This document shows positions 1 to 38,305 of a stretch of 38,305 nucleotides of DNA, piece by piece. The first letter of the stretch is position 1. The number at the start of each line of letters is the position of its first letter. The notes below the pieces were generated by a model. It did no database searches. It was not told the origin of the DNA and saw only the letters and a program-made list of their open reading frames with translations. Origin of the DNA: Actinomycetes bacterium (lineage in GTDB: Bacteria > Actinomycetota > Acidimicrobiia > Acidimicrobiales > SZUA-35); NCBI GenBank assembly GCA_024280015.1, contig JAJRQY010000147.1, positions 1-38,305 of the forward strand, written 5' to 3'. The translations under genes and the position numbers were made by a program.

Positions 1-1
1 A

Positions 2-589
2 GGTGACGAGGCTTTGGAGACTCCTACTCCGAGCTGCCGGACCATGTTTGATCTGGAGCTTGCTCAATCCGAGTCAGCCCAACAGAGCCCGGTCCAGCTG
101 ATCCTCGACGCGGTACGGGTAGCCCAGGCCGATGATGAGCGATGTGGCCAGCGTCGGATCCAGGAGATCTATTGCCGGGCACTCTGGCTGCTTGAAGTTC
201 TGGATCCGGTAGTAATTGCCTTCGATCCGTCGGTGTCGCCCGATGAGAGACTTGAAGCGGCGGCCTCACTGGACTGGGCGTTGAGGACGGCGGTCGATGC
301 TCCAACAGTTGCTGAGGAAGCCACTACTGCTGAGGAACCGGTGGCTCTTGAAGGACCGAGCAGCATCACCGGTGAGGGCGACGTTCTCGTGGTGAGTGTT
401 GGCAATGGATTCGCGCAACTACGCCCCCTGACCTCAAGGTTGGCTGAAGCACTCAAAGGAGTTGATGCAACCTCGCGGCTGACTGCTGAGGATGAAGAGC
501 ACCTGGCCCTACTGATCAAGGCTCGAGCTCACCCGACAATCCTCGAACCGCTGTCCGCCATGCAAACCGCGTGCCTTCTGGGTACGTGA
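2..589 (+). CDS. Hypothetical protein, 5'-truncated by the window edge
   Basis: The frame is open from the first bases to a TGA at 587-589, so the gene probably starts upstream of the window. A TTG at 14 and an ATG at 44 are possible internal starts, but neither is needed. The visible part, about 195 residues, is acidic and rich in Ala, Glu and Leu. It has no membrane segment, signal peptide or motif that I recognise. A Val/Ala/Glu/Thr-rich stretch in the middle looks like a linker between two helical parts. It is convergent with the MATE gene across a 32-bp gap. I do not recognise the family. It could be the C-terminal part of a larger regulatory or tetratricopeptide-like protein, but nothing shows this directly. 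Confidence 0.6.
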   Translation, partial: GDEALETPTPSCRTMFDLELAQSESAQQSPVQLILDAVRVAQADDERCGQRRIQEIYCRALWLLEVLDPVVIAFDPSVSPDERLEAAASLDWALRTAVDAPTVAEEATTAEEPVALEGPSSITGEGDVLVVSVGNGFAQLRPLTSRLAEALKGVDATSRLTAEDEEHLALLIKARAHPTILEPLSAMQTACLLGT

Positions 590-621
590 AGCGACCAAGG
601 AATTGACCAGCCTCGGGTGAA

Positions 622-1932
622 TCAATCGGCGCCGATGACGAGCCAGTTGTCTCGTCGCCAGCGATGAACAAGGGCGACAAGCCGTACCGCCATCAGGATG
701 GAGATGGCTGCCCATAGCCAGCCAATTCCGGCATCAAACTTGACGGCTGCTGCAACCAACGCGGCGAAGACCGCGGCGGCAAACACCATGGATCTCGCTA
801 GATAGGTGAAATCGCCAGCCCCAATCAGGATCCCGTCCAGAGCAAAGACGACACCGTTCATTGGTTGCTGGAGTGCCAGATGAACAAGCAAGAACGTCAC
901 AACTGCGGTCACTGCGGCATCACCGGTGAACAAGGCTGCGAGGGGCTCCCGAAGGATAAACACCACAATCCCCATGGCTGCGCCGACCGCAAAGTCAATC
1001 TCGATCATTCGCTTGGTGGCACTTCGAGCCTGTTTAGTGTCACCAAGCCCGAGCCACTTGCCAGTTAAGGCCTGACCAGCAATTGCCACCGCATCCAGCG
1101 CCAAGGTGAGGGTGATCCAAATGCCGATGGCGATCTGATGGGCCGCAACCTCAATCACCCCGATCGAGGCGGCAGCGAAGGTTGCCAGGCTGAAACTGCC
1201 TCGCAAACAGATGCCCCGCACCAGCAGGGCCTTGCCGCTATGCAGTAGGGAAAGCATCGCTTGTCGATCCGGCCAACGAGCGGCCCCATTGGTGATGCTC
1301 CAACCGGCTACGAGCCAGACCGCAACCACTCCGATTGCCACCTGAACCACGACGGTTGATAGGGCAGATGCCCCAACCCCATAGCCAAGCAAGGTGATCA
1401 GCACGAACTCAAGAATCAGGTTGGACAGCGCACCAACGACAGCCAAGGCCAGAGGGATGCGGGTGTTCTGCCGTCCGTGAAAACAACCGTTGGCCGCCAT
1501 GGTGACGATCAGGAAGGGGAAGCCGATCAGGCTGATGAACAGGTAGGTCTCAGCCGCGGCCAGGACGTCGGGCTCATCGCTAAACAGGTGCAGGAGCGGA
1601 CGACCGACTACTGCTAGCAAGGCTACTGAGGCAATGCCGAGTACGGCTCCCAGCCAGATGGCCTGCAATGAGCGGTCTGCGGCTTCTTGAGTTCGGCCAG
1701 CACTCAGGAGCCTGGCCACTGGGCCGGTCGTGCCGTAGGCCAGAAAGATGAGTACCGAGTGCAGGGTGAGCACGATGGTGGTGGCTAGAGCCAACCCAGC
1801 AAGCTCTGAGGTGCCAAGGTGGCCGACAAATGCAGTGTCGGCCAGGACATAGAGCGGTTCGGCCACCAGTGTTCCCAACGCGGGGACAGCCAGCCGGGCG
1901 ATGTCGCGATCGAAGGGGCTACGGAGCTTCAC
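622..1932 (-). CDS. MATE family (DinF-like) efflux transporter
   Basis: A 436-residue integral membrane protein with about twelve hydrophobic segments, the usual MATE length. The N-terminal 'DRDIARLAVPALGTLVAEPL' and the following 'DTAFVGHLG' match the first helix of DinF-type MATE exporters, which move cationic drugs or metabolites out by Na+ or H+ antiport. A second 'GCFHGRQNTRIP'-like loop supports the family (family knowledge; substrate unknown). The start is GTG at 1932. It lies 23 bp downstream of the ABC permease stop on the same strand, so it may be the last gene of the exporter block. The alternative is a separate unit with its own promoter in that short gap. The family call is firm; the substrate is not. 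Confidence 0.93.
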   Translation of the reverse strand: MKLRSPFDRDIARLAVPALGTLVAEPLYVLADTAFVGHLGTSELAGLALATTIVLTLHSVLIFLAYGTTGPVARLLSAGRTQEAADRSLQAIWLGAVLGIASVALLAVVGRPLLHLFSDEPDVLAAAETYLFISLIGFPFLIVTMAANGCFHGRQNTRIPLALAVVGALSNLILEFVLITLLGYGVGASALSTVVVQVAIGVVAVWLVAGWSITNGAARWPDRQAMLSLLHSGKALLVRGICLRGSFSLATFAAASIGVIEVAAHQIAIGIWITLTLALDAVAIAGQALTGKWLGLGDTKQARSATKRMIEIDFAVGAAMGIVVFILREPLAALFTGDAAVTAVVTFLLVHLALQQPMNGVVFALDGILIGAGDFTYLARSMVFAAAVFAALVAAAVKFDAGIGWLWAAISILMAVRLVALVHRWRRDNWLVIGAD

Positions 1933-1955
1933 CCAAGCACCCTAGAGGTGATGGT

Positions 1956-2675
1956 CTAGGCAATGTCCATCTTGTTGAGGCGCCAGGTTGTTAGTCCGAC
2001 ACATCCCAACCCGATGAGAAGGCAAGCAATGATGGAAGCCGGAACCGAATGAAGTCCCTGCAAGGGACCAACACCGGCCAGGCGATTGGAAAGGGCAGCG
2101 GCATAGGAACGGATGGACAATCGCCCCAAACCGCCAAACAACGCGGTCAGAAGGGTTTCCCAGATGAAGACGTAAAGCAGTCCCCAAACCAGTGGCTTGC
2201 GAACCATCACCCCAGCCAGCGTGAATAGGCCGCAGTAGGCCACGGCGGCCAAGGTGCTGGCGGCAGCGACGGCGACGGCCACTCGCACGGATCCGCCCGA
2301 GGCAAGCAATGCGCTCAATCCCAGCGGAATCACCGTCGCGGGCACAGTAACCGCGGTGGAGGAAAGCCAAGCCGAAAGGGCAATCATCCAGCGTGGCGAT
2401 GGTCGGTGCCACAAGTAGACCAGGGTTTCATCTTCTACCAGATCACCCAGGGTTGAGCTGGCCAGCACCAAGGCAATGATCGGTACCGCCAGACCCAGAC
2501 CCATACCTTCCAAGAAATCTAGAGCTGATCGTGATCGATCCAGATCCTCTGGAGATCGATTGATGGCCAGGGCAGCGGACAACAAGACAAAGGCGAAGCC
2601 GCCAATCAATACCAGCCGACCAGTGGTCATCTGGTGGCGGGAGAAAAGCTTGAACAGTCCTTGAAACTTGCTCAT
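1956..2675 (-). CDS. ABC-2 type transporter permease
   Basis: A 239-residue membrane protein with about six hydrophobic segments, near residues 20-38, 57-79, 97-124, 131-158, 162-182 and 211-233. After the second helix comes 'EDETLVYLWHRPSPRW', which resembles the conserved cytoplasmic loop of ABC-2 permeases where the coupling helix contacts the ATPase. Its ATG overlaps the TGA of the upstream ATPase gene as ATGA (2672-2675), so the two are translationally coupled and form one transporter. It is shorter than, and unlike, the second permease in this operon, so the operon encodes two distinct exporters or one four-subunit complex. Substrate is unknown; no binding-protein gene is present, which points to export. 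Confidence 0.85.
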   Translation of the reverse strand: MSKFQGLFKLFSRHQMTTGRLVLIGGFAFVLLSAALAINRSPEDLDRSRSALDFLEGMGLGLAVPIIALVLASSTLGDLVEDETLVYLWHRPSPRWMIALSAWLSSTAVTVPATVIPLGLSALLASGGSVRVAVAVAAASTLAAVAYCGLFTLAGVMVRKPLVWGLLYVFIWETLLTALFGGLGRLSIRSYAAALSNRLAGVGPLQGLHSVPASIIACLLIGLGCVGLTTWRLNKMDIA

Positions 2676-3778
2676 TGGCTGGCCCCGGTCAGATAGCGGA
2701 AGACGCTCTCAAGGTCGTCATCCAGCGGGGCAAGTTCGGACAAGCGCGAGTTGTGCTGTTGGCATATCTTGGCGACGACGCGCCTGAATCGAACAATGTC
2801 GGACGTGGTGACGTTGGCCTGGTTGTGTGAGGTGATGGTGCAGCCAAGCACGGCACCAGAGCGGATGAGTTCGGCGCCAACAATCTGGATTTGTGTCGCC
2901 TCGATCCGAACCCGGAGTGGCTGATTGTCCATGAGGCGACGAATGGCGTGAAAGTCGCCCTGGGCTGCCAGCCTGCCCTTGGCCATGACAATGACGTGGG
3001 ACCCAAAGCGTTCAACCTCGTCCAACACATGACTGGAAATCAGGACAGTCTTGCCGATCGAGCCGAGATGCTGGAACAGCTCGACCATCTGCTTGCGCTG
3101 CCGCGGGTCAAGACCATTGAGCGGTTCGTCCATCATGAACACCAACGGATCATGGACCAGTGCTTGGGCAATCTTCACCCGTTGTCGCATTCCTTTGGAG
3201 AAGGTCCCAACTGGACGGTTGAGATCGGGATCCATCTCCACCAGATTCAAGGCCCAACGAGCACGAGCCTCAGGCTCATCCAGATCGCTAAGGACCGCCG
3301 CCAACTTGACCACCGCTAAGGACATCTCCCGGTCAAAGACGCCGTCTTGTTGGGGGACAAGGCCGATCCGACCTCGGGCAGCCTGATCCGTCCGCGGGTT
3401 GCCGCCAGCCACCCAGATTTCACCACTGGTCGGAGCGATCTGGCCGGACAACATGCGGAGCATGGTTGACTTCCCGGCCCCATTTGGTCCGAGTAGCGCG
3501 CTGACCCCGGGCTGGACGGCGAAGGAGACTCCACTTACGGCGACAAGCTCACCGAAGGAGCGGGTTACCATATTGGCCACAATGGTTGCGTTGGCCGGGG
3601 GCCATTGTACTTGTGATGGCGGTGGCGGTAAGGCTGATGATGCTGGCTGAGCAGTCGCCGGGCCAACTTGGACTGATGAAGCTGCTGGTGCTGCTGCTGC
3701 CGGTGTTGGAATGGTCGTGGGGACCATGGGTGGTTCCGTCGGCGGGTTGTCGGCAGGGTTTAGAGGGAGATCGGTCAT
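2672..3778 (-). CDS. ABC transporter ATP-binding protein with Pro/Ala-rich N-terminal extension
   Basis: ATP-hydrolysing subunit of an ABC-2 exporter. Counting from ATG 3778 (368 residues), it has Walker A GPNGAGKST near 97-105, a signature variant FSKGMRQ near 193-199 and Walker B LVFMMDEP near 212-219, followed by 'SSHVLDEVERFG' with the switch His. ATG 3778 is preferred over the longer start at 3811 because it overlaps the TGA of the upstream permease as ATGA. The first 55 or so residues are Pro/Ala/Thr-rich and look disordered, which is unusual for this family. The C-terminal hundred residues are the regulatory extension common in DrrA/CcmA-like exporter ATPases. It probably works with the permease at 1956-2675. 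Confidence 0.92.
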   Translation of the reverse strand: MTDLPLNPADNPPTEPPMVPTTIPTPAAAAPAASSVQVGPATAQPASSALPPPPSQVQWPPANATIVANMVTRSFGELVAVSGVSFAVQPGVSALLGPNGAGKSTMLRMLSGQIAPTSGEIWVAGGNPRTDQAARGRIGLVPQQDGVFDREMSLAVVKLAAVLSDLDEPEARARWALNLVEMDPDLNRPVGTFSKGMRQRVKIAQALVHDPLVFMMDEPLNGLDPRQRKQMVELFQHLGSIGKTVLISSHVLDEVERFGSHVIVMAKGRLAAQGDFHAIRRLMDNQPLRVRIEATQIQIVGAELIRSGAVLGCTITSHNQANVTTSDIVRFRRVVAKICQQHNSRLSELAPLDDDLESVFRYLTGASQ

Positions 3779-4641
3779 CGGCGAACCAGCAGAGTGCGAT
3801 AGCGGGCCCAAACAAATCCGAGGGTTAGACAGAGCCAGCCGACAACGCCAAGCCAGAGACTCCAGGTGGGATTATCGGTGTAGGACCATTCGCCAACATC
3901 ATTGTGGATCCGATGGATGAGCGTGATGGGCAGCCCGATCAGATTGGCCAGGCGGATGGCTGGAGGCAACTTGGCCTCGGTGACGAGCACCTCGGTCACA
4001 ATGGTCGATGCGATTAGGGCTCCAATGATGGTTGCGGTTGCCGTGGCCCAGCGATCGGTGGTGGCGGAAATGGCCAGGCCTACCGCGGTGAGAAACAGTC
4101 CAAGGACCAAGGACGAGGCCACAATCTTGATGAACGTTTCTATCCACTGGCCAAATCCATGCGGACCGACTCCCTGCAGGCTGTACCCCAACAAGATCAA
4201 CAGCGGCGGACCAAGGGTGACCAGCAACAACAAGATGATGGAAGTGATTGCCTTGCCAAGCAGGTAGGTCGGGCGGTTGAGGGGAGAGGCGAGGTAGACG
4301 CCGAGAAGCCCGGTTCGACGATCGGTACAGAGCAGTTGAGGGACGATGAAGGCGACCATCAAGATGACGGCAATGCTGATGGAGTTGTCGTAGTAGCTGT
4401 AGTAGTTGGCGTCATCTGCGGCTCCTCCTCCGAAGAGGACGGCAATGCCAAGGATGATGATCGCAGGCAGATAGCTGATGGCGACGGTGAGAACGGGCAC
4501 GATCTTGTGTCGAGCCTTGCGGCCCAGTCCAAGCGAGGCCCGCAAGGAATGCACGATGAGTGAGCGCAGGGCGCCCTTGAGCCCTGTTCGCTCTCCCGAA
4601 TAGGTCCGATACCCCTGGTCGAAGATCTGGGCGTCACTCAT
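3775..4641 (-). CDS. ABC-2 type transporter permease
   Basis: A 288-residue membrane protein with about six hydrophobic segments, near 47-69, 88-105, 128-153, 172-193, 202-220 and 260-280. The N-terminal 'DQGYRTYSGERTG' resembles the conserved amphipathic start of a subgroup of ABC-2 permeases. The loop 'CTDRRTGLLGVYLASPLNRP' corresponds to the region that couples to the ATPase. It has ATGA overlaps on both sides: its start with the stop of the upstream ATPase (4638-4641), and its stop with the start of the next ATPase (3775-3778). It is probably the membrane partner of the ATPase at 4638-5552. Substrate cannot be told from sequence. Confidence 0.87.
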   Translation of the reverse strand: MSDAQIFDQGYRTYSGERTGLKGALRSLIVHSLRASLGLGRKARHKIVPVLTVAISYLPAIIILGIAVLFGGGAADDANYYSYYDNSISIAVILMVAFIVPQLLCTDRRTGLLGVYLASPLNRPTYLLGKAITSIILLLLVTLGPPLLILLGYSLQGVGPHGFGQWIETFIKIVASSLVLGLFLTAVGLAISATTDRWATATATIIGALIASTIVTEVLVTEAKLPPAIRLANLIGLPITLIHRIHNDVGEWSYTDNPTWSLWLGVVGWLCLTLGFVWARYRTLLVRR

Positions 4642-5552
4642 CCGAGTTGCTCCAGGAAGACGTCTTCGAGGGTCAGCGAGCGGGGGCCTAGTCTGATGAT
4701 GCCAATGTCAGCGGCAACACAAGCGTCGCGAGCAAGATCGAACACAGACTCGTCGGCACCCTCGACGGTGATGCGTCGCGCGATGGCTGAGGCTGTTAGT
4801 CCGTGGTGTCGAAAGTAGTTGAGAACCCAGTCGATCTGGTCCTGGTTGGCTTCGAGCTCCATGACAACGCCAGTCGTGCCAGTGTCGCGGAGGTCGTCAA
4901 GCTTTCCCGTCGCCAGCGTCACTCCATTGCCGACAATCACGACGCTGTCGCAGATCTTCTCCACTTCATCTAAGAGATGGGATGACAAGATGACATTGAT
5001 GCCAATCCCAGTTGAGACATGCTTGATGAGATCGAGCATGAGGTCGCGTTGCACCGGGTCCAAACCATCGGTTGGCTCATCCAGCAGGATCAGGTTGGGG
5101 TCATGGGCAATGGCCTGGGCGAGCTTCACCCGCTGTCTTTGGCCGGTACTCATGGTACCCATGGGTCGGAATCGTTCTTCACCCAAGTCGACCAGCCAGA
5201 GAGCATCGCTGGAGCGGGCCGCAGCCTCATCCCGAGGTAGGCCATGCAGCTCGGCCACATGGCGGACAAAGTCAACGGCGGGCATGTCGGGAGGAAGGGT
5301 GTGGTGCTCGGGGGCATAGCCAAGGCGCTCTCGGACCGACGCACCGGCAGTCCACGGGTTCTGACCGAGTACCTGCAATGAGCCGCTTGTTGGTGCATGC
5401 AAGCCAATAATCATGCCGAGCATGGTGGTTTTGCCTGCACCGTTGGCCCCAAGAAGGCCAGTGACGCCTGGTTCGATATCGAAACTGACGTCGCTGAGTG
5501 CGGAGAATTGGCCATAGTTCTTGGAGATATTTCGGGCGGAGACCAACGACAC
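4638..5552 (-). CDS. ABC transporter ATP-binding protein
   Basis: A 304-residue exporter-type ATPase. It has Walker A GANGAGKT at 35-42, signature MSTGQRQ at 134-140, Walker B LILLDEP at 154-160 and a D-loop/switch 'SSHLLDEVEKICD' afterwards. The last 90 residues form the usual C-terminal extension and end in 'LTLEDVFLEQLG', typical of the CcmA/DrrA-like class. The start is GTG at 5552; no better in-frame start lies upstream and no Shine-Dalgarno sequence is evident, so the message may be leaderless or nearly so. It is the first gene of the four-gene ABC block (two ATPases alternating with two permeases). The helicase gene is divergent, with about 50 bp between the two starts. Confidence 0.93.
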   Translation of the reverse strand: MSLVSARNISKNYGQFSALSDVSFDIEPGVTGLLGANGAGKTTMLGMIIGLHAPTSGSLQVLGQNPWTAGASVRERLGYAPEHHTLPPDMPAVDFVRHVAELHGLPRDEAAARSSDALWLVDLGEERFRPMGTMSTGQRQRVKLAQAIAHDPNLILLDEPTDGLDPVQRDLMLDLIKHVSTGIGINVILSSHLLDEVEKICDSVVIVGNGVTLATGKLDDLRDTGTTGVVMELEANQDQIDWVLNYFRHHGLTASAIARRITVEGADESVFDLARDACVAADIGIIRLGPRSLTLEDVFLEQLG

Positions 5553-5601
5553 TCTGACAGTGTGTCATCTCAGGTTCCGATATTGGTGACAGCCCGGCAC
5601 A

Positions 5602-7290
5602 ATGGTCGGCCCAATGGCCAGCAAGAAGCTTCGATTGCGACCTTGGCAGCGGCGGGCTCTTGATGTGTATGAGTCCGACGACAAGCCTGACTTCCTTGCT
5701 GTTGCCACTCCTGGTGCAGGCAAGACAACGTTCGCGCTCACTGCCGCCCGCCTCACCCTGCCTCGTCTATCGGGCCGTCTGGTCATCGTTGCACCCACTC
5801 GGCATCTGAAAGAACAGTGGGCCGACGCGGCCGAGCAGTTCAATCTCCACCTGGATCCCGACTGGTCGCCGCCCGATGGCCTGCCAAGTGATGTGCATGG
5901 CGTCGTCACCACCTACCAGCAAATCGGCGGATCCCCAGAAGCAATCATCCCCTTTGCCAACGGCGGGTTTGTCATCCTCGACGAAATCCACCATGCGGGA
6001 GATGAGCGAAGCTGGGGTGATGGTGTCCGAACTGCGTTTGCCGGCGCAGCCAGGCGCTTGGCCCTTTCGGGAACACCGTTTCGAAGTGACACACTTGCCA
6101 TCCCGTTTGTGACCTATGAGAACGAACAGGTCGTTCCCGATATTGAATACGGCTATGGCGATGCCATGGCCGACGGCAAGGTTGTCCGCCCTGTGTTCTT
6201 CCCCCGGTTCGGTGGACACATGGAATGGATGGCTCCCGATGGGGCCGAGCTGGCTGCATCCTTCGATGATGCTCTGGCACGGACCCAGGCCAACCAGCGT
6301 TTGCGGGCCGCGTTGAGCCTGGAGGGAGAGTGGATCCCGACGGTCATTGGCCATGCCCAGAAGGAGCTGATGAAGATTCGCCAAACCCACCCAGAAGCGG
6401 GTGGACTGATCATCGCCATGGACCAGGCCCATGCTTGGGCCATCGCCGAGATGCTCCGCTCGCGTTTTCGAGTGAACCCGATGGTTGCGGTATCCGAAGA
6501 CCCGAATGCTTCAGAGAAGATCACCAAGTTCGCTGCCGGCAATTCCCCTTGGATCGTTGCCGTTCGCATGATCTCCGAAGGAGTCGATATTCCGCGCCTT
6601 CGGGTAGCCGTTTACGCCACGACAACAACAACAGAGCTTTTCTTCCGCCAGGCCGTTGGTCGCATCGTCCGCTACACCAAGGGCCGTGGCCGCCAGCGGG
6701 CCTACATGTTCATGCCTGACGACGTTCGTCTGCGTTCCTATGGCATGGCCATTGCCGAATCTCGACGCCACAGCCTCAAGAAGAAGGAGGTCGAAGAAGG
6801 AGACTTCGCCCAAGATGACGAGGCTCTTGATTCCTTGACCGGCGAGGCCGAGCAGATGTCGCTTTTTGCGGTACTTTCCGCCACCGCGACTGACTTGGAA
6901 GATGACGAGGACATTTTTGCGGTGGACCCGGATGACCCTGATGGCCTTGGTTTTGACCCGGACCAGGCCGAGGCAGAAGAGAATGCCGATGGTGATCCAC
7001 TTCTGGAGATCGACCTCGCCGCACTTCCACCGGTGGCGGAGGGGACCTTCCTTGGCCGCCGTGATCGACGCGAACGCGATCGGTTGCGCGACCTGAACGC
7101 TGAACTGGCCAGAGACCTATCGGTAAAGACGGGGAAGTCGCACGCCACCATCAACTTCGAACTGAACCGACTTTCTGGCGTATCGAAGGTGTCGGCGGCC
7201 ACAGTGGAACAACTGGATCGACGGGCCAGGGCCGCACAGACATGGCTTGGTCGTGACGCCAAGATCCGAAACATGAAGCGATTCGTCTAG
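5602..7290 (+). CDS. Superfamily 2 DEAD/DEAH-box helicase
   Basis: A 562-residue SF2 helicase. Visible motifs are a Q-like 'RPWQRRAL' at 13-20, motif I TPGAGKT at 36-42, motif II DEIHH at 127-131, motif III SGTPFRS at 156-162, motif V 'ISEGVDIPRL' near 324-333 and motif VI 'FRQAVGRIVRY' at 348-358. Motif II reads DEIH rather than DEAD, as in the ResIII/XPB-like branch. Beyond about residue 395 is a very acidic segment (around 430-470), then a basic, helical C-terminus. No nuclease or methylase partner is adjacent, so a restriction enzyme is unlikely; a stand-alone DNA or RNA remodelling role fits better. The start may be ATG 5602 or ATG 5614. The cellular role is unknown. Confidence 0.9.
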   Translation: MVGPMASKKLRLRPWQRRALDVYESDDKPDFLAVATPGAGKTTFALTAARLTLPRLSGRLVIVAPTRHLKEQWADAAEQFNLHLDPDWSPPDGLPSDVHGVVTTYQQIGGSPEAIIPFANGGFVILDEIHHAGDERSWGDGVRTAFAGAARRLALSGTPFRSDTLAIPFVTYENEQVVPDIEYGYGDAMADGKVVRPVFFPRFGGHMEWMAPDGAELAASFDDALARTQANQRLRAALSLEGEWIPTVIGHAQKELMKIRQTHPEAGGLIIAMDQAHAWAIAEMLRSRFRVNPMVAVSEDPNASEKITKFAAGNSPWIVAVRMISEGVDIPRLRVAVYATTTTTELFFRQAVGRIVRYTKGRGRQRAYMFMPDDVRLRSYGMAIAESRRHSLKKKEVEEGDFAQDDEALDSLTGEAEQMSLFAVLSATATDLEDDEDIFAVDPDDPDGLGFDPDQAEAEENADGDPLLEIDLAALPPVAEGTFLGRRDRRERDRLRDLNAELARDLSVKTGKSHATINFELNRLSGVSKVSAATVEQLDRRARAAQTWLGRDAKIRNMKRFV

Positions 7291-7298
7291 CCAGCCCG

Positions 7299-8030
7299 TC
7301 AGTGTGACTGACCCGTACCCTTGGTCTCACAGGCCGTCTTGGTGACCGTATTTTGGCCTTGCCGTCCGATTGTCTTGGCCAGGAAGTCTCGGGTGCGCTC
7401 CCATGCTAGAGCAGCGGCTTCTGGGTCATGATTGGCCACGTCTTCGAAGAACCAGTGTTTGGCACCCTCATAGAGGTGGAACTCGGTCTCGTTGTCTCCC
7501 ATGCGAATGAACGCTTCGGTCGTTACGCGGTCATCCTCGTTGACCATATGGTCATCCGATGCGTAGTGGCCCTGGTAGGAAGCGGTTGCATTGTCAAAGT
7601 CGATCGATTGAGAGCCGTAGAAGGAAACTACGGCTCCAACCGCATGAGGGAGCTTGGATGAAACCCACAAGGCCATAGATGCTCCCATGGAGAAGCCGAT
7701 CACGGCGATTGGTTGGTTGGCATCGGCTGATGCGGCCCGAGTGGTGTGGGCCGAGGACATCACCAGGCCGGACAGCTTGTTGGCGTCAGCGGCAGCCAAG
7801 GCAGCTGCCCCCTCCTCCTCGTTGATCGGGTGCTCGCCGTTGAACAGGTCAGGGGCGAGAACCGTGTAACCCTCAGCGGCAACTCGCCGACAGAATTCAC
7901 GAGTCCAGTCATTCAACCCCCACCACGAGTGTAAGACTAAGACGCCCGGCCCTTCACCGTCTCCAGGGGGAGAAACCAGGAAGGCTTCCCCGGCGCGATC
8001 ATTGGTAAATGGGGAAGACTCATCAGCCAT
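7299..8030 (-). CDS. Dienelactone hydrolase family protein
   Basis: A 243-residue cytoplasmic alpha/beta-hydrolase of the dienelactone hydrolase type. It shows 'GVLVLHSWWGLNDWTREFCR' early on, then the nucleophile elbow GFSMGA with Ser where classical dienelactone hydrolases have Cys, a late Asp in 'YASDDHMV' and a late His in 'YEGAKHWFF', giving a plausible Ser-Asp-His triad. The family acts on dienelactones and small esters; the actual substrate is unknown. The nucleophile Cys-to-Ser change occurs in many family members and suggests a general esterase. It is convergent with the helicase (8-bp gap). Its 5' end faces the BrkB gene, so the two probably share the promoter region at 8031-8137. 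Confidence 0.9.
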   Translation of the reverse strand: MADESSPFTNDRAGEAFLVSPPGDGEGPGVLVLHSWWGLNDWTREFCRRVAAEGYTVLAPDLFNGEHPINEEEGAAALAAADANKLSGLVMSSAHTTRAASADANQPIAVIGFSMGASMALWVSSKLPHAVGAVVSFYGSQSIDFDNATASYQGHYASDDHMVNEDDRVTTEAFIRMGDNETEFHLYEGAKHWFFEDVANHDPEAAALAWERTRDFLAKTIGRQGQNTVTKTACETKGTGQSH

Positions 8031-8137
8031 CGCTGCACCCTATCTGGTGGTTGAAAATCGTGGTGTCAACCCCATTGAGGGAGGCTCTGGTTGGCTACAG
8101 CGTGTCCTTCGCAGGTTCTTTCCCTACCCTTACCCGA

Positions 8138-9082
8138 ATGTCCGGACCGATCCGCTGGCTTCGCACCAGCTGGAGCTTTGTGCTTGCCGTGGGCAAGCGT
8201 TGGTACTTCGGTGGTATTGGTGACCTGGCTGCGGGGGTGACCTTCTGGATCCTGGTAACTCTTCCCGCAGCCATCCTGGCCATGGTCTCTGCCTTGGGTT
8301 CGATTCGAGGCGTACTTGGCCAAGATCAGAGCCAGGTTGTTGAGGACGGCGTAGTCCGTTTTGTTGAAGGGGTGTTTAGCACTGACGCGACAGTGGTGTC
8401 GGACACGATAGTTTCACTGTTTGAGCAGCAAAACAGTGGGTTGCTGACCTTCTCGTTGGCAGTCGCCTTCTGGTCAATCAGTCGTGGTTTTTCGGGATTG
8501 ATTCGTGCCTTGGACGATGTGTATGAGGTTGAAGACGGTCGCGTTTGGTACATCAACCGACTCGTCGCGCTTGTCCTCGGCCTCGGAAGCATGTTGATTT
8601 CGCTTCCCATCGTCTTCCTTGAAACCTATGTGTGGTCAAGGGTCCAGGACGGCCCGGTCGAAGAGATTCTTCGTTCCTTGTTGGCCGTGCTCATTCTGGT
8701 GGCTTGGGCTTCTCTCATCTTCCACTTTGGATCGGCCATCCATACCAAGTGGCGGTGGGATCTGCCTGGAGCCGTATTTGCTGCCAGTTTCTGGTGGCTC
8801 CTCACCAACATTGTCCGGTTCTACGTCGGCTACTCCAGCGACTCGAACGAGGTTCTGACCACCATTGGAGCGAGCCTTCTTGCTCTTACTTGGGTTTGGT
8901 TAGCCGCACAGGGGCTTTTGATTGGAGCGGCGGTGAATACCGAACTGGGTGAACGTCTCGGTCTTGACCGTCGGAAGCGACAACTCAAGATCCCGGATGT
9001 CATCATGCGAACGGGTGAGATGCGTAAGATCGTCATTGGCGGCGACTCACCGAACCCGCCTAACCCGCCGCGCCGTCGCTAG
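8138..9082 (+). CDS. YihY/virulence factor BrkB family membrane protein
   Basis: The open frame begins at 8009, but the first 43 codons overlap the divergent hydrolase and look non-coding. ATG 8138 gives a 314-residue protein with the expected YihY start, 'RWLRTSWSFVLAVGKRW', followed by 'AAGVTFWILVTLPAAILAM'. About six hydrophobic segments follow, including the conserved 'WSISRGFSGLIRALDDVYEV' region and the late 'TIGASLLALTWVWLAAQGLLIGAAVN' segment. The family consists of inner-membrane proteins once confused with ribonuclease BN; their function is still unsettled. The C-terminus is basic and Pro-rich (cytoplasmic tail). GTG 8102 is an alternative start. Confidence 0.9.
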   Translation: MSGPIRWLRTSWSFVLAVGKRWYFGGIGDLAAGVTFWILVTLPAAILAMVSALGSIRGVLGQDQSQVVEDGVVRFVEGVFSTDATVVSDTIVSLFEQQNSGLLTFSLAVAFWSISRGFSGLIRALDDVYEVEDGRVWYINRLVALVLGLGSMLISLPIVFLETYVWSRVQDGPVEEILRSLLAVLILVAWASLIFHFGSAIHTKWRWDLPGAVFAASFWWLLTNIVRFYVGYSSDSNEVLTTIGASLLALTWVWLAAQGLLIGAAVNTELGERLGLDRRKRQLKIPDVIMRTGEMRKIVIGGDSPNPPNPPRRR

Positions 9083-9111
9083 TAACTCCCGATCTGTTCG
9101 GTCAGGTTCCG

Positions 9112-9678
9112 TCAACTCGACTGCGCCTGCAGATACTCGATGTAGCGCTCATCGTTGATCCATGCACCCGACTGCTCAGCAAAGTGTTGAGCAGCTGGCA
9201 GCATGAGGTGTTGTGCGCCTGCTCGTGCGGCGGTTGAGGAGACGACACCGTGGGCAGCATCAACCTTTAGGAGCAACTCAGGAGGGACCTCGATTGGTGG
9301 ACGGGGGGCGACGGCGACGGTTGGAAGGCGGGCGAAGGCTTCGTCTCGAGCTGTCTGTGATCCGTACCAGCTGACGTCTTGGATCTGGTCCCATTTGTCA
9401 GCACCCATGATCAGGGTGTCATACCCCTCGGCGATGTCAGCCAGAAGCTGAAGTTTAGTCACCTGGATCTTCAGCCAGTCTTCACCAGCAGCGACCCCAT
9501 GCAGGACCGCAAGGCGATGCTCAAGGGTCGGGTACTGAACTGATTCCTTGGCCAGCGCTCGTGTGCTGATGGACCACACGACCTGATCCAGCGCGTGTTG
9601 CTCATGGGCCGCTCGGCTCACTGCCAGGTGGGCCACCGTTGGCGGATTGAACGAGCCCGGATAGATGCCAATCTTCAC
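9112..9678 (-). CDS. NadD/NMNAT-like nucleotidyltransferase
   Basis: A 188-residue protein of the HIGH nucleotidyltransferase superfamily. The N-terminal 'GIYPGSFNPPTVAHL' (residues 4-18) is the nucleotide-binding loop, with Thr and His in the [HT]xGH position (TVAH, so the usual Gly is Ala). MGADK at 91-95 and the C-terminal SSTAARAG at 147-154 match the 'GaD' and 'SST.iR' motifs of nicotinate/nicotinamide mononucleotide adenylyltransferases. These make dinucleotide cofactors from ATP and NaMN or NMN. The 'GSFNP' form is closer to NMNAT than to the usual bacterial 'GGTFDP'. It is coupled by ATGA to the peptidase gene. The canonical nadD neighbours (rsfS, obg, proA) are absent, so this may be a second, specialised enzyme. 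Confidence 0.8.
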   Translation of the reverse strand: MKIGIYPGSFNPPTVAHLAVSRAAHEQHALDQVVWSISTRALAKESVQYPTLEHRLAVLHGVAAGEDWLKIQVTKLQLLADIAEGYDTLIMGADKWDQIQDVSWYGSQTARDEAFARLPTVAVAPRPPIEVPPELLLKVDAAHGVVSSTAARAGAQHLMLPAAQHFAEQSGAWINDERYIEYLQAQSS

Positions 9679-11261
9679 CTGCTGGGGAGTTCTGGCGAGA
9701 CCTCGTCAAAGATCCAAGCCTTCATGAGCTGCTGGGAGTCCTCACCGAAGTGGTTCTCCACCATGGCAAGGAAGTCAGCGGTCGATGCTGTTCCCCCCGA
9801 ATACGTCTGAACCCAGGTCTGAAGGAGGTTGAAGAAGGCGTCGTCGCCGACCGTTCTGCGCAGGGCCTCAAGAGTGAGACCGCCGCGGACATACACGTTC
9901 TCGTCAAAGAGGTCGGCGGCATCCAGATCCTTGAGTGGGCCTAGCTCCGAGCTTCGGTTGTACTGGTCTAGAACACTAAAGAACTCCTGGCCGTTCTGCT
10001 CCAGCCAGTAGGCATCGGCCCAGGTGGCAAAGCCTTCATTGAGCCAGATGTCATCCCACTCCGACACCGACACCGCATCGCCGAACCATTGATGGGCCAT
10101 CTCGTGCGCCAAGATCTGTTCGGTGAAGATGGAGTCGAACGTGACGGTATCGACGCCAAAGACACTGAGGGTCTGATTCTCCAAGGCGAACCCCAAGGGT
10201 TCGGGAACGGCGACGATGCCGTAATTGTCGAAGGGATAGGGACCGAATATTCCACTAAAGAGTTCGAGCATCGGAGCAGTGGTTCGATCCAGGATGGGGC
10301 GCATGTCATCAGCCGATGCGGCGTATAGAGCGTTGCGGATGGTCACCCCGTTTGGCCCCTCACTCTCATCGATGACAAAGGCACCAGTCACAACTGCAGC
10401 GAGATAGGTGGCCATCTGATACGGCATGGAGTAGACGAAGGTGCCCGTCCCCTCGCCTTCAATTTGTTCGATCAGGGTTCCTGGCCCAGCAGCAGTCAAA
10501 CCCTCATCGACGGTGACAGCAATCTGGAACGTTGCCTTGTCGGCAGGGTGATTGTTGCTTGGGAACCAATTGGCTGCCCCAATTGGCTCCGACACCACAT
10601 AGCTACCCCAGTGCTTGGCCTGCCATCCGAGCTCGAAGACATCGCCAACATCATGAAGGGTTTCGGGCAGTCCGTGATATTCAACGGTGACGACTGCTTC
10701 AGATCCAACAGAAAGAACTTCGGAGGGTCGGATTGTTAGCTCACCGCCAACATGGTCGAAGCGGGCTGGTTCTCCATCAACGGTGACATCGTCGACAACC
10801 AGGCCTTCGATGTCAAGATTGAATCGAGGCAGATCATCCTTAGCCACCAGTGTCAGAACCGCGACCCCGTCTATGGCGCCGTCTTCGGAGTTCGATGTGG
10901 TGTCGATACTCAGGTCGTAGTGCAGGACGTCGTAGCCGCCGTTGCCAAGACCGTCGAACAGTGGGTCCCCAATACTGGACTGGGTCGTCCCATCGTCGAA
11001 GATCAGGTCCTGCCCGTCATCTTCGATCACTCCTGGCGACTCTTCTACCAGAGCAGATTCAACCTCGGATTGATCTTCGACGGACTCACTGGAAGAAGCA
11101 GCCGACTCGGCCAGGGTCGTGATCGAGTCCGCGTTAGTGCTGGTGTCTGAATCGCTGGAACTGCAGGCTGCAGCCAACAACCCTCCGGCAAGAATCACGG
11201 CAACCAGATGCCGCCTGCGGTTCGACTCGTTGGGTTTGGCTAGGCATGGAAGAGGACTCAC
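9675..11261 (-). CDS. M1 family metallopeptidase, lipoprotein
   Basis: A 528-residue zinc aminopeptidase-like protein with the M1 pattern HEMAH at 386-390, NEGFA at 408-412 with the third zinc ligand Glu409, and a GxMEN-like substrate loop 'GFALEN' at 357-362. An N-terminal basic stretch, hydrophobic core and lipobox 'LAAAC' place the modified Cys at residue 33. It should therefore be anchored outside the cytoplasmic membrane, with an acidic Ser/Glu-rich linker (about 34-95) before the fold. The protein is much shorter than PepN, like the single-module bacterial M1 enzymes. The GTG start at 11261 lies 5 bp after the MFS stop, and its stop overlaps the NadD-like start, so the three genes look like one operon. 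Confidence 0.92.
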   Translation of the reverse strand: MSPLPCLAKPNESNRRRHLVAVILAGGLLAAACSSSDSDTSTNADSITTLAESAASSSESVEDQSEVESALVEESPGVIEDDGQDLIFDDGTTQSSIGDPLFDGLGNGGYDVLHYDLSIDTTSNSEDGAIDGVAVLTLVAKDDLPRFNLDIEGLVVDDVTVDGEPARFDHVGGELTIRPSEVLSVGSEAVVTVEYHGLPETLHDVGDVFELGWQAKHWGSYVVSEPIGAANWFPSNNHPADKATFQIAVTVDEGLTAAGPGTLIEQIEGEGTGTFVYSMPYQMATYLAAVVTGAFVIDESEGPNGVTIRNALYAASADDMRPILDRTTAPMLELFSGIFGPYPFDNYGIVAVPEPLGFALENQTLSVFGVDTVTFDSIFTEQILAHEMAHQWFGDAVSVSEWDDIWLNEGFATWADAYWLEQNGQEFFSVLDQYNRSSELGPLKDLDAADLFDENVYVRGGLTLEALRRTVGDDAFFNLLQTWVQTYSGGTASTADFLAMVENHFGEDSQQLMKAWIFDEVSPELPSR

Positions 11262-11266
11262 AGGGA

Positions 11267-12451
11267 CTAGTTCAGCACTTCTGATGGCTCAGGAGTGGTC
11301 ACTGGCTCACGAACGAACAAAAGAATCCCCACAATTGCGAGTGCGGTTGCCGCGGCACCAAGGGTCATCACCGAAGCGAAGCCTTGGTTGACATAGAGCG
11401 TTGTTCCAATTTTGGTGCCACCAGCCCGAGAAAGAGTCCCAAATCCGAGGAACATGCCAATGATCTGGGCCCGAGCCTTTGGATCAAGCTCGGCGATCAG
11501 GGGGAGGGATGAGACGAAGGAGAACTCAAAACCAAGAAACGCCATTGCGAGCAGGAACAATCCGAGCACGAGTGAAGGGTCCGACAAGATGGCTAGTGAC
11601 GTCGTTCCGATCAGGAGCAACCCAGCTCCGCCAAGCACGGACCGTTTCTTACCCAGGCGGTCGGTTAGGGCCGTTGTCGACAAGGTGCCAACGACTTCGA
11701 TGAAACCAAAGATCAAAACAACGGAGCCGATACTGGTTGGCTTGAGGCCGTGGGCATCTTCGAGCCAGATGCCGTGACTGACGAATAGGAGTTGCGAAGC
11801 AAGGGTTAGTCCGCCGAGGCTGAACATGGTGAGAAGGATTTGGGGGGTGAGTTTGGCCCGCCGGTGGTTCACCTTGTCGTGTTCAATAGCTCGGTCCGCG
11901 ACCTGATGGACTCGAACACTGACGAGCAGGCTGAGAGTGCCGAGCGTGACGGGAACGGCCCACCAAGCAACAGAATCGATCAGGATGCCACACAGCGGCA
12001 AGCCAATAATGGCTGCCGCAGCCCAGGTCAGTTCGATAAGGCCAAAGGCTCGAGCTCGACGCTCATAGGACACTTCGTCGCCAATCCATGCGTTTAGCCC
12101 GACATCGAACCCAACCTTGCCGATGCCCATGAGGACAAAGCCAGCAACCAGACCTGGGATAGAGAAAATGCTGAGGAGCAATCCGAGGGCGCCAACCGTT
12201 CCCATGAACGCCATAACCGGACCGGTGCCCTTACGGTCCGCTACCCGACCCAGGGCCGGAGCAGCGAGTCCAGTGAGATCTCGTACGGCTAATACCTGCC
12301 CCATCTGCTCGATGGTGAGACCGGTTCCACGGGCGAAGCTTGGCAGGAAGGTGAACATGACCCGAACACCGATGTTGGTCAGCCATCGTTGGGTCACGAG
12401 TGCAGGAAGAGCGCGGCGAACTTCGGGTCGGTACCCATCGAGCATTGACAT
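11267..12451 (-). CDS. Major facilitator superfamily transporter
   Basis: A 394-residue protein with about twelve hydrophobic segments and the MFS loop 2-3 pattern 'GRVADRKGTGPVM' near residues 65-77, plus a related 'TDRLGKKRSVLGGAGLLL' in the second half. Family members are secondary transporters; an exporter role is common, but the substrate cannot be read from sequence. It starts at ATG 12451, with a second ATG two codons later. It is the first gene of a run with the M1 peptidase and NadD-like genes, so it may export or import something processed by the extracytoplasmic peptidase, but this is inference. The thioesterase gene is divergent. Confidence 0.9.
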   Translation of the reverse strand: MSMLDGYRPEVRRALPALVTQRWLTNIGVRVMFTFLPSFARGTGLTIEQMGQVLAVRDLTGLAAPALGRVADRKGTGPVMAFMGTVGALGLLLSIFSIPGLVAGFVLMGIGKVGFDVGLNAWIGDEVSYERRARAFGLIELTWAAAAIIGLPLCGILIDSVAWWAVPVTLGTLSLLVSVRVHQVADRAIEHDKVNHRRAKLTPQILLTMFSLGGLTLASQLLFVSHGIWLEDAHGLKPTSIGSVVLIFGFIEVVGTLSTTALTDRLGKKRSVLGGAGLLLIGTTSLAILSDPSLVLGLFLLAMAFLGFEFSFVSSLPLIAELDPKARAQIIGMFLGFGTLSRAGGTKIGTTLYVNQGFASVMTLGAAATALAIVGILLFVREPVTTPEPSEVLN

Positions 12452-12530
12452 GATCAGTGCTGTCTAGCAGGTGAATGATTGGACGGGTATTTCGGCTGGT
12501 TGGTATCGATCTGGTCGTCTGTCATCACCA

Positions 12531-13025
12531 ATGGCAATAGGCTCGCCCTCCGTGAGCAAAGCTGAGCAGATCCGATCCGAAGATGGGGCAGCTTCCGAGA
12601 CTGGTCCGGAGGCGATCGAGCGCGTGTTCATGGCCCTGCACCCCAAGGTCCAGATCGATGGTTGTGAGGGGTGGGCTCTGTTCCACCCCGAAGCTGAGCA
12701 TCGAGGCAATCCGGGCTGGCTGCATGGTGGACTAGCTGCCACCTTGCTGGATCATGTGTCGGCTCGTGTCGCCAACTCGGCCTTCGGCGGCCCAGCGGTT
12801 ACGGGGAAGCTGGAAGTTCGCTATGTTCGCCCGGTACCCCTGTCGGGTGGCCCGTTTCGAGTAGTCGCCAGTTATGAGCCTCCAAAACCGGGACGGACAC
12901 TTCGCTACCTTGTTCGGATCGAAGCGGCCATTGCTGATGAGGCCGGGAACCTGGTTGAGGCCAGCTCAATGTTTGTGCCTCGGCCCGAGTTTCAGGGTGA
13001 GCGGCCTGATGAGACCGGCAGCTAA
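12531..13025 (+). CDS. PaaI-like hotdog thioesterase family protein
   Basis: The open frame starts at GTG 12471. I prefer ATG 12531 (164 residues) because the first 20 codons do not resemble the family and lie in the promoter region of the divergent MFS gene; neither start has a clear ribosome binding site. The fold signature is 'GNPGWLHGGLAATLLDH', which contains the HGG motif of PaaI/acyl-CoA thioesterases, followed by 'VRYVRPVPLSGGPFRV' (hotdog strands). These enzymes hydrolyse acyl- or aryl-CoA thioesters in the cytoplasm. The substrate is unknown. It is convergent with the nitroreductase gene (3-bp gap). Confidence 0.85.
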   Translation: MAIGSPSVSKAEQIRSEDGAASETGPEAIERVFMALHPKVQIDGCEGWALFHPEAEHRGNPGWLHGGLAATLLDHVSARVANSAFGGPAVTGKLEVRYVRPVPLSGGPFRVVASYEPPKPGRTLRYLVRIEAAIADEAGNLVEASSMFVPRPEFQGERPDETGS

Positions 13026-13028
13026 CAG

Positions 13029-13682
13029 CTAGTCGACGAAGACAGTGAAGCCCTCAACCGGAATCCGCTGACTCTCAACCGTGTTCGCCGGGTCAGTACT
13101 GTCGATTGTGCCAAGAGCAACGCCACAGAATAATTGCAGCTCGGGCCCGGCACCGACAAAGTCGGTCACGGTTTTCTCCCAGTTGGCCCATGCCTCTTGG
13201 GCGCAAGTATCTAGCCCAGCTTCGGTTGCCAGCAGCATGAATGTTTGCAAGAACATGCCGAGGTCGGCCCACTGGGGCGGACCCATCTGGCGGTCAACGA
13301 AACAGAAGATGGCGGCCGGTGCGCCGAAGAAGTCGAAGTTTTTCAGCATCTGCCGGAAACGGCCGTCCTTGTCGTCACGAGCGATACCAACAGCCGCGTA
13401 CAGGGCCATGCCTAGATCAAATCGGGACGTCCGGTACGGCTCGCTTAGCTTTGGCGGGTAGATGTCATAGGCAGGTTCTTCGATTGTTCCGTTGGCCACC
13501 ACCTGCTTGAATCGATCCATGGCATCACCATTGAGTACGAACACTCGCCACGGTTGAACATTGCCCCCCGAAGGTGATCGCGAGGCAGTGGCGAGCAGCT
13601 GGCTGATTACTTCGTCGCTAACAGGGTCGGGAAGAAAGGCCCGAACGGACTTACGAGTAGTGACAGCGGTGGTGACGTCCAT
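13029..13682 (-). CDS. Nitroreductase family protein
   Basis: A 217-residue flavoprotein of the nitroreductase fold. The N-terminal RKSVRAF (11-17) supplies FMN phosphate-binding Arg and Ser, and 'ASRSPSGGNVQPWRVFVLNG' is the characteristic FMN-binding helix and loop. A later 'LGMFLQTFMLLATEAGLDTC' and a C-terminal Arg complete the pattern. The family uses NAD(P)H to reduce nitro groups, quinones or enones in the cytoplasm; the true substrate is unknown. The length is normal. It lies 25 bp downstream of the DUF885 gene on the same strand and may be cotranscribed. Confidence 0.92.
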   Translation of the reverse strand: MDVTTAVTTRKSVRAFLPDPVSDEVISQLLATASRSPSGGNVQPWRVFVLNGDAMDRFKQVVANGTIEEPAYDIYPPKLSEPYRTSRFDLGMALYAAVGIARDDKDGRFRQMLKNFDFFGAPAAIFCFVDRQMGPPQWADLGMFLQTFMLLATEAGLDTCAQEAWANWEKTVTDFVGAGPELQLFCGVALGTIDSTDPANTVESQRIPVEGFTVFVD

Positions 13683-13707
13683 TGCTGCATAGTGCCACGA
13701 CCCGGTT

Positions 13708-15369
13708 CTATTGGACCAGTTCTCGTAGCAGATCGAGTCGGATTGACCCGACGGACAAGAGGTCGGCGTGGAACACTTTCAGATCGAAGTCATCTGCCTT
13801 GGACCGTTCGGCTCGAAGATCCAGGATGGCCTTCTCGCCTAACTTGTAGCTGATGGCTTGCCCTGGCCAACCGAGATAGCGAACGACTTCCGACGTCGCC
13901 ATGTCGTCGGGTTGGAAGGCGACATCGCGCAACATTTCGGTTGCCAGATCAAAGGTCCAATTCTCGCCAGGATGGAAGGTTGCGGTGTTGGGGATAGTCA
14001 GCTCGAGGTGACAGCCGATGTCGATGACAATGCGACAGGTTCGAACAAGCTGGGAGAGTAGTAGCCCAACCTGGTACTCGGGCTTGTCCAGGAAGCCGAG
14101 CTCGTCCATCAGGTGTTCGGCATACAGGGCCCAGCCTTCACCCGAACCCGGGTACCAGACCATCTGCTTGTGAAATCGAGAAAGCTCATCACCCATGGCT
14201 ACTTGCCAGCCACACTGCAGGTGATGTCCGGGGAAGCCCTCGTGATAGTTGGTGGTGACATCACCAAAGAGGGGGAAGGTTTCTTGATGGGAGATCGGGT
14301 ACCAGACGCAGCCGGCCCGGGAGAAGTCTTCTGAGGGTGGCACGTAGTAGGGAGCAAGGGCCCCACCGGGGCTGGCGATCTTGACTTCGACGTTGGCGTA
14401 GCGCTCATCAACATCGAAGTGGCTTTCGTTTAGCCGGTCCAATGCCTCATGTTGTCGAGCTTGCATGAACTCGACATAGTCGTCGGCGTCCTTGGCCGCC
14501 CGGCTTGGGTCGGTCATGAGCAGCTGGATCACCCCGGCGATATCGCGGTCGGGATCAATTTGCCCGCAGAGCTCGGCCAGGCGTGTGTTGAGTCGGTCGA
14601 GCTCGTCCCAACCCCATTGATAGGTAGTCTCAGGGTCCAGTGTGTCCCCAAGAAAGCTCTCGGCTGCGGTGACATAGCGATCGCGACCAACCGCGTCTTT
14701 CTCTCGGGCTAGGGGCAGGTAGGAGTCTTCGAGCCAGGTCGTCATTTTGCCGATCTGGTTCTTGGCTGACTGCACGGCCAGTTCGACTTCACTTCGTTGC
14801 TCGCTATTGCCGGGCCCGACATGGGTTTCGTCGAAGCGGGCCAGGATCTCATTGAGGGACGAATCGTCCCCGGCACCGCTCCGCCCTTGCTCGATGGCGG
14901 TGATGACCTGACGCCTTGCTACTGCTTCGCCTGCATCCAAACCGGCTTGCAGGCTTTGCTGATAGCCAGCCAGCGGCTGATCGATGGTGGTCAGTCGGCT
15001 GAGGATGTCATTCCAGGATGAGGAACTGTCCGCAGGGGCCAGATCGAAGATGTCTCGAATCATCTGCCACGGTGACGCAATACTATTGAGGTCCGAGCGC
15101 GAGGTTCCGGCGGCAATATCGGCCAGGTGGCGGTTGCATTCGCCGATCAATACTTCCTTGGCCACGTGCGAGCGGCGGTCTTCAGCCGCGCATCCTTGCG
15201 CTTCTTCAAGTGCCTGGGCCCAAAAGACTTGGGCCGCTTCAACCCCGGCGGGGGAGAGGTCAGTCCAACGACCGTGGTGTCCATCGACTCCAATTTCGGT
15301 GGCCAAGATTGGGTCGAGGGCCGCAAGCTCATCGGTGAGTCGGTCAGAGAGGGCGAAAATATCGGTCAC
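13708..15369 (-). CDS. DUF885 family protein (predicted metallopeptidase)
   Basis: The open frame extends to ATG 15414, overlapping the upstream gene by 37 bp. GTG 15369 avoids the overlap and starts at 'TDIFALSDRLTDEL', where DUF885 similarity appears to begin, so I use it (553 residues). The diagnostic metal-binding pattern HEGFPGHH is at 376-383, and EGWALYAEHL at 411-420 supplies the later Glu. DUF885 proteins are predicted gluzincin-like zinc peptidases. There is no signal peptide or membrane segment, so a cytoplasmic location is likely, unlike many lipoprotein family members. Substrate is unknown. The membrane-protein gene lies just upstream on the same strand. Confidence 0.87.
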   Translation of the reverse strand: MTDIFALSDRLTDELAALDPILATEIGVDGHHGRWTDLSPAGVEAAQVFWAQALEEAQGCAAEDRRSHVAKEVLIGECNRHLADIAAGTSRSDLNSIASPWQMIRDIFDLAPADSSSSWNDILSRLTTIDQPLAGYQQSLQAGLDAGEAVARRQVITAIEQGRSGAGDDSSLNEILARFDETHVGPGNSEQRSEVELAVQSAKNQIGKMTTWLEDSYLPLAREKDAVGRDRYVTAAESFLGDTLDPETTYQWGWDELDRLNTRLAELCGQIDPDRDIAGVIQLLMTDPSRAAKDADDYVEFMQARQHEALDRLNESHFDVDERYANVEVKIASPGGALAPYYVPPSEDFSRAGCVWYPISHQETFPLFGDVTTNYHEGFPGHHLQCGWQVAMGDELSRFHKQMVWYPGSGEGWALYAEHLMDELGFLDKPEYQVGLLLSQLVRTCRIVIDIGCHLELTIPNTATFHPGENWTFDLATEMLRDVAFQPDDMATSEVVRYLGWPGQAISYKLGEKAILDLRAERSKADDFDLKVFHADLLSVGSIRLDLLRELVQ

Positions 15370-15377
15370 GTTTGGTT

Positions 15378-15959
15378 TCAAGCTTTCGAAGAATCTGAAG
15401 TATCGGAGCGCCAAGCAAATGTTACGGCAAGTAGCGCCCCAACCGCACCCCCGGTACTGGATAGAACGAGGTCGCCAATGGTGTCCTCATAGGTCAGCGA
15501 GAGTCCAGCCGTGCCCATTTTTTGGACTAGAAACTCGGCCACTTCCCACCAGATGATAGCTAAGCCACCGAATCCCCAGCCCAGCGACCAGGCGGTGAGC
15601 TTGCTCATCTGAGTCCGGCCAAAACCGACGGTGATGCCGCCCATCAAGAGGACCCAATTCAAGAAGTGGAGCACATCATCGGTTCGCACATAGTTGTTGT
15701 AGAAGTTGAAGACGTTGCCAAGGGTGTCAACCAAGAAGGGCGAGAAAACCAGGATGTCGACCAACCAGGGGTAGAGACCATGGCTCCCTCGCAGCTTCCA
15801 CACCAGGGGTACAACGGCCATTGGCAGCGCGTAGAACGGAGCACGAAATGCCATCCCCTTTCCGGCGAACTGTTCCCAGTTCGGGAAGGCGATTGTTACC
15901 GCCAAAGCAATGACGAGGGCGGCACGAAAAGACCACAGAACGGGTGGTTGGTCACGCAT
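15378..15959 (-). CDS. Small integral membrane protein, YjdF/DUF2238-like
   Basis: The open frame runs far upstream, but the part beyond 15965 overlaps ilvD antisense and looks like shadow. ATG 15959 (193 residues) or ATG 15965 begins a plausible protein with about five hydrophobic segments. 'YVRTDDVLHFLNWVLL', 'WWEVAEFLV' and 'LTYEDTIGDLVLSSTGG' resemble the conserved His/Asp/Glu-containing helices of YjdF/DUF2238-type membrane proteins, whose function is unknown to me. The start faces ilvD, with about 72 bp between them. Family assignment is tentative; the gene itself is well supported by hydrophobicity and codon structure. Confidence 0.75.
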   Translation of the reverse strand: MRDQPPVLWSFRAALVIALAVTIAFPNWEQFAGKGMAFRAPFYALPMAVVPLVWKLRGSHGLYPWLVDILVFSPFLVDTLGNVFNFYNNYVRTDDVLHFLNWVLLMGGITVGFGRTQMSKLTAWSLGWGFGGLAIIWWEVAEFLVQKMGTAGLSLTYEDTIGDLVLSSTGGAVGALLAVTFAWRSDTSDSSKA

Positions 15960-16031
15960 TGTCATGCAGCGAAGGTACGCCCTTGGGTTGGCAACTGGGG
16001 CGATCCCCTGTTGGTGCTCTAGCCTGAGCAG

Positions 16032-17885
16032 ATGGCAGAACTTCGATCTCGCACGACGACCCATGGGCGAAACATGGCTGGGGCACGCTCCTTGTGGCGG
16101 GCGACGGGCATGACCGACGATGACTTTGAGAAGCCGATTATTGCCGTTGCCAACTCCTTCACCCAGTTCGTTCCCGGTCACGTACACCTCAAGGACATGG
16201 GCCAGCTGGTTGCCCGAGAAATTGAGGCCGCCGGCGGTGTTGCCAAGGAGTTCAACACCATTGCCATTGATGACGGCATTGCCATGGGCCATAGCGGCAT
16301 GCTGTATAGCCTCCCGAGCCGAGATCTGATTGCGGACTCGGTGGAGTACATGGTCAATGCGCACTGCGCCGACGCCCTGGTTTGCATCTCCAATTGCGAC
16401 AAGATCACCCCCGGCATGCTGATGGCGGCCTTCCGGCTCAACATTCCCGTCATCTTCGTCAGTGGTGGCCCAATGGAGGCAGGCAAGACTCGGCTGGCAG
16501 GTAAGGACGTCAAGGTCGACCTGATCTCGGCCATGATGTCGGCGGGGGACCGCAACGTTGATGATGAGGACGTTGCTTCCATCGAGCGGTCTGCCTGTCC
16601 GACCTGTGGTTCGTGCTCGGGCATGTTCACGGCAAACTCCATGAATTGTTTGACCGAGGCACTTGGCCTGTCGTTGCCAGGCAACGGAACCATGCTGGCC
16701 ACCCACGCCGACCGAGAGCAGCTGTTCTTGCAGGCTGGTCGCACCATTGTCGACTTGTGCACTCGCTACTACGAGAAGGACGATGACTCAGTCCTGCCCC
16801 GCAATATTGCCCCCAAGCGGGCCTTCGAGAACGCCATGGCTCTGGACATTGCCATGGGAGGAAGCACCAACACCGTGTTACACCTGTTGGCCGCGGCAGA
16901 AGAAGCCGAGGTCGACTTCACCATGGCCGATATCGACGCCTTGTCTCGCAAGCTTCCCAACATTTGCAAGGTTGCGCCCTCCATCGACATCTATCACGTG
17001 GAGGACGTGCACCGGGCCGGCGGAATCTTCGCCATCTTGGGTGAGCTGGACCGGGCTGGTTTGATCGATTCTTCTTTGCCGACCGTTCATTCGAAGTCGA
17101 TGGCATCGGCCATTGCCCAATGGGACATCATGACCGACACTTGCACCAGTGAAGCCAAGACCTTCTTCCGCGCTGGCCCAGCCGGTATTCCGACCCAGAC
17201 CGCATTCAGTCAAGACACCCGCTGGGACACCCTGGATGATGACCGGGTTGAGGGTTGTATCCGCTCGGTCGAGAACGCCTATTCGGCTGAGGGCGGCCTG
17301 GCCGTTCTATTCGGCAACTTGGCCGAGAACGGCTGCATTGTCAAAACCGCTGGCGTGGACGAGTCCATCTATTCCTTCTCGGGCCCCGCACGGGTATTCG
17401 AGAGCCAGGAGGCGGCCATGGAGGGTGTGCTGGACGAGTCTCGAGTTAACGCCGGAGATGTAGTGGTTGTTCGCTACGAGGGCCCAAAGGGCGGACCTGG
17501 GATGCAGGAAATGCTCTACCCTACGACCTATATCAAGAGTCGTGGTCTTGGTAAGGAATGTGCCTTGCTGACCGATGGCCGTTTCTCAGGTGGAACTGCG
17601 GGGCTGTCCATTGGCCATGCCTCACCGGAGGCAGCAGCGGGCGGAACCATTGGCCTGGTGATAGAGGGTGACACCATCGAGATCAATATTCCCAATCGCA
17701 CCATCAACCTGAAGGTTTCCGACGACGAGTTGGCCGTTCGCCGGGCCGCCGAAGATTCCAAGGGTGCAGGTGGCTGGAAGGCGACTGGGCGGGATCGTGT
17801 TGTCAGTCAGGCGTTGCTCGCGTATGCCGCACTGACGACCAGTGCAGACCGTGGCGCCGTTCGAGATGTTAGCCAGATTCACTAG
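16032..17885 (+). CDS. ilvD: Dihydroxy-acid dehydratase
   Basis: A 617-residue enzyme, full length for the E. coli-type family. It dehydrates 2,3-dihydroxy acids to 2-keto acids in isoleucine, valine and pantothenate synthesis. The signature '[13 protein letters not shown]' is at 41-53, Asp80/Asp81 for Mg2+ are in '[13 protein letters not shown]', the cluster Cys122 is followed by Lys124 in '[12 protein letters not shown]', and '[17 protein letters not shown]' at 188-204 holds further Cys. The catalytic Ser lies in the late '[14 protein letters not shown]'. It stands alone; no ilvBHC or leu genes are near. The 72-bp region before it shows no attenuator that I can make out. Confidence 0.98.
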
Positions 17886-17887
17886 TT

Positions 17888-17929
17888 GGGACCCAGTGTC
17901 CCCCAGAGACCTCCTCAGTGGGCGATACG
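17888..17929. terminator. Weak hairpins between convergent ilvD and lipoprotein genes
   Basis: A 5-bp stem GGGAC/GTCCC with a 5-nt loop (17888-17902) is followed by a second possible stem CTCCTC/GAGGAG with a 13-nt loop. There is no T-run on either strand, so this is at best a weak bidirectional stop for ilvD and the converging lipoprotein gene. Confidence 0.2.
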
Positions 17930-17987
17930 GAGGAGATCAATGGGGGCGATGGCTTGACGGCGGCGCTGAACTGGTGTGAGTTGGTGA

Positions 17988-18638
17988 CTACCGAGTCTCG
18001 CCCGTACCCGATGCGGATGAGCCGCCGACTGCAGTCAGCATGACTGATCCGTCCGAATCGACGTCTCCGGTAAGCACCTGAGTGTCTGAGGGAGCGTCAC
18101 TTTCGCTTCGTCCTTCTGGTTCAACAGTAATAAAGATCGAGGCAGCGTTCTCGAAGATGTACAGGTGATCTTGCCCACCGTTGATGACAATGGAGCCACT
18201 TTCGATGTCGAAGGCTCCGGCGGCGACTGGCTCTGAGTCAACAATTGACCAAACCTGGTAGTCATTGCCGCTCCCCGCTGGGTCGAGGTCTTCGAGCTCG
18301 AGGTGAAGAACACTCTCACCTTCTTCCATAGCCATGGCGTCATCCTCCATGGCGTCGTCGTCAGACAGGGCATCATCGTCGGCCATTGCGTCGTCGTCGG
18401 CCATTGCGTCGTCGTCGGCCATTGCGTCGTCGTCAGCCATGGCATCATCGTCAGCCATGGCATCGTCGTCAGCCATTGCGTCGTCGTCAGACATGGCATC
18501 GTCGTCGGCCACAGCGGCGGCCGTTGTCGGAACGGCTGCCGGTTCTTGGGATGCTGAGTCACTACCTGATCCGCAGGCGACCGCAGTCAGGGTCAGACCG
18601 GCCAGCAGTGCCATTGTCTTCATCCATCGGGTGTTCAT
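17988..18638 (-). CDS. Lipoprotein with Asp-rich repeat and RskA-like C-terminal domain
   Basis: The start is ATG 18638, preceded by AGAGG; the longer frame to 18878 overlaps the next gene. The 216-residue protein opens with a lipoprotein signal ending in 'LTAVAC' (Cys22). Residues about 45-103 are nine copies of the six-residue unit [AS]DDDAM plus a tenth partial one, a very acidic, probably disordered spacer. The last 105 residues, with 'GNDYQVWSIVDSEPVAAGAF' and 'ASIFITVEPEGRSESDAP', resemble the extracytoplasmic C-terminal domain of anti-sigma-K factor RskA. There is no N-terminal sigma-binding region and no adjacent sigma gene, so it is not a normal anti-sigma factor. A surface sensor or decoy role is possible; the function is unknown. 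Confidence 0.85.
   Translation of the reverse strand: MNTRWMKTMALLAGLTLTAVACGSGSDSASQEPAAVPTTAAAVADDDAMSDDDAMADDDAMADDDAMADDDAMADDDAMADDDAMADDDALSDDDAMEDDAMAMEEGESVLHLELEDLDPAGSGNDYQVWSIVDSEPVAAGAFDIESGSIVINGGQDHLYIFENAASIFITVEPEGRSESDAPSDTQVLTGDVDSDGSVMLTAVGGSSASGTGETR
18348..18509 (-). repeat. 18-bp tandem repeat array (9 units) inside the lipoprotein gene
   Basis: Nine contiguous 18-bp units, varying only at a few mostly silent positions, encode [AS]DDDA[ML] on the minus strand. The unit length keeps the reading frame, so copy number can change without frameshift. The Asp codons are almost all GAC, with occasional GAT. Confidence 0.95.
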
Positions 18639-18771
18639 GGTGTTACCTCTTCGAGTTGTTTGGGTTGCCTGGATCCAATCGGCGCAGAAGAAGAAAGTTG
18701 CGGAAATGAAGGTGGGGTTCAGCTCATCTTCAGACCTCTGAACATTCAAGAAACTCGGCACACTGTTGGTT

Positions 18772-20067
18772 ATGAGCCGACAGATCAAGTCAGTAGCAGT
18801 ACTCGGATGTGGAACCATGGGATCGGGCATTGCCGCGGTCAGCGCGGCGGCTGGCTGCAAGGTCTTGATGTTGGACATGACAGCGGAGGCGGTCGAACGG
18901 GGCTTGCAAGCGGTGAAGGAAGAACACCGTCACCTGGTTGTGACCGGGACCTTCGAGCATGACCTGGAGAAGATTGTCGACTACGACTGGATTTGTGAAG
19001 CCATCGTGGAGGACCTAGCCACCAAGCAAGAACTGTTCGCCAAGGTCGAACCGCTACGCAAGGACGGCTCCGTGATCAGCTCCAACACTTCGGGCATTCC
19101 CCTTCGAGACATTTCCGAAGGGATGCCCGAACGCTTCCGCCAGGACGTTGCCATCACCCACTTCTTTAACCCGGTCCAGGTCATGAAGCTGTTCGAGCTG
19201 GTTCCTGGCGAAGACACCACCGATGACGTCGTCGCTGTATTTACGGACTTTGGTGCCAACGATCTGGGCAAGGGAGTGGTCAACGCCAAGGACACGGTCA
19301 ACTTCATCGGCAACCGCATTGGCTGCTTCCTCATGCTCAGCGGCCTGCACATAGCCAAGCCCTTCCTGATGGAGGGAATGAAGCAGGAGTCTGTCGATGC
19401 GGTGCTTGGCCAACCGGTCGGACTGCCGCCAACCGGTCTCTATGGCCTGATCGACCTGATTGGTCTGGACATCATGGACCTGGTCGGTAAGAACCTGAAG
19501 GCCAATCTTCCCGAAGACGACATCGGGTTGGCCTACACCTCATTCCCAGACGTTGAGCAGAGGATGTTGGAACGAGGTCAGCTCGGTCGCAAGGCCAGAG
19601 CCGTTGGCGGTTTTGGCCGGGTTCAGAAGCTGGATGATGGCTCGAAGAAGAAGGAGACCTTTGATCTATTGGAAGAGGAATGGCGTGATGCCCTTGCTCC
19701 TCAGCTAGCCAGTGTGCCGTCTGATCTTGGGGCCATCATGTTCGAGGACTCTATGGAGGGGGAGTTGGCCTGGCAAGTCATTGGCGGCACCCTTCGATAT
19801 GCGGCTGATCTGATACCGGAGATCAGTGACGACGTGGTCAACATCGACCGAGCTATTCGCTGGGGCTTCGCCTGGGTGAAGGGCCCGTTCGAGTTGTTGG
19901 ATGCGGTTGGTCCATTGAGGGTGATTGAGAAAATCGAAGACGAAGGCGGCGAGATCCCAGCCATGTTGCAGGTCTTGCGTGATTCGGATGAAAGTAGCTT
20001 CTACCGAGCCGAGGGATCGGAGTTTTTGGGAATCGACGGTGGATGGCACCCCGTATCCCCGGATTGA
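18772..20067 (+). CDS. 3-hydroxyacyl-CoA dehydrogenase
   Basis: A 431-residue enzyme starting at ATG 18772; a TTG two codons earlier is a weaker choice. The Rossmann motif 'LGCGTMGSGIAA' is at about residues 11-22, then 'ISSNTSGIPLRDISEG' and the catalytic His in 'ITHFFNPVQVMKLFELVPG', followed by 'NAKDTVNFIGNRIGC'. It oxidises 3-hydroxyacyl-CoA to 3-ketoacyl-CoA with NAD+ in fatty acid beta-oxidation. The sequence resembles the dehydrogenase half of the large FadB-like proteins of COG1250, but the enoyl-CoA hydratase half is absent. It is longer than the 280-310-residue single-domain enzymes because of a second C-terminal helical domain. No other beta-oxidation gene is adjacent. Confidence 0.93.
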   Translation: MSRQIKSVAVLGCGTMGSGIAAVSAAAGCKVLMLDMTAEAVERGLQAVKEEHRHLVVTGTFEHDLEKIVDYDWICEAIVEDLATKQELFAKVEPLRKDGSVISSNTSGIPLRDISEGMPERFRQDVAITHFFNPVQVMKLFELVPGEDTTDDVVAVFTDFGANDLGKGVVNAKDTVNFIGNRIGCFLMLSGLHIAKPFLMEGMKQESVDAVLGQPVGLPPTGLYGLIDLIGLDIMDLVGKNLKANLPEDDIGLAYTSFPDVEQRMLERGQLGRKARAVGGFGRVQKLDDGSKKKETFDLLEEEWRDALAPQLASVPSDLGAIMFEDSMEGELAWQVIGGTLRYAADLIPEISDDVVNIDRAIRWGFAWVKGPFELLDAVGPLRVIEKIEDEGGEIPAMLQVLRDSDESSFYRAEGSEFLGIDGGWHPVSPD

Positions 20068-20089
20068 TCACGCAGCTGTTGGTTCCGTC

Positions 20090-21289
20090 TCAGCCTGTTG
20101 GTTCCGCCTCGGGGTCGGACAGGTAATCCTCCAGATCAGCATCGCTGATCGGCCAGGCCTGGGCTGGGAAGGACTGATCGGCCAGGATCGTGCCAGCAGG
20201 GTCGCGAACAACAAGATTGATCCGCGTCCGGCCGACTGCAGTGGCGAGTACCTGGATACTGAACACACCGACTTCGTCGCCATAGCGGACATTCTCAACG
20301 GTGAGAATTGATGAGTCGTCAACCGTTACGTCGATGATGAGGCCCTCAACAGCCGTTGGAGCACAAGATTCTGAATTGAAGGCTTGCATACCAAGCTCGA
20401 TCAGCATTGGTTCCCGCAGGTAGTCGAGGTTGAGTCCCTGATGAATCGTGGCGTAGGGGTCGTCGAAGTCGATGACCAGCTCGTGTTTGGGTGAGCTGCA
20501 TAGCAGTGGCTTTCGGAAGGCCTCAACCTCCAGACCGGTAATCTCCAGATGCTCCAGAGCTAGGTCGCCGGTGAAGCCGGTACCCAGTGGAGTGCGGAAG
20601 AACTGCCCCGTTTCTCTTACCCAGTCTGGCTTGCCTTCACCGTATGAGGTTCGGATCTCTGCGGCCCACCAGTCGATGCCGTCGGACTCAAAGTCGAATT
20701 CGACCAGAACTGGAACGCGGTCTCGATCGCCTACTAGGCGGAGGTTGGTGGATTGTTGCCAGATGCCGGCTTCTCCAAATCCGAGCACGCCATTGCCAAT
20801 GATCTCGCCTTCGTCGATTGTTATTGAGTAGTCGAAGGTCTCTCCGTCATAGGTCAGCTGTATCTGATCGGCCTCGAAACGAACTGTTTTGGTTCGAAAG
20901 CTGAATGGCTTGAGAAGAGTGATCTGGTTTCTGACCTTGGTAGCGACGGGAGTAGGTTCCGTTGTCGTCACTGAGGTAGCGGCCGAACCCGAGGGGTCAT
21001 CCCCAGCTGCGCTGACTGCGGCCAGTGACGGCTCGTTGGGCTGATTGCTGCCTGTGGCGATGCCAACAAAAGCCAATGCCACCACAATGCTGGCTGCTGC
21101 CGCCAAGACCAGGGGCGTTTGGCTCCGGCCAACTGCGACCGTAGTAGTCGAGATGAGAAGTGGTTCTGCAATCAAGTCGTTCGATCGCGTGTTGGGGACC
21201 GTGAGCCGACGTGACTGGAAGGTGAACATGTCTTGCAGGGCATCCTCGAGCGAGCCACTGGAGTCAGCGGGGCTGGTTGTTGACGTCAT
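20090..21289 (-). CDS. Putative membrane anti-sigma factor, novel extracytoplasmic domain
   Basis: A 399-residue single-pass protein whose ATG overlaps the TGA of the ECF sigma gene (ATGA, 21286-21289). Residues 1-57 are a likely cytoplasmic region, 58-80 the membrane helix ('LVLAAAASIVVALAFVGIA'), then a Ser/Thr/Pro linker and about 280 extracytoplasmic residues rich in beta strands. The position and topology are those of an anti-sigma factor, but the N-terminus lacks the HxxxCxxC zinc motif, so the assignment rests on context. The outer part has two Cys ('LLCSSPKH' and 'SESCAP') that could form a disulfide. I do not recognise the outer domain. It could instead be a secreted effector regulated by the sigma factor. 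Confidence 0.7.
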   Translation of the reverse strand: MTSTTSPADSSGSLEDALQDMFTFQSRRLTVPNTRSNDLIAEPLLISTTTVAVGRSQTPLVLAAAASIVVALAFVGIATGSNQPNEPSLAAVSAAGDDPSGSAATSVTTTEPTPVATKVRNQITLLKPFSFRTKTVRFEADQIQLTYDGETFDYSITIDEGEIIGNGVLGFGEAGIWQQSTNLRLVGDRDRVPVLVEFDFESDGIDWWAAEIRTSYGEGKPDWVRETGQFFRTPLGTGFTGDLALEHLEITGLEVEAFRKPLLCSSPKHELVIDFDDPYATIHQGLNLDYLREPMLIELGMQAFNSESCAPTAVEGLIIDVTVDDSSILTVENVRYGDEVGVFSIQVLATAVGRTRINLVVRDPAGTILADQSFPAQAWPISDADLEDYLSDPEAEPTG

Positions 21290-21789
21290 CGGGTGATCTC
21301 CTTGGAGAGTTGTTCTAGGGCCCGGGAGGCGAGGGACTTGACGGTTCCCGGTCGGCAGCCCAGGGATTCAGCGATCTCGGCTTCGGACAAGCCACCGTGA
21401 TAGCGCAGGACGATTACTGCTCGTTGGCGAAAGGGGAGCCTTGAAACCGCGTCGGAGAGCTCGTTGAAGGAGAAATCCACCGAGGCCGACTCGGCCAGAA
21501 GCGGCAACTTGTTCTGCCGGACAGCACTTCGCCGATGCCAGTTTTTGGCCCCGTTTACCAGGGCCGTACGCAAGTAAGCCTCGGGCCGCTCGGCGGTGCC
21601 CCACGTACGGTACATCGTGGTCATGGCCTCTTGGGCGATTTCTTCACCAATGGTCTGATCATGGACAAGGAATGAAGCCAGCTTGAAGGCCCAGAGCCAA
21701 GACTCGGCAAAGAACAGTTCAAAGGTCTGGCAACCACTTGTCCGTTCGTTGGTAGCCGTGTGCACGGCATGAGTATCGCTCACATCCAT
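21286..21789 (-). CDS. ECF-type RNA polymerase sigma factor
   Basis: A 167-residue group IV sigma factor. Region 2 spans about 21-85, with 'TIGEEIAQEAMTTMYRTWG' and 'AYLRTALVNGAKNWHRR'. Region 4 spans about 107-160, with 'LPFRQRAVIVLRYHGGLSEAEIAESLGCRPGTVKSLASRAL', a clear helix-turn-helix; the overall look is SigE-family. It directs polymerase to a small regulon, probably including its own operon. The putative anti-sigma gene is translationally coupled behind it. Upstream, 122 bp away on the same strand, is the HD-GYP/lectin gene. Confidence 0.94.
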   Translation of the reverse strand: MDVSDTHAVHTATNERTSGCQTFELFFAESWLWAFKLASFLVHDQTIGEEIAQEAMTTMYRTWGTAERPEAYLRTALVNGAKNWHRRSAVRQNKLPLLAESASVDFSFNELSDAVSRLPFRQRAVIVLRYHGGLSEAEIAESLGCRPGTVKSLASRALEQLSKEITR

Positions 21790-21911
21790 AACGACACCCG
21801 TAGGGCCAATGCGGTTCCAAGGATCTTGAGATCACTGGGCTTGTCATTCGGCCAACCCTCACCAAACACCAGGAGAGTGTTGCTGTCGTCCTGGTCGCCT
21901 GGACCCCAGTG

Positions 21912-23780
21912 CTAGTCAAATTCAATGACCGTGGCGATGGGATCTGCGCCAGCGCGCCAGCCGCCGTCGATGTAGATCCAAGAGCCAGCGTTCCAGCCGT
22001 CATCCCAGTAACCGTCGGGGGTGACCATTACGCCGATGTTTTGTGGAACCACACCCCCACCGTTGCTTGGCTCACCACCTTGATGTTCATCAGGCGGCAA
22101 CCAGTTCGTGTAGCTAAAGGGCTCACTCGTCAACCACTCGAATGTGCCTTCTTCGGCAATATCGGAGAACCCGAGCCAGACTGCCCGATCTCCACCAAAC
22201 GTAGTGGCGACGAAGGTATTTTCGGCCGCATTGTTGACTGTCACCAAGTGTCCACCCAACGCCTCGGCCTCCGCTTTGGCTTCACTCCAAGTTTGGCCTG
22301 GCGTACCAGCAACATAGGTGTGGCCGTTAAAGGCGATTCCCCCCTGGATAGTGGTCGTTGTTGTTGGTGCGGTAGTCGTTGTCGTTGTCGTTGGTGCGGC
22401 GGTTGTTGTTGGTGCGGTAGTCGTTGTCGTCGTTGGTGCGGCGGTTGAGGTTGGCAGGGATGTGGAAGGTGTAGCTGTTGTCGATGGCCGCTGCCCAGTG
22501 GTGGTAGTTGAAACCCTGCTCGTGCTCGTCTCATCGGTGGTGGGAACAGTGATGGAAGTTGTCGCAATTGTGAAGGTTGTAGTGATACCTCTGTCGACCG
22601 TGGTCGTCGGTGCTTTGCTTGGGACAGGATCTGTTGGCACCGTCGTAGTCGACACGAAGGCCAAAGGTTCTTCGGGTCGTTCCACTATCGGGGGCGAGAT
22701 GGCGATGCTGGTGGCGGCAACGACGGCTCCGGTGACGGCAATTGCTGGTGTCTGGATGACCGCTGTACCAATCTGGCCAACTGGGATGTCGCTGAGCCAT
22801 GCCAAAGGTCCGAAGGTCCAACGCTTACCGAGTGAGACATTCAGGAATGCTCGAACCACATCAGGATCGAACTGCGAGCCAGCACAATCGACAAGTTCTT
22901 GTCGCGCGGCTTGGACCGACATTGCTTCCTTGTAGGAACGTTTGGCGGTGATGACGTCATAGGCGTCGGCGACAGCGGTGATTCGCCCGGCCAGAGAGAT
23001 TTCTGTTCCCGCCAGTCCGAGAGGGTAGCCATTGCCATCCCATCGTTCATGGTGCTCGCTCGCGGCCAGGATCCAGTCGCCGAGCCAACCCGACAGTGGT
23101 TCAAGGAAGGAGAAGCTCGCGCCGGGGTGTTCCTTGAGTTGTTCCCATTCGTCGGCGGTAAGAGCCTCTTGTTTGTTGAGTATCTCTGTTGGGATGGTGA
23201 GCTTGCCCATGTCGTGGAGCAGGACGCCCCAGGCCAGACGAAGCCGGTCACTGTCGGAGAGGCCCATTTCTTCCGCGATAAGGTCTGCGTTGGCCCGGAC
23301 TCGTTCGGCGTGGCCGCGGGTTAGGCGGTCGTGATGGCTAAGCAGGGAGACGAGTTCCAGGGCATGGGTTGCTGCTTGGTTCGTGTCTGAGCCCAGTCCG
23401 TTGGCTCCGATCTCGTCGAGGCGTTTTTCGAGCTGGCGGACACTGCCTGCTCTGAGAGCGAGACTGAATCGTGATGGTGCTTGGTCGGGGAAGACCAGAC
23501 TGAGGTCGAAAAGTGTGGCCAGCGGCAGGAGTCGTCGGGTGGCTTTGTCGACGAGGATGGAAACGGCAGCTCCAATGGGAGCGGCCTGTGAGATCCAGAG
23601 GAGGAGCCCAACCTTGCCCGGTGGGTGGTAGAGCAGGTCACCGATCTGTCGGAGAATGGTGATGGACGCCCCGAGTGGGATGAGAAAGGCGAGGGCGCGA
23701 ATGAGAAGGGCAATGCCTCTTTGGCTATGCCAGGATCCGATTCCCGATTCTGTCGCCCCTCGGGTTGGCTCACTATTCAC
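21912..23780 (-). CDS. Transmembrane HD-GYP phosphodiesterase with C-terminal C-type lectin domain
   Basis: A 622-residue protein with, in order: two membrane segments (about 23-50 and 57-77) followed by basic KATRR; a cytoplasmic HD-GYP domain (about 138-315) with HDMGK at 189-193, HHERWDGNGYP at 243-253 and 'AGRITAVADAYDVIT' at 264-278; a third membrane segment (about 339-362); a Thr/Pro/Ala linker (377-478); and a C-type lectin-like domain (485-622) with 'HTYVAGTPGQTWSEAKAEAE', 'LGGHLVTVNNAAEN', 'VWLGFSD', 'YTNW', a GEPSN loop resembling EPN and a 'GYWDD' counterpart of WND. HD-GYP domains hydrolyse cyclic-di-GMP (family knowledge). By topology the lectin lies outside. The lectin has no Cys. 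It is probably a glycan or ligand receptor controlling c-di-GMP. Confidence 0.9.
   Translation of the reverse strand: MNSEPTRGATESGIGSWHSQRGIALLIRALAFLIPLGASITILRQIGDLLYHPPGKVGLLLWISQAAPIGAAVSILVDKATRRLLPLATLFDLSLVFPDQAPSRFSLALRAGSVRQLEKRLDEIGANGLGSDTNQAATHALELVSLLSHHDRLTRGHAERVRANADLIAEEMGLSDSDRLRLAWGVLLHDMGKLTIPTEILNKQEALTADEWEQLKEHPGASFSFLEPLSGWLGDWILAASEHHERWDGNGYPLGLAGTEISLAGRITAVADAYDVITAKRSYKEAMSVQAARQELVDCAGSQFDPDVVRAFLNVSLGKRWTFGPLAWLSDIPVGQIGTAVIQTPAIAVTGAVVAATSIAISPPIVERPEEPLAFVSTTTVPTDPVPSKAPTTTVDRGITTTFTIATTSITVPTTDETSTSRVSTTTTGQRPSTTATPSTSLPTSTAAPTTTTTTAPTTTAAPTTTTTTTAPTTTTTIQGGIAFNGHTYVAGTPGQTWSEAKAEAEALGGHLVTVNNAAENTFVATTFGGDRAVWLGFSDIAEEGTFEWLTSEPFSYTNWLPPDEHQGGEPSNGGGVVPQNIGVMVTPDGYWDDGWNAGSWIYIDGGWRAGADPIATVIEFD
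22344..22480 (-). repeat. Low-complexity Thr/Pro-coding tract
   Basis: Imperfect GTT/GTC/GTG-rich repeats (plus strand) encode runs of Thr with APT and AAPT units, forming the linker between the third membrane segment and the lectin domain. It is an internal coding repeat, not a separate element. Confidence 0.8.
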
Positions 23781-23845
23781 AACTTCTAGATCGGCCTTCT
23801 CCGGGTGAAGATTAGGTTCCAGCGAACTTGTGACCGGATGCAGGC

Positions 23846-23883
23846 CTAGGCCCTGGACCAGGGAGAATAGGCACCGGGCCTAG
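23846..23883. promoter_or_regulatory. Inverted repeat between the two HD-GYP genes
   Basis: An 8-bp perfect inverted repeat, CTAGGCCC at 23846-23853 and GGGCCTAG at 23876-23883, encloses an inner palindrome CCCTGGACCAGGG. It lies 18 bp beyond the stop of the upstream HD-GYP gene and before the lectin-bearing one. No T-run follows, so it may be an RNA-stabilising or attenuating structure rather than a standard terminator. Confidence 0.4.
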
Positions 23884-23900
23884 CCTCGGGTGGTTGAAGA

Positions 23901-25334
23901 TCAGGCTGTCGTCGTGCTGGACCCAAAGGTCGGAGGCGCAGCCGTGGTCGTTGGGGCCGTTGTCGTCGTTGTTGGGGCCGTTGTCGTCGTGCTGGCTGTG
24001 GTTGTTGGGGCCGTGGTGGTTGGGGCGGTTGTCGTTGCTGGCCTGGTGGTTGTCTGGCGACGAGTTGTTGGTGGAGCAGTGCTCGTGGCTTGTGTGGTCT
24101 CGGTTGTGGAAGAGGTGGTTGTTGGGTCGGGTCGTTTTGTCGTCGGGACACTCGTTGTTGTCTCGAGTTCGGAAGTGGTCGTGAGTTGGGCAGTGGTTGA
24201 CGGCGCCCCTGTCGTAGTCGTTGTTTCAACGAAGGGTAAGGGCTCAGATACTTCGGTTGAAGGAATAGTGTTCGCCCCGACCAGAGCAACGATTGCGCCG
24301 GCTGCGGCAACAGCAGAGGTCTGAGCGCTGGCCGCTCCCAAGGCTGCGAACCACGCGAACGGAGCACGTCGTTCTTTGGGCTCGGGCAGTCCGGTGAGGA
24401 ACGCTCGGACGACACTTGGGTCAAATTGTGTACCAGAACACGCGGCGATTTCGGCCCGGGCATCGGCCGGTGACATCGATTCCTTGTAGGAGCGCTCCGA
24501 GGTGATGGCGTCGTAGGAATCGGCGACAGCAGCAATCCGACCGGCCAGGGAGATGTTGGCTCCTTGTAGGCCAAGCGGATATCCGGTTCCGTCCCAGCGC
24601 TCGTGGTGCTCCTTGGCTGCTAAGCGCCACTCACCAAGCCAGATCGCTAATGGATCCAGCAGTTCCGAGCCAGCGCTGGGGTGATTCATCACCACTTGTC
24701 GTTCAACAATACTTAGCTCGCCCTTCTTGCTGAGAATGTCTGATGGGATGGCGAGCATGCCCATGTCATGGAGAAGCATGGCCCAGGACAACCGCTCCCG
24801 TTCCAAGGCTGGTAGGTTCAGCTCTTCGGCGATGACCTTTGAATGGGTCAGGACACGCACCGCGTGACCCCGTGTGCTCCGATAGTGGACACTCAAAAGA
24901 ACAGCGAGTTCGAGAGCGGTAATTGCTGCTTCGTTCTCGGTAAGCCCGAGTCCAACGCTTCTGACCTCACTCAGCTTTTCTCGGAGCTGTTGTCGGGTAC
25001 TTGTGCGCCTGGCGACATCCATCCGTGAGGGAGCGTTGTCGGGGAAGACAAGATCGAGTTCGAGCAGCATGGCAAGGGGAAGTGCTCGTCTGGTCGGGGT
25101 GCTGGCCAAGACGGCAACGCCAGCCCCAAGAGGAGCGGCCTGCGCCACCCAGACAAGTAAGCCCAGCCATCCAGGTGGGTGGTACAAGATGCCACCGACC
25201 ACGAGTAGAACGAGCAGAGAGACAAGGACAGGAATGGCAAACACGAGGGCTCGAACAACGGCAGACAAGCCATTGTGCGATTTCCACATGCGAGCTTCAG
25301 GCTCGTTATTCCTAGGGGGTCGATCCGCAGACAT
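23901..25334 (-). CDS. Transmembrane HD-GYP domain protein with Thr-rich tail, lectin-less paralog
   Basis: A 477-residue paralog of the next gene; the two align without gaps over about the first 315 residues. It has membrane segments near 25-50 and 57-77, HD-GYP motifs at the same positions (HD 189-190, HHERWDGTGYP 243-253, 'AGRIAAVADSYDAIT' 264-278), a third membrane segment near 331-355 and a Thr/Pro-rich extracytoplasmic tail. It ends after 'GSSTTTA' with no lectin and no lectin remnant in the following 120 bp. HDxGK reads HDMGM, so a Lys conserved in active HD-GYP enzymes is Met; activity may be altered. It probably arose by tandem duplication and may act as a partner or heterodimer subunit of the lectin-bearing copy. 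Confidence 0.9.
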   Translation of the reverse strand: MSADRPPRNNEPEARMWKSHNGLSAVVRALVFAIPVLVSLLVLLVVGGILYHPPGWLGLLVWVAQAAPLGAGVAVLASTPTRRALPLAMLLELDLVFPDNAPSRMDVARRTSTRQQLREKLSEVRSVGLGLTENEAAITALELAVLLSVHYRSTRGHAVRVLTHSKVIAEELNLPALERERLSWAMLLHDMGMLAIPSDILSKKGELSIVERQVVMNHPSAGSELLDPLAIWLGEWRLAAKEHHERWDGTGYPLGLQGANISLAGRIAAVADSYDAITSERSYKESMSPADARAEIAACSGTQFDPSVVRAFLTGLPEPKERRAPFAWFAALGAASAQTSAVAAAGAIVALVGANTIPSTEVSEPLPFVETTTTTGAPSTTAQLTTTSELETTTSVPTTKRPDPTTTSSTTETTQATSTAPPTTRRQTTTRPATTTAPTTTAPTTTASTTTTAPTTTTTAPTTTAAPPTFGSSTTTA

Positions 25335-25441
25335 GGTGTGGGTATCGGTCCCCGATTACCCGAGCTTGAGTTGAATCAGCGTAGAGATTACTGGCTTGTA
25401 ACAAGAGTCCCTGACCGGCAACAGTGGTCGATTCATTGCGA

Positions 25442-25930
25442 CTAGGTCGTGAGTCCTACTCGCCTTAGTTCAAAGTACTCAAGCCCGGCGTAGAGGATGG
25501 CTCCACCAACAACCAGGATGTCGGCCACGTTAAACACCGCAAACCAGCTGACGTCGATGAAGTCGACCACATGGCCTGAGAGAAACCCGTTTTCGGACCG
25601 GAGCAGGCGATCAGCCAGGTTGCCTAATGCTCCCGCCAAAATTGCTGCCAGCAGGCTTACCCGCTTGAGATCAGCTTCCTGGTGGATGCGGTGCACCAGG
25701 AAACCACACAGAACAATGACACCGATACCAATCAGCCGTCCTTGTCCTGACCCGGTGCTGAAGGAGAACCCGCTGTTGTAGGACAGGTCGAATTCGAGAG
25801 TTGGCAAGAGTGAGACTGTGCGCCCAGCGTCGAGGTTGCGGACCGCCCAGGATTTGCTGAGCTGGTCGGCAACAAGTCCGACGATGACGATGCCAGCCAC
25901 AATGATGTACCGACGAAACCGTGGAGCCAC
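25442..25930 (-). CDS. lspA: Lipoprotein signal peptidase (signal peptidase II)
   Basis: A 162-residue membrane aspartic protease with four hydrophobic segments, the usual size. Conserved features are 'VADQLSKSWAV' near the start, 'NSGFSFS' (NxGxxF), 'GALGNLADRLL' at 100-110, 'VVDFIDV' with Asp123 and 'FNVADI' with Asp137; the last two Asp are the expected catalytic pair. It removes signal peptides from prolipoproteins after lipidation, and would act on the two lipoproteins predicted in this window. No rluD or ileS neighbour is present. It is followed, 107 bp downstream, by the HD-GYP pair on the same strand. Confidence 0.96.
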   Translation of the reverse strand: MAPRFRRYIIVAGIVIVGLVADQLSKSWAVRNLDAGRTVSLLPTLEFDLSYNSGFSFSTGSGQGRLIGIGVIVLCGFLVHRIHQEADLKRVSLLAAILAGALGNLADRLLRSENGFLSGHVVDFIDVSWFAVFNVADILVVGGAILYAGLEYFELRRVGLTT

Positions 25931-26013
25931 TTCAGCCAGGGTAGTGAGTGATGGCTTGGCTGTCGCGCCTGGTTCTCCAAACCTGATCCTTGCGCCTGGT
26001 GGTTGGTGCTCGC

Positions 26014-26709
26014 TTAGTTGAGGACCGAGTCGGCGGGGTCATCGGTCGAATCGTCCTTTGGCGCATTGTTGGGTTGTTGAGCGAGTAGGGCGTAGATCAA
26101 GCGGGTTGATTCCTCGATCAGCTCTTGGGCTTGCTTGCGCTGGTCATCGCTTCCGAATCGGCCGACTTGTTTGGTGGCACCAGCCAGTTGGCTGACGGCG
26201 GACCGCAGACCCTGCCCTTGACCCGCTGACCAGGGCATTCCTTCGCCTGGTTCAGCCGAGTCTGAGTGCGAATCAAGCCAGGCTCGACCTTCGTCGGTGA
26301 GTTGGAACTCCTTAGGCTCGGTGGCGGTAACGACCTCGATCAGGCCCTTGCTCGCGAGCCGGCCCAGGGTTGGATACACGGACCCAGGGCTGGGTCGCCA
26401 GCGACCTTCGCTCTGATTCTCCAGTCGATCCATGATCCCGTAGCCGTGACTTGGGCCGTCCTGTAGGGCGCCAAGGACCGCAGCGATAACAGCTCCTCTA
26501 CGTGCTCGACTTCGATGCGGTCCGCTCATTTGCTGTCCTCCTCTGGTAGTTCGTCCCTGGTGCCTTGGTCCACGGCGCCGACGCCGTGGACGTTCGTTGT
26601 CGGGCCATTCTGTCGCGGCCTCTTCGGTTCCGTACCAATCCATGGTCGGTTGGCCCCTGTATTGCCTGTTGGGCCCGGGTGTAGGTGTTTCGCTTGCTTG
26701 ATCATGCAT
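26014..26709 (-). CDS. PadR family transcriptional regulator
   Basis: A 231-residue protein with a winged helix-turn-helix of the PadR type: 'RRGAVIAAVLGALQDGPSHGYGIMDRLE' then 'SPGSVYPTLGRLASKGLIEV' and 'FQLTDEGRAWLDSH', about residues 50-135. The first 48 residues are a basic, Arg/Gly/Gln-rich extension, and the C-terminal half is helical and probably dimerises. The ATG at 26709 has a strong GAGGAG site 5 bp upstream, which fixes the start and keeps the extension. PadR proteins are usually repressors that respond to small ligands. The palindrome in the promoter suggests autoregulation. No obvious transporter partner is adjacent, so the target is unknown. Confidence 0.92.
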   Translation of the reverse strand: MHDQASETPTPGPNRQYRGQPTMDWYGTEEAATEWPDNERPRRRRRGPRHQGRTTRGGQQMSGPHRSRARRGAVIAAVLGALQDGPSHGYGIMDRLENQSEGRWRPSPGSVYPTLGRLASKGLIEVVTATEPKEFQLTDEGRAWLDSHSDSAEPGEGMPWSAGQGQGLRSAVSQLAGATKQVGRFGSDDQRKQAQELIEESTRLIYALLAQQPNNAPKDDSTDDPADSVLN

Positions 26710-26714
26710 GAATT

Positions 26715-26748
26715 CTCCTCGAATACGATAGTTAACGATATATCGGTA
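26715..26748 (-). promoter_or_regulatory. padR-type gene leader: strong RBS and candidate operator palindrome
   Basis: On the minus strand GAGGAG (26715-26720) lies 5 bp before the ATG. Upstream is the palindrome CGATATATCG (26736-26745), which extends to a 16-bp dyad (26733-26748) with one mismatched pair, plus a related CGATA at 26725-26729. An AT-rich dyad directly upstream of a PadR gene is a plausible autorepressor site. Confidence 0.55.
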
Positions 26749-26822
26749 CTTTAGTCACAGAGATTGACTTTGCCAATTGTTTCTTTTGTGTCATCGGTTA
26801 CACCTCCGACGAGCCTGTTTCG

Positions 26823-27617
26823 TTAGGCCAGTGCTGCCAGCAGGGTCTGCTTCACCTGTTTTGGGCTCTCTACCATCATCATGTGGCCGGTATCGGCCAG
26901 AGTGATCACGGTGCAATGGCTGAGGCACTTTGCTAGTTCCTGGCCCTTCTTGGCCGGAGTCATCTTGTCACCGCTCCCAACAATCACGGTGCTCTTGGCC
27001 GTTACTGCAGATGCTGCCTTGGTGGCATTCTCATACGCAGCGCAGGCTCGGAAGTCCGAGGCCAACACGCCAGGCCTGGAGCGTTCAACCAGAGCCTGTG
27101 CTCCTCCCAACATCCAAAGACCCGGGGTCGGGTGCAGGCCGACGTGGGCGGGCTTGGCGTGGCTCCAGGCTGTCATCAAGGCTGCAGCGGCAGGCAGATT
27201 GGCTTCGGCATCGCTGATGAGTTGGGGATGAACCGGCATGGCTGGAGCAGTTCCCATCAAGACGATGGAATCAACCTTCTCTGGCTGCAACGCTGCCATT
27301 TCCAGGGCGATGAAGGTTCCCATGGAATGGCCAACCAGGTGGGCAGAGTCGATTTCAGCCGCTTCCATGAACTGGCCCAACCATTGGGCCATTTCCTCCA
27401 CGGTGGCAATGGTTGTGCCCTCCGAAGTGCCATGTCCTGGCAGGTCCACGGCAAACAGCCGAAAGCCTCGGTAAGCCAAATAACGGGTCTGTAGAAACCA
27501 GGCGCTGCTGTCCATTCCGGCGCCATGGATCAAGATCACTGCTGGGAGACTGGGATCGGGTTCAGCGATGCCGCCAGTGGCGGCGTGGGCGAGTTGACCG
27601 TTAACCGAAATGATCAT
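26823..27617 (-). CDS. Alpha/beta hydrolase
   Basis: A 264-residue hydrolase with oxyanion-hole motif 'LIHGAGMDSSAW' near 29-40, 'VDLPGHGTSEG' near 58-68, nucleophile elbow GHSMG near 97-101, a late Asp in 'GSGDKMTP' and His in 'DTGHMMMVE', so the Ser-Asp-His triad is intact. No signal peptide is seen. Its ATG overlaps the metY stop as ATGA (27614-27617), so the two genes are co-translated. MetX, the usual metY partner, is also an alpha/beta hydrolase, but this protein is about 100 residues shorter and lacks the MetX active-site pattern, so it is not MetX. Substrate is unknown. Confidence 0.92.
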   Translation of the reverse strand: MIISVNGQLAHAATGGIAEPDPSLPAVILIHGAGMDSSAWFLQTRYLAYRGFRLFAVDLPGHGTSEGTTIATVEEMAQWLGQFMEAAEIDSAHLVGHSMGTFIALEMAALQPEKVDSIVLMGTAPAMPVHPQLISDAEANLPAAAALMTAWSHAKPAHVGLHPTPGLWMLGGAQALVERSRPGVLASDFRACAAYENATKAASAVTAKSTVIVGSGDKMTPAKKGQELAKCLSHCTVITLADTGHMMMVESPKQVKQTLLAALA

Positions 27618-28906
27618 CGCTGGCTCGCTTTCAGGGCCCGGGCCAGATCATCGACGATGTCTTGGGGATCTTCGAGTCCAACTGATAGACGAACGAGGTC
27701 CTCACTAATTCCTGCGGTTTCTAGCTCGGCAGCGCTGAGCTGTCCGTGGGTGGTTGAGCCTGGATGGATGACCAGGGTCTTGGCATCACCAACGTTGGCT
27801 AAGTGCGAAGCCAGCTGGACCGACTCGATAAACTTGCGACCGGCTGCTCGGCCACCCTTCACGCCGAAGCTCAAGATAGAGCCAGCTCCCTTGGGGTAAA
27901 GCTCCTTAGCCAACTCGTAGTCGGGGTGATCGGGCACTCGGGGGTGCTTTACCCAGGAGACCGCCTCATTGTTCTGCAGCATCTCCAGAACAAGATCAGT
28001 ATTGGAGACATGGCGGGCCATACGTAGCGACAGGGTCTCGACTCCTTGCAGTAGCTGGAAGGCGTTGGCTGGGCTCATGCAGGCACCAAAGTCTCGCAAC
28101 CCTTCCGCTCGTGCTCGGGTTCCGAGGGCATTCGGACCGTATTCCTCGGCGAAGACAATGCCGTGGTAGCCCTCGTAGGGCTCAGTCATAGTGGGGAACT
28201 TGTCCGACGCCATCCAGTCGAAGCGCCCACCATCGACCAGGGCGCCACCGATGGCAATACCGTGACCACCAAGGAATTTGGTGACCGAATGCATAACAAT
28301 GTCAGCGCCGTACTCGATTGGTCTCATCAGGTAGGGAGTGGAAAAGGTTGAGTCCACCATCAGGGGGAGGCCGTTGTCGTGGGCAACGTCGGCTACGGCT
28401 CTGATGTCGAGGACTTCAATGCCGGGGTTACCGAGAGTTTCGGCAAAAAGCAGCTTGGTGTTGGGCTGGACGGCGTCGGCGAATGCTTGGGGATCGCGTG
28501 GGTCGACGAAGGTGGTGGTGATACCGAACCGGGGGAGGGTCAGGTTCATCATGTTGTACGAACCGCCATAGAGATTCTTGGATGACACGATGTGGTCACC
28601 GGCGCTCATCAGGGTGGTGACAGCCAGGTGAAGGGCAGCGGTACCACTGGCGGTACAAACCGCTCCAGCGCCGCCTTCTAGGGCGGCGATCCGCTCCTCC
28701 AACACGGCGACCGTCGGGTTGGAGATCCGGCTATAGATGTGGCCCGGTGACTCCAGATTGAATAGGGCAGCCGCCTCATCGGTATCGGGGAAGGAATACG
28801 ACGTGGTGTAGTAGATGGGAACGGCCCGAGCACCCGTGGTCGGATCTGGGCGCTGCCCAGCGTGCAAGCTGAGGGTGTCGAAACGAAGAAAGTCAGGTTC
28901 CACCAT
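27614..28906 (-). CDS. metY: O-acetylhomoserine sulfhydrylase / aminocarboxypropyltransferase
   Basis: A 430-residue PLP enzyme of the Cys/Met metabolism family, full length. It opens '[29 protein letters not shown]', typical of MetY. PLP contacts include Tyr58/Arg60 ('IYSRISNPT'), 'SGTAALHLA' and the Schiff-base Lys210 in '[11 protein letters not shown]'. It makes homocysteine from O-acetylhomoserine and sulfide, in methionine synthesis. The start is ATG 28906, facing the aldo/keto reductase gene 126 bp away. It is the first gene of an overlapping pair with the alpha/beta hydrolase. No SAM or other riboswitch is recognised in the short upstream region. Confidence 0.95.
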
Positions 28907-29032
28907 GTCGTGACCATAACCCGTTCCAAGCAGAGGGTCCTATCTCGCCATCCAGCGATTCCATCCAGCCAGTATTGGTATCTGCGACCAATGGGTTGGG
29001 CCTCAACTCCGAGACGGTGGCATACTCCGACC

Positions 29033-30001
29033 ATGACTTCCATGACCTATCGTAGGCTCGGCCGCTCCGGCCTCAAACTCAGCACCCTCTCCTACGGATC
29101 GTGGGTGACCTTTGGTGATCAGCAAGGACTCGACTCGGTTCTGGAGTCGATGCAGGCCGCATGGGACGGCGGCTGCAACTTCTTTGACAATGCCGAGGTG
29201 TACTCAGGAGGCAAGGCCGAAGAACTCATGGGCCAGGCCTTCAAGGAACTGGGTTGGGCTCGCGAGACCTATGTGGTCTCCACCAAGTTCTATTGGGGAC
29301 TGGCCGAGACGCCAAACACCCACTGGACGTTAAACCGCAAGTACCTCAGCCAAGCCATCGACGGCTCACTGGAACGACTTGGACTCGACTTTGTGGACCT
29401 GGTCTACTGCCATCGGCCCGATGCGGACACCCCGATTGACGAGACGGTCTGGGCCATGCACGACATGATCACCCAAGGCAAAGCCCTCTACTGGGGGACC
29501 TCAGAGTGGTCAGCCGATGAGATTCGCGCTGCGTACGCTGTTGCCGACAAACATCACCTTCACAAGCCCGTGATGGAACAACCCCAATACAACCTGCTTC
29601 ACCGCGACAAGGTCGAGACCGAGTACGCCCGGCTCTATGAGGACATTGGGCTGGGAACTACCATTTGGAGTCCCTTGGCCAATGGGGTTCTGACCGGCAA
29701 GTACCTGGATGGCATCCCCGAAGGAAGCCGGGCCGATGTGAAGGACTTTGGCTGGTTGGATGAAGCAGTGGCCAGCAAAGAGGTTTCAGCTAAGGTCCGC
29801 AATCTTGTTCCCATCGCCAAGGAACTGGATTGCAGCATGGCCCAACTTGCTCTTGCCTGGTGCGCCTCGAACCCAAACGTTTCCAGCGTGATAACCGGGG
29901 CCAGTCGAGCCAGCCAGGTCACCGAAAACATGGCAGCCATCGATGTGGTCGACCTCCTCACTCCTGAGGTGCTCGACCACATCGAGGCTGCTGTCAGCTA
30001 G
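29033..30001 (+). CDS. Aldo/keto reductase, Kv-beta-like (AKR6-type)
   Basis: The open frame extends to 28862 but overlaps metY; ATG 29033 starts a 322-residue protein with the expected opening '[21 protein letters not shown]'. The catalytic tetrad is visible: Asp52 and Tyr57 in '[18 protein letters not shown]', Lys85 in 'VVSTKFYW' and His127 in 'YCHRPD'. The C-terminal '[17 protein letters not shown]' is the NADPH-binding region. The sequence resembles the voltage-gated K+ channel beta-subunit branch (such as YghZ), which reduces aldehydes including methylglyoxal. It is convergent with the RCC1 gene (18-bp gap). Physiological substrate is unknown. Confidence 0.94.
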
Positions 30002-30019
30002 AACCGGGAACACTGACCT

Positions 30020-31984
30020 CTAGGGCATGGTGCCCGTATTGACCAGGTTTTCTGGAGAGTCGGCAAAGGCAATGAGCAGACGGGCAACACTCATTCCCTG
30101 GGCCCGGCGTCCGAGCCAATACTCGATTCCCCCGGCATCGCCTGGACGGTCAAGCACGTTCTGGTACAGCCCATCAATGAGCTCGGCATCGGTTGGATTT
30201 TCACCGTACGCGGTCCGGAACTCGGGGAAGGTGGTCCATTGAGCAGCCATCTGATTCATGGACAGACCGTTCTGCTTCAGCCCAACCCAATACTCGAAAC
30301 CACCGGCATCGGGGGCTCGCCCAAAGACCGCCTGATAGAGACGAAGCACCTTGGAGTGATCAGAGTCCAGCGGTTGGCTGGTTTCAGTAATGCTGATGTT
30401 CTCGACAGAGTCAGCGAAGGCAATCAACAAGTCCTCGACACTGAGGTCGGTTGATAGTCGGCCGACCCAGAACGCAATACCGCCGGCGTCACCGGGACGG
30501 CCAAGCACGTTTTCATAGAGAAGGTTGACTAGATCTTCATTGGTTGGATTCTCGCCGTAGGTCGCCTTGTACTCCGCACTCTGACGGAAGTCTGAAGCGA
30601 TCTGTACTAGGGAAGTGCCGCTCCGAGCCAGACCATTCCAATAGCCAAATCCGGTGGCATCGGGCTCTCGAGCGAACACGGCACGATAGAGGCGAAGGAT
30701 CTGATCTTCGCCAGGGCCATTGGTTGGGAACGTCGTCGGTCCAGGAGGAGGAATATCGTTTAATCCGATAACACGGGCTGGACGGTTGGAGTTGTTGTGA
30801 GTGCCGTTGCCTAGCTGGCCCTCGACATTGCTTCCCCAACAACGAACCGAGTCGTCGCTCTGCAACGCGCAGGTGTGGCGGGAACCGGAACTGATCTGGG
30901 TTGCAGTAGTCATACCGATGACGACTACCGGTGAGGCCGAGGCGTTGGTGTCGGCGTTGCCGAGGCGACCATCGAAGTTCAAGCCCCAGCAGTTGACGTG
31001 GCCATCACTGAGGCGCACACAGGTGTGGTGGGTGCCAGCACTCACCTCTTCAGCCGACGTTACTCCAGCAACGGCGAGGGGAACACCGGAATGACCGAGA
31101 CCATCGACTCCAAGCTGGAGGTCGGCATTCAGGCCCCAACACTTGACCGATCCGCTTACCACGGCACATGAGTGCCAAGCCCCGACAGAAATGTCCGATG
31201 CCCCTGTGAGGCCATCGACGATGACTGGAGTCAGTGAGACGCCAATGATTCCAGCGCCTCGACCGAGCTGGCCAGCGTGATCATTCCCCCAACAGGCTGC
31301 TGTACCGTCGCTGAGGAGAGCACAAGAATGAGAGAATCCGGCGGAGATCTTGGTGGCGGTTGTGATGCCGACCGCATCGACAGGGACATTTGAGTTGACC
31401 GGTGTCCCATCGACCGGGTCCCCGTTCCCAAGACGCCCATTGCCGTTGTTGCCCCAGCATTTCACCGATCCGTCGGACAGGCGGGCGCAGGTGTGATCTT
31501 GACCAACGGCGACTTCAACCGCGGTAGAAATACCTGACACAGTCACCGGAGTGAGGGAGTCGGCGTTGCTGCCATTGCCAAGTTGTCCGAACTCATTGTC
31601 GCCCCAGCACTTGATGGTCTGGTCAGAAACGGCGGCGCATGTGTGGCCTCGTCCTGAGCCAATGCCGACAATGTTGGACAAGCCAGCAACGGCCACTGGT
31701 GCTACCGAGCTGTTTGTCGTGCCGTCGCCGAGTTGACCGTCGGTGTTCGAGCCCCAGCACAGGGCTGTCCCATCCGCCAGGACAACGCAGGTGTTTGTTT
31801 CGCCCGAATTCACGGAGGTGATATCGAAGTTTGAGAAGGCAATTACTTCAGGTTCTACCTCCGCAGCCATTGCCGAGGGGGCAGCCATGCCGAGCGTGAG
31901 AAGGCCAAGAACAAGTCCGAAGACAGATCGCCGGACCCGTGGCCGGTTGCGCCTCGAGGATCGTTCCGCTGTCAGTAACTTCAT
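30020..31984 (-). CDS. Secreted seven-repeat RCC1 propeller protein with C-terminal DUF4214 domains
   Basis: A 654-residue exported protein. An N-terminal Arg-rich signal peptide ends near 'SAMA-AE' (about residue 41). Seven RCC1-type repeats follow (about 45-415), each with 'CWG.N..GQLGNG'-like text and nearly all with a preceding 'HTCA'-like Cys, so most blades have a Cys pair that could form a disulfide. Seven repeats are enough for a closed beta-propeller. After a Pro-rich hinge, residues about 428-650 hold DUF4214 units, with 'ILRLYRAVFAREPDATGFGYW' and 'VLRLYQAVFGRAPDAGGFEYW' and intermediate 'NVLGRPGDAGGIAFW' half-repeats. DUF4214 occurs in large secreted or S-layer-associated proteins; function unknown. 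No sorting signal is seen. Confidence 0.92.
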   Translation of the reverse strand: MKLLTAERSSRRNRPRVRRSVFGLVLGLLTLGMAAPSAMAAEVEPEVIAFSNFDITSVNSGETNTCVVLADGTALCWGSNTDGQLGDGTTNSSVAPVAVAGLSNIVGIGSGRGHTCAAVSDQTIKCWGDNEFGQLGNGSNADSLTPVTVSGISTAVEVAVGQDHTCARLSDGSVKCWGNNGNGRLGNGDPVDGTPVNSNVPVDAVGITTATKISAGFSHSCALLSDGTAACWGNDHAGQLGRGAGIIGVSLTPVIVDGLTGASDISVGAWHSCAVVSGSVKCWGLNADLQLGVDGLGHSGVPLAVAGVTSAEEVSAGTHHTCVRLSDGHVNCWGLNFDGRLGNADTNASASPVVVIGMTTATQISSGSRHTCALQSDDSVRCWGSNVEGQLGNGTHNNSNRPARVIGLNDIPPPGPTTFPTNGPGEDQILRLYRAVFAREPDATGFGYWNGLARSGTSLVQIASDFRQSAEYKATYGENPTNEDLVNLLYENVLGRPGDAGGIAFWVGRLSTDLSVEDLLIAFADSVENISITETSQPLDSDHSKVLRLYQAVFGRAPDAGGFEYWVGLKQNGLSMNQMAAQWTTFPEFRTAYGENPTDAELIDGLYQNVLDRPGDAGGIEYWLGRRAQGMSVARLLIAFADSPENLVNTGTMP

Positions 31985-32020
31985 GGTGTCTACTTTCGGT
32001 GAACGTACTCAATCGTCACA

Positions 32021-32037
32021 TTCAGAAAAAATCTGAA
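32021..32037. promoter_or_regulatory. Inverted repeat upstream of the RCC1/DUF4214 gene
   Basis: Six-base arms TTCAGA and TCTGAA flank an A5 spacer, 37 bp before the start of the secreted-protein gene. On the minus strand the spacer is a T-run. It could be an operator or a small stem in the leader; no clear -10/-35 pair fits beside it. Confidence 0.3.
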
Positions 32038-32049
32038 GTCGAGTCAATC

Positions 32050-32106
32050 AAAAACGCTAGCCACTTGTGACCGTGGGTCGAAGGGATGATTCACCCGTGT
32101 AGCTAG
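32050..32106 (-). terminator. Possible terminator after the MBL hydrolase gene
   Basis: Read on the minus strand, CTAGC-TA-CAC (32097-32106) can pair with GTG-GCTAG (32057-32064) across a long loop, giving eight pairs with a two-base bulge. A TTTTT run follows at 32050-32054. The long loop makes it a weak candidate. Confidence 0.3.
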
Positions 32107-32152
32107 TTTATTCGGACCAGAAACTGGCTTTTCAGGCCACTTGCTTGGCTTA

Positions 32153-32779
32153 TTAGTCTGTCTTGGCTTTCCATTCGGCCAGGTTGGCAGATTCGGCCCC
32201 AATGGCAGTTGAGTCACCGTGCCCAGTATGGACAATGGTTTCTGGGGGAAGGCTAAACAGACGCTCTTCGATGGATTCCAGGATCAAGCTGTAGCTGGAA
32301 AAGCTGCGTCCGGTTGCCCCGGGTCCGCCGTTAAACAAGGTGTCCCCAGAAAATACGATCCCGTCTTCGGGAAGGTACAAGCAACAGCCACCCGGTGAAT
32401 GGCCCGGAGTGTGCATGATGGTGAGCTCAGAGTTGCCGACCGTGATTGTTGTTCCGTCGCTGATGGTGTCATCTACCCGACGATCGGGGTAAACGACCTC
32501 CCACAACATGGCATCCTCAGGGTGGAGAAGGATCGGGGCGCCAGTTTCGTCTGCCAGATCCGCAGCAGCATTGATGTGGTCATTGTGGCCATGGGTGCAA
32601 ACAATGGCCTTCAGCTTCCGACCGCCGAGACCATCCAGGATGGGGCGATGATCGTGAGCGGCGTCGATGACGATTGCTTCATCGTCGTTACCAATGATCC
32701 AGACATTGTTCTCTACTTCGTAGTCGCCGCCATCCAGGCTGAAGATGCCGGAGGTGATGACGTGGTCAAGACGAGCCAT
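32153..32779 (-). CDS. MBL-fold metallo-hydrolase, likely partner of mycothiol-dependent formaldehyde oxidation
   Basis: A 208-residue metallo-beta-lactamase-fold protein of the glyoxalase II type. The metal motif HGHNDH is at 63-68, with later ligands in 'TPGHSPGG', 'FSGDTLFNGGPG' and 'HTGHGDST'. It lies 60 bp downstream of the S-(hydroxymethyl)mycothiol dehydrogenase gene on the same strand. In mycobacteria the same pair occurs as Rv2259/Rv2260, from which a role in hydrolysing S-formylmycothiol or a related thioester is inferred; this has not been shown from the sequence here. It is cytoplasmic, and the length is normal. Confidence 0.93.
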   Translation of the reverse strand: MARLDHVITSGIFSLDGGDYEVENNVWIIGNDDEAIVIDAAHDHRPILDGLGGRKLKAIVCTHGHNDHINAAADLADETGAPILLHPEDAMLWEVVYPDRRVDDTISDGTTITVGNSELTIMHTPGHSPGGCCLYLPEDGIVFSGDTLFNGGPGATGRSFSSYSLILESIEERLFSLPPETIVHTGHGDSTAIGAESANLAEWKAKTD

Positions 32780-32839
32780 GTTTGGTTGGTCCTTTGCTCT
32801 GATGAGACGGGGGTTGGGGGTAGGAAACGGTGGTGATGT

Positions 32840-33925
32840 CTACAACACGACGACGGAGCGAAGAACGCCCCCGCCCTCCATCTTGTGGAAGGCCTCTTCG
32901 ACCTGATCAAGCTCGATAGTTTCTGAAACGAACCCATCCAAGTTGAGTCGGCCCTGGAGGTAGAGATCAATCAGCATTGGGAAGTCCCGGCTTGGTAGGC
33001 AATCGCCGTACCAGCTGGACTTGAGCGCCCCGCCTCGTCCGAACATCTCGATATAGGGAAGCTCGATCTTCATCTCTGGATTGGGAACACCGACGAGAAC
33101 GACGGTGCCTGCCAGGTCACGAGCGTAGAAGGCTTGTTCATAGGTCTGGGGCAGGCCAATGGCCTCAATGGCAACGTCAACTCCATTGCCATCGGTGAAC
33201 CCGCGGATGGTTTCCACCGGGTCAACCTTGCTGGAGTTGACGGTATGAGTGGCGCCAAAGGTTTTCGCCAACTCAAGCTTGGCATCATCAATATCAACGG
33301 CGATTATCTTTGCTGCTCCAGCAATTCGTGAGCCTTCAATGGCTGCATTGCCGACTCCGCCGCAACCAAATACCGCGACCGTGTCTCCGCGTCCAACCTC
33401 ACCAGTATTGATGGCAGCACCGATTCCGGCCATGACACCACAGCCGAGCAGGCCAGCAGCTTCAGGTTTTGCCGCCGGGTCAACCTTGGTGCACTGGCCA
33501 GCGGCAACCAACGTCTTGTCGCAGAAGGCACCGATTCCGAGAGCCGGGGATAGCTCGGTACCATCAGCCAGCGTCATTTTCTGGGTGGCGTTGTGGGTAT
33601 CGAAGCAGTACTGAGGCTTGCCTTTCAAGCATGACCGACACTCACCACAGACTGCTCGCCAGTTCAAGATCACATAATCGCCGGGAGCGACTTGGGTAAC
33701 ACCCTCGCCAACCGATTCGACAATGCCAGCGGCTTCATGTCCAAGGAGGAACGGGAACTCGTCGTTGATACCGCCTTCTCGATAGTGGAGATCGGTATGA
33801 CAGACACCGCATGCCTGAACCTTGACCACTGCTTCGCCCGGGCCAGGGTCCGGGATGATGATGGTTTGCATCGAGACTGGCTCGCCCTTAGCCATAGCGA
33901 CAATGCCGCGAACCTCTTGTGACAT
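32840..33925 (-). CDS. mscR: S-(hydroxymethyl)mycothiol dehydrogenase
   Basis: A 361-residue zinc alcohol dehydrogenase. '[31 protein letters not shown]' carries the catalytic zinc residues (Cys39, His63, Glu64), and Cys93, Cys96, Cys99 and Cys107 bind the structural zinc. The Rossmann motif '[12 protein letters not shown]' is in the second half. The N-terminal region matches closely the mycothiol-dependent formaldehyde dehydrogenase of actinobacteria (MscR/AdhE2), which oxidises the formaldehyde-mycothiol adduct with NAD+. GGAGA lies 5 bp before the ATG. This is one of the better taxonomic markers in the window, since mycothiol is an actinobacterial thiol. It is followed by the MBL hydrolase gene. 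Confidence 0.94.
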
Positions 33926-33988
33926 GGTTTTCTCCGTTCGTAGGGCGCAAGCACCATCGGTCCTGCGTGCCAGGTCGAAGCTGTGACT

Positions 33989-34492
33989 CTAGCGAACCGA
34001 GGCGATGTGGGCGAGTACAGCCGAAACGGTTTCGTCGACCGCTGAGGGGTGAACAGTAGCGAGGATCAGTTCGCTGGCTGGTTGATGCCAGGTCGGATCC
34101 TCGATCTCTGGGCGCCTCACCAGGACTGTTGGAAGACCAGCTGAGCGATACCCCTCAACAATGACAACGTCGGCGCGTTGGAAGAACAGGTCGACCAGGT
34201 CACCGAGTTGAGGACGGTCCTCGGGCAATCCCATCCAAGCCAGTTGGTCTTGTCCAGCGAGAATGGTCCCGCTGGCTCCAGCTTGGCGCATCCGCCATGA
34301 GTCCTTTCCTTCGGTGTCAAGCTCGATCCGGTGGGCGTCGTGCTTCACTGCGGCCACATTCAGGCCGCTCTTGATCAGAGCGGCTATGACTTGTTCGACC
34401 AGTGAGGTCTTTCCGGTGCCTGAAGGAGCAACGAAGGAGATCATCGGTGGGCGTGGTTTTGGTGCTGTCGGACTGGTGGTTGTCTGACTCAT
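33989..34492 (-). CDS. mobB: MobB-type molybdopterin-guanine dinucleotide biosynthesis P-loop protein
   Basis: ATG 34492 (167 residues) is preferred to the frame start at 34624, whose first 44 codons do not resemble the family. After a short Thr/Pro-rich start, 'MISFVAPSGTGKTSLVEQVI' is the P-loop, followed by 'LNVAAVKHDAHRIELDTEGKDSWRMRQAGA', the hallmark MobB sequence, and 'DVVIVEGYRSAGLPTVLVRR'. MobB is a GTP-binding accessory for attaching GMP to the molybdenum cofactor. No other moa, moe or mob gene is near. The upstream J-domain-like gene is on the same strand 97 bp away. Confidence 0.9.
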   Translation of the reverse strand: MSQTTTSPTAPKPRPPMISFVAPSGTGKTSLVEQVIAALIKSGLNVAAVKHDAHRIELDTEGKDSWRMRQAGASGTILAGQDQLAWMGLPEDRPQLGDLVDLFFQRADVVIVEGYRSAGLPTVLVRRPEIEDPTWHQPASELILATVHPSAVDETVSAVLAHIASVR

Positions 34493-34589
34493 TGGACCAG
34501 GTGTACCAAGCCAATGGCCTAAGCAGCAACCAGCAGTCGAGGCCTTCTGCGTTGCGCTCTGGGTTGAGTCGGTCCCAACGCGGGGATTG

Positions 34590-35138
34590 TTAGGCCTGTA
34601 GAGGACGATCGAGGAGCGAGACAACCGACTCTTTTCGCTCCTGTGGAGGCCCGAGTTGCCAAAGCCTCACAACCGTGACCAGATTCGAAGCAATCACAGT
34701 CAGGTTGGTGAAGAAAGAACGAAGACCCCACCAGCCTGCCCACATGGAGCGCAACTGCATACGTTTGACCAATGCGAGGCCACACCCTTGACACATTGGG
34801 CCCCTGACCTGAAGCCGGTATCGGTCGAGGAGAAATGTCTCCTGGTGGCGAAGTATTGTTGGCGCCGATGGTGTTGAGGCGCAAAACATACATTCTCCGG
34901 TGAGAGGAGGGCGAGACCACTGGACAACTTGTGCCAGGCCGATGTCAGAGCTGACTACGTCATCTGCTAGGCCAGTCAGAAATGGCTCACGCAGGATCTC
35001 CAGGGCTTGGCTGAGCAATGCGATTGCTGGAGCCTGACTTTGCCGATCGAGACAAGGACTCGATCTATTCCAGTCTGGGTGGTATTGCAGGGCCAGCCGT
35101 CGGTAGGCGGAGTCAAGCTGTTCGATGGTGGTTGCCAC
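34590..35138 (-). CDS. Degenerate J-domain protein with Cys motifs
   Basis: A 182-residue protein from GTG 35138. 'LDSAYRRLALQYHPDWNR' is J-domain helix II with the HPD tripeptide, and 'AIALLSQALEILREPF' looks like helix III. Helix I ('DyYevLGv') is missing: the in-frame codons upstream run to a stop at 35187-35189 without it, and no alternative frame supplies it. The C-terminal part has 'CMFC' and 'CQGCG', a possible zinc or redox site, then 'WAGWWGLRSFFTNL', which may be membrane-associated. J-domains stimulate Hsp70 ATPase; without helix I that may be weakened. It could be a diverged DnaJ-like protein or one with a lost 5' end. Confidence 0.7.
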   Translation of the reverse strand: MATTIEQLDSAYRRLALQYHPDWNRSSPCLDRQSQAPAIALLSQALEILREPFLTGLADDVVSSDIGLAQVVQWSRPPLTGECMFCASTPSAPTILRHQETFLLDRYRLQVRGPMCQGCGLALVKRMQLRSMWAGWWGLRSFFTNLTVIASNLVTVVRLWQLGPPQERKESVVSLLDRPLQA

Positions 35139-35541
35139 GGCTCCAGCATCGGTTCGCGAGCAATCAGTGTGATGTCTTTGGAGTATTCAGGGATTTTGCG
35201 AATCCATATCGCAAGTATGAGTCTTCAGCTGATCTGCTGCCGTTCAGCCACCAGCAGTACCTCAATGAAAAATGAGTTGGAGAATCCGTACTTGTCTAGA
35301 GGCTGCCTCAATGCTGGGCCTTAGCGTTTCCTTATCAGTTGGGGTGCATTTGCCTCGAGCAGGAAGAGGAACTGGACCAAGGCCATACCGATCGCATGCT
35401 AGTGGCCGGAAGATGTCCTATTTCTGTGTTTGCCTCGACAAGTAGTGCGATCTGAACCTACAGTACTGGCCGTGGGGTGAGCAGAAGCTCGTCTTTTTGT
35501 GGGTTCACGGTGGTGGGCCCAAACCGATGGAAGGGTGACCG
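35139..35541. other. Non-coding gap between divergent genes
   Basis: About 400 bp separate the J-domain-like gene and the ArfA-like gene. Short open frames occur on both strands, but none has family features or a good ribosome binding site. A weak promoter-like pair for the plus strand, TCGACA (35435-35440) and TACAGT (35459-35464) with 18-bp spacing, lies upstream of the ArfA-like gene. I see no strong hairpin, RNA gene or repeat. It may hold the promoters of both genes. Confidence 0.4.
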
Positions 35542-37020
35542 ATGGCGTTGGATGATCCAACAGGTCGAGCTCGCGACAAAGCGAAGCGACTGGCCGCGGA
35601 TAAAGCGAAATCGGCAGGTGATGCGGCATCAAAAGCGGCTGACTCTGCTTCGAAAATGACCGATGTCGCAGGAGATAGCGCATCCAAGGCAAAAGGTGCG
35701 GCTGGCAATGCCAAGGGTGCTGCCGGTGGTGCAGCCTCGAAGGCAACTGGTGCAGCTTCCAAAATGTCGGGTGCAGCTGGTGGCGCAGCCTCAAAGGTGA
35801 TCGGTGGTGCCACAGGTATTGCAGGCACTGGCGGGGCAATCGCTTCGATTACCAAACACACCGAAACAATCACGACGACGCGTCGTCGCAAGCGAACCGT
35901 GACCTCCTGGGAACGTGACCCAGCGGCATGGTCGCCGGGCAAGGTCGGTGCTCTGGCTGCGCTGCCCCTCGTCGGTGGGCTTCTGATCGGCGGAACCGCG
36001 TGGGCGGTCCCCCATATTGAGAAGAAGCTAGAGCGTCAGACCATCGCCGATCTAGAAGCGGCAGGGATCGATACGTCCAACCTTGAGGTTGACTACGACT
36101 ACCGCACCGGCAGCATCACTGGGTCAGCAGCGGCTGGCGTGGATGAGGCAACTCTTGAAGCCAAGGGCGATGGGAGCGGGGTTCGCAATCTTTCTGCCCT
36201 CCTCGCCGCCGGAGCTGTCAAGGCCGAAGCCGAAACACCATCCACCACTGAAGCCGCAGCTGAAGAACCTGCTCCGGCCGAAGTTGGACCTACCGATGTG
36301 ACAGCGATGCTTGAAGATGGTCGCATCGTGTTGCGCGGTGAGGTTCTCAGCGAGGATCAACGCCAGACGCTGGTCGATGCTGCTGAGGCCACTGGAGTCG
36401 AGGTCGTTGACGAGCTAACAGTGAGTGGATTCGACGAAGCGACCCCGGGAGCGGATGCTCGAGTTGCGGGTCTGGCTGGCCTGATCTCGAACATCGGGTC
36501 AGGCGTAACTGGTGTTGCGACGTTGACCGATAGCTCGCTTGGCTTCGTTGGCGAAGCCCCGGATGCTGACATGGCTGCCGCGGTTGAAGCCGCGGTTACT
36601 GATGCCGGTGCGGGACTCGACACCTCATCTGAGGTTTCGGCGCCCGAAGCGGTTGACGATGCCGAAGAAATGGCAGCCCGACTGGCAGCGCTTGGACCCG
36701 TTCACTACAAGCTGAACATGTCGAATCATGAGTCAGAAGAGATCGTAATTCTGGACGAAGCCGTTGCCATCCTGCAGGAGTACCCCAGTGTTCCAGTGGA
36801 GCTTGTTGGCCACACGGATCGGTTCGCCGCCCGCGAGTTCAATCAGGAGCTGAGCGAGCGGAGATCGGCTGCAGTCGTCGACTACCTGGTCGAACACGGG
36901 GTTGATCCCGAACGCTTGTCCTCTTCAGGAATGGGCGAGGACGCACCTATTGGCGACAACGAAACAGCTGTTGGTCGCAGAGAAAACCGTCGGACAGAGT
37001 TTCAAGTGAAGTTGGGTTAA
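35542..37020 (+). CDS. arfA: ArfA/OmpATb-like OmpA-family protein with Ala/Lys-rich N-terminal repeats
   Basis: A 492-residue protein; GGAAGGG lies 6 bp before the ATG. Residues about 10-95 are an Ala/Lys/Ser/Gly-rich repeat region with 'ASKA' and 'KGAAGNAKGAAGGAASKATG' units, resembling LEA-like amphipathic sequence. A basic patch RRRKR (114-118) precedes one membrane helix (about 134-156). BON-like modules follow (about 165-222, 250-296, 300-365), then a C-terminal OmpA peptidoglycan-binding domain (about 385-490) with 'VELVGHTDRFAAREFNQELSERRS' and 'GRRENRRTEF'. The order of membrane helix, BON and OmpA is that of mycobacterial ArfA/OmpATb (Rv0899), linked to acid or ammonia adaptation. 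The long N-terminus is not in that protein. An ArfC-like gene follows. Confidence 0.85.
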   Translation: MALDDPTGRARDKAKRLAADKAKSAGDAASKAADSASKMTDVAGDSASKAKGAAGNAKGAAGGAASKATGAASKMSGAAGGAASKVIGGATGIAGTGGAIASITKHTETITTTRRRKRTVTSWERDPAAWSPGKVGALAALPLVGGLLIGGTAWAVPHIEKKLERQTIADLEAAGIDTSNLEVDYDYRTGSITGSAAAGVDEATLEAKGDGSGVRNLSALLAAGAVKAEAETPSTTEAAAEEPAPAEVGPTDVTAMLEDGRIVLRGEVLSEDQRQTLVDAAEATGVEVVDELTVSGFDEATPGADARVAGLAGLISNIGSGVTGVATLTDSSLGFVGEAPDADMAAAVEAAVTDAGAGLDTSSEVSAPEAVDDAEEMAARLAALGPVHYKLNMSNHESEEIVILDEAVAILQEYPSVPVELVGHTDRFAAREFNQELSERRSAAVVDYLVEHGVDPERLSSSGMGEDAPIGDNETAVGRRENRRTEFQVKLG

Positions 37021-37024
37021 GGAG
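37019..37024 (+). promoter_or_regulatory. Strong RBS for the ArfC-like gene
   Basis: AAGGAG overlaps the TAA stop of the ArfA-like gene and lies 6 bp before ATG 37031. It fixes the start of the next gene and indicates co-translation of the pair. Confidence 0.85.
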
Positions 37025-37030
37025 CTAGAT

Positions 37031-38305
37031 ATGTTTTGGGTACTTGCAGAAATTATCATTCCGCTGATCTTGGCGGCACTAGTCGGCCTTTTGATTGGCT
37101 GGATGCTTTGGCGTTGGCGTCATTCCAAGGAGACCTTCTCCGAGTGGGAGACTGACTCCTCCTCCAAGGTGTCGAAGCTGTCCAAGGAAGCCTCTAAGGA
37201 ATGGGAAGCAGACAAGCTTGCGCTGACCTCTTCCCAAGGTGAGATGGACGGCCTCCGTAAGGAGTTGGCCGATGCCAACGCCAAGGTTGGTTCTCTTGAG
37301 GGCGACCTCAAGGGTGACCGTGGCCGGTTGCTGGGGTTTGCTGGGCTAGCTGGTGTTGCTGGCGTAGCCGCAGGCAAGGTCGGAAAGTCTGGTGAGGCTG
37401 ATGCTGAGTCGGTGAAGGCTCGCCTCGTTGATCTTGATGGCCAGCTCAGCAGTTCCAATGACCGAGTAACTGCTTTGGAGTCCCAGCTTGCTTCGGCTGG
37501 CAAGGATGCCTCCAGTGCTGAGGGCGATCTTGCCTCTGCTCAGAAGAAGGCCAAGGATCTCGAAGGCGAATTGAAGACGGCCAAGGCTCGCTGTAGTGAA
37601 CTCGAAGGTGAAGCCAAGACCGCTTCCAGTCGTTACGGCGCACTTGAGGGTGACCTGAAATCTGCCAACGCCAAGATTGCTTCTCTTGAGGGCGACCTCA
37701 AGGGTGACCGCGGCCGGTTGCTGGGGTTTGCTGGGCTAGCTGGTGTTGCTGGCGTAGCCGCTGGTAAGGGTGGTAAGTCTGGTGAGGCTGATGCTGAGTC
37801 GGTGAAGGCTCGCCTTGTTTCCCTCGAGCGTGAAGCCAAGGAAGCTGGCGATCGGGCAGGAGACGCTGACCGCAAGCTACAAGAGGCCAACGCTCGGGCT
37901 AACAAGCTTGAGACTGACCTCGCGGCCAGTACCAAGAAGTTGGGTGCCATGGAGATTGATCTCAACGATCGCACCAAGAAGTTGGGTGCCATGGAGATTG
38001 ATCTCAACGATCGCACCAAGAAGTTGGGTGCCATGGAGATTGATCTCAACGATCGCACCAAGAAGATGGGTGCCATGGAGATTGATCTTCGTGCCGCCGA
38101 AACCAAGGCAGCCAAGGCGGAATCTTCGCTAAGCGCTGTGGCCACCAAGGTCAAGTTGGCCGACGGTGCGAAGATGCATCCTTATGGTGATGGTTCTCAT
38201 GGGCCGTTGGCGGACAAGCGTGAGATGCCGGTTGGGTATCCAATCAAGGGCAATGTTGATTCGATGCTGTATCACCGGTCGGATTCCCGTAACTATGGGG
38301 CGACG
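37031..38305 (+). CDS. arfC: ArfC-like single-pass coiled-coil protein, C-terminus beyond the window
   Basis: The frame is open from ATG 37031 to the last base (425 codons visible, no stop). A membrane segment occupies residues 4-27 ('LAEIIIPLILAALVGLLIGW') and is followed by basic RWRH, so the rest is probably cytoplasmic. The body is a Lys/Glu/Ala-rich coiled coil with a near-exact repeated block 'SLEGDLKGDRGRLLGFAGLAG' (twice) and four 14-residue TKKLGAMEIDLNDR units. The visible end, 'GYPIKGNVDSMLYHRSDSRN', matches the start of the sunset motif seen in ArfC variants and some L21-annotated actinobacterial proteins. It follows the ArfA-like gene by 10 bp, the same order as arfA-arfB-arfC in mycobacteria. 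Function is unknown; a channel accessory role is by analogy. Confidence 0.8.
   Translation, partial: MFWVLAEIIIPLILAALVGLLIGWMLWRWRHSKETFSEWETDSSSKVSKLSKEASKEWEADKLALTSSQGEMDGLRKELADANAKVGSLEGDLKGDRGRLLGFAGLAGVAGVAAGKVGKSGEADAESVKARLVDLDGQLSSSNDRVTALESQLASAGKDASSAEGDLASAQKKAKDLEGELKTAKARCSELEGEAKTASSRYGALEGDLKSANAKIASLEGDLKGDRGRLLGFAGLAGVAGVAAGKGGKSGEADAESVKARLVSLEREAKEAGDRAGDADRKLQEANARANKLETDLAASTKKLGAMEIDLNDRTKKLGAMEIDLNDRTKKLGAMEIDLNDRTKKMGAMEIDLRAAETKAAKAESSLSAVATKVKLADGAKMHPYGDGSHGPLADKREMPVGYPIKGNVDSMLYHRSDSRNYGAT
37274..37429 (+). repeat. 156-bp direct repeat, copy 1
   Basis: This segment recurs almost unchanged at 37664-37819. Both copies are in frame and encode the 'LKGDRGRLLGFAGLAGVAG' block and the following 'GEADAESVKARL'. 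Differences are few and mostly silent, so the duplication is recent or kept uniform by gene conversion. Confidence 0.92.
37664..37819 (+). repeat. 156-bp direct repeat, copy 2
   Basis: Second copy of the segment at 37274-37429, offset by 390 bp (130 codons), in the same reading frame of the ArfC-like gene. Recombination between copies would delete exactly 130 codons and keep the frame. Confidence 0.92.
37931..38098 (+). repeat. 42-bp tandem repeat, four units
   Basis: Units begin at 37931, 37973, 38015 and 38057. The first three are identical; the fourth differs at its first Leu codon (Met) and in its last third. Each encodes TKKLGAMEIDLNDR, a 14-residue coiled-coil unit (two heptads). Copy-number change would preserve both frame and heptad register. 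Confidence 0.95.

Follow-up and report, generated by a model that had tools for sequence, protein, structure and literature searches.

The putative receptor gene and its parts

The window, a stretch of 38,305 nucleotides from a genome of the Acidimicrobiales, contains on its minus strand an open reading frame that runs from nt 23780 to nt 21912 and encodes a putative membrane receptor (Table 1). The first-pass annotation, which did not name a strand, described an HD-GYP phosphodiesterase fused through the membrane to a C-type lectin-like domain (CTLD), and the parts that it listed are recovered. The two N-terminal membrane segments appear as hydropathy peaks. The HD-GYP domain is matched by Pfam HD_5, contains both the HD and the GYP motif, and its model matches HD-GYP structures. 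The third membrane segment is also seen as a peak, but a weaker one. The Thr/Pro linker, put at about 100 residues, is slightly longer than that, with 48 Thr and 14 Pro among 111 residues.

Table 1. Positions of the gene, its predicted parts, the adjacent paralogue and representatives of two further head types. Positions refer to the window unless a locus is named.
Feature	Position	Strand	Remarks
CTLD-headed HD-GYP predicted receptor gene	21912..23780	-	622 aa; GTG start; stop included
Membrane segment 1 (predicted)	23652..23708	-	residues 25-43; hydropathy 2.16; within modelled helix 12-47
Membrane segment 2 (predicted)	23550..23606	-	residues 59-77; hydropathy 1.91; within modelled helix 55-94
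HD-GYP domain	22857..23351	-	residues 144-308; Pfam HD_5, E 7.7e-36
Membrane segment 3 (predicted)	22686..22772	-	residues 337-365; weaker hydropathy (1.65-1.74); low model confidence
Thr/Pro/Ala/Ser stalk	22356..22685	-	residues 366-475; ~110 residues
C-type-lectin-like domain	21915..22355	-	residues 476-622; EPS 570-572, WDD 592-594; no cysteine
Tandem paralogue	23901..25334	-	477 aa; module and stalk, no head; HDMGM for HDMGK
Representatives of heads J and R	L077:975-2072, L082:5877-6920, L087:5035-6024		HD-GYP family members

Pfam Lectin_C matches residues 496–567 with E 3e-9 and 38 bits against a cut-off of 22.6; the match spans profile positions 3–78 of 107, the final part of the profile being unmatched. 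The sole NCBIfam result for the protein is a match to NosR-type HD-GYP regulators, far below the cut-off. A second CTLD-headed copy with the same architecture and 62% identity lies on another contig (C15) of the same genome. This recurrence excludes a chance fusion of HD-GYP and CTLD.

The HD-GYP module

The HD dyad, the HDxGK lysine, the GYP motif and the metal-ligand positions are complete in the window protein, which has H157, H189/D190, K193, H218, H243, H244, GYP at residues 251–253, and D272. We take H157, H189/D190, H218, H243, H244 and D272 to be the metal ligands. Conservation of these positions in the aligned members is nearly invariant: H189, D190, H218, H243, H244 and GYP are found in 71 of 71, H157 and D272 in 70, and K193 in 69.

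A model of residues 1–375 (pLDDT 78.4) contains long helices at residues 12–47 and 55–94, an HD-GYP domain modelled with confidence and, at residues 345–361, a helix of low confidence (pLDDT about 34–40). The model matches the HD-GYP structures of PA4781, DvhD with c-di-GMP, and PmGH. By sequence, the best matches in the PDB are V-cGAP3 (5z7c), PmGH (4mcw) and PA4781 (4r8z). The first of these is a 3′3′-cGAMP phosphodiesterase, and for that reason c-di-GMP as the presumed substrate stays a proposal. The genome contains 21 matches to GGDEF and 5 to HD_5; a search of the genome for a PilZ domain as a candidate c-di-GMP effector found none.

Membrane topology

The third membrane segment decides on which side of the membrane the stalk and the CTLD would lie. 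The segment in the window protein is weakly hydrophobic and poorly modelled, and it is not preceded by an excess of positive charge. If it does not span the membrane, the linker and the CTLD would be cytoplasmic. The family as a whole argues against such an arrangement. After the HD-GYP domain, a 19-mer with hydropathy of at least 1.5 is present in 63 of 70 members; the lowest-scoring row is one with a masked stretch read as X. The best 19-mer carries no charge in 69 of the 70. The net charge before the segment exceeds that after it in 68 members and equals it in the other 2. The mean net charge is +0.3 before and −3.0 after the segment (−1 and −3 in the window protein), so the bias is due mostly to negative charge on the C-terminal side; positive charge ahead of the segment is slight. 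Moreover, many of the head families are usual in secreted or surface proteins. These features favor, and do not prove, that the third segment truly spans the membrane and places the head outside, and a C-terminus that stays in the cytoplasm appears highly improbable.

The lectin-like head

The structure prediction that the first-pass annotation had suggested as a check on the lectin part gave a model in accord with its claim. The last 149 residues were modelled with AlphaFold2 on an alignment with 18 CTLD relatives from viral contigs; the mean pLDDT is 67.6, lower in the second half (53–71). In a Foldseek search of this model against the PDB, lectin domains of CD23 rank first (E 1.7e-7, TM-score 0.63 by query), and 395 chains match at E ≤ 0.001. 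VIA-align superimposes it on ASGR1 with the best Z, 13.9, over 124 residues at an rmsd of 3.3. Together with the Lectin_C match, the model assigns the CTLD fold to the C-terminal domain with moderate confidence.

Canonical Ca2+-dependent sugar-binding C-type lectins have conserved disulfides. Neither CTLD-headed copy of the genome can form them, there being no cysteine after residue 365 in either. The loop motifs claimed for the head are present as EPS and WDD in both copies; they do not have the canonical form, EPN or QPD plus WND, that is the signature of Ca2+ site II. According to a review (PMC7618208), Ca2+-dependent binding of sugars at this site depends on the EPN or QPD motif, and WND couples the site to the CTLD core. 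In the alignment of the viral relatives (A5), read by eye, 17 of 18 rows have EPN and L233 has QPD; 17 of 18 have WND, the exception being L240. Two bacterial CTLDs from other genomes, L115 and L117, read EPN and WND, and L203 reads EPN without WND. With EPS, WDD and no cysteine, Ca-dependent sugar binding is not implied for the window head. Ca2+ binding by this head may be different from the canonical kind or absent, and a sugar as its ligand is a guess.

A family with different heads

Of 39 genomes in the taxonomic family, 33 contain the membrane HD-GYP module at E ≤ 1e-10, and even the poorest of their top matches reaches E 1.3e-48. In the class, at least 51 matches at E ≤ 5.1e-103, nearly all covering the module, were found in at least 38 of 340 genomes; up to 5 candidates per genome were scored, which makes these counts lower bounds. 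Among the 80 named loci listed, at least seven (L123–L129) have the whole module. Their records are named as Actinomycetes, Actinomycetota, Acidimicrobiales, Acidimicrobiaceae and Thermoleophilia bacteria, and their C-termini, judged by eye, are repeat-type, R-type, other, or none.

Within the genome of the window, a search with the whole protein finds five places, the same five as the HD_5 matches. They are the window gene, its 62%-identical CTLD-headed copy, a member on contig C120 whose head a local profile assigns to the Ig-like (Big_9) type, the tandem neighbor without a head, and a distant HD-GYP. Four of the five belong to the receptor family.

The sample of heads consists of 80 fetched stretches and the window, which gave 84 open frames and 78 C-termini of at least 60 residues. 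Pfam was run on 73 of these; left out were L085, L078 and L068, whose stretches run out inside the stalk, the head-less window neighbor, and L110, the distant HD-GYP. At E ≤ 0.001 the 73 C-termini match nineteen Pfam families. Big_9 is found in 30, Cadherin_5 in 22, LTD in 17, Pentapeptide in 10, Lectin_C in 2 and FG-GAP_3 in 1, with 10 of the 73 reaching the end of their stretch and some heads therefore incomplete. The CshA repeat is also among the head types. Two further heads recur, J (about 175 aa; representatives L077, L082) and R (about 150 aa; representative L087); these three representatives match no Pfam family over the cut-off and have one match below it (E 0.036). Four members (the window neighbor, L088, L084 and L044) stop in the stalk at a stop codon and have no head.

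On a quick maximum-likelihood tree of 71 modules, on which 24 of 68 inner branches are starred, eight head classes require 25 changes, against a possible minimum of 7; the classes "array" and "other" are mixed, and several classes come from local profiles. The number is 21 when four rows whose stretches run out before any head are not counted. Shuffled head labels give a mean of 46.2 changes, and none of 200 shuffles was as low as 25. This indicates that heads are inherited for a while yet are repeatedly changed. The two CTLD copies lie near a J-headed member of a congener (F002, whose module is 63% identical to that of the window protein over residues 7–330) and a head-less pair, and are not resolved as sole sisters. 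The occurrence of the same membrane HD-GYP module with many outer heads suggests an undescribed set of surface-recognition receptors.

Much of this could also be expected of a membrane-anchored adhesin or tether, whose HD-GYP domain is constitutively active and gains nothing from the fusion except its place at the membrane. Many of the heads are adhesin-like (Big_9, cadherin, CshA repeat, FG-GAP), the stalk is long and rich in Thr and Pro, and the members that end in a stalk without a head are at home in such a scheme. However, although the heads change, almost every aligned member retains an intact enzyme core. This conservation fits a selected signaling output, yet it would be expected of a constitutive enzyme too, and we regard an adhesin or tether as an unlikely but serious alternative.

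Rarity and origin of the lectin head

In the samples searched, the CTLD-headed HD-GYP is found in this genome only. CTLD-bearing genomes, with the window genome counted each time, number 5 of 345 in the class, 4 of 396 in the phylum, and 2 of 397 in the order; in the congener G036 a CTLD was not found. No HD-GYP was found at E 1e-3 beside the CTLDs of other genomes in seven loci that extend about 1.5 kb to either side of the CTLD, which for L118, L204 and L205 is shorter than the whole frame.

Relatives of the window CTLD were found at 59 loci on viral contigs with a five-row alignment, the best of which share about 45% identity with it over roughly 90 residues. Repeating the search yielded 35 distinct fragments, and a viral scan with a two-row alignment confirmed nothing. 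No HD-GYP was found in the 59 loci at E 1e-3. The proteins with these EPN/WND-type CTLDs on the viral contigs (L206–L264) are in many cases about 300–360 aa long. In a fold search of BFVD, most of the rows that carry a name are animal-virus C-type lectins, at E 1e-4 or weaker; they say nothing on the origin of the head.

The viral relatives, and the rarity of CTLDs in the class together with their apparent absence from the congener, would be in keeping with a head taken from a phage or another mobile source and used for phage-host or cell-cell recognition, for example as a decoy or in kin recognition, rather than for environmental sensing. The base composition of the CTLD is nevertheless close to that of the rest of the gene (GC 0.574 and 0.600), with GC3 equally unremarkable, and a recent foreign origin was rejected on this ground. 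CTLD folds are frequent targets of diversity-generating retroelements. The genome has no match to RVT_1 (reverse transcriptase), hence no sign of such an element, and the head was rejected as a target; at 96.6% completeness the assembly could miss such a gene. We consider a recognition head of phage or mobile origin very unlikely. Spread by plasmids was also rejected: 562 plasmid records matched the whole protein in tblastn, with identity below 60% throughout and no single place that reached 80% coverage of the query.

The neighborhood and the head-less paralogue

The adjacent gene (Table 1) encodes a paralogue with M at the position of K193. On the tree it forms a starred head-less pair (K193M) with the syntenic gene L088 of the same-genus genome G036 (H157R, K193M). 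The head-less members L044 and L084 keep both H157 and K193, so head loss is not always paired with loss of the lysine. Head-less paralogues of the HDMGM type may be catalytically altered regulators.

Such a paralogue, lacking the HDxGK lysine, could be a receptor for c-di-GMP and not an enzyme. It lends some color to control in the opposite direction, from the inside out, in which c-di-GMP bound to the HD-GYP domain would govern the display, clustering or release of the head. LapD, which controls an adhesin, is an analogue, and a membrane HD-GYP fused to adhesin-like heads would suit this control. Retention of the catalytic positions in nearly all aligned members speaks against it, and we think inside-out control rather improbable.

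In G036 the flanking genes have the same order as in the window; the place itself is taken by a head-less HDxGM-type gene and, after it, another element. This stretch yielded neither a second receptor gene nor relatives of lspA, of the PadR gene or of the ECF sigma pair. In the congener, the frame that separates the head-less HD-GYP gene from the gene for 3-hydroxyacyl-CoA dehydrogenase (L088:4324-5950) resembles, by eye, an element of an HNH-endonuclease repeat family. In another genus (L081), a Big_9-headed member in the opposite orientation adjoins the same alpha/beta-hydrolase and Cys/Met-metabolism genes.

The ECF sigma gene with its neighbor (20090–21789), lspA and the PadR gene were considered as operon partners and rejected: none has a relative at E 1e-10 in the 80 stretches around other members. 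At 20090–21789 the ECF sigma factor gene overlaps a gene for a 399-aa protein without a Pfam match, which, with a hydrophobic segment near residues 60–80 and a Thr-rich part seen by eye, is perhaps an anti-sigma-like partner. Elsewhere in the window, 17988–18878 encodes a protein with an RskA_C anti-sigma domain, and 30020–31984 encodes a 654-aa protein that combines RCC1 repeats with DUF4214 repeats, a combination that seems unusual.

Degenerate 45-base repeats occur in both stalks and form one family of 10 copies, the nine others being 60–84% identical to the reference. As a suggestion, this repeat DNA could be the joint at which heads are exchanged.

A proposed surface receptor

We consider it fairly probable that the protein is a receptor in which the outer head sets what is bound and the inner HD-GYP domain alters c-di-GMP. 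The domains, the motifs, the topology signature and the diversity of heads support this reading at the level of sequence. That the head binds something outside, and that binding changes the activity of the HD-GYP domain, we infer, as we do the ligand, c-di-GMP as the substrate, the direction of the effect and the clustering mechanism.

In the proposed mechanism, a cytoplasmic HD-GYP phosphodiesterase would be anchored by the N-terminal two-helix hairpin. The third membrane segment would be followed by the long Thr/Pro stalk, which could cross the cell wall, and by the CTLD outside. A glycan or protein on a surface, a particle or another cell would bind the head and thereby cluster or pull on the receptor. 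This would change HD-GYP activity and alter c-di-GMP locally. Different heads on the same module would confer different specificities. It speaks against the receptor reading that a flexible stalk of some 110 residues transmits conformational change poorly; because the stalk looks flexible, clustering or tension is proposed and not a rigid lever. Further points against it are that no PilZ domain was found, that the CTLD has neither the canonical loop motifs nor cysteines, that the third membrane segment is weak, that the best PDB match by sequence is a 3′3′-cGAMP enzyme, that two other head-less members keep the lysine, and that the CTLD head was seen in a single genome of the samples.

More tentatively, the receptor may belong to a modular family of Acidimicrobiia and some relatives, in which heads (lectin-like, Ig/cadherin, lamin-tail, pentapeptide and at least two undescribed kinds) are exchangeable, contact with different surfaces or cells is read directly as a change of c-di-GMP, the stalk DNA serves as the exchange joint, and the head-less paralogues lacking the lysine are altered partners. 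With its constant enzyme module and changing outer heads, such a family would be a natural system in which to study how Actinobacteria convert surface contact into a second-messenger change and what each head recognizes. The CTLD-headed member is a good first test case, since binding assays for CTLDs exist.

Comparison with known systems

The window protein shares the domain fold and the HD and GYP motif residues with the phosphodiesterases V-cGAP3 (5z7c), PmGH (4mcw), PA4781 (4r8z) and DvhD (9rbz). The regulatory parts of these four proteins, as we understand them, precede the HD-GYP domain, and we know of none among them with a C-terminal membrane segment and an outside head.

With CTLDs such as those of CD23, ASGR1 and SP-D, and with bacterial and phage CTLDs, the head has the fold and the core motifs in common, and it scores over the Lectin_C cut-off. 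It differs from them in the lack of cysteine and of the canonical EPN/QPD and WND, and in being joined, as predicted, to a cyclic-dinucleotide enzyme across the membrane.

The usual c-di-GMP receptor has its sensor ahead of the enzyme, and many of these outside sensors have no known ligand. An outside sensor joined to a c-di-GMP enzyme is common to the window protein and to the 7TMR-DISM and other GGDEF, EAL or HD-GYP receptors. The 7TMR-DISMED2 domain is predicted to sense carbohydrates, according to a review whose main text has no mention of "lectin" (PMC8846402). In contrast to the 7TMR-DISM receptors, the window protein has its head at the C-terminus, behind the enzyme. Outside sensors on HD-GYP receptors are already known; an exchangeable C-terminal head, a CTLD especially, was not found described. 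The first-pass annotation knew of no described receptor with this architecture. Its statement stands for the literature searched, namely the titles and abstract beginnings of the listed results on HD-GYP with lectin, cadherin or repeat, on c-di-GMP with carbohydrate and on surface sensing, with the qualification that the protein belongs to a wider HD-GYP family with different heads.

A parallel in the order of parts is found in another enzyme class. In PknB-type kinases the cytoplasmic enzyme comes first, followed by a membrane segment and by C-terminal extracellular binding domains. The window protein has the same order, and differs from these kinases in the class of the enzyme, the N-terminal hairpin, the Thr/Pro stalk and the variable heads.
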